Source of the DNA: Fischerella sp. CENA71
GTDB taxonomy: Bacteria; Cyanobacteriota; Cyanobacteriia; Cyanobacteriales; Nostocaceae
Direction of reading: 5' to 3'
Assembly: GCA_024239075.1 (NCBI GenBank)
Contig: JANBVI010000057.1
Span: 62,001 to 126,000, forward strand
Length of the DNA: 64,000 nt
The position numbers were made by a program, and so were the translations under genes. This document shows, one piece after another, positions 1-64,000 of this stretch; the stretch's first letter is position 1, and every line of letters begins with the position of its first letter. The notes beneath the pieces were generated by a model that was not told the DNA's origin, made no database searches, and was given only the letters and a program-made list of their open reading frames with translations.

Positions 1-2615
1 AACCAGATGATAAACCCGATTCTACTTCCAAACCATCAAAAAAAGAAGAATTAGAAGACTTTAACACAGTCATCAAAAATACTCAAAAGCAGCAAGGTTT
101 ATTTACTATTTACCGCAACAAAGAAGACAATAAAATATATTTAGAGGTTAAACCAGAGCAACTTAAGAAAAATTTTCTTGCCACAGCAACCTTAGAATCA
201 GGCATTGGTGAAGCGGGTATCTATAGTGGTATGCCTTTGCAGGATTTCTTGTTTTATTTCGAGCGTGTTAATGATAAATTAAACTTTGTTGTCCGCAACG
301 TCAATTTTCGTACTCGTGAAGGAGATCCCCAGGCGCGATCGCTAGCGCGTTCATTTAGCGACTCAGTTCTGTATTCTATAGAAATCAAAAGCATTCATCC
401 CCAAAGCAAATCTATATTAATCGACCTTAGTGATTTGCTACTCACAGATATCGCGGGATTAACTTCAAGTTTGGGATTACCTGGAAGTGCTGATGAATCT
501 TATTTTGGCAACACCAAAGCTTTCCCACAAAATGTCGAAATTGAATCTGTGATGAATTTCTCTAGTAGTAGCGATGATGAAGAAGATGAAGAAACACAAA
601 GCTTCATTACCGTACCAGATAGCCGTGGCTTTACCTTACGGGTTCACTACAGTCTTTCTCAACTCCCAAATAATAATTACCAACCCCGGCTAGCAGACGA
701 TCGCATCGGCTATTTTCTCACCGCCTACCAAGACTTATCCAACGATGAACGCAAAGAACCGTTTGTCCGCTACATTAACCGTTGGCATTTAGAAAAACAA
801 GACCCCAAGGCCTCTATCTCTCCCCCCAAAAAACCCATAGTCTTTTGGATTGATAACGCCGTACCCCTAGAATACCGCGCTGCCATTACTGAAGGCGTCT
901 TGATGTGGAACAAAGCCTTTGCAGCAGCCGGATTTAAAGATGCAATCCAAGTCAAACAAATGCCCGATAATGCCAAATGGGACGCTGCGGATATCCGTTA
1001 CAACACAATTCGCTGGATTAACACCGTAGATGGATATTTTGCGATGGGGCCTTCCCGTGTCAATCCACTCACAGGAGAAATCTTAAACGCCACAATTTTA
1101 GTAGATGCGAGTTTTGTCCGCGCCCTAAAAAACGAGTATCGTCAAATTATCCAACCCAACGAACAAAAAAGCAGAACTTCCTTAACAGCATTAATGCAAA
1201 ATCGTTTGCTTTGTACCAATGGTTTAGAAGCAAACCAAAACCCAGTCAAGTCAAAGTTATTTACCAAACACCTATCGAAACTAGCTGGAGAATATGACCT
1301 TTGTTACGGTATGGAAGCTGCTAATCAATTTGCTTTTGGTTCCATAGCAATGTCACTTCTTCAACCAACACCTCCAACTAATGAGCAGGTGAAAAATTAT
1401 ATCCATCAATATTTAAGGTTAATTATTGCTCACGAAGTCGGACATACTCTGGGGTTACGGCACAATTTCCGTGGTAGCACGATGCTGACACCAGAACAAC
1501 TGAATAATACAGATATCACCCACCAAAAAGGGCTAGTTTCATCTGTAATGGATTATATTCCTCCAAATATTGCCCCTAAAGGTCAAAAACAAGGAGATTA
1601 TTTTCCTAACATGGTTGGGCCTTATGATGATTGGGCAATTCAATACGGCTACACTCAATTTTCAGCAGCAACCCCCACAGCCGAAAAACCCTTTTTGACT
1701 AAAATTGCCGAAAAGTCAGACCAGCCAGAATTGACTTATGCTACAGATGAAGACATGTATGACCTAGATCCGACTGCTGACGCTTGGGATAACAGCAACA
1801 ATGTTTTAGTTTATTCTCAATGGCAGTTAGACAATGCCCGGATTATATGGGATCGTCTCAACGAGCGTGGCCCTGTCGATGGCGATAGCTATAGCGATGT
1901 TAGAGAACAGTTTGGTACAGTCTTGGGAAATTATTTCCAAAATATTTTTTACACGACAAAATACATTGGCGGACAATCTTTTTATCGTGTTCATCCTAAT
2001 GATGAACAAAGAAAACTACCCTTTCAACCAGTACCATTAGAAAAGCAACGGCAAGCATTAGCGCTTTTGCAAAAATATGTCTTTGCTGAAGATGCTTTTA
2101 ACTTCTCACCAGATTTGCTGAATAAATTAGCCCCATCCCGTTGGCGACATTGGGGTAGTAGTCCCCGTATCGGTCGCTTAGATTATCCGATTCATGAGTG
2201 GGTATTGTTCATGCAAAGTCTAGTGTTGTGGGATTTGCTTTCAGGCGATCGCCTCTCCCGCCTTAAAGACATGGAATACAAAAATAAACCCGAAAATTCC
2301 CTGACATTACCTGAGTTATTTAATACTCTGCAAAATGGGATTTGGACAGAAGTATTAAAACCTCAAGGCAAAACCATCGAGATTTCTAGCCTACGTCGAG
2401 GCTTACAGCGTCGATACGTGGAAACTCTCAATGAAATGGTATTGCGAAAACAAGAGGTTCCAGAAGATGCCCGGACTCTAGCTTGGTATAACCTGAAACA
2501 ACTATCTGAAAAACTGGATAACGTTCGTGGTGGTGATGAATATACCAAAGCACATTTATTAGAGACACGCGATCGCATCAAGAAAGTTTTGGATGCACCT
2601 TTGCAGGGAAATTAG
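1..2615 (+). CDS. zinc-dependent metalloprotease (DUF5117/DUF4953 type), 5' end outside window
   Basis: The reading frame is open from the first bases of the window, so the start codon and N-terminus (probably a signal peptide) lie upstream; the first internal ATG at 231 is not a credible start because conserved-looking sequence precedes it. The gluzincin/metzincin-like motif HEVGHTLGLRH is at 1431-1463 and gives three zinc-binding histidines and the catalytic glutamate. Large cyanobacterial and Bacteroidetes proteins with a DUF5117 N-terminal region and a DUF4953 peptidase region look like this, and they are normally exported. The substrate is unknown. At least 870 residues are visible. The gene ends without an obvious partner; downstream is repeat-rich sequence. 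Family assignment is fairly sure, role is not. Confidence 0.85.
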   Translation, partial: PDDKPDSTSKPSKKEELEDFNTVIKNTQKQQGLFTIYRNKEDNKIYLEVKPEQLKKNFLATATLESGIGEAGIYSGMPLQDFLFYFERVNDKLNFVVRNVNFRTREGDPQARSLARSFSDSVLYSIEIKSIHPQSKSILIDLSDLLLTDIAGLTSSLGLPGSADESYFGNTKAFPQNVEIESVMNFSSSSDDEEDEETQSFITVPDSRGFTLRVHYSLSQLPNNNYQPRLADDRIGYFLTAYQDLSNDERKEPFVRYINRWHLEKQDPKASISPPKKPIVFWIDNAVPLEYRAAITEGVLMWNKAFAAAGFKDAIQVKQMPDNAKWDAADIRYNTIRWINTVDGYFAMGPSRVNPLTGEILNATILVDASFVRALKNEYRQIIQPNEQKSRTSLTALMQNRLLCTNGLEANQNPVKSKLFTKHLSKLAGEYDLCYGMEAANQFAFGSIAMSLLQPTPPTNEQVKNYIHQYLRLIIAHEVGHTLGLRHNFRGSTMLTPEQLNNTDITHQKGLVSSVMDYIPPNIAPKGQKQGDYFPNMVGPYDDWAIQYGYTQFSAATPTAEKPFLTKIAEKSDQPELTYATDEDMYDLDPTADAWDNSNNVLVYSQWQLDNARIIWDRLNERGPVDGDSYSDVREQFGTVLGNYFQNIFYTTKYIGGQSFYRVHPNDEQRKLPFQPVPLEKQRQALALLQKYVFAEDAFNFSPDLLNKLAPSRWRHWGSSPRIGRLDYPIHEWVLFMQSLVLWDLLSGDRLSRLKDMEYKNKPENSLTLPELFNTLQNGIWTEVLKPQGKTIEISSLRRGLQRRYVETLNEMVLRKQEVPEDARTLAWYNLKQLSEKLDNVRGGDEYTKAHLLETRDRIKKVLDAPLQGN

Positions 2616-2678
2616 AGAAGAAGATGGGGAGTGTGGGGAGAAAAAGAAGCATTCTTTGAGTTAAGAAGCCATACTTGC

Positions 2679-2796
2679 TCTTAGTGTCTTTGTGTCTTTG
2701 TGGTTAAAAAATAATTATTGAAACACATAGACGCGCCAGCGGCTACCTACGGAAGCCACTCCGTGTCTACCCGCAGGGTAGACACTAAGACACCAA
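2679..2796. repeat. dispersed palindromic repeat between metalloprotease and higA
   Basis: The stretch contains a 10-bp perfect hairpin, GTGTCTACCC at 2763-2772 and GGGTAGACAC at 2776-2785. It is framed by CTTAGTGTC-like sequence near 2681 and its complement GACACTAAG at 2781-2789. It looks like one of the small mobile palindromic repeats common in Nostocales and sits where the toxin gene higB would be expected. Confidence 0.6.
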
Positions 2797-2837
2797 GAAA
2801 AATACATTGTTGTGTGTTGTGCGATCGCGACAAAAGT

Positions 2838-2882
2838 GTTGATTACGATAAAGGTAAATGGAAAAATGACCCTTACTTTTGA
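2838..2882 (+). pseudogene. 3' remnant of a HigB-type toxin gene
   Basis: In the frame ending with TGA at 2880-2882 the residues DYDKGKWKNDPYF can be read, overlapping the higA start in another frame. C-termini such as THAEYDKGKWK are usual for HigB (RelE-like) toxins, whose genes end just inside higA. No toxin sequence can be read upstream, where the dispersed repeat begins. This is an inference from about a dozen residues. Confidence 0.45.
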
Positions 2883-3264
2883 TCAAAATGCTTATCGCAA
2901 TCTCTTGGCGGAGATTACTCCCACAGCAATTGAAACAGAACAAGAGTACGAACGTGTTTTGCAAGTAGTAGAACAGCTAACTTTTAAGAAGAATCGCACG
3001 ATTGAAGAGCAAGTCTTACACAAGTTACTAGTAATATTGGTTGAAGCATATGAAACGCAAAATTATCCGATGGATGAATCTGCGCCTCATGAAATTCTCC
3101 AACACATTATGGAAACCAGTGGTACTCGTCAAGCTGATTTAGTAGGTATTATTGGCTCAAGCGGTGTAGTGTCGGAAGTTGTGAATGGTAAACGTTCGAT
3201 CAGCAAGGCACAAGCCAAAGCCCTTGGCGATTATTTCAAAGTATCGCCTAGCTTATTCATCTGA
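2866..3264 (+). CDS. HigA-like antitoxin / HTH transcriptional regulator (orphan)
   Basis: The product is about 132 residues if translation starts at ATG 2866 (MTLTFDQNAYRNL); a longer frame from 2812 is less likely because it reads through the toxin remnant. The C-terminal half has a Cro/C1-type helix-turn-helix: TRQADLVGIIG followed by SGVVSEVVNGKRSISKAQ, then KALGDYFKVSPSLFI, the ending typical of HigA antitoxins. HigA normally neutralises HigB and represses the operon. Here no intact higB lies upstream, only a possible 3' scrap, so it is an orphan that could act as a regulator or as protection against related toxins. It converges on dnaG with only 8 bp between stop codons. Confidence 0.8.
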   Translation: MTLTFDQNAYRNLLAEITPTAIETEQEYERVLQVVEQLTFKKNRTIEEQVLHKLLVILVEAYETQNYPMDESAPHEILQHIMETSGTRQADLVGIIGSSGVVSEVVNGKRSISKAQAKALGDYFKVSPSLFI

Positions 3265-3272
3265 GTACAACC

Positions 3273-5204
3273 TCACAACAGATCAGTCAAAGAAAACTGC
3301 CGTTGTTTATCTAATTCTTGCAACCGCAATTTTTCTTTATAAAAAGCTTGGTAATATGATTGCCAACGCTCAGGTTCAGCTTTTGGATCAGTTTGTTCCC
3401 ACAATTCCAAGAAATGACGATAACGTTTTTCTCTCAATACTCGTTCCATACAAGCAGTAGTTGCTTGAACGACATGGGGAGTACGTAATATTTCTTTCTC
3501 ATTTTTTTCGTTGAGTTGAAACAGATGGGAAACTAACGCCATTTCTTCAGAAAATTCCAAACATTTATCTTGCACCATTGAGATGAAGTCATCTTCTAAA
3601 TTATCAGATGCAAGTTCTAAAATTTGTCGCCACAAAAAGCGATGGTGAGAAAGACTAAATTGTAAATCTCTTTCTTCTAAAGCATCATTGATGGCTTGGC
3701 GCTGTTCAGGACAATGGAGATATATTCGCAGTAATAAAGCTTCTGCTTGTTCTAGTAAACTTTTTTCTGAAGTTACAGAAGTTTTTTTATTTGTTTGTGT
3801 TGATAAATCTTGGTTTTGTCTGTACTGCGATCGCGCTATAGTTCTGATATTATTTTGCGGCGCAACTTGAGTCAAAAGATTTTCGACTCGCAAGGGTACT
3901 AGTCTGGCGTCTCCTAAAGCTAAAATTTCTGCACAATAAGAAACATAATAATTAAGCGTATCAATATTAGTAATATTTTTGAGTAATTTAACTAATTGCT
4001 GCGAGACTTGCTGAAAATCTGTAGCTTGTTTCAAGTCCCGATCTTTTGTGATTTGCTGAATTTGCCAATTTAACCACAAAGGTGCATTCGCTAACAGTTG
4101 TTGATAATCTGCGGATGTATGTGTATGTAAGTATTCATCGGCATCTTTACCATCGGGTATATTGAGAATTTTTAGTTGTACTTCGCCTTTGTACGCCAGT
4201 TCCGCAATTTCTCCTATCGCCCTTTCGGTGGCGATATTACCAGCTTTATCGGCGTCAAAGTTGAGTATTAGTTGTTTCGAGTCGGTGTAGCGTAATAATA
4301 TGCGTACTTGGTCTATACTGAGGGCAGTACCCAAAGAAGCAACAGCGTTACTAATGCCAGCTGCATGAAGAGCGATCGCATCAAAATATCCTTCCACGAC
4401 CACGGCTTGATCCATTTGGGAAATACCAGCTTTAGCTTTGTCAAGAGCAAATAAAGTTTTACCCTTATTAAATAGTTCAGTTTCTGGTGAATTAAGATAC
4501 TTCGGTTGTTCATCTCCCAAAGTTCTACCGCCAAAAGCAATCACCCGTCCCATAACATCGTGAATCGGAATCATTAAGCGATCGCGAAACACATCATAAT
4601 ACCCACTGCTTTCTTTGCGGGGTTTAATTAATCCGGCTTTCTCCACCAACTGCACTGGATAGCGTTTATCTTCTACTAAATAACGGTAGAGAGTTTCCCA
4701 AGCCGCAGGGGCGTAACCCAAGTTAAACTGCACAATAGTCTCGTCTTGTAGTTGGCGTTTTTGTTGCAGATACTCAAGGGCGACTTGTCCTTGGGACTGT
4801 CTGAGGGCATGTTGATAAAATTGGGCAGTAGAAGCGAGAATTTCGTAGAGTTGCGATCGTTCTGATAATTGTCTTTGTAACTCTTGTCTCTGTTCTGGTT
4901 CGAGAGTTTGCACAGGAATTTGGTAACGTCGCGCCAAATCTAGCACCACTTCCGCAAAAGAATGCTTATGCAAGTCCATGAGAAACTTGATTGCATTCCC
5001 CCCTGCTTGACAGCCAAAACAGTAATACATTTGCTTTGTAGGGCTGACGGTAAAACTGGGGGATTTTTCGTCGTGGAAAGGACACAAGCCCACAAAATCT
5101 TTACCACGCCTGCGTAAAACAACGTGTTCCGAAATGACATCATAAATGTCAGCCCGTTGTTTAATTTCCTCTATAGTATCTGGGTGTAGGCGCGGAGTGT
5201 ACAT
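3273..5204 (-). CDS. dnaG: DNA primase
   Basis: DnaG synthesises RNA primers at the replication fork. The 643-residue product has the expected order: an N-terminal CHC2 zinc finger (C41, H44, C62, C65 in CPFH and CFGC), an RNA polymerase core region (for example YGRRxLxxxxPKYLNSPET-like sequence around 225-245), and a TOPRIM domain starting near VVVEGYFDAIAL (about 265-276) with the acidic DADKAG motif (about 315-320). The C-terminal part (about 440-643) matches the helicase-interaction region in position. The length is normal for cyanobacteria. The gene is monocistronic as far as visible. Its upstream region (5205-5388) holds AAATGACCAATGACC-type tandem repeats before the divergent amidase gene. 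Confidence 0.96.
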   Translation of the reverse strand: MYTPRLHPDTIEEIKQRADIYDVISEHVVLRRRGKDFVGLCPFHDEKSPSFTVSPTKQMYYCFGCQAGGNAIKFLMDLHKHSFAEVVLDLARRYQIPVQTLEPEQRQELQRQLSERSQLYEILASTAQFYQHALRQSQGQVALEYLQQKRQLQDETIVQFNLGYAPAAWETLYRYLVEDKRYPVQLVEKAGLIKPRKESSGYYDVFRDRLMIPIHDVMGRVIAFGGRTLGDEQPKYLNSPETELFNKGKTLFALDKAKAGISQMDQAVVVEGYFDAIALHAAGISNAVASLGTALSIDQVRILLRYTDSKQLILNFDADKAGNIATERAIGEIAELAYKGEVQLKILNIPDGKDADEYLHTHTSADYQQLLANAPLWLNWQIQQITKDRDLKQATDFQQVSQQLVKLLKNITNIDTLNYYVSYCAEILALGDARLVPLRVENLLTQVAPQNNIRTIARSQYRQNQDLSTQTNKKTSVTSEKSLLEQAEALLLRIYLHCPEQRQAINDALEERDLQFSLSHHRFLWRQILELASDNLEDDFISMVQDKCLEFSEEMALVSHLFQLNEKNEKEILRTPHVVQATTACMERVLREKRYRHFLELWEQTDPKAEPERWQSYYQAFYKEKLRLQELDKQRQFSLTDLL

Positions 5205-5388
5205 ATTAAATCATTGGGGAGCGGAGATCGGGGGATTGGGGATTGGAAATAATCAGCAAATAACAAATGACAAATGACCAATGACCAATAACAAAGGACA
5301 ACTGATAGCTATTATATTCTTGTTCCCAAGCCAATAATGATGTATTCAATTACTTACACTAAGATTCTATTAAGAGGAAATACTGAAA

Positions 5389-6738
5389 ATGGGACGTGTT
5401 TTTCTTTCCGCAGCTCACGGAGGCAAAGAAACGGCTGGAATTGATCCAGGTTCGATGGCTGGAGGTACAACAGAAGCCAGAGAAATGATTTTGTTGCGTG
5501 ATTTAATTTTGACAGAATTAAGGTCGCGCAGTTTTGAAGTGTTATCAGTTCCCGATGACTTGAGTGCCAAGCAAACTATAGACTGGATCAATTCTCGTGT
5601 TCGTCGTGGTGATGTCGCCTTGGAAATTCACGCTGACGCTGCTAGTAGCCCTGCTGTGCGTGGGGCTGGTGTTTTTTATATTGCCAACAATGATGAACGC
5701 AAAAGCAATGCAGAATTAGTATTAATGGGTTTACTACGTCGCGTTCCACAATTACCTAACCGAGGAGTGAAAGCAGATACAAATTCGGGCATGGGTAGTT
5801 TAGCATTTTGTCGCCAGATACAAGCACCAGCTTTGTTAATGCAAGTTGGTTTTTTGAGTAATCCGGAAGATCGTGATTTACTACAAAACCGCCGTCGTGA
5901 TTTTGCTGCGGGTATCGCTGATGGACTCGCTGCTTGGAGTCGTACTGTTGACCCTGGTTCAGAAGATAGTGAACCCACTTACCCAGCAATTAATATTAAC
6001 ATTAATGGACAAAAATATTCCGAACAAGGGATATTAGTTGATGGTAATGCTTATATTCCAATTGACTTAGCGGATCGCTTACAAATTGATCTATCAAAAG
6101 CACCAAATGTCCGCCGGATTACCTATCGTCGAGTTGTTTATGTTAAAGCTATTGAACTCCGAGAATTTCATATTTCTATCAGTTGGGATAGTACCAGTCG
6201 TACCGTAACTTTACGTTCTAACTTAGTAATTTGCTCTGGTCAAGTTGACAAAATCATGTCGCATGGTAATGCTTCTGAAGTACAGCTACAAATATTTCTC
6301 AAAAATAATAATGAAAATGCCTTAGCCAAGTTTCCTGATATCGGCAAACTCTATCGGGAAGAAGCTGCAATCGAAGGGGTTAACTATGATATTGCTTTCT
6401 GTCAAATGTGTGTAGAAACAGGTTTTTTACGCTTTGGTGGTGATATTAAATTAGAACAAAATAACTTTGCAGGTTTAGGAACAATTGGCGGAGGTAGTGA
6501 GGCTGCAAGTTTTGAAAGTGCCAGAATTGGCGTGAGGGCGCATATTCAACACTTGAAAGCTTACGCTAGTTTAGAACCTCTCGTACAGGATGTAGTAGAT
6601 CCAAGATTTCGTTTTGTCACTCGTGGAATTGCCCCTTTACTAAGTCAATTATCAGGGCGATGGTCAGCAGATTTAAATTATGGCGACAAGATAATAGCAA
6701 TGCTCAAACGTCTGTATGAATCAGCAGGATTGATGTAG
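5389..6738 (+). CDS. N-acetylmuramoyl-L-alanine amidase with C-terminal glucosaminidase-like domain
   Basis: The 449-residue protein begins directly with an Amidase_3 domain: zinc ligands are visible at H10 (SAAHGG), E29 (TTEARE) and H81 (EIHADA), and the late glutamate in GFLSNPEDRDLL near 160. Residues about 190-275 resemble a copper-amine-oxidase-N/stalk-type beta region (DGNAYIPIDLADRL). Residues about 285-449 look like a glucosaminidase/lysozyme-like domain (YDIAFCQMCVETGFLRFGG, NNFAGLGTIGGG). Together these would cut both the peptide stem link and the glycan strand of peptidoglycan. No N-terminal signal peptide or membrane segment is visible, so export or context is unclear. A ribosome site (AGAGGAAA) precedes ATG 5389. 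Confidence 0.85.
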   Translation: MGRVFLSAAHGGKETAGIDPGSMAGGTTEAREMILLRDLILTELRSRSFEVLSVPDDLSAKQTIDWINSRVRRGDVALEIHADAASSPAVRGAGVFYIANNDERKSNAELVLMGLLRRVPQLPNRGVKADTNSGMGSLAFCRQIQAPALLMQVGFLSNPEDRDLLQNRRRDFAAGIADGLAAWSRTVDPGSEDSEPTYPAINININGQKYSEQGILVDGNAYIPIDLADRLQIDLSKAPNVRRITYRRVVYVKAIELREFHISISWDSTSRTVTLRSNLVICSGQVDKIMSHGNASEVQLQIFLKNNNENALAKFPDIGKLYREEAAIEGVNYDIAFCQMCVETGFLRFGGDIKLEQNNFAGLGTIGGGSEAASFESARIGVRAHIQHLKAYASLEPLVQDVVDPRFRFVTRGIAPLLSQLSGRWSADLNYGDKIIAMLKRLYESAGLM

Positions 6739-6749
6739 AAGAAAATTAT

Positions 6750-7064
6750 TTAGCTTTTATTTTGAAAATATCTACAGATCAATCTACCAGGATCAACATC
6801 ATCAAATGGCACAATTTTCCCATCTTCTTCAACTTTATTTTGCTCACGACAGTTGTAAATTTCCAGGGGTCTTGTAACTCCATCTACACTGACTATTGCT
6901 CTATATTCCCAATAATTTTTAGCACTGCGTTTAATACTAATAATGCAAATTTGGTGTCCTTGCAAATTTCGACAAACAGAAGCTTGAACAGGAAATATGA
7001 CAGAGAAAAAAAGTATTATCACTAAACCAAAAATGATACAAGCTGATAAATATTTAATTTGCAT
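6750..7064 (-). CDS. small secreted hypothetical protein
   Basis: The 104-residue product starts with a clear export signal: MQIKYLSAC followed by a hydrophobic stretch (IIFGLVIILFFSVIF) and an Ala-Ser cleavage region (VQASV) around residue 29. The mature part has four cysteines (C32, C40, C80 and C98 approximately) that could form disulfides, and no domain I recognise. It converges on the amidase gene with 11 bp between stop codons. It could be a small periplasmic protein; the function is unknown. The coding call rests on the signal peptide and the otherwise clean frame. Confidence 0.65.
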   Translation of the reverse strand: MQIKYLSACIIFGLVIILFFSVIFPVQASVCRNLQGHQICIISIKRSAKNYWEYRAIVSVDGVTRPLEIYNCREQNKVEEDGKIVPFDDVDPGRLICRYFQNKS

Positions 7065-7238
7065 GATGTTCAGTATAATTTAGGGACAAATAAAACTTTT
7101 AGGTTGGGCAATACCACTCTAGAAAATTTATAAAAATCAAATGATTGTTATATCTTAACTGAGCTGAAGAGTTGTAGCGATTTTCTACGCAATCAGGTAC
7201 AAAACCTCACCCCCATCCCCATCATCCAGAACTCAACT

Positions 7239-8297
7239 ATGAAACCCTCAACTCTCGATTCCAAAGAATTTGAACAGCATTTTTCTGGGACACTTTCAGA
7301 TTATGTCACTGCGATCGCTTGGTCGCCTCAAGGTACAATACTCGCTGTGGCTTCTGCTGCTGGGGAAGTCGAACTCTGGCAAAATGACGAGTTAACAACT
7401 TTGCAAACTGGCAATGATAGTTCTGTTGACTGCCTTGCTTTTTCTCATGATGGGCAATTTTTAGCTGCTGGCGGACAAAATGGTCAGGTAAAAATCTGGA
7501 AAGGAAATGAATTAATCGCTACTTTAGAAAATGCCCCTGCTTGGGTTGATCAACTAGCTTGGAGTCCCAATGCTCACCAGTTAGCTTTTAGCTTGGGGCG
7601 GCGTGTGCAAATATGGAATGCTGATACTCGTGAGATTGTTGTCATTCTCAATTTTGAGTCTTCATCAGCATTAAGTATTGATTGGCGTAGTGACGGAAAA
7701 TACTTAGCGATCGCTGGTCATCAGGGTATAAAAGTATGGAATTGCCGAGATTGGAATCAAGAACCATACAGCCTACAAATACCTTCTGTCAGTCTTGCTA
7801 TGGGATGGTCGCCTGATGGTAAGTATCTAGCTTCTGGTAACATGGATCGTACTATTACAGTAGTTGAAAGTCAGTTATTAGTCTCTGGTAATGACCCCCA
7901 GCCTTGGATAATGCGGGGCTTTCCTGGTAAGATTCGCGAAATTGCTTGGTCAAGTGTTGGCGATCAAAATGGTATACCGATATTGGCTTGCTGTAGCGTT
8001 GACGGTATTGTTGTTTGGCAAAAGTCTCTAGATGAGTCTCTAGGTTGGGAAGCAACTGTATTAACTAATCATGTGGATATAGTAAATGCGATCGCCTTTG
8101 CACCGAAAAGTTTTCTTCTTGCTTCTGCGGGTTCTGATGGCTGGATTTGTCTGTGGCAAGATGCTAACCAAGTATCGCAAATTCTCACAGGCGCATCAGA
8201 TGGCTTTTCATGTTTAGCTTGGCATCCCCAGGGTAAGCTACTAGCTGCTGGTAGTAAGGAAGGTGAATTATTTCTTTGGGCAAAAACAGAAAAGTAA
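7239..8297 (+). CDS. WD40 repeat protein
   Basis: The 352-residue protein consists almost wholly of WD40 units, about seven, with recurring signatures such as AIAWSPQGTILAVASAAGEVELWQ, CLAFSHDGQFLAAGGQNGQVKIW, ALAWSPNAHQLAFSLGRRVQIWN (cut here for length) and a last blade ending KEGELFLWAKTEK. This predicts one seven-bladed propeller that serves as a protein-binding scaffold. No catalytic domain, signal peptide or membrane segment is fused to it, unlike many cyanobacterial WD40 kinases. The partner cannot be inferred from the neighbours: a small secreted protein gene follows 93 bp downstream. Confidence 0.9.
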   Translation: MKPSTLDSKEFEQHFSGTLSDYVTAIAWSPQGTILAVASAAGEVELWQNDELTTLQTGNDSSVDCLAFSHDGQFLAAGGQNGQVKIWKGNELIATLENAPAWVDQLAWSPNAHQLAFSLGRRVQIWNADTREIVVILNFESSSALSIDWRSDGKYLAIAGHQGIKVWNCRDWNQEPYSLQIPSVSLAMGWSPDGKYLASGNMDRTITVVESQLLVSGNDPQPWIMRGFPGKIREIAWSSVGDQNGIPILACCSVDGIVVWQKSLDESLGWEATVLTNHVDIVNAIAFAPKSFLLASAGSDGWICLWQDANQVSQILTGASDGFSCLAWHPQGKLLAAGSKEGELFLWAKTEK

Positions 8298-8390
8298 AAC
8301 CTACTCACACAAATTAGGAACAATTATTACTCATCACAAGCCAGTAAAAGCTGGCTATGCTATATTTTTATAAAGTGTTTTTATCAATTT

Positions 8391-8666
8391 ATGAACATAA
8401 TCAAATTTATTTTACTTGCTTTTCCTGTAGTCTTTGCTTCTATGCTGGTGGTAGTAAATCCAGCGGCTGCATCTCCTCTCCAGCCTGCAACTGCTATCAC
8501 GCAACAAAGCAGTTTGGTATCTGCACAACCTGTTCACCAATTGGTTGCGCCCAATTTATCTAGTGAATCTCACTCAATCATTGATCAACTTGGTTGTAAC
8601 TGCGCTACCTGTGTGCAAGCTAAACTTCAGATAGAAGGCAAACTTTCACTGGCTGATTTACTGTAA
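8391..8666 (+). CDS. small secreted cysteine-containing protein
   Basis: The 91-residue product has a signal peptide (MNIIKFILLAFPVVFASM, cleavage near AAASP at about 27). The mature peptide is Ser/Gln/Val-rich and then carries a compact GCNCATCVQ motif near residues 69-77, followed by a short helix (KLQIEGKLSLADLL). Three closely spaced cysteines suggest metal binding or disulfide chemistry. I do not recognise the family. Upstream is the WD40 gene in the same direction; the TetR gene converges from the other side. A ribosome site is not strong, but the signal peptide supports the start at 8391. Confidence 0.65.
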   Translation: MNIIKFILLAFPVVFASMLVVVNPAAASPLQPATAITQQSSLVSAQPVHQLVAPNLSSESHSIIDQLGCNCATCVQAKLQIEGKLSLADLL

Positions 8667-8725
8667 GTTTTATCATTCAAAGCACCGTAAATATTGCCAA
8701 ACAGGCTGGGGAGTTATGAATTAAT

Positions 8726-9373
8726 TCATGACTCCTTGTTTTTTTGTTGTGCCAACACCAAACTCATTAAACTATTAACTAAGCGATCGCGTGATAAGGG
8801 AATCATTTCTTTGCCGTATAGCATTTCTTGCACGATGACATGAGATACCAAAGCACCAAAAAAAATTTGAGCGATCGCTTCTGGATCATCTAAGTTTAAC
8901 TCTGGGTGAGCAGCAAGATATTTAATTAATTGTTTTTTACCCTGCTGAATCACTGTCTGAGTATAAAGTTTTGCTAATTCTGGAAAATTTTCTGACTCTG
9001 CCAAAATTAGTCGTAACAACGGCAGATAATCATAATTATCTACAACTTTAGTAAAAAATATGGTAGCTAGTTCACGTAAAAATACTGAAGGATCATCTTT
9101 GAATTCGCTATCACGAAATAGGCTCTGAAAATTCCCTATAGTCAGCCTTTCTATCAACGCTTTGAACAATCCCTTTTTATCCCGAAAGTGACTATATATA
9201 GTTTGCTTAGAAACTCCTGCTTCTGCACTCACCCGATCCATACTCGTGCCAGCATAACCTGATTTTAAAAATACATGCATGGCTCCTTGTAATATTTGCT
9301 CCTGCTTTTGTGTAACAGCAGGTGATTCATTTGTTACCAAGGTTCTAGATTCAGAGAAAGGAGTTTGTGACAT
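8726..9373 (-). CDS. TetR/AcrR family transcriptional regulator
   Basis: The 215-residue protein has the N-terminal TetR helix-turn-helix: ILQGAMHVFLKSGYAGTSMD, then VSAEAGVSKQTIYSHFRDK (about residues 27-68). The rest is the variable ligand-binding domain with a TetR_C-like ending. It is divergent from the HlyD/ABC exporter genes, the usual arrangement for a repressor that is released when its ligand, probably an exported compound, binds. The closest layout I know is cecR (ybiH) with ybhGFSR in enterobacteria. A palindrome that fits its operator lies in the shared intergenic region at 9412-9428. Confidence 0.93.
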   Translation of the reverse strand: MSQTPFSESRTLVTNESPAVTQKQEQILQGAMHVFLKSGYAGTSMDRVSAEAGVSKQTIYSHFRDKKGLFKALIERLTIGNFQSLFRDSEFKDDPSVFLRELATIFFTKVVDNYDYLPLLRLILAESENFPELAKLYTQTVIQQGKKQLIKYLAAHPELNLDDPEAIAQIFFGALVSHVIVQEMLYGKEMIPLSRDRLVNSLMSLVLAQQKNKES

Positions 9374-9411
9374 AGGATGTTAAATTTTTTTGGCTATTTC
9401 TTGCTATATCA

Positions 9412-9428
9412 TACTAAACAGTCTAGTA
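9412..9428. promoter_or_regulatory. probable TetR operator
   Basis: TACTAAACAGTCTAGTA is a 17-bp near-perfect palindrome (TACTA, AC, GT and TAGTA symmetric; mismatches only at the centre and two flanking pairs). It lies 39 bp upstream of the TetR start and 129 bp upstream of the HlyD start, which suits a repressor acting on both promoters. No other palindrome of this quality is seen in the gap. Confidence 0.6.
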
Positions 9429-9556
9429 TTGTAAACATTCTCACAGAAAGTTGGCGGGAATAAATCGCGATTTACGAAACCGTTGCGCCTTCCCTTTTTT
9501 CCCTTTTCCCAACCTCCATCAATCAACGTTGCGTGTTGAATTAGTAGGGTAAAACC

Positions 9557-10933
9557 ATGACTCAGACTGCGCCCCAACCTACAGAAAGTCTTAAAGATAC
9601 TTCCTTACCCAGGAATAAAGAAAAGCAACGCAAAAAGCCAATACCTTTGATTATTGGGTTACTGCTGTTGGTAAGTGGGATTGGCTATGGAGTCTGGAGG
9701 TGGCTGCAACCACCAATCACAGAAGACATACTCAAATTCAGTGGCAGAATCGAAGGTTACGAAACCGAAATCGGGGTGAAAAGATCAGGGAGAATTGAAA
9801 CTATTTCTGTTCGAGAAGGCGTAGCAGTCAAGAAAGGACAGCAGTTAATTCAGCTAGATGATAGTACTGTCAATGAACTGCAAGATCAACTACGAGGCGC
9901 ACAGGCGCAGGTATCATCAGCCCAATCAGATGAACAACAAGCGCTTGCAGACGTAGAGCGAGTTCAAGAGGAAATAAAACAAATTGATAGTCAAATTGAA
10001 GAAGCAAAATTGAATTTATTGCAGTCTCAAGGTGATACTCAAGGGCGCGTTAAGCAAGCACAGGCGAATGTCGCCGCAGCTAAAGCCCAACTCGTGCAAG
10101 CACAAGCACAAGTCAAGCAGTCAGAAGCAGAAGTAAAATTAGCAAAAGTGAACCGCGATCGCTATGCCAAACTGGTAAATGATGGGGCGATCAATCAACA
10201 ACAATTTGACCAAGCCCAAACAACATACGATACCGCAGTTGCGACTGTAGACGCAAAAAAAGCAGCAGTCAATGCAGCACAGGAACAGTTAAGCGCTGCT
10301 GAAGGTGAACTAACGCAAGCCAAAACCACGGGACTTAACCCTGATATCCGTAATGCTCAAATCGAAGCACTCAAAAGACAACGACAACAAAGTCTTGCTC
10401 AATTAAAATCTGCTCAAGCCAAAGTGAAATCTGCTCAGGCAAAAATTAAAGATACTCAAGCAGCAAAACAGCAAATTCTCACTCAAATTCAAGATGCTAA
10501 GAAAGACCTAAATGTTGTCAGTCCTTTGGATGGGGTAGTAACTGCTCGGAGTGCAGAACCGGGAGCTGTTGTCAGCAATCAAACTAATATTCTCACCATT
10601 GTTGACCCTAAAACAATATATCTGCGTGGTTTTATTCCCGAAGGCGATATTGGGAATGTGCGTTTGGGACAAACTACTCAAATTTTCTTAGATTCTGCAC
10701 CGAAAAAACCCTTGACAGGCAAAGTAATTTCTATTGATCCACAAGCTTCGTTTACACCAGAAAATATTTACTTCCAAAAAGATCGAGTTAGACAAGTTGT
10801 GGGTATTCGCATTAGTGTGGAAAATCCCAGTGGTTGTTTTAACCCTGAGCAACCATACAATCACAGTAACTTACCCTGTGCCAAGATTGGAATGCCTGCG
10901 GATGGGGAGATTAATTTAAAGGGGACTTCATAG
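9557..10933 (+). CDS. HlyD family periplasmic adaptor (membrane fusion) protein
   Basis: The 458-residue protein has a short cytoplasmic N-terminus, one membrane anchor (about residues 28-47, IPLIIGLLLLVSGIGYGVW), a first lipoyl/barrel-sandwich half (SGRIEGYETEIGVKRSGRI), a long Ala/Gln-rich alpha-helical hairpin (about 110-310, strongly coiled-coil), and the second lipoyl half (DLNVVSPLDGVVTARSAEPG). It would bridge the inner-membrane ABC exporter encoded downstream to an outer-membrane channel, as YbhG does for YbhFSR. It is first in the exporter cluster but is separated from the ATPase gene by 356 bp that include a 21-bp tandem repeat array. A good start is ATG 9557. Confidence 0.93.
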   Translation: MTQTAPQPTESLKDTSLPRNKEKQRKKPIPLIIGLLLLVSGIGYGVWRWLQPPITEDILKFSGRIEGYETEIGVKRSGRIETISVREGVAVKKGQQLIQLDDSTVNELQDQLRGAQAQVSSAQSDEQQALADVERVQEEIKQIDSQIEEAKLNLLQSQGDTQGRVKQAQANVAAAKAQLVQAQAQVKQSEAEVKLAKVNRDRYAKLVNDGAINQQQFDQAQTTYDTAVATVDAKKAAVNAAQEQLSAAEGELTQAKTTGLNPDIRNAQIEALKRQRQQSLAQLKSAQAKVKSAQAKIKDTQAAKQQILTQIQDAKKDLNVVSPLDGVVTARSAEPGAVVSNQTNILTIVDPKTIYLRGFIPEGDIGNVRLGQTTQIFLDSAPKKPLTGKVISIDPQASFTPENIYFQKDRVRQVVGIRISVENPSGCFNPEQPYNHSNLPCAKIGMPADGEINLKGTS

Positions 10934-10938
10934 GTGTA

Positions 10939-11169
10939 GGTTTTGCAACTCACAAACTAACTTTTGCAACTCGCAAACTAACTTTTGCAACTCACAAACT
11001 AACTTTTGCAACTCACAAACTAACTTTTGCAACTCACAAACTAACTTTTGCAACTCGCAAACTAACTTTTGCGACTCGCAAACTAACTTTTGCGACTCGT
11101 AAACTAACTTTTGCAACTCACAAACTAACTTTTGCAACTCGCAAACTAACTTCTGCAACTCGTAAACTA
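10939..11169. repeat. 11 tandem copies of a 21-bp repeat
   Basis: The unit acttttgcaactcacaaact plus one a is repeated eleven times head to tail (11 x 21 = 231 bp). Variation is limited mostly to a/g at two sites (caactcAC, CAACTCGC, CGACTCGC, CGACTCGT). It begins 6 bp after the HlyD stop codon and ends 120 bp before the ATPase gene. Because 21 bp is seven codons, the minus strand stays open as a repeated LQKLVCE heptad. I read that as a consequence of period 21 rather than as a gene. Confidence 0.95.
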
Positions 11170-11289
11170 GCTTCACAAGTACTAAAACAGATTTTTTACT
11201 CAAAAATCTGACTTAAATCTTGTAAATCTCTTATTTAAATCAAATTTCACAAGAATACCTTCCAATACTGCTTCTTTGAAGATAAATCT

Positions 11290-13368
11290 ATGATAAAACA
11301 AGCAGTCACAAACATAAGTAATATATACTACTCAAAAGATAGTGAATCTACTAAAGCAATCATTGTTCGTGGTTTGCATAAGCACTATGGTCAACTTGCT
11401 GCGGTGCGAGGAATTGATTTCACTGTCTACAAAGGTGAAATGTTTGGGTTAATTGGCCCTGATGGTGCGGGTAAGACAACCACCTTTCATATTTTGGGGG
11501 GTGTGATGGAAGCAACAGCAGGAGAAGTGGAGATATTTGGTCAACCTGCACGGGATGCACGTTTAAAGACTGGGTATCTGACACAACAATTTTCGCTGTA
11601 TCTTGACTTAAGTATTGATGAGAATTTGCGCTACACAGCAGGGTTACGACAAGTCCCGGATGATTTATTGTGGGAACGTCGCCAAAAATATCTACAATTG
11701 ATGAGCTTGGAAAAATTTGGCGATCGCTTGGCGGGACAACTTTCTGGAGGGATGAAACAAAAGCTGGCGTTGTGCTGTGGGCTAGTTTCCCAGCCAGAAG
11801 TTTTGTTACTTGACGAACCGACAACGGGTGTAGATCCAGTATCCCGACGGGAATTTTGGGATGTCCTAGCCGAATTGTCAGCAGAAGGGATGACAATTAT
11901 TGTCGCCACACCCTACCTAGATGAAGCCGAACGTTGCGATCGCGTTGCTTTAATGTACAGTGGGCAAATTCACGAGATTGGTACACCTGCTCAATTACGC
12001 GCCAACTTAGGTTTACATCGCTTAGAAGTCCGCACATCAAATTTAGAAATCGCCGAGCAAATCTTATCAAACAATGCACCTGCAAATATTGTAGACGTGC
12101 AGACCTTTGGCGATCGCTTAGATGTTCTCGTCCAAGATGCAACAGTGGGAGAAACCCAAATCAGGGAATTATTACAACAACAGCAATTATCTTCTCCCGA
12201 AATAGAACAAAATGAACCTACCTTAGAAAACGTCTTTGTTACCCGTCTGCGTCAACAAGGTTCCGCACCAGAATTTTTTGCTTTTCCACGCTCCCGTAAA
12301 AGAGGACACGGAGACGTAGAGATACGGGGACACGGTGATAGGGGGACACGGGGACACGAGGACACGAAGAATATCAATCAAATACTCTCCGCGTCATCTT
12401 CTCCTCTCTCCGCGTCACCCCCTCCCCGCGTCATCTCCTCTCCCCTAGCAATCTCCGCCCGCAACCTCAGCCGTATTTTTGGTAAATTCCAAGCAGTCAA
12501 AAACGTCAATGTAGAAGTGCGTTATGGCGAAATCTTTGGGCTTTTAGGTGCGAATGGTGCAGGAAAAACTACAACCATCAAAATGCTGTGTGGCTTACTA
12601 GAAGCTAGTGGCGGTGAAATTTCTCTTGGTGGTGAAACCGGAAATTTGCGGAGTCCTCAACTGCGGCGACGCATTGGTTACATGAGTCAGAAATTCACTC
12701 TTTATGATGACTTGACAATTATAGAAAACCTAGAGTTTTACAGTGGCGTTTATGGCGTTCCTCGGAAATTACGCCGAGAAAAAATAGATTGGGTAATTGC
12801 TACCTGTGGGCTGAAGGGACAGGAAAAAATGCTGACTGGACAGTTACCTGGTGGTTGGAAGCAACGGGTTGCTTTTGGTGCGTCGGTGATGCATGAACCT
12901 GATATTTTATTTTTGGATGAGCCGACATCTGGAGTAGATCCGCTTGCACGTCGTCAGTTCTGGAAACTGATTAACGACTTTGCCCACAATGATACAGCTA
13001 TATTAGTCACAACCCATTATTTAGAAGAAGCTGAACAATGTAACCGCATGAGTTTTATGGTAGCGGGTGAAACTGTAGCAGAAGGTTCTCCGAGTTCAAT
13101 CAAAGCTTCTCAACCTGGACAATTAATAGAAATTGTGGCGAATAATAATCAAGCTGCATCTAAGTTACTCAAACAACATTTAGATTCCTGGCGAGTTTCT
13201 ATCTTTGCTAATGGCTTGCATATAGTTCTAGATCACCCTGATGTAGAACTACCAGAAATCCGTCAACTTCTCCACTCTGCCAACTTGAGTATAGAGTCCC
13301 TCCGTCCGATTCCTTTCTCATTAGAAGATGCATTTATTGGGATTGTGCAACGGGCGCAAGGGGAGTAG
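11290..13368 (+). CDS. ABC transporter ATP-binding protein with two fused nucleotide-binding domains (YbhF type)
   Basis: The 692-residue protein carries two ATPase domains. The first (about 25-330) has Walker A GPDGAGKTT, signature LSGGMKQKLAL and Walker B VLLLDEPTTGVDP. The second (about 388-692) has GANGAGKTT, the atypical signature LPGGWKQRVAF and ILFLDEPTSGVDP. This tandem form, with GPDG and PGGW variants, is that of YbhF/YhiH-type exporters that pair with two ABC-2 permeases and a HlyD adaptor, exactly the neighbours here. The linker (about residues 336-387) is unusual: Arg-Gly-His-Gly-rich, then Ser/Pro-rich, encoded by a dispersed repeat (see the repeat entry). The transported substrate is not known; drugs or hydrophobic compounds are usual for the family. 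Confidence 0.95.
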   Translation: MIKQAVTNISNIYYSKDSESTKAIIVRGLHKHYGQLAAVRGIDFTVYKGEMFGLIGPDGAGKTTTFHILGGVMEATAGEVEIFGQPARDARLKTGYLTQQFSLYLDLSIDENLRYTAGLRQVPDDLLWERRQKYLQLMSLEKFGDRLAGQLSGGMKQKLALCCGLVSQPEVLLLDEPTTGVDPVSRREFWDVLAELSAEGMTIIVATPYLDEAERCDRVALMYSGQIHEIGTPAQLRANLGLHRLEVRTSNLEIAEQILSNNAPANIVDVQTFGDRLDVLVQDATVGETQIRELLQQQQLSSPEIEQNEPTLENVFVTRLRQQGSAPEFFAFPRSRKRGHGDVEIRGHGDRGTRGHEDTKNINQILSASSSPLSASPPPRVISSPLAISARNLSRIFGKFQAVKNVNVEVRYGEIFGLLGANGAGKTTTIKMLCGLLEASGGEISLGGETGNLRSPQLRRRIGYMSQKFTLYDDLTIIENLEFYSGVYGVPRKLRREKIDWVIATCGLKGQEKMLTGQLPGGWKQRVAFGASVMHEPDILFLDEPTSGVDPLARRQFWKLINDFAHNDTAILVTTHYLEEAEQCNRMSFMVAGETVAEGSPSSIKASQPGQLIEIVANNNQAASKLLKQHLDSWRVSIFANGLHIVLDHPDVELPEIRQLLHSANLSIESLRPIPFSLEDAFIGIVQRAQGE
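12295..12450. repeat. GGGGACACGG / CTCCGCGTC dispersed repeat inside the ATPase gene
   Basis: This segment of the coding sequence is made of iterated ggggacacgg-like units followed by ctccgcgtca-like units. The same composition appears between galE and the next gene at 31849-31950. It is in frame and encodes the low-complexity linker between the two ATPase domains, so it looks like an intergenic-type repeat that has been captured as coding sequence. Confidence 0.75.
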
Positions 13369-13427
13369 AGGAATAAGGGAGAAAACAGAAAAACAACCAC
13401 TAATCACTAACCACAAAATCTTGGGCA

Positions 13428-14534
13428 ATGAAAAGAATTATCGCTCAATGTATTAAAGAATTAGTTCAATTTCGTCGCGATCGCCTGACTTTAGCGTTAG
13501 CATTTTTACTACCATTTCTCACGCTGTTGATTTTTGGATTTGCAATTCGCTTGGAAAGTAAAGATATTCCCTTAGTTGTTCAGGATTTTGACCATACTAA
13601 TCTTAGTAGCAGCTATATTGAGCGGTTGTATGCCACAAATCAGTTTATACCCCACAAATGGTCTGGTACAGATCCGGTACAGGATGCAATTGATCGGGGT
13701 ATCGCTAAAGTAGCTGTGATTATTCCTCCCGAATTTAGTCGAGATATTCAAGGTGGTAAAAATACTCAAGTTCAAGTATTAATTGATGCCACTGATGTCA
13801 ATAATGCCCGTGTCATCAAAAATAGCATTGAACAAGTAACTAATTTTTTCATGCGGGATCAAGGATTGCTACCCGCTACCAGTAGCATTACTCCCAACAT
13901 GCGTCTTTGGTTTAATCCTGGTCGATTGGAATCATTGTATATTGTGCCAGGAACTTATGCTGTTGTATTGTGGATTTTTCCCTCTTTGCTAAGTGCGATC
14001 GCGATGGTGCGAGAAAAGGAAAAAGGTACAATCTTGCAAGTCTATACTTCTAGTATTAGCGCCACTGAATTACTACTAGGTAAAGGACTAGCATACCTGT
14101 TGATTGCCATTACTGAAGCATTAATCGCGATGATCCTTGGTTCGGTTGTTTTTCAAGTGGGCTTAGTCGGCGATCCTACAACTTTAATCATTGGCTCTAT
14201 TTTATTTATTGCCGATAGTGTATTGTTTGGTTTGTTATTAGGAGTGCGTAGTAGTAATCAAAATGCAGCCGTTCAAGGTGTTTCTTTAATTGGATTTATT
14301 ACTGCTTTATTACTCTCTGGTTTTATTTATCCACTCAACAATATTCCTTTTCCACTTTCCCTTGTTCCTAATGTTGTTCCGGCTCGTTATTACATTGATA
14401 TCACTCGTGATGCTTTTGTACGGGGGACAGGATGGGCTGGTGTTTGGTTTGATTTAGTTATGTTGACTATATTGGGATTGATCTTTTTTAACGTCGCCCG
14501 TCGAGTTTTAAGTCGAATGCAATTATCAGATTAA
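13428..14534 (+). CDS. ABC-2 type permease (YbhS-like)
   Basis: The 368-residue protein has one N-terminal membrane segment (about 22-42, LTLALAFLLPFLTLLIFGFAI), a large extracytoplasmic domain (about 45-170), and five further segments from about 175 to the C-terminus. The motif YVVP-like stretch ESLYIVPGTYAVVLWIFPSL and MVREKEKGTILQVYTS mark the ABC-2 fold. It is the first of two permeases that would form the channel driven by the fused ATPase. It lies 59 bp after the ATPase gene and is probably in the same transcript. Confidence 0.93.
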   Translation: MKRIIAQCIKELVQFRRDRLTLALAFLLPFLTLLIFGFAIRLESKDIPLVVQDFDHTNLSSSYIERLYATNQFIPHKWSGTDPVQDAIDRGIAKVAVIIPPEFSRDIQGGKNTQVQVLIDATDVNNARVIKNSIEQVTNFFMRDQGLLPATSSITPNMRLWFNPGRLESLYIVPGTYAVVLWIFPSLLSAIAMVREKEKGTILQVYTSSISATELLLGKGLAYLLIAITEALIAMILGSVVFQVGLVGDPTTLIIGSILFIADSVLFGLLLGVRSSNQNAAVQGVSLIGFITALLLSGFIYPLNNIPFPLSLVPNVVPARYYIDITRDAFVRGTGWAGVWFDLVMLTILGLIFFNVARRVLSRMQLSD

Positions 14535-14561
14535 TAATGATAAGCGAAGGAAGTTTGTAGT

Positions 14562-14577
14562 AAGCACTGAAGTGCTT
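14562..14577. repeat. short hairpin of the GTAGTAAG repeat family
   Basis: AAGCACT and AGTGCTT form a 7-bp hairpin with a 2-nt loop, preceded by tttgtagt. The same TTTGTAGTAAG lead-in occurs at 18575 and, in variant form, near 28045, so this is a member of a dispersed hairpin family. It lies between the two permease genes. Confidence 0.6.
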
Positions 14578-14659
14578 AAATGAGGGATAAAACCTCCAAT
14601 AATAATCTATCTACAACTATAAATATTTTATCTAAATTAATTCCATCCTTGATTTTGAT

Positions 14660-15781
14660 ATGAAATTTATTCTTCGATTATTTGAAACTCCTTTTTGGTC
14701 ATTAGTACGTAAAGAATTTTGGCAAATTCTGCGTAATAAACAGCTAATTGTTTTATTAATTGTACCGCCAACAGTACAACTGTTACTATATGGCACAGCC
14801 CTTAATCCTGATGTTCATAATTTACGATTGGGTGTGATTGATTATGCCAATGTGCAAGCAAGTCGAGAATTAGTCACAGCTATGACTTCCAATCGTGTTT
14901 TTAATTTAGAATCAGTTCCCAGTAGTGAAAAAGAATTAAGTCGTCAAGTAGAAGAAGGAAAACTAGACGTCGGTGTAATTATTCCACCAGAATTCCCGCG
15001 TCAGCTAGCAAATAAATCAGCTAAGATTCAAGTTTTTCTTGATGGAGTAAATGCTAATACAGCAGGGATTGCTGGCGGTTACATTAATCAAATTATTCAA
15101 CAATACAATCGCCAATTAGCCCATGCTCAAGCGAATCCGCCTGTGTCACCTCAAGTTGTGTTTCTCTACAATCCTGGATTAACAAGTAGCTGGTTTTTTG
15201 TTCCTGGAGTTATGGGTTTAGTGTTGACATTAATCGGGACATTGGTATCAGCAGCCACAGTAATTAGAGAGAAAGACACAGGAACTTTAGAACAATTGTT
15301 GATGACACCTGCGGGAAATTGGGAGATTTTACTCGCAAAAATTGTGCCTTTAGTGTTTTTGATGATGGCAGATGTTGTACTAGCTTTGACTTTAGGATTA
15401 GTAGTTTTTCATTTGCCATTTCGTGGTAATGTTGTCCTGTTTTTTGCCTTATCCGCTGTGTATGTATTTGTAGGGATTAGCTTGGGAATGATGTTAGCAA
15501 CGATCGCACAATCGCAACAGCAAGTATTACTCACATCCTTTTTTATCAATATGCCATTAGTACAAACTTCTGGTGCGATCGCTCCTATCGAAGCAATGCC
15601 ACCTTTTTTCCAATATTTATCTCTTCTCAATCCTTTACGTCATTACATTACCATTGTTCGAGGAATTTTACTCAAAGGAGTAGGTTTTGATGTCCTCTGG
15701 ATAAATGTTTTAGCATTAGTTGGTTTTGCTGTGGTGTTAATGACAATTAGTGTAAAAAGATTTCGCAGTCAGTTAAGTTAA
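14660..15781 (+). CDS. ABC-2 type permease (YbhR-like)
   Basis: The 373-residue protein has the same plan as its upstream neighbour: one membrane segment near the N-terminus (about 30-50), an extracytoplasmic domain (about 50-175), and five segments in the second half, with the ABC-2 signature VIREKDTGTLEQLLMTPAG. It should be the second half of the permease heterodimer for the YbhGFSR-type exporter. It starts 125 bp after the first permease and ends the cluster; the acetate kinase gene converges from the other side with a hairpin in the gap. Confidence 0.93.
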   Translation: MKFILRLFETPFWSLVRKEFWQILRNKQLIVLLIVPPTVQLLLYGTALNPDVHNLRLGVIDYANVQASRELVTAMTSNRVFNLESVPSSEKELSRQVEEGKLDVGVIIPPEFPRQLANKSAKIQVFLDGVNANTAGIAGGYINQIIQQYNRQLAHAQANPPVSPQVVFLYNPGLTSSWFFVPGVMGLVLTLIGTLVSAATVIREKDTGTLEQLLMTPAGNWEILLAKIVPLVFLMMADVVLALTLGLVVFHLPFRGNVVLFFALSAVYVFVGISLGMMLATIAQSQQQVLLTSFFINMPLVQTSGAIAPIEAMPPFFQYLSLLNPLRHYITIVRGILLKGVGFDVLWINVLALVGFAVVLMTISVKRFRSQLS

Positions 15782-15841
15782 GTAGATTAGGATACTAAAA
15801 TTGCGGCTCAACCGATTTTGAATTTTGGATTAACCCTATAT

Positions 15842-15873
15842 GAAAAACCCCGGTAATTAGCTAAATACCGGGG
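15842..15873 (-). terminator. rho-independent terminator downstream of ackA
   Basis: CCCCGGTA (15848-15855) and TACCGGGG (15866-15873) form an 8-bp GC-rich stem with a 10-nt loop. Read on the minus strand, the stem is followed directly by TTTTT, the form of an intrinsic terminator for the leftward ackA transcript. The plus-strand side lacks a clean T run. Confidence 0.75.
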
Positions 15874-15961
15874 GAGGAGGTTTTCGCAATTTGCTAAAGG
15901 ACGGCATATGTTTATAATGTACTTATCTGGATGATGAAAAGTTGCCAAAATGGCAGATAAA

Positions 15962-17197
15962 TTAATTTAGTGGAATACAAGTGCGTAATAAATGCCAACA
16001 TTCCTTAGCGATCGCCCAATCTTCTTGAGTTTGAATCACTAAAACGCGGACACTAGAATCTACTGTTGCAATATCTTGATCTTTGGGTGAAGCTTGATTT
16101 TTGGTTTCATCAAGTTTTAGTCCCAAAAATGCAAAAGCTTCACACGCAGCAGATCGCGTTAAAGAATGATTTTCTCCAATTCCACCAGTAAATACAATCG
16201 CGTCTAATCCAGAGAGTGCAGCCAACATTGAACCAATGTGCGATCGCAATCTATGAATGTACATATCAAAAGCTAACTGAGCGCGGTCATTACCCTCACT
16301 AATAGCTGTTTGAATGGCTCGCATATCAGCAGAGATCCCAGAAATACCTTTCAACCCAGAATCGTGATTGAGAATATCATCTAATTTGTCAGCATTTATC
16401 CCTTGTTGACGTAGAAGGTAAATTAAAATACCAGGATCGAGAGAGCCACAACGAGTTCCCATCATTAATCCGTCTAAAGGCGTAAATCCCATTGTCGTAT
16501 CAATACTTTTGCTATTTCTAATTGCTGTCAAAGAGCAACCATTACCTAGATGACATGTAATCAGGCGCAAGGAATTTAAGTCTTTACCTAGTAATTGCGC
16601 TGCTCTTTGGCTACAGTATTGGTGACTAATACCGTGAAAACCGTAACGACGGATATTTTCTTGCTCATACCATGCATAGGGGCCAGGGTAAACAGCCGCA
16701 GGTAAAGGAATTTGGCTATGAAAACCTGTATCAAATACTGCAACTTGAGGAGCATTAGGAAATACCTTTTCAACTGCTGTTATTCCCTCCAAGTTGGCTG
16801 GATTGTGAATTGGAGCAAAACTAGCTAAACTGCTGATGGCTGCTTTGACTTCTTCTGTCACCACAGTCGGTTGATGGTATTGTTGTCCACCATGTACTAC
16901 CCGATGACCAACTACATCAATTTCCTGAGCTTCTTTGATCACCTTTGTTTCACCCTCAAGGAGAGTCTGCAATAAATACTCAATTGCAGATGCATGAGAA
17001 TCAGCCTGAATGTTTTCTTTTAAAACTGCGTTCTTAGCAGTTTTAACTTCGAGTTCAGCCAATCCTTGATGATGAGTCCAATCTACGCTGGCTTTCCAAA
17101 GTGGCTTTAGTGGATGCTCTGGTAAGCGATCGCCCACAATTTCATATAAACAACTTTTCTGACTACTTGACCCGGCGTTAAGTACTAAGATTTTCAT
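15962..17197 (-). CDS. ackA: acetate kinase
   Basis: AckA interconverts acetyl phosphate plus ADP with acetate plus ATP. The 411-residue protein has the family motifs: LVLNAGSSSQKS at the N-terminus, the GHRVVHGG substrate region (about 101-108), HLGNGCSLTAI (about 217-227), TTMGFTPLDGLMMGTRCGSLDPG region (about 235-257) and FTGGIGENH near 337. It has normal length. Upstream lie GTCAATG tandem repeats and then a histidine phosphatase gene in the same direction; downstream is a terminator hairpin. No phosphotransacetylase gene is visible nearby. Confidence 0.96.
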   Translation of the reverse strand: MKILVLNAGSSSQKSCLYEIVGDRLPEHPLKPLWKASVDWTHHQGLAELEVKTAKNAVLKENIQADSHASAIEYLLQTLLEGETKVIKEAQEIDVVGHRVVHGGQQYHQPTVVTEEVKAAISSLASFAPIHNPANLEGITAVEKVFPNAPQVAVFDTGFHSQIPLPAAVYPGPYAWYEQENIRRYGFHGISHQYCSQRAAQLLGKDLNSLRLITCHLGNGCSLTAIRNSKSIDTTMGFTPLDGLMMGTRCGSLDPGILIYLLRQQGINADKLDDILNHDSGLKGISGISADMRAIQTAISEGNDRAQLAFDMYIHRLRSHIGSMLAALSGLDAIVFTGGIGENHSLTRSAACEAFAFLGLKLDETKNQASPKDQDIATVDSSVRVLVIQTQEDWAIAKECWHLLRTCIPLN

Positions 17198-17202
17198 AAT
17201 TT

Positions 17203-17300
17203 GTCAATGGTCAATGGTCAATGGTCAATGGTCAATGGTCAATAGTTGGTTATTTTAGTCCCCCTTGTCCTCCTTGTCCCCCTTGTCCCCCTTGTCTCCC
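17203..17300. repeat. GTCAATG tandem heptamers followed by CCCCTTGTC repeats
   Basis: Six copies of GTCAATG (last one GTCAATA) fill 17203-17244. From about 17261 to 17300 there are about five cccccttgtc-type units. These are short tandemly repeated repetitive sequences of the kind described in heterocystous cyanobacteria. They lie between the histidine phosphatase stop and the ackA start. Confidence 0.85.
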
Positions 17301-17939
17301 CTACGTCCCCGGTCGTGAGCGCAATTCTTCTGTCATGTAATTGCGATCGCCTAATACTTGCAGCATGGGGCCATGAATATCAAATTTAACAATACTGACA
17401 GAGGTCGCTGGCATATCGATGCGATCGCGATAGCGTCCTAAATCAATGCCTAATAAGTTGCAAAGTATAATCCGAATCGTGGCTTTATGAGAAACTACTA
17501 AAACGTTTCCTTCTGGGTATTTTTCCGTAATTTCCGCCATCACAAGAGAAGCACGGCTAGAAATCTGCACTGCTGTCTCTCCTCCTGTAGGTGGGTTCCA
17601 AGCTGGTTCGGCTAACCAACGTAAGTAATCATCTAGATAGTACTGCTTGACAAAATCGACGTCTTGACCTTCCCATTTGCCATAATTGATTTCTTTGAGT
17701 CCGTCCCGTAGTTCCATTTTCATGCCTATGGCGTCACACAATGGCTTGGCTGTGGCAATAGTTCGCTTTTTGGGACTGACATAAATTGCTGTCCAAGGAA
17801 TAGAGCTATATGCTTCGGCGAATGCTTTAGCCATGAGTGTCCCTTCCGGTGTTAACTCTGGATCTAGCTCTCCACAGTATCCCCCCGTTTGGCTGTAAAT
17901 TGTTTCGCCATGTCGTAGCAAATGTAGTTTTAAAGACAT
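17301..17939 (-). CDS. histidine phosphatase family protein (phosphoglycerate mutase-like)
   Basis: The product (212 residues from ATG 17939, MSLKLHLLRHGET) has the catalytic RHG motif at the N-terminus and the second catalytic histidine in VLVVSHKATIRII. ISPKKR-like YVSPKKRTIATAKPL and EINYGKWEG are the other conserved blocks. The family includes cofactor-dependent phosphoglycerate mutases, alpha-ribazole phosphatases and sugar-phosphate phosphatases, and the substrate cannot be decided here. A longer reading begins at a TTG (17951) that is only 3 nt from an AAGGAG sequence, so the ATG is preferred. A hairpin just upstream partly covers that AAGGAG. Confidence 0.88.
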   Translation of the reverse strand: MSLKLHLLRHGETIYSQTGGYCGELDPELTPEGTLMAKAFAEAYSSIPWTAIYVSPKKRTIATAKPLCDAIGMKMELRDGLKEINYGKWEGQDVDFVKQYYLDDYLRWLAEPAWNPPTGGETAVQISSRASLVMAEITEKYPEGNVLVVSHKATIRIILCNLLGIDLGRYRDRIDMPATSVSIVKFDIHGPMLQVLGDRNYMTEELRSRPGT

Positions 17940-17947
17940 AAAATTAT

Positions 17948-17987
17948 CCAACCACTCCTTATAAGTTAATAGTGTTCGAGTGGTTGG
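17948..17987 (-). promoter_or_regulatory. hairpin in the 5' leader of the histidine phosphatase gene
   Basis: CCAACCACTC and GAGTGGTTGG form a perfect 10-bp stem with a 20-nt loop, ending 8 nt before the ATG (minus strand). The AAGGAG that would serve as ribosome site has its last three bases inside the stem. The structure could tune translation or be an attenuator or terminator between this gene and the upstream one. Confidence 0.5.
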
Positions 17988-18004
17988 TAAGAAATTTTTT
18001 TAGA

Positions 18005-18478
18005 TTAAGTAGCTGTGGCAAAAAATTCTTGTAGTTTTTCAGGCTGTTTTGTCAACGCTATGTATTGAGCAGCCATTTCTGGAGTTAACAGTTCTATCAT
18101 TAATCTGTTTTCTACCCAAAACTCCATGACATCAAATAAAGAATCACGGTTACAGCGCACTACGCGCCAACCTTCACTCATACCAACTTGTTCAATTTCT
18201 TCTTGGGTGACGGGTACAGAAATTGCTGCGTGGGTAGCTGTGAATGTAGAAGGATTCTCATTGTTGACAAACTGACACTGCTCATCAGGTGATGTACCGG
18301 GTAAAATCTCAGATCCTAAAGGATAAACTTCAACTGCTGTACCATATTCATCACCAGGGAAAACTATATAGCTACCTGGGTTAGGAGGAAAAGGTGCTGC
18401 TTGGCCTTTCAAGACTTTGGCAAGAACTTGTGCAACATGCTGGGGATTTTTGGCGGAAACTGAAATGTGGTGAATCAT
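18005..18478 (-). CDS. VOC (glyoxalase/dioxygenase fold)-like protein
   Basis: The product of about 157 residues (from ATG 18478, MIHHISVSAKNPQHVA, with GAAGG about 8 nt upstream) starts with the beta-alpha arrangement of one VOC module: HHISVSAKNPQHVAQVLAKVL. Later come FPGDEYGTAVEVYPLG, AAISVPVTQEEIEQVG and a long C-terminal helix (ENRLMIELLTPEMAAQYIAL). Histidines at the start of each half and the Glu in ELLTPE could be metal ligands. Specific activity is unknown. It precedes the histidine phosphatase gene in the same direction (about 65 bp apart). A listed earlier TTG start is less likely. Confidence 0.65.
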   Translation of the reverse strand: MIHHISVSAKNPQHVAQVLAKVLKGQAAPFPPNPGSYIVFPGDEYGTAVEVYPLGSEILPGTSPDEQCQFVNNENPSTFTATHAAISVPVTQEEIEQVGMSEGWRVVRCNRDSLFDVMEFWVENRLMIELLTPEMAAQYIALTKQPEKLQEFFATAT

Positions 18479-18574
18479 AGGAATAACCTTCAAGATGTGA
18501 GGTTATACAACTACAACTGATGGTTATGTTGTTCCGCAACTCAAAATGTTAAGTTTATTACAAAAATTTTGATA

Positions 18575-18634
18575 GGTTTGTAGTAAGCACTTTAGTGCTG
18601 AAATATTTGCGGACTAAAGTCCTTACTACAAACC
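18575..18634. repeat. 60-bp palindromic repeat downstream of clpB
   Basis: GGTTTGTAGTAAG (18575-18587) and CTTACTACAAACC (18622-18634) are perfect inverted arms. The inner arms CACTTTAGTGC and GGACTAAAGTCC add further pairing. It ends 11 bp before the clpB stop codon and could also act as the transcript end for clpB. Related copies are near 14553 and 28045. Confidence 0.85.
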
Positions 18635-18644
18635 ATTACACCTA

Positions 18645-21263
18645 TTAAGTCGTCAATATCTCTGCGGGTAAGCGCTTGAAGGAAAGACGCTCATTTTCGA
18701 TATCTACAAAGATCATATCGCCATCACTGAATTCGCCCCGCAAAATTGCTTTGGCGATTGGTGTCTCTAATTCCCGTTGAATCGCACGTTTGAGCGGACG
18801 CGCACCGAATACAGGGTCATATCCTACCTCGGCTAAAAAGTCAAGAGCAGCATCGGAGAGTTTGAGAGACATCTTGCGATCGCTCAATCTTTGGCGGAGT
18901 CTTTCTACTTGCAGTTGGACAATTTCGCGCAATTCTGCTTTTTGCAAACCGTGGAAGATGATCAACTCATCAACCCGGTTGAGGAATTCTGGACGAAAGG
19001 AATTTCGCAACGCTTCCATTACCCGACTCCGCATTTCCTCATAACGAGATTCATCACCAGCGATATCGAGGATAAACTGCGAACCGATGTTACTGGTCAT
19101 AATAATAATAGTGTTTTTGAAGTCCACTGTATGACCTTGAGCATCAGTGACACGTCCATCATCGAGAATTTGCAACAAGATGTTAAATACATCCGGATGA
19201 GCTTTTTCGATTTCATCGAAGAGAATTACCGCATAAGGACGACGGCGAATTGCTTCGGTTAATTGTCCACCTTCTTCGTAACCGACATATCCGGGAGGCG
19301 CACCAATCAAACGCGAAACGGCGTGTTTCTCCATGTACTCGGACATGTCAATCCGGACTAGCGCTTCTTCGGTGTCAAACAAATATGCTGCGAGGGCCTT
19401 TGCTAATTCTGTTTTACCCACACCAGTAGGGCCGAGGAAAATAAAGCTAGCAATGGGACGATTCGGATCTGCTAAACCAGCACGCGATCGCTGAATTGCA
19501 TCTGCAACAGCTGTGACTGCTTCTTGTTGTCCAACCACACGATGATGCAGTTCATCTTCCAAGTGCAGTAGTTTTTCTTTTTCAGATTCCACCAACTTGC
19601 TGATCGGGATACCAGTCCACTTGGAAATCACTTCGGCGATGTCAGCTTCGGTGACTTCTTCACGCAACAGAGATTTTCCAGTGTGTTGAGTTTGGGTTAA
19701 CTCAGATTCTGCTGCTTCGAGTTTACGGTGCAAATCAGTTAACTTACCATACTTTAATTCCGCAGCCCGGTTGAGGTCATAATCCCGTTCGGCTTGTTGA
19801 ATTTCTAAGTTAACTCGGTCTATTTCCTCTTTGACAGATTGAATTTTGGTGATAATATCCTTTTCAGACTGCCATTGAGCATTTAACGCCCGTTGTTCTT
19901 CTTTAAGATCCGCTAGTTCTTTTTCTAGTCTTTCGAGACGTTCGCGAGAAGCGGTGTTGCTCTCTTTTTGCAGCGACAGCTTCTCCATTTCTAACTGTAA
20001 AATCTTGCGATCAATCTCATCAAGTTCTTCTGGTTTGGAGGTAATCTCCATTTTCAACCTTGCGGCGGCTTCATCTACCAAATCAATGGCTTTGTCTGGT
20101 AAAAAGCGATCGCTAATATATCGACTTGAAAGTGTCGCCGCAGCCACTAAAGCATTATCAGAGATTTTCACTCCGTGGTGCAGTTCATAACGTTCTTTCA
20201 AACCCCGTAGAATTGAAATCGTATCTCCAACACTGGGTTGATCAACATAAACTTGTTGGAAACGTCGCTCTAAAGCCGCGTCTTTTTCAATATACTTACG
20301 GTATTCATCTAAAGTTGTCGCCCCGATACAGCGCAACTCACCCCGCGCCAACATGGGTTTGAGCAAGTTGCTCGCATCCATCGCACCTTGGGTAGCACCT
20401 GCACCGACAACAGTATGAATTTCATCAATAAATAGAATTATATTACCGCCGGATTCGGTCACTTCTTTTAAAACTGCTTTGAGACGTTCTTCAAATTCAC
20501 CCCGGAATTTTGCACCCGCAATCAAAGCACCCATATCCAAAGCAATCAGCTTGCGGTCTTTTAGAGATTGGGGAACATCACCAGCGACAATGCGCTGTGC
20601 TAAACCTTCAACAATTGCAGTTTTACCAACACCTGGTTCTCCAATCAACACAGGATTATTCTTGGTGCGGCGAGACAGAATTTGAATCGTGCGGCGAATT
20701 TCGTCATCTCGTCCAATCACTGGATCAAGTTTACCTTGACGAGCGGCTTCGGTGAGGTCACGCCCATATTTTTCCAGTGCTTGGTATTTACCTTCTGGAT
20801 TTTGGTCGGTCACTTTTTGGCTTCCCCGAATTTGTTTAATAGTATCTTTTAGTTTTCTTTCGTCTAATCCGAATTCTTGGAATAGACCTTTACCAAAGCG
20901 ATCATCTTTGGCGTAAGCAAGTAATAAATGTTCTATAGATATATATTCGTCATCAAACTCTTTACGATATTTTTCAGCTCGATCTAACAGAGAATCCAAG
21001 CTGCGTCCCAAGTAAACAGAATTGATGGTTCCCGATACTCTTGGCTGACGTTGAATATATTGATCAGTGCGATCGCGTAATTTTTGCAGATTCACACCCA
21101 ATTTTGTAAACACTGGCCCAGCTAGTCCTTCCTGTTCTAGCAAAGCTTTCATCAGGTGTTCGCTTTCAATTTGCTGATGATGGTTTTGTTTAGCGATGTC
21201 AGGAGTATGCGCGATCGCTTCCCAGGCTTTTTCTGTAAATTGGTTAGGGTTTGTTGGTTGCAT
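18645..21263 (-). CDS. clpB: ATP-dependent chaperone ClpB
   Basis: ClpB disaggregates proteins together with DnaK. The 872-residue protein has the N-terminal Clp repeat domain (about 1-150), AAA1 with Walker A GEPGVGKT (about 206-213) and Walker [14 protein letters not shown], the long coiled-coil middle domain (about 410-535, Lys/Glu/Leu rich) that separates ClpB from ClpA/ClpC, AAA2 with [15 protein letters not shown] (about 605) and [13 protein letters not shown], and the D2-small C-terminal domain. No IGF/IGL ClpP-binding loop is evident, as expected. It reads leftward as a single gene; a 60-bp palindrome follows the stop. Confidence 0.96.
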
Positions 21264-21400
21264 AGGCTTTTTGAGGAACGAACAACACGCGCAAATATAA
21301 TTTTTGTTCTTATATGGTCATTTTAGAAAGAAGCGGGTAATAAGCTAGATCGGTCTTCACGTCTTTTTCAAGTAGTATTACCGTCCGTGTGGGGATAAGG

Positions 21401-21769
21401 GGTGATGTTCATCCAGCAATTGCTTTGTGATTGAGGCTGATAGCACGAGGACATGATGTGACATTCGCGACAGTTGAAATTGTGGCTTTGGTTATCTACC
21501 AAGGAAGAGTAGGAACCACAACTCAAGCAATGCGTGCTGTTGTGCCTTATAGCCACGATCATCCAGACAATGCAGCTAGAATTGTACGCTGAGGTTTGGG
21601 GAGAAGGATTAAAAGAGATCAGTACCAGCAAAATCGCGTAGTGAAGGAATTACGTCTGTTATTGAGTAATTCCGATTTTAAAACTAGAACTTCTCAAATT
21701 ATGCAGATAATTTAAACTGAAGACGGAGTAAAAACTGCTTGTAATTCAATTGAGACTTTTTTGGGTTAA
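21401..21769 (+). pseudogene. decayed UDP-glycosyltransferase (MGT/zeaxanthin glucosyltransferase-like) gene
   Basis: In one frame the plus strand reads GDVHPAIAL, stop, LRLIARGHDVTFATVE, which is the start of MGT-type glycosyltransferases. It then jumps to GRVGTTTQAMRA, VVPYSHDHPDNAARIVR, stop, and the C-terminal stretch NRVVKELRLLLSNSDFKTR and EDGVKTACNSIETFLG before TAA at 21767. The central part (about two thirds) is deleted, a few codons are missing within GTTTQAMRA..VPYSHD, and three in-frame stops are present. The order and spacing of the pieces make a dead gene the best reading. No promoter is suggested. Confidence 0.75.
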
Positions 21770-21969
21770 GGCAGAGTTTACCCATACCTTGTAAACAGTA
21801 AATAGCTAATATTTTTAGATTTACTAAAAATCTATTTTCCCAATAAATATATCTATCGCATTTTATTTTGATACGAGCCAAAAATAAAATACAATAAAAG
21901 AAGAATAAAAACGTAATTATAGTAAAATTGTTACACTCTAAAATCTGGTCACATAAATCCAGAATACTC

Positions 21970-22248
21970 TCATTGCTTGGAAAGAGAACAATACATACGG
22001 AATGTTTCGCGTCCTAAAACAATACATGCATTTTCGGAGTTATCTTCACGCATATCACTATTGACAGCAGCTTTATATTTGATTAGTGCTGTAGTCCAAA
22101 TAGCGGCAAATACTAAAGCCAATGCCCCAATCAATACAGCTTTTAGCTTAATATTTGGATTTATTTCTTTCTTTTTATTTTGTAATTTTGATTGACAACA
22201 AACTTGCTTTGGAGACCAAAAATGGTTGTCAAAATCGTAGTAACCCAT
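21970..22248 (-). CDS. small single-pass membrane protein, unknown
   Basis: From ATG 22248 (MGYYDFDNHFWSPKQ, with AGGAG about 12 nt upstream) the product is 92 residues. It has a short Cys-containing N-terminus, a Lys-rich stretch (KLQNKKKEINPN), one membrane segment (about 38-57, LKAVLIGALALVFAAIWTTAL) and a C-terminal tail with two cysteines (ENACIVLGRETFRMYCSLSKQ). I do not recognise the family. A longer start at 22293 is possible but lacks a ribosome site. Flanks are AT-rich and without other genes. Confidence 0.5.
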   Translation of the reverse strand: MGYYDFDNHFWSPKQVCCQSKLQNKKKEINPNIKLKAVLIGALALVFAAIWTTALIKYKAAVNSDMREDNSENACIVLGRETFRMYCSLSKQ

Positions 22249-22804
22249 TGTTATTATTAGCTCCTGGATTAAAGCTAGAACTTTAATATTCACCTAGCCA
22301 ACAATCATGAATTATTTGTTATGTCAGCGTTCTGTTAATGATATATCAGATTAAGAAAAAGGATATATAGAAATATTAAGCTCTTCTTTAATTTATATAT
22401 TAGTTAGGGAAAATTTGATTGATAAAAAAGTTAAGGAAACCTCACACTCATCTTATACTTAGAAATGAGCGTTTTTAGCTTTTATTAAAATGATGATGTA
22501 AATAAACGTAATTAATTGACCAAATTATGATGATTTTATTTCCTCAATCATCAAAACAACAGTATATTAACTTGCCAGAAATCAAATAACTTCTCCTGGC
22601 TTTTTGCGATCGCTCAAATTGGTAAATCAGACAATATTAATTAGCTGAATTACTATTTGCACGGTAGAGAGTCCAAACGCACCGCTAATTTTTGGTGAGA
22701 CTAACTTTTTTCTTGAATTCGATGTTTGCTTCTACCGTTCCATGTCAGAGCATAGAATAGTTAATACATTAAATATCTGACTTAGCGATTAACTTGATCT
22801 CGAA
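22249..22804. other. AT-rich intergenic region
   Basis: About 550 bp between the small membrane protein and the MarR gene. No convincing reading frame, tRNA or strong hairpin was seen. It should hold the divergent promoters of both genes. One HIP1 octamer is at about 22606. Confidence 0.6.
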
Positions 22805-23272
22805 ATGCCTAGTTCATCCTCAAATTCTGATTTTCTTCAGCAATGGCAATATGCTCTAGCCCCTTACAACTTAGGGTACAAACTCAAACTTGCATCTCAG
22901 TTGATGTATCGAGATTTCCTAGAGCGGCTAGAACCTTACGGATTGACCCCGTTTCACTACCTTGTTTTGTGTTGTCTGTGGGAGGAAGATGGTCTTTCAA
23001 CGACTGGAATCGCTGACAAGCTGAAGCAGTTGGGCGCAACGTTGACTGGAGTGGTTGATCGAATGGAGGATCGTAAGCTCGTCCAACGAGAACGCGATCG
23101 CGATGATCGTCGCATTGTCCGCATTTGGCTCACTGACGAAGGAAAACGACTCATGAAAGTCTTACCCTCAATCGGCGCACAAACTATTGAGAAAGCAACT
23201 AAAAATATTCCAGAAGCAGACCAGGAAGCAGTTTTGAAGATACTAGATCAAATTGTTCAGAACCTGGTTTAG
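22805..23272 (+). CDS. MarR family transcriptional regulator
   Basis: The 155-residue protein has the MarR winged helix: TPFHYLVLCCLWEEDGLSTT, IADKLKQLGATLTGVVDRME and the wing LVQRERDRDDRRIVRIWLTDEG. It carries a CC pair in the recognition domain that could sense redox state; this is speculation. The downstream membrane protein gene is 91 bp away and may be its target. The heme oxygenase-hemN pair lies 2.6 kb further; in Synechocystis the MarR-type activator ChlR controls an analogous low-oxygen ho2-hemN operon, so this is a candidate but not a demonstrated regulator. Confidence 0.92.
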   Translation: MPSSSSNSDFLQQWQYALAPYNLGYKLKLASQLMYRDFLERLEPYGLTPFHYLVLCCLWEEDGLSTTGIADKLKQLGATLTGVVDRMEDRKLVQRERDRDDRRIVRIWLTDEGKRLMKVLPSIGAQTIEKATKNIPEADQEAVLKILDQIVQNLV

Positions 23273-23363
23273 CAATTTTAGGCTTTGGAAGTTGACCTTA
23301 TGGAAATTAGTTAATATATTAATTATCAACATATTTAGTTTATGCGTCACACCACAGGAAAAA

Positions 23364-23882
23364 ATGCCAAAGTTGAGTATCAGACAGAAAAATTGGTTGT
23401 TGTCCGCGCATATTGGTTTTGCTGCTCTTTGGACAGGAACCGTCTTAAGTATGTTTCTTCTTTCGTTGAGAAATACAAAATCAACTAATGCAGAGGTACT
23501 CTACGCGCTCAACTCAGCGATTAATCTGCTCGATGACTACATTGTGATTCCCTCTGCAATTGGTTCAGTACTGACAGCAACATTTCTCTGCTGGATGACC
23601 AACTATGGATTTACTAAGTTTTACTGGGTAATTACTAAGTGGATACTGACAACTGGATTGATCATTTTTGGAACATTTTGGCTATTTCCGTGGGGTAACA
23701 CTGCTGAAAAACTAGCGGCTCAAGAAGGGTTACAAACCTTAGCCAGTCCAATATATAGCTTTAATGCTACAGGTGTGTTAATTGGAACTGTAATTCAGGT
23801 TCTTTTCCTCTCTATCATCATTGCGATTTCGGTTCTCAAGCCGTGGGGAAGACGACCAGTGAAGGCAAATAGCCAAAACTAA
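23364..23882 (+). CDS. membrane protein, DUF2269-like
   Basis: From ATG 23364 (MPKLSIRQKNWLLSAH, AGGAAAAA just upstream) the product is 172 residues with four membrane segments: about 12-32 (HIGFAALWTGTVLSMFLLSL), 55-80, 85-105 and 140-165. The HIGFAALWTG start resembles DUF2269-type small integral membrane proteins. A longer frame begins inside the MarR gene and is not preferred. The gene follows the MarR regulator by 91 bp, so the pair probably forms an operon. The biochemical role is unknown. Confidence 0.75.
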   Translation: MPKLSIRQKNWLLSAHIGFAALWTGTVLSMFLLSLRNTKSTNAEVLYALNSAINLLDDYIVIPSAIGSVLTATFLCWMTNYGFTKFYWVITKWILTTGLIIFGTFWLFPWGNTAEKLAAQEGLQTLASPIYSFNATGVLIGTVIQVLFLSIIIAISVLKPWGRRPVKANSQN

Positions 23883-23937
23883 ACTGTAATTAGTCCAGTC
23901 AAAGCATACAAATACGACTTGATATAGCCGCAACACG

Positions 23938-25374
23938 TTATGCCTTAATTAATTTTTCTAAAGCTTGATACAGTTCTTTTGTCAACTCACTCACCCCAAC
24001 TCTGGCTGCATGGCGATCGCTTTGAGATTTTGACCAACGTTCAGTCACTGAGATTGGTTCACCGACTGTAATTAGCACCTGTCGCCAACCCAAACGGGGA
24101 CGCCCTGGTAGTTTTGTATTATTTTTGATCCGAGCAATCATATCAAACATTAGTAGTGCCGTTTCTGCAAATCTTTCTGCACAAGGCTCTTCCTTGACAT
24201 AAGTTCCAGTAACTGCTACGAAAGTTTCTACTAACCGCATATGTCGCATTCGCAGTTCTGCTTCTGTTGCTACCCAGTCTGCTAATCCCCGTTGCAAGGG
24301 TGACAAGGTATTGATATCTTCCACATCATCTCTGTAAATATAACTCCAACCCACTTCTTCTAAACGGCGACAACGGTCAATAAAATTTCCTTGTGATTTT
24401 AATCCGAAATATTGCTCGGCAACTTGCAAAGCTATTTCTTGTAAGCGACGAAGTCTAGCGATTAATATTTGATTGGGATTGGCGATCGCTTCAGCATTAA
24501 TATCACCATCATGATGAATTGCAGGTAACTTTTGATGATAAAAGCGCTGATAAAATCCTTCCATCTCTGTTAACAAATGTTCCGCGAGTCGTAACAGGCG
24601 TTGATAGTAAATCTCTTCAGGATTAGGGACATTAGATGTTTCTATAGTCTGCACTGATAAACCACAGTCAGCTTCTAATTTACTCAACAGCCAATTTAGT
24701 TTTGCCCAAGGTGGTTTCACATAACTATACTGAATCGTAATTGGCACAATCAAAACTTCTTGTGAACGCTTGGCTTTGTGCAAATCTTCTACACACCAAA
24801 ACCCAAATTGAGCCACACCAGGTTCTAAAGGACTAATGATACCACTATGTCCATTGGTAGCACCTTCAGGAGCAACTGCGATCGGCATTTTTCCGTTAGC
24901 AAACAAATTTCGTGCATTTTGAATACCTAGCTTATCCAATCGCTTACCCCGGCGAATGGGAGTCCCCCCCAAATTCGAGAAAAACCAACCTAGCCAGTCT
25001 CCCGCCCATAACAACATTCCCCGTTCATAAATGAAATACGAATGAATCGGTTTTTGCAGGAAAATTCTTTGTTGACGCGCCACTCGTGGTACTGCTCGCG
25101 ACAATAGGTATAACATACACAGTGGATCGTCTACTTCTGGATGACGAAATGCCATCAAAAAGCGCACTTTACCAGCTTGGAATTGTTGATATAACTCGGC
25201 TAAAGTTTCTGCATTCTTAACTTGAATGCGGGAAATTCCAGATGGTAGCCATGGTCTAAGCCGAAATCGTAGCAAAATAGGCAGCAACCACTGGGTAAGA
25301 CGGAGTACAACAGGGTTGAAGCGTTGTGGAATAAACTCTAGCCGTGATTGGGCATGTTGGATGGAATCAGGCAA
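23938..25374 (-). CDS. 1-acyl-glycerol-3-phosphate acyltransferase (PlsC-like) domain protein
   Basis: The 478-residue protein has the acyltransferase signature: FRHPEVDD (H-x4-D, about residues 76-83), GTPIRRGKR (about 133-141) and the APEGATNGHSG block (about 168-178) in place of the usual EGTRS. These proteins transfer acyl chains to lysophosphatidate or related acceptors at the membrane. The second half (about 250-478) is a helical extension not found in plain PlsC enzymes, so the acceptor may differ. The start is TTG 25374, supported by GGAG seven bases upstream; no better ATG is available. Its 5' neighbour region is a 459-bp gap. Confidence 0.82.
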   Translation of the reverse strand: MPDSIQHAQSRLEFIPQRFNPVVLRLTQWLLPILLRFRLRPWLPSGISRIQVKNAETLAELYQQFQAGKVRFLMAFRHPEVDDPLCMLYLLSRAVPRVARQQRIFLQKPIHSYFIYERGMLLWAGDWLGWFFSNLGGTPIRRGKRLDKLGIQNARNLFANGKMPIAVAPEGATNGHSGIISPLEPGVAQFGFWCVEDLHKAKRSQEVLIVPITIQYSYVKPPWAKLNWLLSKLEADCGLSVQTIETSNVPNPEEIYYQRLLRLAEHLLTEMEGFYQRFYHQKLPAIHHDGDINAEAIANPNQILIARLRRLQEIALQVAEQYFGLKSQGNFIDRCRRLEEVGWSYIYRDDVEDINTLSPLQRGLADWVATEAELRMRHMRLVETFVAVTGTYVKEEPCAERFAETALLMFDMIARIKNNTKLPGRPRLGWRQVLITVGEPISVTERWSKSQSDRHAARVGVSELTKELYQALEKLIKA

Positions 25375-25833
25375 GGTTGCTCTCCAGACGGTACTTCTTA
25401 CTTCTAATAACGGTAGCGAATATAGGGGCTAGGAGCTACAGACAAGGGGCTAGAAAGTAGGATTTACGATGTAAGAGTGTAGGAAAATTTACAAAAATGA
25501 CATAGTTTGACCTCTCCCCCTCTCCGGTTCGGAAACAACGGTGTACATACAAATGATTAAATCACTGCAAATCGCGTTTTGTAGCGTACATTCACGTGCA
25601 TCCAAAAATTAGAGAAATATGAAAAATTATAAATAGTTATATGGTTATTGAACGATTAAATAGTTAAATGATTTTGGTAGAAATCAACATGGCTTGGGTC
25701 TGCATCGGTGGTGTGATTAGCTGATGGTCATGATGCAGATCCTTTCATCAACCTGAATAACGATTCTTCAACGCTGGCGTTGACAGTGAACTGGTAAATA
25801 TCAGCTTGCGTTTTGAGATGAAGGAAAAAACCA
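25375..25833. other. intergenic region upstream of heme oxygenase
   Basis: About 460 bp between divergent genes. It contains no convincing reading frame. The promoter and any oxygen- or light-responsive site for the heme oxygenase gene must lie here, but no site could be identified with confidence. Confidence 0.6.
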
Positions 25834-26547
25834 ATGAGTAACAATCTAGCGATTAAACTTCGTACCGGAACCCAAAAATCCCATACAGCAGCAGAAAACG
25901 TCGGATTTATGAAGTGTTTCCTCAAAGGAGTTGTAGATAGAAACTGCTTTGCCAAGTTTTTAGGTAACTTGTATTACGTTTACACCGAACTCGAAACAGA
26001 AATAGAAAAACATCGAAATCATCCCATAGTCGGCGGTATTTATTTTCCAGAACTAAATCGCCAAGCTGCTTTAGAAAAAGATATGGAATTTTACTATGGA
26101 AAAGACTGGCGAACTTGTGTACAAGCATCTCCCGTCGCTCAAAGTTATATTGCTCGAATTCGAGAATTATCTGCAACTGCACCTGAGTTATTAATCGGAC
26201 ACGCATACACCCGCTACATGGGCGATCTTTCTGGTGGTCAAATGTTACAGAAAATTGCTCAGTCAGTCTTAAAGCTTGAGGGTTATCAAGGTACATCTTT
26301 TTATAATTTTGACCAAATTCCAGACAAAAAAGCTTTTAAAGATAAATATCGTCAAGCATTAGACACATTAACAATTGACGATGCTACAGCAGAAAAAATT
26401 GTTGCAGAAGCAAATAATTCCTTCAGTTTCAATATGAAAATGGCTCAAGAACTAGAAGGAAATTTAATTCAAGCAATTGGACAAGTTTTATTTAATTCCC
26501 TAACACTTAGTCATAACACTGGTAGCACAGAAGTAGTTATCAGTTAA
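25834..26547 (+). CDS. ho: heme oxygenase (biliverdin-producing)
   Basis: The enzyme opens heme to biliverdin IX-alpha with ferredoxin as reductant, the first step to phycocyanobilin. The 237-residue protein has the proximal-histidine region TGTQKSHTAAENVGFMKCFL (split here: H17), NLYYVYTELE, and the distal-helix signature YMGDLSGGQML (about 130-140). Length and sequence fit cyanobacterial HO1/HO2. The next gene, 64 bp downstream, is hemN. This ho-hemN pairing is the arrangement of the micro-oxic paralogue (ho2-hemN) in several cyanobacteria, so this copy may be the low-oxygen isoenzyme; the sequence does not settle it. AAGGA precedes the ATG. Confidence 0.94.
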   Translation: MSNNLAIKLRTGTQKSHTAAENVGFMKCFLKGVVDRNCFAKFLGNLYYVYTELETEIEKHRNHPIVGGIYFPELNRQAALEKDMEFYYGKDWRTCVQASPVAQSYIARIRELSATAPELLIGHAYTRYMGDLSGGQMLQKIAQSVLKLEGYQGTSFYNFDQIPDKKAFKDKYRQALDTLTIDDATAEKIVAEANNSFSFNMKMAQELEGNLIQAIGQVLFNSLTLSHNTGSTEVVIS

Positions 26548-26554
26548 CAGTTAT

Positions 26555-26588
26555 CAGTGTTCAGTTGATAACTGATCACTGAACACTG
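26555..26588. repeat. hairpin between ho and hemN
   Basis: CAGTGTTCAG (26555-26564) and CTGAACACTG (26579-26588) form a 10-bp stem with a 14-nt loop. It starts shortly after the heme oxygenase stop and ends 23 bp before hemN. It may stabilise or partly end the upstream transcript; no T run follows. Confidence 0.65.
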
Positions 26589-26611
26589 AAATCTATACCC
26601 ATATACCCTTA

Positions 26612-28012
26612 ATGATTGGAAAAAATCCGATGGTTTTGCAAATTCCTGGTGTGAAGTTCGACATAGATATCATCAAAAAGTACGATATTCCCACACCCAG
26701 ATATACGAGTTACCCACCTGCTACAGAATTGAACGCAGCATTTACCGTATCGGAATTTGAGGATGCGATCGCCTCTTCAAATCAAAGAAAGACGCCTTTA
26801 TCTTTGTACTTTCATATTCCCTTTTGTCAGAGTGCTTGTTATTTCTGCGGCTGTAATGTAGTTATTTCTAATAACAAAAATATTGCCCAAAAATATCTAA
26901 ACTATCTGAATCGAGAAATCAAGTATACAGCATCTTTGATTGATACAGATAGACAAGCAGTACAAATGCATTGGGGTGGTGGAACACCAAATTACTTAAG
27001 TTTAGAACAGATAGAAAACCTCTGGAATAATATTACTCATCACTTCCACTTCGATCCCCAAGCAGAAATCTCTCTTGAAATCAATCCCCGCTACGTTGAT
27101 AAGAATTACATTTTCTTTCTCAAAGAAATTGGCTTTAATCGCATTAGTTTTGGTATTCAAGATTTTAATCCCCAAGTGCAAGCGGCTATCAATCGCGTTC
27201 AGCCAGAAAAAGCACTATTTGAAGTAATGGATTGGATCAGAGAAGCAGGGTTCCAAAGTGTAAATGTAGACTTAATTTATGGTCTACCGTATCAAACTTA
27301 TCAAAGCTTTCACGAGACAATTCAAAAGACAATCGAGTTAGATCCTGATCGGATCGCAGTATTTAATTTTGCTTATGTACCGTGGGTAAAACCAATTCAG
27401 AAAAAAATTGCTCAGGATGCACTACCAGCACCACAGGAGAAATTAGAGATTTTTAAAATGACCATTGAAGAGTTAACTAATAATAAATATCTCTTCATCG
27501 GGATGGATCATTTTGCTAAACCTCATGATGAATTAGCGATCGCTCAACGCGATTATACACTCAAGCGTAACTTTCAAGGTTATACTACTTGGGCGCAAGC
27601 AGAACTTTTTGGTTTTGGTGCCACATCTGTGAGTATGCTAGAAGATGCCTATGCCCAGAATCACAAGCGATTGCGTGATTATTATCAAGCAATTGATGCG
27701 GGTATTTTACCCATTGGTAAAGGTATTAAATTAACTGGGGATGATATTCTCAGACGAGATGTGATTATGCGGCTAATGTCTCATGCCAAATTGCATAAAC
27801 AAGACATTGAAGATCAGTATCACATCTGTTTTGATGAGTATTTTGCTCAAGAATTAGCAGCATTGCAAAATTTAGAATTAGATGGATTAGTTAGCCTATC
27901 AAAAGATGAAATTGGCATCACAGAAATCGGTAGATTATTAGTTAGAAATATTGCCGTTAATTTTGATGCTCATCGCCTCACACAAGAGCAAAAATTTTCA
28001 AGGGCGATTTAA
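26612..28012 (+). CDS. hemN: oxygen-independent coproporphyrinogen III oxidase
   Basis: HemN is a radical SAM enzyme that oxidatively decarboxylates coproporphyrinogen III without oxygen in heme and chlorophyll synthesis. The 466-residue protein has the iron-sulfur motif CQSACYFCGC (C72, C76, C79 plus C81), GGGTPNYL, the ELEINPR-like LEINPRYVDK, RISFGIQDFNPQVQ and the C-terminal HemN domain (about 370-455). YFHIPFC is also typical of true HemN rather than HemW, and the length agrees. It probably shares a transcript with the heme oxygenase gene; an internal ATG at residue 7 is an alternative start. Confidence 0.95.
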   Translation: MIGKNPMVLQIPGVKFDIDIIKKYDIPTPRYTSYPPATELNAAFTVSEFEDAIASSNQRKTPLSLYFHIPFCQSACYFCGCNVVISNNKNIAQKYLNYLNREIKYTASLIDTDRQAVQMHWGGGTPNYLSLEQIENLWNNITHHFHFDPQAEISLEINPRYVDKNYIFFLKEIGFNRISFGIQDFNPQVQAAINRVQPEKALFEVMDWIREAGFQSVNVDLIYGLPYQTYQSFHETIQKTIELDPDRIAVFNFAYVPWVKPIQKKIAQDALPAPQEKLEIFKMTIEELTNNKYLFIGMDHFAKPHDELAIAQRDYTLKRNFQGYTTWAQAELFGFGATSVSMLEDAYAQNHKRLRDYYQAIDAGILPIGKGIKLTGDDILRRDVIMRLMSHAKLHKQDIEDQYHICFDEYFAQELAALQNLELDGLVSLSKDEIGITEIGRLLVRNIAVNFDAHRLTQEQKFSRAI

Positions 28013-28049
28013 TTTTTACTGGTATTTTTTATCAGGCGATGTTCGTAGT

Positions 28050-28071
28050 AAGGACTTTAGTCCTCTTTTTT
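28050..28071 (+). terminator. terminator downstream of hemN
   Basis: AGGAC and GTCCT form a short stem around TTTA, followed by CTTTTTT. It ends 3 bp before the stop codon of the convergent ABC gene. The lead-in cgtagtaaggact relates it to the GTAGTAAG repeat family. Confidence 0.55.
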
Positions 28072-28073
28072 AG

Positions 28074-29825
28074 CTAATGCAGCAATTCCTCAACTTGGTG
28101 CTGACTCCACAAAGTTCTATAAAGACCTGGTTGTTGCAATAATTCTGCATGTGTGCCTATCTGGACAATTTTACCTTTATCCATGACAAAAATTCGGTCA
28201 GCAACAGCTGCGGCTGAAAGTTGGTGGGTGATAAAAATCACAGTTTTACGTTTCGTCCCACCAGAAAGATTGTTCAAAATTGCTGTAGCTGTTTGATTGT
28301 CAACGCTAGAGAGGGCATCATCTAAGATTAAAACAGGGGCATTAACTAGCATTGCCCTTGCTAAAGCTGTACGTTGGCGTTGACCACCAGAAAGAGTAAT
28401 ACCGCGTTCACCAACTATAGTTTCGTATTGCTGGGGAAAATTTAATATTTCTGGGTGAATTTGGGCATTTTTGGCAGATGATTCTACTTCTCGCTGTTCT
28501 GCTAAAGGATCACCGTAGCGGATGTTATTTTTGACGGTGGTGCTAAATAGAAAGCTATCTTGGGGAACGTAGGCGATCGCACTGCGTAAGTCTGGTAAGG
28601 CAATTTTAGTAATATCTATGCCATCTAAAAATAACTGTCCTTCGTCAATATCCAACAGGCGAGGTAAAGCATTAGCTAAAGTTGATTTTCCCGAACCAAT
28701 AGCCCCGACAATTGCGACTGTCTTTCCTGGAGGGATATTAAAGCTAACTCTATCTAAAGCACGAGTGGAAGCACCAGGGTAAATATAACAAAGGTTTTTT
28801 GCTGTCAATTGCCCTTGTACTTGCTCTATTGGTAAATGAATTGTATCTGGTTGATCTTTAATTTTGGCTGTGACATTCAAAATCGACTCGACGCGATCAA
28901 TACTCACTTCACCGCGTTGGTAGGTGGTGATTGTGAATCCTAACAAAGCAGTGGGAAAAACTAAACGCTCTACATACAACAGTAGTGCGACAAAGCTACC
29001 AACATCTAGGGTTCCGGCGGCGATCCGTGTTGCTCCCAACAAGATGATCACGAGTGAGCTAACATTGGCTATTCCACCAATTAAGGGAAACAGTGTATTG
29101 CGGCTTTTTGCAAGTTTGAGGTTAGCTTCTAATAATTGCTGATTTCTCTGAGCAAAAGCCCGTCGTTCGTTTTCTTCTTGGGCGTAAATTTTAATTAAAG
29201 CAATACCACTGATATCTTCTTGAATCAAATCGCTAATATCAGAGAGTTGATTTTGCACTGCTAACTGTTCATTGCGGAGGCGATCGCTAAACAGACGCAC
29301 TAAATACAACATCAAAGGGTACACTGCTAACGCCGCCAATGTCATGTCTACACTAATTGAGAGCATAACTGGTAATGTCAAAACGTAAGCAAAAAAGGTA
29401 TTTGCCAAACTTAATACTGCAAAACCTAATAATCGCCTGACATTATCTACATCGCTAGTGGCGCGACTAATCAAGTCACCAGCAGTGTTGGTCGTAAAAT
29501 ACGATGGCTCTAGCTTGAGTAAGTGTTCAAAAATTCGTTGTTTTAGTTCAAATTCAACTTGACGTCCGATACCAAATATCCAGATGCGTGACGCCATGCG
29601 AATAAACCACATCGCTGAAGTCAGTAGGATAATTGGTAGTACGTAACTGAATAACTGATTTAAGGTAAATGTAGCTGAGAGTTTGTCAACTGCTGAACGA
29701 ATCAATAAAGGAATGTAAACACCTAGTCCATTAACAGTCAATAAAGCGACAATACCAAATGTTGCTTCCCGCCAGTGGGGACGCAGGTAAGTAGCAAGTA
29801 CAGCAAGACGTCGTGTTTTTGCCAT
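28074..29825 (-). CDS. ABC transporter, fused transmembrane and ATP-binding domains (MsbA/MdlB-like)
   Basis: The 583-residue half-transporter has six membrane segments in residues 15-310 and one ATPase domain with Walker A GAIGSGKST (about 372-380), Q-loop YVPQDSFLF, signature LSGGQRQRTALARAM and Walker B VLILDDALSSVD. The residue after the Walker B aspartate is Asp instead of the catalytic Glu, as in one subunit of heterodimeric exporters such as YheI/YheH. That suggests a partner subunit encoded elsewhere, since none is adjacent. Substrate unknown. It lies 72 bp after the membrane protein gene and may be cotranscribed. Confidence 0.92.
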   Translation of the reverse strand: MAKTRRLAVLATYLRPHWREATFGIVALLTVNGLGVYIPLLIRSAVDKLSATFTLNQLFSYVLPIILLTSAMWFIRMASRIWIFGIGRQVEFELKQRIFEHLLKLEPSYFTTNTAGDLISRATSDVDNVRRLLGFAVLSLANTFFAYVLTLPVMLSISVDMTLAALAVYPLMLYLVRLFSDRLRNEQLAVQNQLSDISDLIQEDISGIALIKIYAQEENERRAFAQRNQQLLEANLKLAKSRNTLFPLIGGIANVSSLVIILLGATRIAAGTLDVGSFVALLLYVERLVFPTALLGFTITTYQRGEVSIDRVESILNVTAKIKDQPDTIHLPIEQVQGQLTAKNLCYIYPGASTRALDRVSFNIPPGKTVAIVGAIGSGKSTLANALPRLLDIDEGQLFLDGIDITKIALPDLRSAIAYVPQDSFLFSTTVKNNIRYGDPLAEQREVESSAKNAQIHPEILNFPQQYETIVGERGITLSGGQRQRTALARAMLVNAPVLILDDALSSVDNQTATAILNNLSGGTKRKTVIFITHQLSAAAVADRIFVMDKGKIVQIGTHAELLQQPGLYRTLWSQHQVEELLH

Positions 29826-29897
29826 TCCAGCATTTAAATAAGGCCACCCAGCTACAAATGTAGCATTGTGGCCTCTCGAATTGCAGCTTTGTTTGCT

Positions 29898-30548
29898 TTA
29901 TCGTTGACCACCACGTAAGAAAAAGTAAATCTGATTGAGATAACTTTCCCAAACTCGTGTTGTCAACGCCAATGTGTCCGCACTGGGTACAAAGTCTTCC
30001 AATTGCAACCCACGTCTGCGAACTTCGGTTGGAGTTTGTAACAGATATGGATTTAATTGTGCTGGCGAAAGAATACTATCACCAACTACATCTGACACAT
30101 TTCCTAAAGTAGAGTTTTGTTTAAATGCCACCAATGTCCCAGATTTAGGTACAGACAGAGCAATATCAGGATGAGCAAATCTAGCGATGGGCGATTGCAC
30201 TAAAAAATAGGCAACTGCTGGCGTACTAGCCAACAACAAAATCGTCAACGCTATAGCGATATATGATCCTCCTGGCTTGCCGATCGCACCATCTTTTAAA
30301 GTCTGGGCGGCAAAAATCATTAATAAAATTGATGCTCCCAAAGGTTTGAGCGGAAAGGACACTACTCTCCACAAAGAAGCAATAGCTGGTTCTGTAGGAT
30401 TAACAAACGACAGAAGTACAACAGCAGCCAAAATCACTAAAAATAATCGCCCGACAAAAGTTCCTTTCGGATAAAATCTCTGGAACAAAGACACTAGAAC
30501 CGCTAAAAGAAGCAGCCAAAGAAGAACCCGGCTTAGAAGTACAAACAT
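29898..30548 (-). CDS. multi-pass membrane protein, possibly a YdcF-like protein lacking its DUF218 core
   Basis: The 216-residue product has about four membrane segments: 4-22, 31-50, 60-85 and 98-120 approximately. The N-terminal half (including SFPLKPLGASILLMIFAAQ) and the ending (LQLEDFVPSADTLALTTRVW, YFFLRGG) resemble, from memory, the two ends of cyanobacterial YdcF/ElyC membrane proteins. The DUF218 catalytic domain that should lie between them is missing; only about 50 residues occupy that place. This could be an in-frame deletion derivative or a separate family. The function is unknown. The ABC exporter gene follows 72 bp downstream. Confidence 0.7.
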   Translation of the reverse strand: MFVLLSRVLLWLLLLAVLVSLFQRFYPKGTFVGRLFLVILAAVVLLSFVNPTEPAIASLWRVVSFPLKPLGASILLMIFAAQTLKDGAIGKPGGSYIAIALTILLLASTPAVAYFLVQSPIARFAHPDIALSVPKSGTLVAFKQNSTLGNVSDVVGDSILSPAQLNPYLLQTPTEVRRRGLQLEDFVPSADTLALTTRVWESYLNQIYFFLRGGQR

Positions 30549-30849
30549 AAATGAACTCTCAAATCTTCTGGTGCAGTCAGCCTAGCAGTTTTGGGCATTT
30601 GAGTTATTTTACAGTCAAATAGAAGTGTTGCACTTTTATCTGACCAAAAATTACTCATCATGTCACTCCCTACAGGCAGAGAAAAATCTCTACACTGGGG
30701 GGTGACTCCCCCTCACACAAAGACCACCGTCGTAGTGATTTTAGAGCAATTTTTTTCAACTGACCGCAGTTTTTGTAATTTTCCAGATCAGTATTTAGAT
30801 TTAGGTAGATTAATTTAATTTAAGTAGTCGTCTCAGCAAAAGGAAAACT
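30549..30849. other. intergenic region before galE
   Basis: Just over 300 bp. It contains a GC-rich hairpin (GGGG, gtgact, CCCC near 30699-30713) and otherwise nothing coding. Promoters for galE and the divergent membrane protein gene should be here. Confidence 0.55.
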
Positions 30850-31848
30850 ATGTCACCTGGAAAACACACAATCTTGGTAACGGGAGGAGCTGGATATATT
30901 GGTTCCCATGCCGTATTAGACCTATTGCAGGCTGGTTATGAAGTGGTGATTCTCGATAATCTCGTGTACGGACACCGAGATTTAGTAGAAAAAGTTTTAC
31001 AAGTGGAACTCATAGTTGGTGATACAAGCGATCGCCCTTTATTAGATAAGTTATTTCAAAGGTATGACATTGCAGCAGTGATGCATTTTTCTGCCTATGC
31101 TTATGTCGGAGAATCTGTTACTAATCCTGCCAAATACTACCACAATAATGTTTTGGGAACTCTGACTTTACTAGAAGCCATGCTAGAAGCTTCTGTAAAT
31201 AAATTTGTATTTTCTTCTACTTGTGCAACCTACGGAGTTCCACAGAGTATACCAATTACCGAAAATCATCCCCAAGATCCGATTAATCCCTATGGTGCTA
31301 CTAAGCTGATGGTAGAGAGAATTCTATCTGATTTTGCTAATGCTTATGATTTCAAATCAGTTATTTTCCGCTATTTTAATGCTGCTGGTGCTGATCCTAG
31401 TGGCAAGTTAGGAGAAGACCATAATCCAGAAACCCATTTAATTCCTTTGGTATTACAAACAGCTTTAGGTAAACGCGAATCAATATCTGTTTTTGGTACG
31501 GATTACCCTACAGCCGATGGTACTTGTATAAGAGACTATATTCACGTCACTGATTTAGCTAATGCTCATGTTTTAGGCGTGGAATATTTATTAACAGGTG
31601 GTGACAGCGAAGTTTTCAATTTAGGAAATGGTAACGGTTTCTCTGTCAAAGAAGTCATTGAGGCTGCTAAGTCAATTACAGGTCATGACATTAAAGTTGT
31701 AGAATGCGATCGCCGTCCTGGTGATCCACCTGCTTTGATTGGCAGTAGCGACAAAGCCAGAAAAATCTTAAACTGGCAACCACAATATTCATCCCTAGAA
31801 CAAATTATCACCCACGCCTGGCAGTGGCATCAACAGAGACACAAGTGA
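30850..31848 (+). CDS. galE: UDP-glucose 4-epimerase
   Basis: GalE interconverts UDP-glucose and UDP-galactose for polysaccharide and galactolipid synthesis. The 332-residue protein is an extended short-chain dehydrogenase: NAD-binding GGAGYIGSH at residues 10-18, FSSTCATYG (about 121-129) with the catalytic Ser/Thr, and the YGATK catalytic Tyr-Lys pair (about 148-152). RYFNAAGADPSG and TRDYIHV-like RDYIHVTDLA are the substrate-side motifs, and the length is typical. Upstream is a clear AGGAAAA ribosome site. A GGGGACACGG repeat block begins right after the stop. Confidence 0.95.
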   Translation: MSPGKHTILVTGGAGYIGSHAVLDLLQAGYEVVILDNLVYGHRDLVEKVLQVELIVGDTSDRPLLDKLFQRYDIAAVMHFSAYAYVGESVTNPAKYYHNNVLGTLTLLEAMLEASVNKFVFSSTCATYGVPQSIPITENHPQDPINPYGATKLMVERILSDFANAYDFKSVIFRYFNAAGADPSGKLGEDHNPETHLIPLVLQTALGKRESISVFGTDYPTADGTCIRDYIHVTDLANAHVLGVEYLLTGGDSEVFNLGNGNGFSVKEVIEAAKSITGHDIKVVECDRRPGDPPALIGSSDKARKILNWQPQYSSLEQIITHAWQWHQQRHK

Positions 31849-31985
31849 TCGGGGACACGGTGACAAGGGGACACAGGGGACACGGTGACACGGGGACACG
31901 GAGAATATTCTTGTATAGATTCTCCTTTGTCTTTTACTCTCCGCGTCACCGCGTCTCTTCTCGCTCCCCAATCCCCGATCCCCCA
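31849..31985. repeat. GGGGACACGG-type repeat block
   Basis: Immediately after galE come at least five ggggacac or ggtgacac units, then ctccgcgtcaccgcgtctc and ccccgatccccc-type runs. The same mixture is found inside the YbhF-like ATPase gene at 12295-12450. Confidence 0.8.
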
Positions 31986-31988
31986 TCC

Positions 31989-32579
31989 CTAATCCTTATT
32001 GACTCGTTGCAGCACAAACAACAACACGCCCATGCTAAAAAAACCTAATGCTGCGATCGCCCAAATCGGTATTCCTTTTTCTGGTTTGTCAGTAATATTA
32101 TGATTGACATTTTTCAGATTTTGTGTATTTTGTTGTGTCTGTGCTGCTCCAACCGCCACGGTAACTCTATACTTCAACTGAAACGGTTTAAATTTTGACC
32201 CTGCTATTGGTTTTCCAAATAACAGCAGTTGATAACTACCTGCTCTGGGAAAGATAATTTCTGCCCCAGGTATTCCTTTATAGCGTTCTGCCGAGACTGA
32301 TTTTAAGCTTGGCTCCAATAGGGGCGGTTCTCCAGAAGCATGAGGTTCGGCATAAATTAGTAATTGACAATCACACTGAGCTAGCGGAATCACCTTACCA
32401 CCTTTGCGCGTCAGAGCAAACCAGGCTCTTGTCTCTTCTCCAGCACGAGGAGTATCATTTGGTTCGATGTGTAGAGTTGCACCGACATCTGCTGTGGTTT
32501 TGACTTTGTGAGCAAAGGCAGGGTGAATTTCTGAAAGAAAATTAACAAAAATAAACAGTAATAATAAGTAATTAGACAT
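31989..32579 (-). CDS. exported protein with C-terminal membrane anchor, unknown
   Basis: The 196-residue protein has a signal peptide (YLLLLFIFVNFLSEIHPAFA, cleavage near AFAHK), a beta-rich extracellular region (about 25-150) and a C-terminal membrane segment (about 170-190, IWAIAALGFFSMGVLLFVLQ) ending with VNKD. The domain begins KVKTTADVGATLHIEPNDTP and has a CDC pair (about 69-71). Beta-sandwich proteins of the YtkA/FixH or CopC type are possible relatives, but I cannot name it. It would face the periplasm. The galE gene converges on it. Confidence 0.7.
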   Translation of the reverse strand: MSNYLLLLFIFVNFLSEIHPAFAHKVKTTADVGATLHIEPNDTPRAGEETRAWFALTRKGGKVIPLAQCDCQLLIYAEPHASGEPPLLEPSLKSVSAERYKGIPGAEIIFPRAGSYQLLLFGKPIAGSKFKPFQLKYRVTVAVGAAQTQQNTQNLKNVNHNITDKPEKGIPIWAIAALGFFSMGVLLFVLQRVNKD

Positions 32580-32773
32580 GACTTAGCAAAGCAAGGAAAT
32601 AGCTTTCAGCAGTTTTTATGAGTTTGACCATAATATGTTTTAGGGACGAAAAGCGATCGCCCCTATTACATTCTCTTCTTCTCCCTTATCCCTCACGTCC
32701 CTCTTACCAATTTTTAATTTTTAATTGATAAGTCCCCCTTGTCTTCCTTGCGGAAATTAGGTGACATTCATCC

Positions 32774-34024
32774 TTACGGCTTATTTCTCCGTCCCCTTCG
32801 TAAAGGTATCACCTCTGCTTCACTGCTTTCCCTGGCTACCCTAATCAACAACCCAGCTGCTAGTAAACTGGCAATCATCGAATTCCCACCATAACTAAAC
32901 ATTGGTAAAGGTAAACCAGTAGTTGGTAAAGCGCCTGTAGCAACACCAATGTGGAGTAACGATTGTCCTACCATCAAAATTGTTACACCGATCGCTACTA
33001 ATCTATTTATAGGATGAGTCGTTTTCAGAGCAACTATTAACCCCAAGGTTGCAAATAAACCTAACATTACCAACAGCACAATACTACCGACGAAACCAAA
33101 TTCTTCAGCAAATACAGCAAAAATAAAATCTGTGTCCTGAATTGGCAAATAAAATAGTTTTTGTTGAGAAAGTCCAAAACCAGCGCCCCAAGTACCACCA
33201 GAACCCACTGCGAGTAAACTCTGAACTAGTTGATAACCATCTCCAGTAGCGTCAGCCCAAGGATTAAGGAAGGACATTACACGTTTACGCTGATACTCTT
33301 TAATACTAATACTCAGTAATGCCAACAAAAATCCCCCAACTGCTGTTGTTCCTAAATATCTATAAGGTAAGCCAGCAGCTAAAGCAATCAGCCAAATAGT
33401 CATCCCACATAGCGCAGTTGTACTCAAGTTGGGTTGCACCAATATCCCTAAAATCACAAGACAGAAAATACCCAACCAAGTCAAACGAACACGCCAACTC
33501 AGTTGTTCCCATTGTCCAAAAACTCTAGCACTTTGCAACACCAAAAAGGGTTTAATCAATTCGGAAGGTTGAATGGGAATTGGCCCTAAAGCAATCCAAC
33601 GAGACGCATCAAAAGCTTTTTTTCCCAATCCTGGTACAAGGGTGAGAAAAATTAACCCTAGTAAGAGGAAAATAAACCAATGAGATACCCCAACAAATTT
33701 ACGTAAGGGTAAGTTCACAACAACGTTGAAGAGTATTAAAGCAACTAATACCCAAAGAAGTTGACGTTTGAAGTAGTACAGCCCATCATCCTGACGAACA
33801 TCAGCAACAGGATAAGACGCTGAAAAGAGCATGATTAAGCCTACGAACAGCCAAACCAGTGTCAACCAGCGTAACAAACGTGCCTCTAATGCCCATTCAG
33901 ACACCGAGTCATCAAATAATGGAATAAAACGGCGTAGATTCACGACTTCGATCTTTTTAAATAATGTAATTATTGTATATATCGAAATCTTTGGACGATA
34001 TATCTGAATCAAAACACTAAACAA
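32774..34024 (-). CDS. ftsW: FtsW/RodA/SpoVE family septal peptidoglycan polymerase
   Basis: SEDS proteins polymerise lipid II glycan strands, FtsW at the septum. The protein has about ten membrane segments and the family motifs GLIFLTLVPGLG, RWIALGPIPIQPSELIKPF (about 160-178), LVQPNLSTT, SGGTWGAGFGLSQQKLFYLPIQDTDF (cut: FYLP..DTDFIFAV) and the C-terminal GLPLPMFSYGGNS. The motif FSYGG and septal neighbours elsewhere favour FtsW; RodA cannot be excluded. The annotated ATG 34024 adds a 27-residue lead; GTG at 33943 (VNLRRFIPLFDD) is a likely true start, giving 389 residues. Confidence 0.88.
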   Translation of the reverse strand: MFSVLIQIYRPKISIYTIITLFKKIEVVNLRRFIPLFDDSVSEWALEARLLRWLTLVWLFVGLIMLFSASYPVADVRQDDGLYYFKRQLLWVLVALILFNVVVNLPLRKFVGVSHWFIFLLLGLIFLTLVPGLGKKAFDASRWIALGPIPIQPSELIKPFLVLQSARVFGQWEQLSWRVRLTWLGIFCLVILGILVQPNLSTTALCGMTIWLIALAAGLPYRYLGTTAVGGFLLALLSISIKEYQRKRVMSFLNPWADATGDGYQLVQSLLAVGSGGTWGAGFGLSQQKLFYLPIQDTDFIFAVFAEEFGFVGSIVLLVMLGLFATLGLIVALKTTHPINRLVAIGVTILMVGQSLLHIGVATGALPTTGLPLPMFSYGGNSMIASLLAAGLLIRVARESSEAEVIPLRRGRRNKP

Positions 34025-34086
34025 TAGACATCTCCGAAAAATGCCAATACCTATCTAAGTGGCATCCTGATTACTGAATCGGTGTT

Positions 34087-34821
34087 TTAAATATTGGTAG
34101 ATAAATGACTCTGCATGACGATAGTTCCAGTAGGATAACGGCTAGTTTCAGACGATTCTAATGTCACGAGTAACCCGGAAATACCTGTGTCATAAAAGTC
34201 GGCAGGCATGGAGAATTTATCTAGCACCTTTCCCTGGGAATTAATTTTCACAGTGCCACAGGGAATTTTTTCGCCATCAGCGATCGCCCAAAGTCTATAG
34301 ACTTTACCTGTAGGTGGAGCCGTTAGATTCTGCACGGCTAGAATCCCCTGCCGTTGTTGTAGATTTACAACAAAGCTACCGACAGCAGTATCCGATGCAT
34401 TCACAGCCTTGAGAGAGAAAAGTTGCGTCTGGGACTGTTGCAGTAGGTTATTGACGTCAGCAGCCATGCGGAAATCCTGTCGCAAGCGATAGTTATCTAC
34501 TCCTAAATACAGAATCAGGAGTGCGGCGACACTACCGATGATTGTTTGCCAGAGGAGCCGAGACGGTTTGTGCTGGGAGGGTTGGAAAGCCGTGGTCGCG
34601 GCAGTCAGGATGGCGGATTGGAGATGAGGAGGCGGTTCAACGCTGTTTAAGCCGTAAATAACCTGGTCTAAGGTTGCCTGAAGCCGCTTTACTTCTGCAA
34701 CTAATGCTGGATTTTCTGCCAGCAGTTGCTCGAAAACTTCTACTTCAGCGCGATCAAGATCGCCCACCACATAGCCTGCTGTCAAGGTTTCGATTGCTTG
34801 AGGGGTGAGAGGTTCAGTCAT
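34087..34821 (-). CDS. anti-sigma factor, RskA-like
   Basis: The protein (about 244 residues from ATG 34821) has an N-terminal cytoplasmic sigma-binding region (AIETLTAGYVVGDLDRAEVE), one membrane segment (about 95-115, IIGSVAALLILYLGV) and an extracytoplasmic RskA domain with FVVNLQQRQGILAVQNL and VYRLWAIADGEKIPCG. No zinc HxxxCxxC motif is seen in the N-terminal part. It lies directly after, and nearly overlaps, the ECF sigma gene, the standard arrangement for a membrane-tethered inhibitor that releases its sigma factor on a signal. A TTG four codons earlier overlaps the sigma stop. Confidence 0.9.
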   Translation of the reverse strand: MTEPLTPQAIETLTAGYVVGDLDRAEVEVFEQLLAENPALVAEVKRLQATLDQVIYGLNSVEPPPHLQSAILTAATTAFQPSQHKPSRLLWQTIIGSVAALLILYLGVDNYRLRQDFRMAADVNNLLQQSQTQLFSLKAVNASDTAVGSFVVNLQQRQGILAVQNLTAPPTGKVYRLWAIADGEKIPCGTVKINSQGKVLDKFSMPADFYDTGISGLLVTLESSETSRYPTGTIVMQSHLSTNI

Positions 34822-34825
34822 AACC

Positions 34826-35500
34826 TTAGCCAATTGAGTCCCGTAAAAGTTGCTTCAGTTTCAGAAGTCCCTGGCGAGTCCAGCTTTTCACGCTTCCCAG
34901 GGGTTTATGCAGTTGTTGGGCAATTTCTGATTGGCTCAGTCCGGCATCATACGCCAATTCGATCACCTGTCGTTGCTGATCACTAAGCTGGGTCAATGCC
35001 TGCCGTACTTGTTGTGATCGCTCATTGAAAACAGCCTGCTCAACTGGAGTATGAGCAGGGGATGCAGCAGTTATGTTCTGCTCCCAACGTTGCACTAAAT
35101 TAAGGTTGCGACTGCGCGATCGCAATTTGTCGATCGCCCTTGATCGAGTCATAACAATCAGGTAGCGCATCAAATGACCATGTTTAGCAGGGTCAACCGG
35201 ACGCTGCCATAGCGATAGAAAAATTTCTTGGGTCAGGTCTTCGGCTTCCGGCTGGCTGTGCAGAACTTTCAGTGCCACTCCATACACCACGCTGCCATAG
35301 CGATTGTAGAGACACCTTAATGCTGCTGGTCGCTTTGCCTTCAGGTCATCCAAGAGTGCGGCATCGCTGGAGGATGACGATTCTGATGAATGGCGATCAG
35401 GAGAACTTAGATCCATAGATTCAGGTGAATAGACCAAGGCTAATTTCTCTGCAAAAATGCTCAATGCATCTTGCATCGTGAGTGCCAATCCTGATTTCAC
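34826..35500 (-). CDS. ECF sigma factor (SigK-like)
   Basis: The 224-residue protein has sigma region 2 (ALRCLYNRYGSVVYGVALK, AEDLTQEIFLSLWQ and RYLIVMTRSRAIDKLRSRSR, about 60-130) and region 4 with the helix-turn-helix LSQSEIAQQLHKPLGSVKSW (about 190-210). It lacks regions 1 and 3, so it is an ECF type. Pairing with an RskA-like gene places it near SigK-type factors. The start is a GTG at 35500, with AGAAG upstream; an internal ATG (35476) has no ribosome site. The Ser-rich stretch at 35-46 is a linker. Divergent transcription from the fusion gene at 35820 makes that gene a possible target. Confidence 0.93.
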   Translation of the reverse strand: MKSGLALTMQDALSIFAEKLALVYSPESMDLSSPDRHSSESSSSSDAALLDDLKAKRPAALRCLYNRYGSVVYGVALKVLHSQPEAEDLTQEIFLSLWQRPVDPAKHGHLMRYLIVMTRSRAIDKLRSRSRNLNLVQRWEQNITAASPAHTPVEQAVFNERSQQVRQALTQLSDQQRQVIELAYDAGLSQSEIAQQLHKPLGSVKSWTRQGLLKLKQLLRDSIG

Positions 35501-35819
35501 AACTTCTTTTAAGCATAGAGCAAACTTACTTTCATTTCTAAAACGATTGGTGAAGCTAATTGGATGAGTCTAGCGTCGAAATTTTGTAGAAGTGGGTTAT
35601 TTGTATATGCTTGATTAAGTAAGGATAAAGATGAAAGATTTTGTTTTTAACCGTTGCTTGGGTCTTGCCTGCTGGAATTTGAATTTCATCGAACTCAGGT
35701 TTATCCAGAACCAAAGCAGTTAAGCCCAACGATTTTGAGAACGGTGGAAATATTCCCTTTTGGAATTTTTACTATTGGCAAAGATAATCGACACTGTATT
35801 GTTACTAAGTGGAGAACTT

Positions 35820-38612
35820 ATGCACACGAGACTGATAAAAATACTCTTTGCACTCACTATTGAAACTATCAATTGGTTTTATCCACTGGTGTTAACTGTT
35901 ATAGCTGGGCTTCTGGAGGCTTGGCTGATTTTCAGTATTTTTCCAGAAATCAACACTCTGGTTCTAGTAGCAATATTTCCCCTACTTTACTTGTTCTGGT
36001 TGTTTCTCTTTCTTTGCCTAAGTGCATTGGGTACAACTGTTTTGTTTCGATTTTTTAATAAACCCAAATTTCTAGAAGCTAATCTTGTTGAAGATTGGCA
36101 ATTACTTATTCAATTTTCACCAACAAATATCTCGTATAAGCTAATGCTATTGATAGTGACATTCCCTTTTCTGAATTATTTTAAAATGACCCCTATTCCT
36201 TTGAGATGGCTTAGAAACCTGGTGATGCGAGCTTACGCCCCAAAGGTAAATATTGGTAAAAAATCTCTAGTACTTATATGGCCACAAGATCCTGATTTAA
36301 CATATGTTGGCAATAACGTTGTTATTGGTACTGAATGTCATCTTGTTGCTCATGCTGTCAACACATCTGATGGAAAACTTAGATATATTTCAGAACCAAT
36401 TGTAATTGGAAACAAAAGTACCATTGGTGGTAATACTAGAATCGGAATGGGGGTCAAAATTGAGGAGGAAGCGATAGTAGAAGTAGGTAGCAATGTGCTT
36501 CCATACACGCGCATAGGACGTGGCGAAATCTGGGGCGGTAATCCTGCTGTTTTTCTCCGCAAACGCAACGAATTTGCAAATCAAGCAAAACCAAAGTTTT
36601 CACAGAAGCAAATAGCTTCCTCTCAATTAAATGAAATAATTGCTAATGCTATTCGTTTGCCATTAGAAGAGATTGCTGATGATTTAAATAGCGAAAACTG
36701 TATGGCATGGGATTCCCTAGCCACAATGTCAATTGCCGCTTCATTATATGACCGTTTTTCTATTCGTGTTCCCGCCAAGGATATCTTCAAACTAAATTCT
36801 CGCAAGTCAATCGAGCATCTGATTGCTACTTATACAGATAGTAATACAGATAATAATTTTCCAGATAGTTCGGACGGTGTATCCACTCCTAACCAAGATA
36901 CTGAAATTCCCAGCAATCCAGAACTTCTCCCGCTTTACAATCCAGAAACCGTAACTCAAGCACTTGCTGATCGTTTTGGGGAATTGATGCCTCAAAGTGA
37001 TCAAAAGATTGTTATTGCTGCCAGTTTTACTGCACAACCACTAGGCTCAACTTTAGACCTCTGGTGTAGAGCTTTCGGCATTCCATTTTCAGTGGAGTTT
37101 GGTGAATTCAATCAATTGGAACAAACTCTTCTTTCTCCAGATAGCGTTTTTATGAATAATCCAAACGGGTTAAATATAGTTCTTACTCGCCCAGAGGATT
37201 TAATCTCTGATGGAGATCAGGATGGAATGATTCGAGCCAGTCAACTGTTGGACGCTATCAGTAGTTATACTGCAAATAAAAAAGGTTTGATCGTGTCGAA
37301 TTTGCCTCCAGCAGTTTCGCCATTTTTTCATGGAAAGCATCAACAAGTAGAGAAACTACGCCTTTGGTGGCAAGATCAACTAGAAAAAGTGGAAGGAATT
37401 TATGTCTTAGATTTTGCCAGGGTTGTTGAGGAAGTTGGACGACAAAATGCACAGGATGCTTCGTTTGAAGCGATCGCTCGCGCTCCCTATTCACAAATAG
37501 TTTATCAGGGACTTGGAATTGCAATGACCCGTTTGGTGCGTAGAATATTCCTTCCGGCTAAAAAAGTTCTAGCACTTGATTGCGATGGTATTCTGTGGGG
37601 AGGTGTTGTGGGCGAGGATGGTATTGATGGTATCGCCCTGAGCAATGACCATCCTGGTCGCAGTTTTCGTCTGTTTCAAGAAATGCTTCTGGAGCTCAAA
37701 GGGCACGGTATTCTTCTGGTGATAGCCAGCAAAAATGAGGAAGCAGATGTCTGGAATGTATTTGAAAGTCATCCCGAAATGGTGCTGCGACGCTCAGATA
37801 TTGCTGCTTATCGGATTAACTGGAAGGAAAAGTCTACCAATTTACGCGAACTTGCTGAAGAATTAAACTTAGGTCTAGACTCTTTCGTTTTTATTGATGA
37901 TTCTCCAGTCGAATGTTTGGAAGTGCAGACTCATTCTCCAGAGGTCACTGTTGTCGCCATGCCAAAAGAGCCAGCACATTATGTTGAAACTCTTTCTAAG
38001 CTCTGGTGTTTTGATTCTTTCACCATCACAACAGAAGACAAAATACGAACAGAATTTATGGCGCAAGAGCAACAGCGCCACCAATTGCAGCAGAGCATAA
38101 CTAGCCTTGAGAATTATTTAGAATCCTTGCAACTAGTTGTAGAAATCCGGTCTGCTGAGGAAAGAGATTTGCCACGAGTAGCGCAACTGACGCAGAAAAC
38201 CAATCAATTTAATCTTTCTTTAATTCGCCGTTCGTTATCCGAAATTCAAGACATTCAGAAATCTTGTTCTATTCTGGTGCTGAATCTGAAAGACCGCTTT
38301 GGTGATTATGGTCTTGTTGGCGTAGCCATTCTCAAGCAGGAAAACGAATCTTTGTTTATAGATACCTTGCTGATCAGCTGTCGTGCTTTAGGACGCAAAG
38401 TAGAGCAATGCTTTTTATGCAGCTTTTTTGATTTTGCCAAGCAGAAGAATTTAAAGACGATTATTGCTCCTTATTGTTCAGGTCCGCGAAACGAGCAGGT
38501 GAAAACTTTTCTTGTGAAAATGGGTTTTTCGTCAAAGCAATCAGACATTCTGGAAACTCAGGTAGCGATCGCTCCCGAAAAGCCTAAGCATATAAAAATG
38601 CTAGGCTTTTGA
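35820..38612 (+). CDS. membrane protein with LbH acyltransferase, acyl-carrier and FkbH-like HAD/GNAT domains
   Basis: From ATG 35820 (GGAG five bases upstream; a TTG 60 bp earlier is less likely) the product is 930 residues. Residues 1-80 hold membrane segments and another hydrophobic stretch is at about 107-121. Residues 140-255 form a left-handed beta-helix with hexapeptide repeats (VGNNVVIGTECHL, IGNKSTIGGNTRIG). Residues 270-340 are an acyl carrier domain with the phosphopantetheine site WDSLATMS (S299). Residues 375-760 are FkbH-like: an N-terminal region, then HAD motifs LDCDGILWGGVVGEDG (D587, D589), ASKNEEADV and FIDDSPVEC (D693, D694). A GNAT-like C-terminus (about 775-915) follows. 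FkbH enzymes load glycerate from 1,3-bisphosphoglycerate onto carrier proteins. The residue before SKN is Ala, where Cys is common. Overall product unknown. Confidence 0.85.
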   Translation: MHTRLIKILFALTIETINWFYPLVLTVIAGLLEAWLIFSIFPEINTLVLVAIFPLLYLFWLFLFLCLSALGTTVLFRFFNKPKFLEANLVEDWQLLIQFSPTNISYKLMLLIVTFPFLNYFKMTPIPLRWLRNLVMRAYAPKVNIGKKSLVLIWPQDPDLTYVGNNVVIGTECHLVAHAVNTSDGKLRYISEPIVIGNKSTIGGNTRIGMGVKIEEEAIVEVGSNVLPYTRIGRGEIWGGNPAVFLRKRNEFANQAKPKFSQKQIASSQLNEIIANAIRLPLEEIADDLNSENCMAWDSLATMSIAASLYDRFSIRVPAKDIFKLNSRKSIEHLIATYTDSNTDNNFPDSSDGVSTPNQDTEIPSNPELLPLYNPETVTQALADRFGELMPQSDQKIVIAASFTAQPLGSTLDLWCRAFGIPFSVEFGEFNQLEQTLLSPDSVFMNNPNGLNIVLTRPEDLISDGDQDGMIRASQLLDAISSYTANKKGLIVSNLPPAVSPFFHGKHQQVEKLRLWWQDQLEKVEGIYVLDFARVVEEVGRQNAQDASFEAIARAPYSQIVYQGLGIAMTRLVRRIFLPAKKVLALDCDGILWGGVVGEDGIDGIALSNDHPGRSFRLFQEMLLELKGHGILLVIASKNEEADVWNVFESHPEMVLRRSDIAAYRINWKEKSTNLRELAEELNLGLDSFVFIDDSPVECLEVQTHSPEVTVVAMPKEPAHYVETLSKLWCFDSFTITTEDKIRTEFMAQEQQRHQLQQSITSLENYLESLQLVVEIRSAEERDLPRVAQLTQKTNQFNLSLIRRSLSEIQDIQKSCSILVLNLKDRFGDYGLVGVAILKQENESLFIDTLLISCRALGRKVEQCFLCSFFDFAKQKNLKTIIAPYCSGPRNEQVKTFLVKMGFSSKQSDILETQVAIAPEKPKHIKMLGF

Positions 38613-38948
38613 AGAATTTAAATCCAAAATTGATTCTCGGTCGTCTTAAAGGTAGAGACAAGTAAGTCACCTAGTTAGCATTCTTTTCAGGCCTAAGTTG
38701 CAACTAAATTCCTGAAATCACGCTAATTGCTTACCTGCAAACTCCTACAGCTTTTAAAACTGGGCATTGCAGTGCAATGTCCTGACGAAATTTACATCAT
38801 CAATCCGCAATACCCTTATTTGGGATGTCATAATTTTGCACCTTTGGCAGTTTGGATGCAACCAATTTGCTTGCAATTTTGTGCTGCATCAAACATTTAA
38901 GCTCAGTAAAACTGCTGTAGCCAAATAACCAATTTCAGAGGTAATTCT
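38613..38948. other. intergenic region downstream of the FkbH fusion
   Basis: About 336 bp. It has an imperfect 21-bp palindrome centred on gcattgcagtgcaatg (38762-38782). One open frame, TTG 38727 to TAA 38900 (57 codons), contains protein-like stretches such as CPDEIYIINPQYPYLG, but no start signal or family is recognisable. The promoter of the following four-gene cluster should be here. Confidence 0.4.
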
Positions 38949-39305
38949 ATGCAACGCTCTATTTCTGTGCTGTTAACAACACTGCTTCTGTCTGCCACCA
39001 TTTCGCCTGCTGTGGCGCAAGCCCAAACCGCACCAACCAGCCTCAATCCCTACGCGGCAAATCAATCTAGGGCAAACCAGCTTAAGCCTTTTAATCTGGC
39101 TTATCTGGCGTATCAAGGCTACTTAAAAGACCAAGGCATTCCCAGCAGTGGTACATTAATCGATGCGATCGCGTCTGGAACAATCACGGCTCAAGATATT
39201 ATTCAAGCTGCTGTCAAAGCGAATCGACTACCTGAGCAAACGCTAAATGATCAAGGCTATCGTTTTAACCTTGAAGAGCAACTGCAAGGATTTACAGCAG
39301 ACTAA
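38949..39305 (+). CDS. small exported protein, unknown
   Basis: The 118-residue protein has a signal peptide (MQRSISVLLTTLLLSATISP, cleavage near AVAQAQT at about 26). The mature part has no cysteines and ends in an acidic helix. It reads as two helices joined by short turns (NPYAANQSRANQLKPFNLAY; GTLIDAIASGTITAQDIIQA). It is the first gene of a run of four same-strand genes (23 bp, overlap and 14 bp apart), so it probably belongs with the PepSY-type protein, the cupredoxin and the phosphoesterase. AGAGGTAAT is upstream. Function unknown. Confidence 0.75.
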   Translation: MQRSISVLLTTLLLSATISPAVAQAQTAPTSLNPYAANQSRANQLKPFNLAYLAYQGYLKDQGIPSSGTLIDAIASGTITAQDIIQAAVKANRLPEQTLNDQGYRFNLEEQLQGFTAD

Positions 39306-39328
39306 AAAACTGGCGTTGGTCAATTAAT

Positions 39329-39622
39329 ATGATGAAAAACACATTTCGCAAGCACCATCGGCTAATTGCCACAGTCTTTTGTTTGCCCTTACTCTTTACT
39401 GCTCTGACTGGCATTAGTGTTGCGATCGCCGACACATGGTTGCATCAACAAGAGCTTACTGCATTTTTAATCACCATTCACACCTTGCAAATCTTCAAAC
39501 TCGATGCCATTGTGCCAGTTTTGAATGGGCTAGGTCTGATTGGCTTAGTGGCGACTGGACTGAGCATGACTGGACTGTTTGCTAAACGCCATCAATCAAA
39601 GCGGATCGGAGGACGCTCATGA
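39329..39622 (+). CDS. small PepSY-associated-type membrane protein
   Basis: The 97-residue protein has two membrane segments: about 11-33 (LIATVFCLPLLFTALTGISV) and about 62-83 (VLNGLGLIGLVATGLSMTGLF). The order RKHHRLIATV, ..., FLITIHTLQIFKLD, GLIGLVATGLSMTG matches, from memory, the small PepSY-type membrane proteins related to iron-reductase partners. Histidines H9, H10, H39 and H51 could face a heme or metal. Its stop overlaps the start of the cupredoxin gene (ATGA at 39619), a mark of translational coupling and of a shared pathway. Confidence 0.75.
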   Translation: MMKNTFRKHHRLIATVFCLPLLFTALTGISVAIADTWLHQQELTAFLITIHTLQIFKLDAIVPVLNGLGLIGLVATGLSMTGLFAKRHQSKRIGGRS

Positions 39623-40026
39623 AATACATTTCTTATTTTTTCATAGCGATCGCTAGCGCCTTGTTGGTCATTCTATTGTCGTTGTCATCTTGTAGTCCAA
39701 ACCATAAGACAACGACTAGCCAACCAATGGTGATCAAAGATCAACCCCAAACTAACCAACAAACTGCCGATGCTACGGTCAAAATTCATAATTTCAAATT
39801 TGAGCCAGCGAATTTGGCGATAGGTGTTGGTAAAACTGTCCAATTTATCAATGTCGATGAAGAACCCCACACGGCTACGGCTACGGATGGTACTTTCAAC
39901 TCTAAAGCACTGGATACCAATCAAACCTGGAACTACACCGCCACTAAACCGGGTACTTATCCCTATATTTGCTCAATTCATCCCTTTATGAAAGGGACAC
40001 TGACGGTAACACCCCAGAAAAACTAA
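39619..40026 (+). CDS. cupredoxin lipoprotein (plastocyanin/amicyanin-like)
   Basis: The 135-residue protein has a lipoprotein signal ending in LSLSSCSPN (lipidated Cys near residue 24), a Thr/Gln-rich spacer, and a single cupredoxin domain (about 50-132). Type-1 copper ligands are visible: His in EEPHTATA (about 87) and the Cys-X2-His-X2-Met cluster in YICSIHPFMKGT (about 117-126). The protein should be a membrane-anchored periplasmic electron carrier or copper binder. Its start is coupled to the PepSY-type gene. The phosphoesterase gene follows 14 bp after its stop, so all appear in one transcript. Confidence 0.9.
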   Translation: MKYISYFFIAIASALLVILLSLSSCSPNHKTTTSQPMVIKDQPQTNQQTADATVKIHNFKFEPANLAIGVGKTVQFINVDEEPHTATATDGTFNSKALDTNQTWNYTATKPGTYPYICSIHPFMKGTLTVTPQKN

Positions 40027-40040
40027 CCAGAGGAATACCA

Positions 40041-40952
40041 ATGCAACGCAGAAAATTTCTTGAACACGTGAGCTGGACTGGACTCGGTATTGTGTGGGCG
40101 ATTGGTGCAAATGGCTTATTTACTGCCTGTCAGGTGGGAGAACCAAACACTCAAAAATCATCCACGACCTCACCGTTTTCCTTCGTTCAAATTAGCGATA
40201 CGCACATCGGTTTCAAAAAACCCGCAAATGACCACGTTACCGACACGCTCCAAAAAGCGATCAATGCGATCAATACCTTACCCACTCCTCCTGCCTTTGT
40301 CATTCACACTGGAGACATTTCCCATTTATCTAAACCAGAAGAATTTGATCAGGCCAAACAACTGCTTTCCCAATTGAAAGCCCCATTATTTACCCTACCA
40401 GGGGAACACGATACAATTGGCGATCGCGGCCAAGCCTACGAGGAAGCCTTTAACCGCAAGGATGTCAAAGAAGGCTTACAAGTTTGGGATCAGGCGGGAA
40501 TCCACTTTGTCTCCTTGACCAATGTGCTAGACTTTGGGGCAACCGGTACGGGCAAACTGGGTGAGGCACAATTGGACTTACTGGCAAAAGATTTAGCATC
40601 GCAGAAACAGGATACACCTCTAGTTGTTTTCAGCCATATTCCCCTGTATGACCTTTATCCCAAATGGGGATGGGCAACTGCTGATTCTGCTAAATTACTC
40701 TCACTGCTATCTCGCTTTGCATCGGTGACAGTGTTAACCGGACACATCCATCAAGTAATTGAGCATAGCGAAGGCAATATCCGTTTTCACACTGCTGCGG
40801 CGACAGCCTATCCCCTCCCCGCCCCAGGTCATGGTGATCAACCTGCTCCCGTCAAACTAAGCGAAAATCATCTATTGGCGGTACTCGGATTCCGCACTGT
40901 TGAAGTCATTTCCAGCAAGGATACTAGAGTTGACCAACATGCTCTGGGGTAG
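40041..40952 (+). CDS. Tat-type exported metallophosphoesterase
   Basis: From ATG 40041 (GAGGAA upstream) the protein is 303 residues. It has an RRKF twin-arginine-like start (MQRRKFLEHVSWTG), a hydrophobic core and a Cys-containing tail (TACQVG, possibly lipidated). The calcineurin-type motifs follow in order: SDTHIG, HTGDISH, PGEHDT (Glu in place of the usual Asn), FSHIPLYD and TGHIHQ. It should be a two-metal phosphatase or nucleotidase in the periplasm. A longer frame from 39969 overlaps the cupredoxin gene and is not preferred. It ends the cluster; the apc terminator lies 9 bp beyond its stop. Confidence 0.88.
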   Translation: MQRRKFLEHVSWTGLGIVWAIGANGLFTACQVGEPNTQKSSTTSPFSFVQISDTHIGFKKPANDHVTDTLQKAINAINTLPTPPAFVIHTGDISHLSKPEEFDQAKQLLSQLKAPLFTLPGEHDTIGDRGQAYEEAFNRKDVKEGLQVWDQAGIHFVSLTNVLDFGATGTGKLGEAQLDLLAKDLASQKQDTPLVVFSHIPLYDLYPKWGWATADSAKLLSLLSRFASVTVLTGHIHQVIEHSEGNIRFHTAAATAYPLPAPGHGDQPAPVKLSENHLLAVLGFRTVEVISSKDTRVDQHALG

Positions 40953-40960
40953 AAATAGGT

Positions 40961-40987
40961 AAATAAAAAAGAGGTCTATTTGACCCC
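40961..40987 (-). terminator. terminator of the apc operon
   Basis: Read on the minus strand, GGGGTC (40982-40987) and GACCTC (40971-40976) pair with one G-U wobble around a 5-nt loop, followed by TTTTTTATTT. It lies about 50 bp after the apcC stop codon. Confidence 0.75.
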
Positions 40988-41036
40988 TTCACAACTCCCT
41001 ACAATCAATCAATAATTTGGTCAATTAGGAATTAAA

Positions 41037-41243
41037 TTAAGCTAAACCAGTATTTGTACCTTGTTTACCAGTAGCTAATTCTACTTTAACAATTTTGCCA
41101 CCCATTTTTTGAATACGTTGCTGTTCGCGGAACCAGTTTTCATAAGGAACTAGCTTAGTAAAGTAAGTATTTTGCAACTCCCGTTGGGTGCGAATTCTAG
41201 TTTGACTGGGAACGCAAGCAGTAATTTTAAATAAGCGTGCCAT
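41037..41243 (-). CDS. apcC: phycobilisome core linker, 7.8 kDa (LC)
   Basis: ApcC caps allophycocyanin trimers at the ends of the phycobilisome core cylinders. The 68-residue sequence starts MARLFKITACVPSQTRIRTQ, the fold of the CpcD/ApcC linker domain, with TYFTKLVPYENWFREQQRIQ and a KMGGKIVKVELAT strand. The length is standard. It is the last gene of the apc operon, 221 bp after apcB, and is followed by a terminator. An intergenic gap of this size between apcB and apcC often carries a processing or attenuation site. Confidence 0.98.
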   Translation of the reverse strand: MARLFKITACVPSQTRIRTQRELQNTYFTKLVPYENWFREQQRIQKMGGKIVKVELATGKQGTNTGLA

Positions 41244-41464
41244 TGTTTTAAATCTCCTGTCAGTAAATGTGAAAACTTTTTTATTTCAAAATTCTGAGTG
41301 GAAAACAATCCTTTATTTACTCCAAGTCTGGAAATCAAGCGTCAATACCAGACCTTTAACACTCATCATTCATCAGTTTAGCTTGATAAGCGATTAAACG
41401 TCTTAGCACTCACGATCGATCTCCAGACCTCATCGCACCTAAACTATTAAGTGCAAACTAGCTT

Positions 41465-41953
41465 CTAGCTTAAGCCAGAGCTGATATAGTCTAAGTAAAC
41501 ACCCATTTCTTTACCAGCGTCTGGGCCAACCAAGCTAGCAGTTACTTCTTTGATTGCTTGGATAGCTTGTACGGTAGCACCGATGGGTACACCCAAAGAG
41601 TTGTAGGTTTCTTTCAAGCCATTCAATACGCGCTCGTCGAGAATGGAGGGGTCGCCAGCTAACATAGCATAGGTAGCATAGCGGAGGTAGTAATCCAAGT
41701 CACGAATACAAGCTGCGTAACGACGGGTGGTGTACATGTTACCACCGGGACGGGTGATATCAGAGTACAACAAAGACTTAGCTACAGCTTCTTTAACGAT
41801 CGCAGCAGCGTTAGCAGCGATGGTGCTAGCAGCGCGCACACGTAGTTCACCAGTGGAGAAATAGCCTTTTAGCTTTTCTAGAGCTGCGGTGTCGAGGTAC
41901 TTACCTTGAACGTCTGCAGAATTTATGACAGCGGTAATTGCGTCTTGAGCCAT
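41465..41953 (-). CDS. apcB: allophycocyanin beta subunit
   Basis: ApcB forms the beta half of allophycocyanin, the phycobilisome core pigment that passes energy to photosystems. The 162-residue protein is the phycobiliprotein globin fold, with the bilin-binding cysteine in [18 protein letters not shown] (C81 approximately). The N72 methylation-type asparagine is in [11 protein letters not shown]. The ending [10 protein letters not shown] is normal. The gene lies 65 bp after apcA and shares its transcript. Confidence 0.99.
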
Positions 41954-42018
41954 GTTGTTAATTCCTTATTTCCAACGTTATTGCAATACTTCTGTTTGAG
42001 TAGGCAAACAGCTTTAAC

Positions 42019-42504
42019 CTAGGCCAAAGCACCGACGACGTAATCGAAGTAAGCGCCAGCTTCAGCAGCGTCTTCAGCAGACAGCAAAGAAGCAGCAACG
42101 TTTTTCAAGCCACCAACACCAGCAGCAACAGCATCGATAGGTGTACCGAGAGACTTGTACATTTCGCGGACGCCGACAATACCGATTTCTTCGATAGGAG
42201 TAACGTCACCAGCAACTACACCGTAGGTGACGAGACGGAGGTAATAGTCTAAGTCACGCAGACAGGTAGCAGTCAGTTCTGTACCGTAAGCGTTACCACC
42301 AGGAGAAACAACATCAGGGCGCTTTTGGAACAGTTGATCGCCAGCTTGCTTAACAATCCGTTCGCGGTTGTCTGTTAAGACTTGAGCAATGCGAAGGCGG
42401 CGTTCGCCAGCTGCTACAAAGCTCTTGATCCGATCCAATTCGCCAGGGCTGAGGTAGCGAGCTTCTGCATCAGCATTCACGATAGCTTTCGTGACGATAC
42501 TCAT
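42019..42504 (-). CDS. apcA: allophycocyanin alpha subunit
   Basis: ApcA is the alpha partner of ApcB. The 161-residue protein starts [20 protein letters not shown] and carries the bilin cysteine in [20 protein letters not shown] (about C80). [11 protein letters not shown] precedes it, and FDYVVGALA is the ending. Length is exact for the family. It is second in the operon after apcE, with 513 bp between them, a spacing that normally houses strong internal promoters for apcA-apcB. Confidence 0.99.
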
Positions 42505-43017
42505 TAATGGATTCCTCCAGTACTAATGAAACCAGAATTTTAAATTAAACTGGTACGACTTTACGCGTTGGTAGTAGCTTTGTTTTCTCGTTATTTCCAG
42601 GTTTAGTAATCTCATGACTACTGAAACTGTTTAACTTCGACTTTGCCTGAGTCATCACACATACTCAAGCTTTGAAACTTAGCTACCTCCCGGAATTATT
42701 TTCGGGCATTATGTTGAGCAAATATGACTGCTCTTAACAGTTTGTAACATTCTTTTTCATGTTTGCTTCGATTTTTACAATCTGAAAACAATGTTACGAA
42801 ACATTACTTGAACTCTCCACGCTTTGGAAAACGCAAGCTCATCACACTTTTCTTGGCATGGGGAAAGGGGATTGGGGATTGGGGATTGGGAAGAGACTTG
42901 TTAAATAATTCTCCCCACACTCCCAGACGCGCTGTTTGAAGCGTCTATACATTACTCTCCCTTGTCTCCCATTCCCGATTCCTGATCCCCGATCCCTGAT
43001 CCTCTCAAGAGTAGAGT
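42505..43017. other. apcE-apcA intergenic region
   Basis: The 513 bp include simple ggggattggggattggg runs (about 42862-42890), a palindrome-like agacgcgctgtttgaagcgtct stretch related to the GTAGAGACGC family (42924-42946), and AT-rich sequence nearer apcA where an apcA promoter should lie. No coding sequence is seen. Confidence 0.6.
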
Positions 43018-47032
<4,015 letters not shown>

Positions 47033-48217
47033 ATGTCCGACTCCCAAACTGTTAGTACTGCTGTTGCTAAACTCTACGATACCTATCCTTTTCCGCCAGA
47101 ACCATTACTTGATGAACCACCCCCCGGTTACAATTGGCGCTGGAATTGGTTAGCAGCCTACAATTTCTGTACTGGGCAAAAACCCCAAAAACAAGACATC
47201 CGGATTTTAGATGCTGGTTGTGGGACAGGAGTAGGAACAGAGTATTTAGTTCACCTCAACCCTCATGCTTCTGTAGTCGGAATTGACCTGAGTACAGGTG
47301 CTTTGCAGGTCGCCAAGGAACGCTGTCAACGTTCCGGTGCAAACCGCGTCGAATTTCATCACCTCAGCCTTTACGACGTGGCACAACTTCCAGGCGAATT
47401 TGATTTAATTAATTGTGTTGGGGTACTGCATCATTTGGGCGACCCGATTCGCGGGATTCAAGCCTTAGCGAAGAAATTAGCCCCAGGTGGCTTAATGCAC
47501 ATTTTTGTCTATGGAGAGTTGGGACGCTGGGAAATTCAACTCATGCAAAAAGCGATCGCTCTCATCCAAGGTGAGAAACGCGGTGATTATCGCGATGGTG
47601 TCCAAGTGGGGCGACAAATATTTGCATCTTTACCAGAAAAAAACAGAATTGTCAAGCGAGAAAAAGAGCGTTGGTCTTTGGAAAATCAGCGAGATGAATG
47701 CTTTGCTGACATGTATGTCCATCCCCAAGAAATTGATTACAATATAGACACGCTGTTTGAACTCATCGACGCTTCCGGATTAGAGTTTATCGGCTTCTCA
47801 AATCCTGGTTTTTGGCAATTGGAACGACTTTTGGGCAAAGCACCAGAATTGATGGTAAGGGCAGGTGAGTTAAGCGCTCGCCAACGTTACCGTCTGATAG
47901 AACTACTAGATCCAGAAGTCGCCCACTACGAATTTTTTCTTGGTCGTCTACCCATCACCAAAGCCGACTGGTCAAGCGATGAAGCTTTAATGACAGCGAT
48001 AGCTGAACGTAATCCTTGTATAGATGGTTTTCCGAGTCAGTGTGTGTTCAATTACGATTACCAGATCATACATTTATCGGCAGCCGAATTAAAATTTCTG
48101 CAAGCCTGCGAGGGGAAGAAAACAGTGGCAGAAATTTTACGGGAGGATGTACAGCTAGATTTAAAGCAAGTGCGATCGCTCCTCAATCAGCAATTGATGA
48201 TGTTAACACCAAGCTGA
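47033..48217 (+). CDS. class I SAM-dependent methyltransferase
   Basis: The 394-residue protein has a Rossmann methyltransferase core: motif I ILDAGCGTGVGTEYLV (about 58-73), VVGIDLSTGAL (about 83-93), and FDLINCVGVLHHLGDP (about 122-137). Before it comes a conserved YDTYPFPPEPLLDEPPPGYN lead that I have seen in cyanobacterial proteins of this kind. The C-terminal 170 residues are a helical extension (with SRLRELL-like RSLLNQQL at the end) and have no recognised domain. The acceptor is unknown. It is the only gene in its direction before the ATP synthase operon, with repeats of the ggggattggggat type in between. Confidence 0.88.
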   Translation: MSDSQTVSTAVAKLYDTYPFPPEPLLDEPPPGYNWRWNWLAAYNFCTGQKPQKQDIRILDAGCGTGVGTEYLVHLNPHASVVGIDLSTGALQVAKERCQRSGANRVEFHHLSLYDVAQLPGEFDLINCVGVLHHLGDPIRGIQALAKKLAPGGLMHIFVYGELGRWEIQLMQKAIALIQGEKRGDYRDGVQVGRQIFASLPEKNRIVKREKERWSLENQRDECFADMYVHPQEIDYNIDTLFELIDASGLEFIGFSNPGFWQLERLLGKAPELMVRAGELSARQRYRLIELLDPEVAHYEFFLGRLPITKADWSSDEALMTAIAERNPCIDGFPSQCVFNYDYQIIHLSAAELKFLQACEGKKTVAEILREDVQLDLKQVRSLLNQQLMMLTPS

Positions 48218-48440
48218 AAAATAGGGATCGGGGATTGGGGATCGGTGAGTGGGGAAAGGGGAAATTACCTGTTCATAGTTCCTGATTCCTAATCTCCAAT
48301 TCCTAATCCCCAATCCCTGATCCCCGACCCCCAATGGCTAAGTTAATTGTTTTTTTCTAAAGTATTGTTACCTCAGCGTGATATGATTTAGCTGGCTGAA
48401 TGTGCAGTCAACATAATTAGCTGTACTGGTTTCAAGTCCC

Positions 48441-48899
48441 GTGAGCTTGTCTGATCAATCAACTGATCCCACACCGACAACACAACAAGATTCAAGCCCT
48501 GGTTCTGAGGACACAGAACCAGTAGACTCTATGAAAGAGTTTTATAAACTCTACCAAGAGTTTTTGCTAATCACGCTTGTCTTGACGGGGATTGTTTTTA
48601 TCTCTGTGTGGATTTTTTATTCCCTAAATATTGCCCTTAATTATCTTCTTGGGGCATTTACGGGTATGCTTTACATGAGGATGTTGGCAAAAGATGTTGA
48701 GCGCTTAGGCCCACAAAAACGGCAACTGAATAAAAATCGGTTTGCCTTGTTAGTAGTGATAATTCTGCTGGCATCTCGGTGGAATGAATTGCAAATCTTG
48801 CCCATATTTTTGGGATTTCTGACATATAAAGCCACGCTCATTTTCTATGTAGTTAGAGAAGCTTTTATCTCTGGCTTGCCAAATATTCCACAACCTTAA
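48441..48899 (+). CDS. atp1: ATP synthase subunit I (Atp1)
   Basis: This is the small accessory membrane protein that precedes ATP synthase operons and helps assemble the c-ring. The 152-residue product starts at GTG 48441 and has a Ser/Thr/Glu-rich N-terminus followed by four membrane segments (about 35-58, 62-80, 95-115, 122-140). [14 protein letters not shown] is the conserved loop. It is the first gene of the atp operon, 99 bp before the a subunit. The start is chosen by position and the absence of an ATG before the conserved part. Confidence 0.85.
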
Positions 48900-48998
48900 C
48901 AAGGCTCAATGTGAGTTTGCCTTCAAGTAAATCCACACCAGGCTTCTAGTTCTTTTTCTCCAGCTTAAGATTGGAGAATTAGTTGATTTGGGAAGAAA

Positions 48999-49754
48999 AT
49001 GCTCCATCTCCTAAACTTCTTCAATTCTGTTACTCTTGCCGAATTAGAAGTAGGAAATCATTTCTACTGGCAATTGGGTAATCTAAAAGTACATGGACAA
49101 GTTTTTCTTACCTCTTGGTTCGTGATTGCTATTTTAGTAGTGGCTTCAATTGCCGCTACTCGCAATGTCCAAAGAATTCCCAGTGGCATACAGAATTTTA
49201 TGGAATATGCCCTGGAATTTATTCGGGATTTGACAAAAAACCAACTAGGTGAGAAAGAATATCGTCCTTGGGTGCCTTTTATCGGCACATTGTTTCTGTT
49301 TATTTTTGTATCCAATTGGTCAGGCGCGTTAATTCCTTGGAAGCTCATCAAACTCCCATCTGGTGAATTAGCGGCACCGACAAATGACATCAATACGACA
49401 GTAGCACTGGCGTTATTGACTTCTTTAGCTTACTTTTACGCAGGTTTTAGCAAACGCGGTTTGGGTTACTTCAAGAAGTATATCGAACCAACACCAGTGC
49501 TATTACCAATCGCGATTCTAGAAGATTTCACCAAACCTCTTTCCCTAAGCTTCCGTCTTTTTGGAAACATTTTGGCGGATGAATTAGTGGTGGCGGTACT
49601 AGTTCTATTAGTCCCTCTATTTGTTCCTCTACCTGTGATGGCTCTTGGTTTGTTTACTAGTGCCATTCAAGCCCTGGTTTTTGCTACCCTTGCAGGGGCT
49701 TATATTCACGAGGCCATGGAGGGACATGGTGATGAAGGACATGAGGAACATTAG
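48999..49754 (+). CDS. atpI: ATP synthase F0 subunit a
   Basis: Subunit a forms the proton half-channels next to the c-ring. The 251-residue protein has five to six membrane segments and the essential arginine in the [13 protein letters not shown] motif near residue 190. [20 protein letters not shown] is the other hallmark. The name atpI follows cyanobacterial use (atpB in E. coli). It ends with a His/Glu-rich tail ([11 protein letters not shown]). The c-subunit gene follows 113 bp downstream. Confidence 0.97.
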
Positions 49755-49816
49755 AACCCTCAGTTGATGTAATTTTAGATTTTGAAACTGGATATTTAAT
49801 TCAGTAACAAATCTAA

Positions 49817-50113
<297 letters not shown>

Positions 50114-50177
50114 TCTCTGAAACTTATTCTTTTGAGAGACGTGATGACTCATACCAATTTTGGATTTTAGATTTTGC

Positions 50178-50217
50178 GAAAAGTTTGAGCGCCGGATTCC
50201 GGCGATCAAAACTTTTC
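50178..50217. repeat. 40-bp hairpin repeat between atpH and atpG
   Basis: GAAAAGTTTGAGCGCCGGA pairs with the complementary right arm TCCGGCGATCAAAACTTTTC, with one or two mismatches. Nearly the same sequence occurs in the opposite orientation at 54891-54930, each flanked by ttttagattttgc. It may end or stabilise the atpH message. Confidence 0.85.
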
Positions 50218-50389
50218 AAAAAGAATTTTGGATTAAAAGCTTTTCTCAAAAAGCTGTATTAATTCATTTCAAAATGATACTAATTATCCTAATTTGGTAT
50301 CACGTCTCTGAGAGTAGATTTAACCTTAATTAAAGGTAAATCAAAATTGCTAGCCACAAAAACTGCTGTTACAGCCAAAGAGGAGAGAA

Positions 50390-50821
50390 ATGTTTGATTT
50401 CGATGCTACCTTGCCCTTAATGGCATTGCAGTTCCTGCTGTTGGCAGCTGTTTTAAATGTGATTTTCTACAAGCCATTGACCAAGGTACTGGACGATCGC
50501 GATAATTACATCCGAACGAATAACCTTGAAGCTCGCGAACGCTTGGCTAAAGCCGAGCGATTGACCAAGGAATATGAGCAACAGCTAGCAGAAGCACGCA
50601 GGCAATCTCAAAATGTCATTGCCCAGGCTCAGACTGAAGCTCAAAAAATTACTGCCGAGAAAATCGCTGAAGCCCAAAAAGAAGCTCAGGCGCAACGAGA
50701 ACAAGTGGCTCAAGAAATAGAACAGCAAAAGCAGGAAGCTTTACGTTCCTTGGAGCAACAGGTAGATGCCTTCAGCAGGCAGATTCTGGAAAAACTCTTG
50801 GGACCTTCTTTAGTCAAATAG
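50390..50821 (+). CDS. atpG: ATP synthase F0 subunit b'
   Basis: Photosynthetic organisms use two different b subunits. The 143-residue b' has one membrane segment near the N-terminus (about 8-26, [19 protein letters not shown]) and a long Ala/Glu/Gln-rich coiled coil to the C-terminus that contacts delta and alpha. [16 protein letters not shown] is the conserved hinge. It lies upstream of atpF, the usual order. Paired b and b' form the peripheral stalk. Confidence 0.96.
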
Positions 50822-50985
50822 TCAAATAAAAGTGACTGTTGATAGCTCACAACATCGGTTCCAAAAAGTATTTGCGCTGCGGGGCATTCGTCCGGTGAGC
50901 GCTGAATTAAGTGTCACATATTGGCACTTTTTTCCTTTGGGGAAAGTTCTAACTTACGATTAGCAAGGGAGCAGCGCAGTTGTAG

Positions 50986-51531
50986 ATGGGTATTGTAGGA
51001 ACTGTCTTATTATTAGCCACAGAGGCGGCAGAAGCAGAATCGCCAGGCGGTTTTGGTCTAGACTTTAACATTCTTGAAACCAATATAATTAACCTGGCAA
51101 TTCTAGTTGGTGTTTTATTTTACTTTGGGCGTAAAGTTATCAGTAACACCCTCAGCGAGCGACGCTCAAATATTGAAACTGCAATTCGGGAAGCTGAAGA
51201 GCGTGCTCAAGAAGCAGCAGCCCAACTTTCCGACGTGCAACAAAATTTGACCCAGGCACAAGCAGAAGCGCAACAAATCCGCAAAGCTGCCGAAGAAAAC
51301 GCTCGTTCAGCTCGTGAAGCAATTTTGGCACGGGCGGCAGAGGAAGTGGAACGAATGAAAGAAACTGCTGCCCGTGATTTAGACACAGAAAGAGAGCGAG
51401 CGTTTGCCGAACTGCGGCAACGGGTAGTGGCCATGGCATTGCAAAAAGCCGAGTCGGAACTCCGCAGTGGAATTGGCGACGATGCTCAACAAGCATTGAT
51501 TGATCGTAGTATCGCGCTACTGGGAGGCTAG
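50986..51531 (+). CDS. atpF: ATP synthase F0 subunit b
   Basis: The 181-residue protein has a short N-terminus, one membrane segment (about 28-48, [18 protein letters not shown]) and a long charged helix ([18 protein letters not shown]) forming the peripheral stalk. The C-terminus is the delta-binding part. The stop lies 2 bp before the atpD start, so translation is coupled. It pairs with b'. The start ATG 50986 follows a stop in the same frame; a GGGAG lies about 15 nt upstream. Confidence 0.96.
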
Positions 51532-51533
51532 AA

Positions 51534-52088
51534 ATGACAAGCAATGCAGGATTATCAGAAGTAGCCCTGCCTTATGCAGAGGCTTTGATGTCGGTAGCGC
51601 AATCAAATAATTTGACAGAAGAGTTCGGCGAAGACATTCGTGCTTTGCTGAACTTGTTGTCTAGCAGTGAGGAACTAAAACAGTTTCTCAATAACCCATT
51701 TATCCAGACAGAGGATAGAAAAGCAGTTCTCAAACGGATTTTGGGTGAAGGTGCTAACACTTACTTCCGTAATTTTTTAATGCTGTTGGTAGATAGACGG
51801 CGCATTATGCTGTTGGAAGATGTTTGCCGACAATATTTAGCACTGTTGCGGCAACTCAAACAAACAGTGTTAGCAGAAGTGGTTTCTGCTGTTCCTCTGA
51901 GCGAAGACCAGTCCGCAGCAGTCAGACAAAAGGTCATCGCGATGACCAATGCTCGCGAAGTAGAGCTAGAAACCAGAATCGACCCTGACATTATTGGTGG
52001 TGTCATTATCAAAGTAGGTTCTCAGGTAATTGACGCTAGTTTGCGGGGTCAACTGCGTCGCCTGTCTTTGCGCTTAACAAGCGCCTAA
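51534..52088 (+). CDS. atpD: ATP synthase F1 subunit delta
   Basis: Subunit delta joins the top of F1 to the b/b' stalk. The 184-residue protein has the N-terminal helical domain (VALPYAEALMSVAQSNNLTE) and the C-terminal signature IDPDIIGGVIIKVGSQVIDAS followed by LRGQLRRL. In E. coli naming it is atpH. Only 2 bp separate it from atpF. A 119-bp gap with AACCACTAACC repeats then precedes atpA. Confidence 0.97.
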   Translation: MTSNAGLSEVALPYAEALMSVAQSNNLTEEFGEDIRALLNLLSSSEELKQFLNNPFIQTEDRKAVLKRILGEGANTYFRNFLMLLVDRRRIMLLEDVCRQYLALLRQLKQTVLAEVVSAVPLSEDQSAAVRQKVIAMTNAREVELETRIDPDIIGGVIIKVGSQVIDASLRGQLRRLSLRLTSA

Positions 52089-52234
52089 ACTAATTTTGGA
52101 TTTTGGATTAGTGATAGTTGATGGTTGGTTATTGGTTAAGGAAAATGCTCATTAACTACTAACCACTAACCACTAACTCTAAAACCTAAAATTCTTCTTC
52201 ACTCCTGTTGTCTCACCAAAAACAAGATAGACAA

Positions 52235-53755
52235 ATGGCAATTAGCATCAGACCTGACGAAATTAGCAGCATTATTCAGCAACAAATCGAGCAATACGAC
52301 CAACAAGTCAAAGTTGCTAACGTTGGTACAGTTTTGCAAATCGGTGACGGTATTGCCCGTGTTTATGGTCTAGAAAAGGCCATGGCTGGGGAATTGTTAG
52401 AATTTGAAGATGGTACAGTCGGCATCGCCCTCAACCTAGAAGAAGACAACGTTGGTGCGGTGTTGATGGGTGAAGGTCACTCAATTCAAGAAGGCAGCAC
52501 CGTTACCGCTACTGGTAAAATCGCTCAGGTCCCTGTAGGGGAAGCCTTGGTTGGACGCGTTGTCGATGCTTTGGGTCGGGCAATTGATGGTAAAGGTGAA
52601 ATCAAGACAGCAGAAAGCCGTTTACTTGAATCTCCCGCGCCTGGTATTGTTGCTCGTCGGTCAGTACACGAACCGATGCAAACTGGAATCACCGCGATTG
52701 ACGCGATGATTCCTATTGGTCGTGGTCAACGGGAATTGATTATTGGCGACCGTCAGACTGGGAAATCAGCGATCGCGATCGATACAATCATCAACCAAAA
52801 AGAAGAAGATGTAATTTGTGTTTATGTAGCGATCGGTCAAAAAGCTTCTACTGTCGCCAACGTCGTCCAGACTCTGCAAGAGAAAGGCGCACTAGACTAC
52901 ACCATCGTTGTTGCTGCTAACGCCAGTGAACCTGCATCTCTACAATACCTGGCTCCTTATACTGGGGCGTCAATTGCTGAGTACTTCATGTACAAAGGCA
53001 AAGCTACCCTAGTAATTTACGATGACCTCTCCAAACAAGCCGCAGCTTATCGGCAAATGTCCTTGCTGTTGCGTCGTCCACCCGGACGGGAAGCTTATCC
53101 TGGAGATGTCTTCTACCTCCACTCCCGCTTGTTGGAACGGGCAGCAAAACTCAGTGACGAATTGGGTAAAGGTAGCATGACCGCCCTCCCAATCATCGAA
53201 ACTCAAGCAGGTGACGTATCTGCTTACATTCCCACCAACGTGATTTCGATCACTGACGGTCAGATTTTCTTGTCTTCTGACTTATTCAACGCTGGTATTC
53301 GTCCGGCTATTAACCCTGGTATTTCCGTATCCCGTGTGGGTTCTGCGGCTCAAACCAAGGCAATGAAGAAAGTAGCTGGGAAGTTGAAGCTAGAGTTGGC
53401 TCAATTTGACGAATTACAAGCTTTCTCTCAATTTGCTTCTGACCTTGATAAAGCCACTCAAGACCAGTTGGCACGGGGTCAGCGCTTGCGGGAACTCCTC
53501 AAACAGCCCCAAAATTCGCCTTTATCAGTGTACGAGCAAGTAGCCATTCTCTATGCCGGTCTGAACGGTTATTTAGATGACATTCCTACCGATAAAGTTA
53601 CTGCTTTCGCTAAAGGTCTGCGGGAATACCTCAAGACCAGCAAACCTCAGTACGTCCAAGGTGTGCAAACACAAAAAGCACTAGGTGACAGTGAAGAAGC
53701 AGCTTTAAAAGAAGGCATCAATGAATACAAGAAGACCTTCTTGGCAACAGCATAG
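52235..53755 (+). CDS. atpA: ATP synthase F1 subunit alpha
   Basis: The alpha subunit carries the non-catalytic nucleotide sites. The 506-residue protein (from ATG 52235, [20 protein letters not shown]; a TTG 27 bp earlier is not needed) has the P-loop [13 protein letters not shown] (about 169-181), the [19 protein letters not shown] stretch (about 262-280) and the [17 protein letters not shown] signature (about 360-376). Length is standard. Downstream of it are six AATGACT tandem repeats and then the gamma gene. Confidence 0.98.
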
Positions 53756-53820
53756 ATAGTCATTGGTAGACGCGATGAATCGCGTCTGTACAATAGTCAT
53801 TGGTCATTGAGTAAATAACT

Positions 53821-53862
53821 AATGACTAATGACTAATGACTAATGACTAATGACTAATGACT
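53821..53862. repeat. six tandem AATGACT heptamers upstream of atpC
   Basis: Six perfect copies of a 7-bp unit end 13 bp before the gamma-subunit start codon. They lie between the alpha and gamma genes and precede the AAGGA ribosome site. Confidence 0.95.
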
Positions 53863-53875
53863 AAGGACAAAGATT

Positions 53876-54823
53876 ATGGCTAATCTCAAAGCAATACGCG
53901 ATCGCATTCAATCGGTAAAAAATACCAAAAAAATTACAGAAGCCATGCGGCTGGTGGCTGCTGCAAGGGTACGTCGCGCCCAAGAGCAGGTATTAGCCAC
54001 TCGCCCCTTCGCTGATCGTCTAGCCCAGGTACTCTACGGTTTACAAGCTCGTTTACAGTTTGAAGACGCTAACTCGCCTCTGCTGAGAAAACGGGAAGTT
54101 AAATCAGTAGGGATATTGGTTGTCTCAGGCGATCGCGGTCTTTGTGGCGGTTACAACACCAATGTCATCAAGCGCGCGGAAAATCGGATCAAGGAACTCA
54201 AAGCAGAAGGTATCAATTATAAATTAGTACTGGTAGGACGAAAAGCTACACAGTACTTCCAACGTCGTGATCAACCAATCGATGCAACCTACACTGGTTT
54301 AGAACAAATCCCGACCGCAGGAGAAGCCTCTAATATTGCCAATGAGTTGCTTTCCCTGTTTTTATCAGAAAGCGTAGATCGTGTTGAATTGATTTACACT
54401 CGCTTTGTGTCTCTGGTTAGTTCTCGGCCAGTAGTGCAAACTTTACTTCCCCTTGATACCCAAGGTTTAGAAACCGCAGATGACGAAATCTTTCGTTTGA
54501 CTACTCGCGGTGGTCGATTTGAAGTTGAACGGCAAAAAGTTACAGCCCAAACTCGCGCTTTACCTCGCGACATGATCTTTGAGCAAGATCCAGCACAAAT
54601 TTTGGATTCTCTGCTGTCTCTGTATTTGACTAACCAACTACTACGGGCGTTACAAGAATCCTCAGCTAGCGAACTAGCCGCCCGCATGACAGCGATGAGC
54701 AATGCTAGCGATAATGCTGGTGAATTAATCAATAGTCTGACTCTGTCTTACAACAAAGCACGACAAGCCGCAATTACTCAGGAAATTCTTGAGGTTGTAG
54801 GTGGTGCTCAAGCACTGGCCTAA
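53876..54823 (+). CDS. atpC: ATP synthase F1 subunit gamma
   Basis: Gamma is the rotor shaft that transmits proton flow to the catalytic sites. The 315-residue protein has the N-terminal helix [21 protein letters not shown], the central [10 protein letters not shown] block (about 85-94), the cyanobacterial insertion (about 195-235, without the plant-type regulatory cysteine pair), and the C-terminal helix ending [28 protein letters not shown] gives the ribosome site before ATG 53876. It is the last gene of this operon; beta and epsilon genes are, as usual, elsewhere. Confidence 0.97.
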
Positions 54824-54890
54824 GAAAAGATTTTAGATTTTAGATTGGAATTAGTACGGAATTTTCAATCCAAAATCGAAAATCCGTCTT

Positions 54891-54930
54891 GAAAAGCTTT
54901 GAGCGCCGGAAGCCAGCGCTCAAACTTTTC
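54891..54930. repeat. 40-bp hairpin repeat after atpC, inverted copy
   Basis: The arms are GAAAAGCTTTGAGCGCCGG and CCAGCGCTCAAACTTTTC with two mismatches. It is the reverse complement of the atpH-atpG hairpin including its flank (gcaaaatctaaaatttt). It lies about 65 bp after the atpC stop and could end the operon transcript. Confidence 0.85.
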
Positions 54931-54973
54931 GCAAAATCTAAAATTTTGAGTCGCAAACTTAAAAACTCCACAC

Positions 54974-54979
54974 TATAAT
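54974..54979 (+). promoter_or_regulatory. -10 element of the ssrA promoter
   Basis: TATAAT lies 19 bp before the mature tmRNA 5' end. The initial transcript is expected to start near 54986 and be trimmed by RNase P. A clear -35 at the right spacing is not seen. Confidence 0.6.
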
Positions 54980-54998
54980 AAAAGTATAGAATCCTCAT

Positions 54999-55384
54999 GG
55001 GTCCGTACCGGTTTTGACAGGCTGGCGAAAGCTTCTCTGTGATTCAGGTCGAGAGTGAGTCATCTCTCGGAAATCCAAGGCTCAAAAAAAAGTAAATGCG
55101 AACAACATCGTAAAATTTGCTCGTAAGGAAGCCCTTGTAGCTGCCTAATAGCCTCTTATAGGTCCGAGCGCTTCTAGTCTGACTCCGTTAAGGGCTAGAG
55201 GCAAACCCCAACGGATGCGCTAGTATGTTCCCTCTGGTGGACTTATTAGCAAAGACTTTACCAGAGCATCCTACCGTTCGGGATAATGAACGTTCCCCGC
55301 CTTGAGGGTAAGAAAGGCTAAACCTGTGAATGAGTGGAGGGTCAATACCCAGTTTGGACAGCAGTTCGACTCTGCTCGGATCCA
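54999..55384 (+). ncRNA. ssrA: tmRNA (one-piece)
   Basis: tmRNA rescues stalled ribosomes and tags their products for proteolysis. The 386-nt RNA starts GGGTCCGTACCGGTTTTGAC and its 3' side ends AGTTCGACTCTGCTCGGATC then C and A. The acceptor stem pairs GGGTCCG with CGGATCC; the T arm is intact. The tag reads ANNIVKFARKEALVAA followed by TAA and TAG, the type found in Nostocales. The genome has CTA after the discriminator A (55385-55387), so CCA must be added after transcription. A -10 element (TATAAT, 54974) and a terminator (55398) frame it. Confidence 0.98.
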
Positions 55385-55397
55385 CTAAATAAAAAGC

Positions 55398-55431
55398 AAA
55401 TCCACCTAAAATAATTAGGTGGATTTTGTTT
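55398..55431 (+). terminator. rho-independent terminator of ssrA
   Basis: AAATCCACCTAA (55398-55409) pairs with TTAGGTGGATTT (55415-55426) around a 5-nt loop, followed by TGTTTATTT. It lies 14 bp after the mature tmRNA end. Confidence 0.85.
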
Positions 55432-55714
55432 ATTTGGTACTTTGAATGAGTGGCAGGATTGCTCTGGCGGGAAATCGCACTCCTGACGCACCCTACCAAT
55501 TAGATGTTTTTTATTGGGAAGTCAGTAAGGCGATCGCACTGTGCAAGTCAAACCCTGGAAAATAGCAACTCTGGGTTTGCAGTTGGTAATTAGTTGCCTG
55601 TAACTAGTAAATCAATAACTGCTGTTTTTTGAATAACCAGACTTCGGGAAGGCAATAGGGAAGATAATCTTGGATATCGGAATAACTGGTTACGCTGAAG
55701 GGGTGACGAAGAGT
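55432..55714. other. gap between ssrA and the transposase remnant
   Basis: About 280 bp without a convincing gene. The end of the insertion sequence should lie in its second half, but terminal inverted repeats could not be recognised with certainty. Confidence 0.4.
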
Positions 55715-57298
55715 CTACAAAGTAGACTGGATAAGAGTCATAGCCCGTAGACCTTGCTGAAAATAGGTTAGTTTGCTGGGCTTCAAACGCATCAATTCAT
55801 GAGCTAAATCAGCCCAAAACCATCCGTGAGAGGTTAAGGTAATTGCACGTTTGTCAAGAGGGTGCAGGAAAAGGGGATAAATCCAGCTTGGAGACTGGCT
55901 TTCGCAGAGATTTGACTACTCCTAAATCTTGATTTTCTTTGGCAGCGAAATATTTAACGGGGTCATCAGCGTTACCTTTATCATAAGCAACGCTGAAATG
56001 ATACAAACCTCGATAAATCATTTCCAAAGAAATGCGGTCAAATGGTAAAGATAATTCATCCGCAACTGCATCGCCTAAATCAACTAACACAGCATAAAAT
56101 AGCCAAGTAGCCCATACTTGTAACTTGACTCCATTAATAGAACCAGTCCACAAATAAGATAATCCTAATAAACGTTTAACAGAATAAAAAGCTTCTTCAA
56201 TTCTCCATCTTCGTCCATATAAGTCAGCGACGGCGTAGGGAGGTAAAATTTGAGGGTCAAGAACAGAAGTAATATAAGAATAGCTAGTTTTACCAACTTT
56301 TATTTCGATTAAACGTAAAGTGAGAAGTGGTGCGCCACGACGAACAGTACCTAATTGGATTAATCGGTCTTTAACTAAGTGGTCATAACTAAAAATTTTT
56401 AAATACTTAATAGCTGCTTTAGCTTTTAAACGAGTAATAAAATGAACTTCTTGGTCAATAAGTTGTTGAAAAAAATGAAAATGATAAAAACCTCTGTCAC
56501 AGTTTTCTCCTTTGAAAAAAGAGCGAAGCCTAGCACGGGCAAAGCTTTGCCCGTGCCACCACCTAGATAAATCAAGGGGCTTGTCGAATAATTTAAAAAG
56601 GCTTCGCTCTTTTTTAAATTTATGAATCGAAGGTCAAGTAAAATCAGAGTTTTAGCAGATAATAAATTCAGTAGTGGAAGCTCAAAATTAGTTTCTGAAG
56701 CGGCGGGATTAGTGTGGAACCAAACCTCAATGGGTAAACGAGTAACCAAATCAATAACTGTACAGATTTTTCCGGCTAACTGACCTGTTTTCAAGTCCTC
56801 CAGACTTTTTAGCTTGAGAAATAAAGCTTCTAATGTAGAGCCATCAGCTATCCATATCCGGTCAAAATGCTTGAGGGTAAACTTAATGCTATCTGGAAGC
56901 GGTCGTCTGAGCCTTTGTTGCCAATTGAGATGTAATTGAGGTATTAAATCTTTAAATACTCGCTCAAATAACTCAGATGGAAATACTAAAAATCTTTCTG
57001 AAAGTGATTTTTGAGCAATTGTTGTGGCACGACACCATAATAAATCTTCCCTTGCTAATAATCTAGTTAATTCTTGTACACCAGGAACTTGCCGCCACAA
57101 CAGTGTTAGCACTACTGCTACCATCAAAGATAAATTGAGAACTCTATCTCGCAATCCTAATTGCTTATAATATTTTTGTTGAGCAAAGATAGCAGGAGTT
57201 AATAAAGCTTCTAATTGTTGAGAGATAGCTTCATTATTTATGCTAGGAGTGTTGTGCCGTTGTGCATGGTCAGAGTTTCGTTTTGCAGCTTTAGGCAT
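55715..57298 (-). pseudogene. IS4-family-like transposase gene, interrupted and frameshifted
   Basis: The start MPKAAKRNSDHAQRHNTPSI and RDRVLNLSLMVAVVLTLLWR open a transposase with the catalytic blocks WIADGSTLEALF, LILLDRGFYHFHFF and the YAVADLYGRRWRIEEAFYSV (Y-(2)R-(3)E-(6)K type) motif. The gene runs to a stop at 55715 (C-terminal RAMTLIQSTL). Two lesions are visible. A 137-bp insertion (133-bp element plus a 4-bp duplication) sits between LLD and RGF. A frameshift near 55855 splits SPFPAPS from DKRAITLTSHGW. Removing the insertion restores one frame for most of the gene, giving about 480 codons in total, a usual IS4 length. Confidence 0.85.
56500..56632. mobile_element. 133-bp nested palindromic element inserted in the transposase gene
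   Basis: GTCA occurs at 56496-56499 and 56633-56636, flanking the element as a 4-bp target duplication. Inside are inverted arms AAAAAAGAGCGAAGCCT (56515-56531) and AGGCTTCGCTCTTTTTT (56599-56615). A 24-bp perfect palindrome with half GCACGGGCAAAG sits at 56533-56556. Deleting one GTCA plus the element gives a continuous LLDRGFYHF reading. No coding capacity. Confidence 0.85.
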
Positions 57299-57429
57299 GG
57301 TAGTAAACTCAGTTTTCTATCACCTGGTTTGATTACTGAATTTACCTAACAATGTGGTTCAATTCTTCCCAAGTTATTGTGTTGTTACAATACTTTTTCG
57401 TTCCATATTTTATCTGCTAAGAATTTTGA

Positions 57430-57600
57430 TGATAATGATAATCAAAAAGAGGGGGAAGGAGGCGAGCGACGCTCGCCTCCTTCCCCCTCCCTCACCGCAT
57501 GATTATCATTTTTATTTATATAAGTTTGAGTATTTTAGCTCATTGACAAAATACACTTTAATCTAACCCCTCACGAGTGGCCCAAAACTCCATGGCTCCC
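57430..57600. mobile_element. palindromic element, copy A
   Basis: A 39-nt palindrome (57450-57488, left half AGGGGGAAGGAGGCGAGCG, only the centre base unpaired) is framed by AATGATAATCA (57435-57445) and TGATTATCATT (57500-57510). It continues into ttgagtattttagctcattgacaaaat. Copy B at 57775-57920 has the same order. Confidence 0.8.
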
Positions 57601-57773
57601 ACCCACAAAGACCCATATAAACCAACCCAAAAAGCACTATGTCGGCGATGTAATCGCTTTAATTCTTTGAGACGACCAACATATTTTTGGAGTCCCATTT
57701 TCCGAGAACTACGACCAGATAAAACAGCACAAGTATAGGCAATAGCAATGAAGATAAGCCATATCAAAAACTT
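57558..57773 (-). pseudogene. C-terminal fragment of a second transposase
   Basis: The frame reads FLIWLIFIAIAYTCAVLSG, RSSRKMGLQKYVGRLKELKR, LHRRHSAFWVGLYGSLWVG and ends MEFWATREGLD. C-termini with a hydrophobic stretch followed by this Arg/Leu-rich helix are familiar in cyanobacterial IS4-like transposases of a different group from the one upstream. The N-terminal part is missing; its place is taken by palindromic element copy B. The fragment lies between two related palindromic elements. Confidence 0.65.
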
Positions 57774-57774
57774 T

Positions 57775-57920
57775 TTTGATAATGATAATAAAATATTGGG
57801 GGAAGGTGGCGAGCGTCGCTCGCCTCCTTCCCCCACCCCCAGCTACGATTATCATTTTCACTAACTTTTTTTGAGTATTTTAGCTGATTGACAAAATGCA
57901 CTTTTTCTTAACCTGTCACG
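57775..57920. mobile_element. palindromic element, copy B
   Basis: A 37-nt palindrome (57798-57834, left half GGGGGAAGGTGGCGAGCG) with the same GATAATGATAAT lead and GATTATCATT follow-up as copy A, then tgagtattttagctgattgacaaaat. Direct repeat of copy A, about 345 bp downstream. Confidence 0.8.
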
Positions 57921-58234
57921 GGTGCCCACAAATTGGTTTGTAGAGACGCGATATATCGCGTCTCTACAGGGTCTGTATTTGTATCAGATTTTTTGTGAGG
58001 GCATGGCAATTTGTGCGATCGCCCTCTACACTTCTGTCATTAATTGAATTGGTATAAGAAGCGTAAATTCAATTACCAGGTGTGCAAAACCCTACTTTAT
58101 AATTCGTGTTGTCTGTATTTTCACTACATCAAACTTGAGGCAATATTGTGAATGTCAGCAGTTAAAGGAATTTAAAAACTGCTAAGTCTAAACAAAACAG
58201 CTATCAAGTTATCAATGCAGAGGTGAATGATATT
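57921..58234. other. intergenic region before the small heat-shock gene, with a 30-bp palindrome
   Basis: 57939-57968 is a perfect 30-bp palindrome with half TGTAGAGACGCGATA, of the widespread GTAGAGACGC family. The rest is AT-rich and should hold the heat-shock gene promoter. No coding sequence is seen. Confidence 0.75.
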
Positions 58235-58735
58235 ATGATGATTCGCTACTTGCAACCAATCCGCGAACTAGAAAACTTGCGTCGCCAAATGGATTTAGTT
58301 TTTGATGAACTCTCAGCACAAACTACTCAAACAAACGATACATCAACAGCTTGGGTTCCTGCTGTAGAGTTAATTGATACGGGTGATAACTTGGTCTTCT
58401 ACGCACAATTACCTGGTATAACAGCTAAAAATCTGGATATACAGGTAACTCGTGATGCTGTAGCGATCGCAGGGGAACGTCAGCGTCAGCATCAGTCTGA
58501 AAATGCGAACTACCTGCACTCAGAGTTCCGCTATGGTAAGTTCCAGCGAGTTGTGAATTTGCCTGTTGCTGTGCAGAATGACAAAGTACAAGCAGACTTC
58601 CGCGATGGTATCTTGACTCTGACTCTTCCCAAAGTTGAAGAAGTCCGCAATCGCGTTGTGAAAATTAATTTAGGTGAAGCTACTGCTGATCAAAGCATAA
58701 ACACAACTGCTCAAACAGTTAACTCTCAAAACTAG
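58235..58735 (+). CDS. hspA: small heat shock protein, Hsp20 family
   Basis: Small heat-shock proteins hold unfolding proteins in large oligomers until Hsp70/ClpB act. The product is about 166 residues from ATG 58235 (AGAGGTG nine bases upstream; a GTG at 58223 is an alternative). It has a short N-terminal arm, the alpha-crystallin domain (about 38-140: NLVFYAQLPGI, YGKFQRVVNLPV, the GILTLTLPK strand) and a C-terminal tail rich in Asn/Thr/Gln (ATADQSINTTAQTVNSQN). It is a single gene. A hairpin with a T-rich follow-up ends its transcript. Confidence 0.93.
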   Translation: MMIRYLQPIRELENLRRQMDLVFDELSAQTTQTNDTSTAWVPAVELIDTGDNLVFYAQLPGITAKNLDIQVTRDAVAIAGERQRQHQSENANYLHSEFRYGKFQRVVNLPVAVQNDKVQADFRDGILTLTLPKVEEVRNRVVKINLGEATADQSINTTAQTVNSQN

Positions 58736-58757
58736 TGGGTTTGTAGTATGGACTTTA

Positions 58758-58861
58758 TACCATTTCACTAAAACCTTGGTACAAATACAGGCTGTGTAGA
58801 GACGCTTCAAACAGCGCGTCTCTACAAATTTATATGGATCGTGATTAACGTGAAATGGTAT
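58758..58861. mobile_element. 104-bp MITE-like element with GTAGAGACGC core
   Basis: ATACCATTTCAC (58758-58769) and GTGAAATGGTAT (58850-58861) are exact 12-bp inverted ends. The core is a hairpin of TGTAGAGACGC (58795-58805) and GCGTCTCTACA (58816-58826). It has no coding capacity and lies just after the hspA gene. Confidence 0.75.
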
Positions 58862-58922
58862 TAGTCCTCTATGAGCGCTTAAGCGCCCACTAAGAACTCA
58901 TCATAGCAAGTGTGTTGACATA

Positions 58923-58964
58923 CCTCACTCCACTCAATTCGGGAGGAGTGAGGTTTATTATTTC
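58923..58964 (+). terminator. terminator between hspA and the S9 peptidase gene
   Basis: CCTCACTCC (58923-58931) and GGAGTGAGG (58945-58953) form a 9-bp stem, followed by TTTATTATTT. It directs the end of the rightward hspA transcript and overlaps the end of the convergent peptidase gene. Confidence 0.65.
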
Positions 58965-60934
58965 AGCAAATATTCTTTTACAAACATCACCGTTGCATAA
59001 AATTGGAAATCAATATTTTTCTTTTTACTAAATCCGTGTCCTTCATCTTTTGCCATTAAATACCAAACTGGCACATTGTTTTTTCTCACTGTCGCCACAA
59101 TTTGTTCTGCTTCCCGCAAAGGAACACGGGGATCATTTTGACCATGAATGACAAATAGCGGTTTTTTGATGTTACTGGCATTATTAACCGGTGAAATTTT
59201 CAGCAAGAATTCTCGCATTTGCGGATCACGTTCATCACCGTATTCGACTCGTCGTAAATCACGCCGATAGCTTTCTGTATTTTCTAAGAAAGTGACAAAG
59301 TTGGAAATGCCAACTATATCAATTGTCGCACGAATGCGATCGCTATATTTTGTTGCAACTGCTAAGGACATGTAACCGCCGTAACTACCGCCTGTTACCA
59401 AAATTCGGTCTTTATCCAAGTTCGGTTGAGTTGCGATCCAATCGAGAAGTGCGCCGATATCTTTAACCGAATCTTCCCGTTGATAACCATTGTCTAATGT
59501 TAAAAAAGTTTTGCCATAGCCAGTGGAACCCCTGACGTTAGGAAATAGCAAAGCAACACCCAACTCATTCAAATAATAGTTGTAACGTCCCAAAAAAGAC
59601 GGGCGAGACTGTCCTTCTGGCCCTCCATGAATATCAATGATTACCGGACGCTTGCCTGGAAATTTAGCAGGAGGGCGATAAAAAAAACCAGATATAGTTT
59701 TGCCATCAAAGCTTTTCCACCGCACCAACTCTGCATCCGAGAAATTAGCTGTATTCAAGCCGCCAGTTTCGCTTTCAGTCCAACGTTCAACTTTATTAGT
59801 GCGGATATTCACAGAGTACACATCTGCGGTGAAACGGGCTGAAATTAGAGTCAAGCCCAAATCTTCGTTGTTACGATGCCAAGTAATACCGTATACCTGC
59901 CCCACTGGTAATTTAGGTAAAGGCTTTTCTTGCTTAGTTGCTGTTTCCAATAAATGTAGTTTGCTTGCCCCATCTTCGTTAGTAACAAAAGCTAGGTATT
60001 TTCCATCTTTTGTCAGGTCAAAATCTTCTACATCCCAAGGAATATTATTAGTCAGATAGGTGTGTTGTAATGTAGCTAAATCAACATATGCCAACCGATA
60101 AAATTCTGAATCACGGTCAGTAGTTACATATAAACCCTTACCATCTTTGCTAAATACACCACCTCCGTAGGAAACTTTTTCTTTGCCTCCCTTGGGTGTA
60201 ATTAATTTTTTATCGCCAGAGTTAGTATCTACTAACCACAGATAACTTTCATTAACAGACACATATTCTATTGCCAGCATTTGACGGTCATCAGGCGACC
60301 AGTCTAATGGTTGCCAACCACCGCCTTCAACTTGTGCTAGTAACTGATCACTTTGGGTATTTTTTGGGTCAATAATGTAAAAATCGTTATCTTTACCTGT
60401 GCGACGAGTGGAGGTGTAAATCATGCGATCGCCACTATTAGACCATACACCCCGGCTATTTTTGGACTTGCCATCGGTTAGTAAGGTAATATCACCCGTC
60501 GCTAAATCATAACGATAATTCTGGTTAAATTCGTTACCACCAATATCTTTACTGAAAACAAAATAATTGCCTTGGATTGGTTGAAAAGTCCCTCCACCAA
60601 CCCGTTCTGGGAAGAAAGTCATTTGCTGGCGACTACCGAGAGGAAACTTGACCAAATGTACTTGTGGCGTGTCTGCGAAACGCGTTGAGATCAGCATTTC
60701 GCGACGAACTGGATGCCAACTAGAGAAACTAGCAGAACGAAAATTAGTGTAGCGCTCAACCGTTTCCACTAGCGTTGTTGGAATTGCTGGAATTCCCTCG
60801 ACAACTAGGTTTTCATTGGGAGTAATCACAGGACTTTGAGCAGCAACCATAAAATTCGGTAGCAGAAAGACTGCAAGCAGTGTAGCAAAGAAGAGTGAGA
60901 AAAAGCGCATCCTTGGAATTAAGTGGGTTGGCAC
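58958..60934 (-). CDS. S9 family (prolyl oligopeptidase-type) exported peptidase
   Basis: The 658-residue protein has a signal peptide (MRFFSLFFATLLAVFLL, if translation starts at ATG 60910; GTG 60934 adds eight residues). A beta-propeller of WD40/PD40 type follows (about 60-390, with SWHPVRREML, WSPDDRQML and similar units). The C-terminal alpha/beta-hydrolase has the serine in GGSYGGYMSLAV (about 513-524), the aspartate in HGQNDPRVPL and the histidine in DEGHGFSKK. It should be an exported peptidase or amidase acting on short peptides in the periplasm. It is a single gene. Confidence 0.93.
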   Translation of the reverse strand: MPTHLIPRMRFFSLFFATLLAVFLLPNFMVAAQSPVITPNENLVVEGIPAIPTTLVETVERYTNFRSASFSSWHPVRREMLISTRFADTPQVHLVKFPLGSRQQMTFFPERVGGGTFQPIQGNYFVFSKDIGGNEFNQNYRYDLATGDITLLTDGKSKNSRGVWSNSGDRMIYTSTRRTGKDNDFYIIDPKNTQSDQLLAQVEGGGWQPLDWSPDDRQMLAIEYVSVNESYLWLVDTNSGDKKLITPKGGKEKVSYGGGVFSKDGKGLYVTTDRDSEFYRLAYVDLATLQHTYLTNNIPWDVEDFDLTKDGKYLAFVTNEDGASKLHLLETATKQEKPLPKLPVGQVYGITWHRNNEDLGLTLISARFTADVYSVNIRTNKVERWTESETGGLNTANFSDAELVRWKSFDGKTISGFFYRPPAKFPGKRPVIIDIHGGPEGQSRPSFLGRYNYYLNELGVALLFPNVRGSTGYGKTFLTLDNGYQREDSVKDIGALLDWIATQPNLDKDRILVTGGSYGGYMSLAVATKYSDRIRATIDIVGISNFVTFLENTESYRRDLRRVEYGDERDPQMREFLLKISPVNNASNIKKPLFVIHGQNDPRVPLREAEQIVATVRKNNVPVWYLMAKDEGHGFSKKKNIDFQFYATVMFVKEYLLK

Positions 60935-61289
60935 AAATAATCAATCTTAGGGAATCTTGTACAGAGTTAGTAACCGAATTAATAAAATTAAATTGTAATA
61001 AGCATGGTCTGAGGGCTATGAGGCTTATCATGTCTGCGTTATAGCTATTTTTGTTGCCCCGTCAGCTTAACACCCATGATTAAGCATTTATTAAATTTTT
61101 GCTTAACTGTCTTAACTGTCTTAACTGTCCTTGCATTTTTATTAAAACTTTGAAATCTTAATAACTGTTAAGCAAGCTGATATATTTCAAGCGACTTTCA
61201 CTCTTCGCACTTATCAAGCTAGATGATACAAGCATGATTTTTAAGACATGCTGTAGATGAGTCATGCAAAAATAAGAGGATGGAAAACA
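60935..61289. other. intergenic region with CTTAACTGT tandem repeats
   Basis: About 355 bp between divergent genes. Three copies of cttaactgtct are at about 61103-61130. The rest is AT-rich. No coding sequence is seen; promoters for both neighbours are expected. Confidence 0.6.
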
Positions 61290-61715
61290 ATGACAACAAC
61301 AACTCAAGCAACTAATATTACAGATTTAGTGGTTAACAGCAAAAAGAACTGCTACCACCTGTTTTCGCAACGCATGACTGAGATTCAAAACACAGGAGTC
61401 AACACAGAACTCAAACCAGGAATTCACGTTATTAGAATTCGCAAAGGTTCTTTTGATTACGTCCAAGGTGATGCTCAGAAGGGTGAACCCATAGTAATGC
61501 TGTGGATCTATGGTGGTAAGTTCAAGAATTTAAAAACCAACATAGAGGTTCCAGCTGGCTGGTCAACTTTGAACGGTTATGATGATACTTTGACCTTAGT
61601 AGTATCAGAAACCTCGACATTATGTGCCTTCTTTTTTGATGTTGAAGTAGGGGATAATGATGGAGATGTGACAGTTTCAGTGATTAAAGTTGGTGAACTT
61701 AACGATTTAAATTAA
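61290..61715 (+). CDS. small soluble protein, unknown
   Basis: From ATG 61290 (AGAGGA about 10 bases upstream) the product is 141 residues; an ATG at 61257 is a weaker start. It begins with a Thr-rich stretch (MTTTTQATNITDLVVN). The body is beta-rich, with LKPGIHVIRIRKGSFDYVQG, PIVMLWIYGGKFKNLKTN and DDTLTLVVSETSTLCAFFFD. The end is acidic (DVEVGDNDGDVTVSVIKVGE). No signal peptide or membrane segment is seen. I do not recognise the family; the pattern could fit a jelly-roll or cupin-like fold. It is flanked by long non-coding gaps. Confidence 0.7.
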   Translation: MTTTTQATNITDLVVNSKKNCYHLFSQRMTEIQNTGVNTELKPGIHVIRIRKGSFDYVQGDAQKGEPIVMLWIYGGKFKNLKTNIEVPAGWSTLNGYDDTLTLVVSETSTLCAFFFDVEVGDNDGDVTVSVIKVGELNDLN

Positions 61716-62247
61716 TCGTATTTTTTCACTCTCAAAAAGGATAATTATGTACCCAGCATCATGCTCAAAGTGTCATCTAGTTTAAACATTCTTTGGCACA
61801 GCTTTGTTGTATGGCAATGCAAATAAAAGAAGATTTGGAATTAAAAGATTTGTTTGTTGCCTTACTAAATATGGTTTTTTATAGTTGATTATCCCTACCT
61901 TATCCCCTCCAGAACTGCTGTGAGGGGTTTAGTTTTGTGGGGTGCGATCGCGTCTGTTGGAATATGATACCAAGAAAATCCACTTGCAAATAACAAGTGG
62001 ATTATTTGTAAATCAAAAACCAACAAATTATTAAATGTTTAATAACCTGTTATTAACAGTTATATCATTGATGGATTAATATTGTGGCAAAATAAGCAAT
62101 TGGCCACCGTCTGTGTATTTATTAAGGGTTTTTAGCCTGCTATTGTGATAATTTTTTAGTCCGTTTTTACGGGCTTTGGCTATTAGCCTAGAATTTTAAT
62201 TCTAGGCGTACTCAGGACAATATATTAAATCTGTGTCAAGTAAATGA
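61716..62247. other. intergenic region between the unknown gene and map
   Basis: About 530 bp. A 10-bp-stem hairpin, AATCCACTTG (61977-61986) with CAAGTGGATT (61994-62003), could be a terminator of the rightward gene. A 22-bp perfect palindrome with half GCCTAGAATTT is at 62186-62207. No coding sequence is seen. Confidence 0.65.
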
Positions 62248-63060
62248 CTAGAAAACGTTTACTTTCCCTGACTGTAATGTCAGAATTTCCACACCATCTT
62301 CTGTGACAGCTACAGTATGCTCAAACTGCGCTGAAAGTTTGCGATCGCGTGTTAAAGCAGTCCAGCCATCGCTTAAAACCTCAACTTCCCATGTACCTTC
62401 ATTAATCATGGGTTCGATGGTGAATACCATACCAGGTCTGAGTACTCTACCTTTGCCTCGTGTGCCGTAATGGGGAATATCTGGTGCGGTATGAAAAATA
62501 TTGCTGATTCCGTGTCCAACAAAGTCTCTGACTACAGAAAAACCCTGAGACTCAGCATATTCTTGAATTGCAGCACCAATATCTCCAATGCGTGCGCCTG
62601 GTTTCACTTCAGCAATACCTCTGTCACGACATTCTTTTGTCACCTCGACTAATTTTTTGGCTACTGGCGAAGGTGTACCAACAAAGAATGTTTTAGATGT
62701 GTCGCCGTGATAACCATCCACAATCAATGTCACATCGATATTGATAATGTCACCATCCTTTAAAATTTGCTTGGCACTGGGAATACCGTGACACACCACC
62801 TCATTGATGCTGGTACAAATTGACTTGGGGTAGCCTTTGTAACCAAGAGGTGCGCTTTTCGCTCCATGAGCCTGTGTCCAACGTTCTGCTTCATCATTGA
62901 TTTCCAGAGTATTGACTCCTGGTTTCACCATCGGTTCTAAATGATCTAAAAGTTCGGCTGCCAAGTGACCAGCCTGACGCATTTTCTCTAGTTCTCGTTG
63001 AGATAAAATTACAATAGTTTGATTTTTCATAAGAGTATTATTATCTTTATTCATCCACAA
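62248..63060 (-). CDS. map: methionine aminopeptidase, type I
   Basis: The enzyme removes N-terminal methionine from new proteins. The product (up to 270 residues; ATG at 63030, MKNQTIVILSQRELEKMRQA, is the likelier start) has the pita-bread fold with metal ligands in INIDVTLIVDGYHGDTSKTF (Asp pair), GHGISNIFHTAPDIPHYG (His), FTIEPMI (Glu) and AQFEHTVAV (Glu). Cyanobacteria usually have several copies. It overlaps or closely follows the oxidoreductase gene (63047), which suggests a shared transcript. Confidence 0.95.
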   Translation of the reverse strand: MWMNKDNNTLMKNQTIVILSQRELEKMRQAGHLAAELLDHLEPMVKPGVNTLEINDEAERWTQAHGAKSAPLGYKGYPKSICTSINEVVCHGIPSAKQILKDGDIINIDVTLIVDGYHGDTSKTFFVGTPSPVAKKLVEVTKECRDRGIAEVKPGARIGDIGAAIQEYAESQGFSVVRDFVGHGISNIFHTAPDIPHYGTRGKGRVLRPGMVFTIEPMINEGTWEVEVLSDGWTALTRDRKLSAQFEHTVAVTEDGVEILTLQSGKVNVF

Positions 63061-64000
63061 CTGCGGTTAAGCCGGTTTCGGCAGAACGCCTTGCTGCATC
63101 TGCAACCTTAAGAGTATACAAGCTTTCCTCTGGAGTAACATACAGTGGAGTGCCATCACAAAGATGCTTTAACACCATATTTGTATCTTTAGCAAATAAC
63201 CCTCGGCGACTACCAATCTCTATAGGTGTGGTTTCTTGTGCCTTGATTAACACTCCAGTATTACCATCAAATATTAATCCTCCATTTTCAGCATGAGCCT
63301 CAAATCTACGTTCTGGTTGCCACATAGTTTCGCCTTTAGCATAGATCACTTGTGCTAGCAGTCCACTGCTAAAACTCAACTGGGCTACACAGAAACAGCT
63401 TTGATAATATTCTGTTTGCCTTGCCCAAAAACGATTGTGACAATTGACTGTCAGAACTTGACCAAATAAATCAGTCAATCGATGTAATCTTGACAACGCT
63501 CCGATTAAAGGAAAACCGAAAAGTTCGTGACTATAAGTCCATCTATGAGGTGTGGGATGTTCGGGTTTAATAGTGTTGTAACGGACAAAAAAAGGCTGCC
63601 CAACTTTAGGTAAGTTTTTCTTGAGGGCTTGATGGACACCACCCAAAAGTTCTATATGTTCTACGTGTAGGAGTTTATTTTGAGTTTTTGCTAGGGCAAT
63701 GAGTTTCTCAGCCTCTGGCACACTCAAGGCTAAGGGATACTCAACAATTACGTGTTTACCGCTAGAGAGTGCTAATTCTGCGATCGCACCGTGATCTCGA
63801 TTCACAGTACAAATTATTACTAAGTCTATATCATCTCTGGTGACGAGTTCTGTCCAAGAATCCATGACTTGACATTGAAATTCCTCAGCAAAGGCTACTG
63901 TTTTTGCGGGTGTGTTCCCAGCAACAGCAACAAGATGCGATCGCGTAGCGTCTCCTTTGGAGAATCGCTGATCATCCATCAATGCTTCTGCACGTAGCTT
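63047..64000 (-). CDS. Gfo/Idh/MocA family oxidoreductase, 5' end outside window
   Basis: The frame runs to the window end (first visible residues KLRAEALMDDQRF), so the N-terminal nucleotide-binding glycine motif is missing. Visible features are the second half of the Rossmann domain (DIDLVIICTVNRDHGAIAEL, GKHVIVEYPLALSVPEAEKL, with EYP replacing the common EKP) and a C-terminal alpha/beta domain. It is probably a sugar-type dehydrogenase or biliverdin-reductase-like enzyme; the substrate cannot be told. Near the start, RFSKGDATRS is encoded by a dispersed repeat (HIP1 plus gtagcgtctcctttggag). The map gene follows. Confidence 0.85.
   Translation of the reverse strand, partial: KLRAEALMDDQRFSKGDATRSHLVAVAGNTPAKTVAFAEEFQCQVMDSWTELVTRDDIDLVIICTVNRDHGAIAELALSSGKHVIVEYPLALSVPEAEKLIALAKTQNKLLHVEHIELLGGVHQALKKNLPKVGQPFFVRYNTIKPEHPTPHRWTYSHELFGFPLIGALSRLHRLTDLFGQVLTVNCHNRFWARQTEYYQSCFCVAQLSFSSGLLAQVIYAKGETMWQPERRFEAHAENGGLIFDGNTGVLIKAQETTPIEIGSRRGLFAKDTNMVLKHLCDGTPLYVTPEESLYTLKVADAARRSAETGLTAVVDE

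Follow-up and report, generated by a model that had tools for sequence, protein, structure and literature searches.

A transmembrane beta-helix unit, an acyl carrier domain and an FkbH-type loader in one cyanobacterial protein: a possible membrane glyceryltransferase

A stretch of 64,000 nucleotides from Fischerella sp. CENA71 (the window) contains a gene for a protein of 930 amino acids in which a pair of transmembrane (TM) segments, a left-handed beta-helix (LbH) unit, an acyl carrier domain (ACP) with S299 and an FkbH domain follow each other in one chain (Table 1). The open reading frame is real, and the domain order, already claimed in the initial annotation of this DNA, was confirmed by hydropathy, NCBIfam, PF00550 and TIGR01686. 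The FkbH parts group near loaders of nonribosomal peptide synthetases (NRPS) and polyketide synthases (PKS) and the N-terminal half aligns with Pls/PosA synthetases, and because of this we propose a design in which a group is loaded, carried and transferred. According to this proposal, to which we give about even chances, the protein would be a one-chain membrane glyceryltransferase on the Pls/PosA plan. Its FkbH part would take a glyceryl group from 1,3-bisphosphoglycerate, remove the phosphate and load the glyceryl onto the phosphopantetheine arm at S299. From the ACP it would then be passed on by the membrane LbH unit, probably working as a homotrimer, to an acceptor held in the membrane, on a hydroxyl or amine group, with H178 as the likely base. 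Self-loading followed by hand-over through the LbH domain had been suggested initially; the anatomy of the protein fits this and Pls/PosA provide a precedent, while glycerate as the substrate, the chemistry, the trimer and the acceptor are what we infer.

Table 1. Features of the 930-aa gene and of the segment inserted in the host (positions in the window)
Feature	Position	Strand	Basis or remark
Inserted segment in host	35574..38607		52 bp there in congener G004
Whole gene, 930 aa, TM-LbH-ACP-FkbH	35820..38612	+	open frame without stop
TM pair and linker, residues 1-140, like TM part of one Pls/PosA unit	35820..36239	+	hydropathy, hhalign
LbH acyltransferase-like unit, residues 141-262, invariant H178	36240..36605	+	profile comparison
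Acyl carrier domain, residues 263-340, S299 in WDSL	36606..36839	+	PF00550 269-330
N-terminal part of FkbH region, residues 385-580	36972..37559	+	common to PKS/NRPS FkbH proteins
FkbH domain (HAD-IIIC with D587, D589, D693, then GNAT-like part), residues 579-905	37554..38534	+	TIGR01686

The gene starts with an ATG that has GGAG five bases upstream, and its orthologues begin at the same position. Both the carrier domain (22.9 bits, Pfam cut-off 20.8) and the FkbH domain (311.4 bits, NCBIfam cut-off 146.65) score above their cut-offs, in the order that had been predicted. The three aspartates of the HAD part are in place within the TIGR01686 match; the GNAT part, which had also been claimed, is seen only within that match, and Pfam finds no separate GNAT domain. 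Neither does Pfam find an AMP-binding match, i.e. an adenylation domain, in this protein. In the 218 genomes of the host's family, sequence matches to the first part of the FkbH region begin at about residue 389. Hydrophobic windows lie at about residues 19-44 and 34-80, and hydropathy and profile alignment together give one TM-LbH unit, not three. The host genome contains no second match to the protein, a plasmid search with the gene gave no match, and the PHROGs collection gave two weak LbH matches.

NCBIfam matches to the LbH unit (within residues 154-267) are weak and all far below their cut-offs. TIGR02353, the Pls/PosA model, gives 28.1 bits (cut-off 423.1), and TIGR04008 (WcaF O-acetyltransferase) 23.9 bits (cut-off 326.3). 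The relation to Pls/PosA was detected by profile comparison, in which residues 1-262 of 10 members were compared with six TM-LbH units from L116 and L117, the proteins above the TIGR02353 cut-off (2/31 genomes). The profile scored 98.8% over 175 columns with all six units and 97.4% over 215 columns, TM pair included, with the two third units alone. H178 is invariant in 10/10 rows and is aligned with a His that among the six units is found only in the third ones. In hhalign the LbH part alone scored 95.9% with the Pls/PosA units (E 5.6e-9). The TM part alone aligned weakly with the third units (8.2%, P=0.0042) and collinearly, residues 10-69 on 10-69; with all six units P was 0.07. Reversed profiles (two) and FtsW segments (five) served as controls and gave 0.14-0.73.

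The Pls/PosA proteins (epsilon-poly-L-lysine and delta-poly-L-ornithine synthetases) are described as holding loader and carrier in one chain, and the C-terminal region of PosA is predicted to form six TM helices and three left-handed beta-helices packed together (PMC10522769). Loader, carrier and membrane LbH in one chain are thus common to them and to the 930-aa protein, which differs in having FkbH in place of the adenylation domain and a single TM-LbH unit, at its N-terminus, instead of three. A homotrimer is suggested by this ratio of one unit per chain to three. With WcaF-type hexapeptide O-acetyltransferases the protein shares the LbH fold and a similar core sequence, and the LbH core scores higher with WcaF-type PRK10502 (39.5 bits, cut-off 192) than with NRPS_term_dom (28.1 bits), a point against the Pls/PosA reading; the 930-aa protein differs from these enzymes by its membrane helices and by having a carrier and a loader fused to it. 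Among solved structures the core is matched best by gamma carbonic anhydrases (34 sequences, best E 8.5e-10), which also counts against that reading and would be expected if the unit were another kind of LbH protein, for example gamma carbonic anhydrase-like, or a scaffold only, and no acyltransferase. However, most of these matches fall in the general C-terminal stretch of the LbH fold, and H178 is the only invariant His in the N-terminal half, while zinc in gamma carbonic anhydrases is bound by three His. The fused carrier and loader also favour acyl transfer, and we regard this alternative as very improbable.

The FkbH half was placed in a tree of 61 rows (75 domains found, less 15 duplicates, plus the window's own), rooted at midpoint for drawing only. 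The FkbH domains of 11 members of the family form one side of a branch with support 100/97, and the neighbouring group consists of 28 rows of PKS/NRPS type (96/93). Four of these 28 were scanned for domains. L034 and L005 consist of the FkbH region and a carrier, L036 of a C domain, the FkbH region, a carrier and a reductase, and L070 has two carrier domains, a sulfotransferase, C and A; the sulfotransferase, C, A and a carrier are behind its FkbH region. The layout of L070 resembles SuoB/AerB, whose FkbH has been proposed to load glycerate (PMC8609519, PMC10143770), and the FkbH homologue Tmn16 has been examined in vitro for its transfer of glyceryl to ACPs from D-1,3-bisphosphoglycerate (PMC3625739). 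Loader modules of this type (SuoB/AerB of suomilide and other aeruginosins, and the FkbH-like proteins of tetronate pathways) belong to the neighbouring clade and, like the 930-aa protein, hold a carrier in the same chain. In the latter, however, the carrier stands ahead of FkbH and not behind it (as in L034, L005 and L036), which weighs against the proposed reading; a membrane LbH unit is added, and no assembly line is found among the window proteins scanned. From these comparisons the predicted roles of loader and carrier are well supported.

The initial annotation took Ala636, which precedes the SKN motif where Cys is common, as a hint of different chemistry. Ala is indeed present and Cys is the most frequent residue over the 61 rows (Cys 35, Ala 14, Val 11, Ser 1), as also in the sole solved FkbH relative found by sequence, the uncharacterised protein BF1531 (3slr). 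But Ala, Val or Ser is found in 26/61 domains, of which 15 are among the 50 outside the 930-aa protein family, and on this ground the residue was rejected as a sign of new chemistry. All eight stand-alone FkbH proteins (about 357-391 aa) carry Ala, therefore this residue is no mark of the 930-aa protein. The same position bears on another explanation, namely that the FkbH half loads an acid other than glycerate, also derived from a phosphorylated precursor, or that the LbH unit works independently of the FkbH half with an acetyl or acyl donor (CoA or ACP). All 11 members have Ala (4) or Val (7) before SKN as opposed to Cys in 35/50 other FkbH domains, and the LbH core is also similar to CoA-dependent acetyltransferases; on the other hand, the domains with Ala, Val or Ser outside the family, stand-alone proteins included, weaken the first point, and the remaining FkbH signature is retained. 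We consider this explanation unlikely.

Of 218 genomes in the host's family, 33 match the protein at 1e-50 and 8, one of them the host, match it in full length. The seven other Nostocaceae carriers are two Scytonema, Nostoc sp. CHAB 5824, Tolypothrix brevis, two Anabaena and Calothrix rhizosoleniae; their orthologues are 65-93% identical in the N-terminal part and 73-91% over the whole protein. When the N-terminal 260 residues were used to scan 84,980 genomes of bacteria and archaea, a query that reaches close relatives only, 7 loci were returned, which are those of the same seven carriers; the carriers in a distant GC-rich genus were missed. Beyond close relatives the search covered cyanobacteria: full-length matches are present in 3/386 genomes sampled across the phylum (host, G024, G469), in 2/201 genomes of the family of G469 and in 3/42 of its genus (G469, G682 and G751), the last being 39-42% identical. 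Since the whole length recurs in two lineages (8/218 and 3/42 genomes), the protein is not a chimera of the assembly, a possibility that had been raised as grounds for refutation.

D587, D589, D693, W297-D298-S299 and H178 are invariant in 8/8 close orthologues, and the motifs WDSL, DxDG and DDxP are retained in the three members from the distant genus as well. Over its whole length the gene has a dN/dS of 0.18-0.21 in comparison with six orthologues. The carrier domain gives 0.07-0.26 with the same number of orthologues, and by domain all values are below 0.33 save for the LbH unit against the two nearest orthologues (0.44 and 0.91, where dS is 0.07 and 0.05), the TM part against locus L022 (0.36) and the linker (0.57-1.24 in 3/6 orthologues). 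Judged by these ratios, the family is under purifying selection. A decaying or non-functional fusion retained by chance could explain the patchy occurrence (8/218) and the fact that the host copy ends a few residues earlier than its orthologues, its stop codon lying at the right insertion junction; the low whole-length dN/dS and the catalytic residues retained in so distant a lineage make this hardly credible. As a separate observation, dS of the LbH stretch (36240-36605) against the two Scytonema copies is 0.05-0.07, compared with 0.19-0.42 in other domains, which would fit an exchange of this stretch or a constraint on its DNA.

In comparison with congener G004 the host has 3,034 bp extra, positions 35573 and 38608 of the window mapping 52 bp apart. 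Positions 35705-38602 match Scytonema with short gaps, and 35574-35704 lie outside that match. At the DNA level the gene shares 91.8% identity with Scytonema locus L021 and the upstream stretch 35705-35784 is 95% identical, while the nearby FtsW gene is 78% identical in DNA, the conserved TPR protein 71% and the 930-aa product 91%. No mobile element was seen by eye at the insertion borders. By this alignment evidence the gene in the host is a recent single-gene insertion and, since it was gained as one gene, it requires no neighbour of its own. The wider surroundings are also variable: in 3/4 congeners (G001, G002, G003) homology breaks off at about 34.0-34.3 kb of the window and resumes at 40.96 kb, and this variable spot (34.0-40.96 kb) contains sigma/anti-sigma genes, the nested 930-aa gene and cupredoxin-phosphoesterase genes. 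A short sequence at about 32671-32751 has dozens of partial copies in genomes of the same genus and is apparently a dispersed repeat; no repeats were found within 32600-32800 itself. In L021 (Scytonema tolypothrichoides) a 118-bp piece of the same gene (14280-14397), 90% identical to window positions 38236-38353, lies downstream of the intact copy behind a glycosyltransferase gene and is perhaps a relic of a second copy.

The other seven Nostocaceae carriers have the gene downstream of a conserved TPR gene, with hisF and ruvB ahead of it in five; in L025 and L026 these two genes are in the other orientation and further away. The TPR gene is present in 37/40 relatives searched and in the host it is on another contig, and on this ground a functional link to ruvB, hisF or TPR was rejected; the TPR site is therefore an old address and not a partner. 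The genes downstream were compared in the seven loci, two of which are on contigs that end soon after the 930-aa gene. A P450, a HAD protein and an MGT-type glycosyltransferase were considered, but none is claimed as a partner, each being common to two or three of the seven.

The gene of the distant genus is located close to a pair of type I PKS genes, one with the layout KS-KR-ACP-thioester reductase (TR; 1644-1662 aa) and the other KS-AT-DH-ER-KR-ACP. In G469 the first of these lies directly after the 930-aa-type gene in the same orientation, separated from it by about 120 bp. It is matched at 1e-100 in 5/42 genomes of the genus, and in full length in 3/42, which are the same three genomes that carry the gene; the probability of such co-occurrence by chance is 1 in 11,480 with kinship ignored. 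Kinship between G682 and G751 is close (90% identity of the PKS), so the link with PKS amounts to two independent cases. The remaining two genomes, G739 and G748, have longer PKS genes, of which both ends match at 44-49%, and are without the FkbH-fusion gene. Genes of DevA/B/C type adjoin the PKS genes in G682 and G469. DevC (312 and 305 bits, cut-off 290) and DevB (162 and 161, cut-off 129) are above their cut-offs in both, and DevA (278 and 284, cut-off 296) is just below. G751 has genes with about 90% identity to those of G682. In G469 a gene for an IS5-family transposase (L067 7080-8063) lies between two KS parts of the second PKS, which looks interrupted.

This neighbourhood could mean that the glyceryl-ACP primes the adjoining PKS as a starter, the TM-LbH part being only an anchor or having another role. 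The close spacing on the same strand in G469 and the related FkbH domains in NRPS/PKS proteins agree with such starter loading, but it leaves the Nostocaceae genes unexplained. Among the candidates scored, at most 26 per genome, the eight Nostocaceae carriers show no full-length relative of the distant-genus PKS and no PKS match at 1e-100 on the own contig of the 930-aa gene. In the window no PKS was found among the 20 proteins scanned with Pfam (18 of the 52 open reading frames of at least 120 aa, including all of at least 500 aa, and two shorter ones). The statement that no PKS is near is thus true of the scanned window proteins and does not extend to the distant genus. Invariance of H178 in the LbH unit also speaks against a role as anchor, and we find starter loading unlikely.

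If the protein is a glyceryltransferase, the PKS pair and the adjoining DevBCA-family exporter point to an envelope lipid derived from PKS as the putative acceptor in the distant genus. A similar set of genes is known from the pathway of heterocyst glycolipids (hgl), with its DevBCA exporter: reductase-ending PKS and DevA/B/C-type genes are also near the distant-genus gene. To our knowledge, no FkbH or ACP-LbH protein belongs to the hgl pathway. Export of heterocyst glycolipids is described as requiring devBCA, and HglB as containing ACP and thioester reductase (PMC8064123); for hgl islands of non-heterocystous cyanobacteria, production of a C24 1,3-diol and its glycosides is reported (PMC11804610). 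A module with KR only that ends in a reductase would be expected to yield such a 1,3-diol. In the distant genus the acceptor would probably be the lipid product of the two PKS next to the gene, carried out by the DevBCA-type exporter, and in Nostocaceae an envelope lipid already made by the host. Of the two acceptors named in the initial annotation, a membrane molecule or a polysaccharide, the former has indirect support from these neighbours in the form of a lipid and the latter is without support. A limited literature search on glyceryl transfer of the gellan type gave no gene for comparison. Of 437 papers matched by a literature search in this field, the 15 listed contain no FkbH, which is not proof of absence in print.

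More tentatively, the 930-aa protein may be a self-contained and horizontally mobile enzyme that adds glyceryl, as ester or amide, to an envelope lipid from glycolytic or Calvin-cycle 1,3-bisphosphoglycerate, with FkbH replacing adenylation. If this is true, cyanobacteria possess an unknown headgroup chemistry, which may be found on heterocyst glycolipids or on 1,3-diol lipids related to them, and the Pls/PosA plan of loading, carrying and passing on at the membrane is not bound to adenylation domains and amino acids. It would also provide a one-gene tool to place glycerate on membrane molecules and, because the gene was gained alone, its function is directly testable through this single gene. 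Small proteins with a layout like that of the N-terminal half were found at L019 1465-2118 (217 aa, with a hexapeptide match) and L020 1294-1908 (204 aa), each behind a gene that resembles those for lipid hydroxylases or desaturases.
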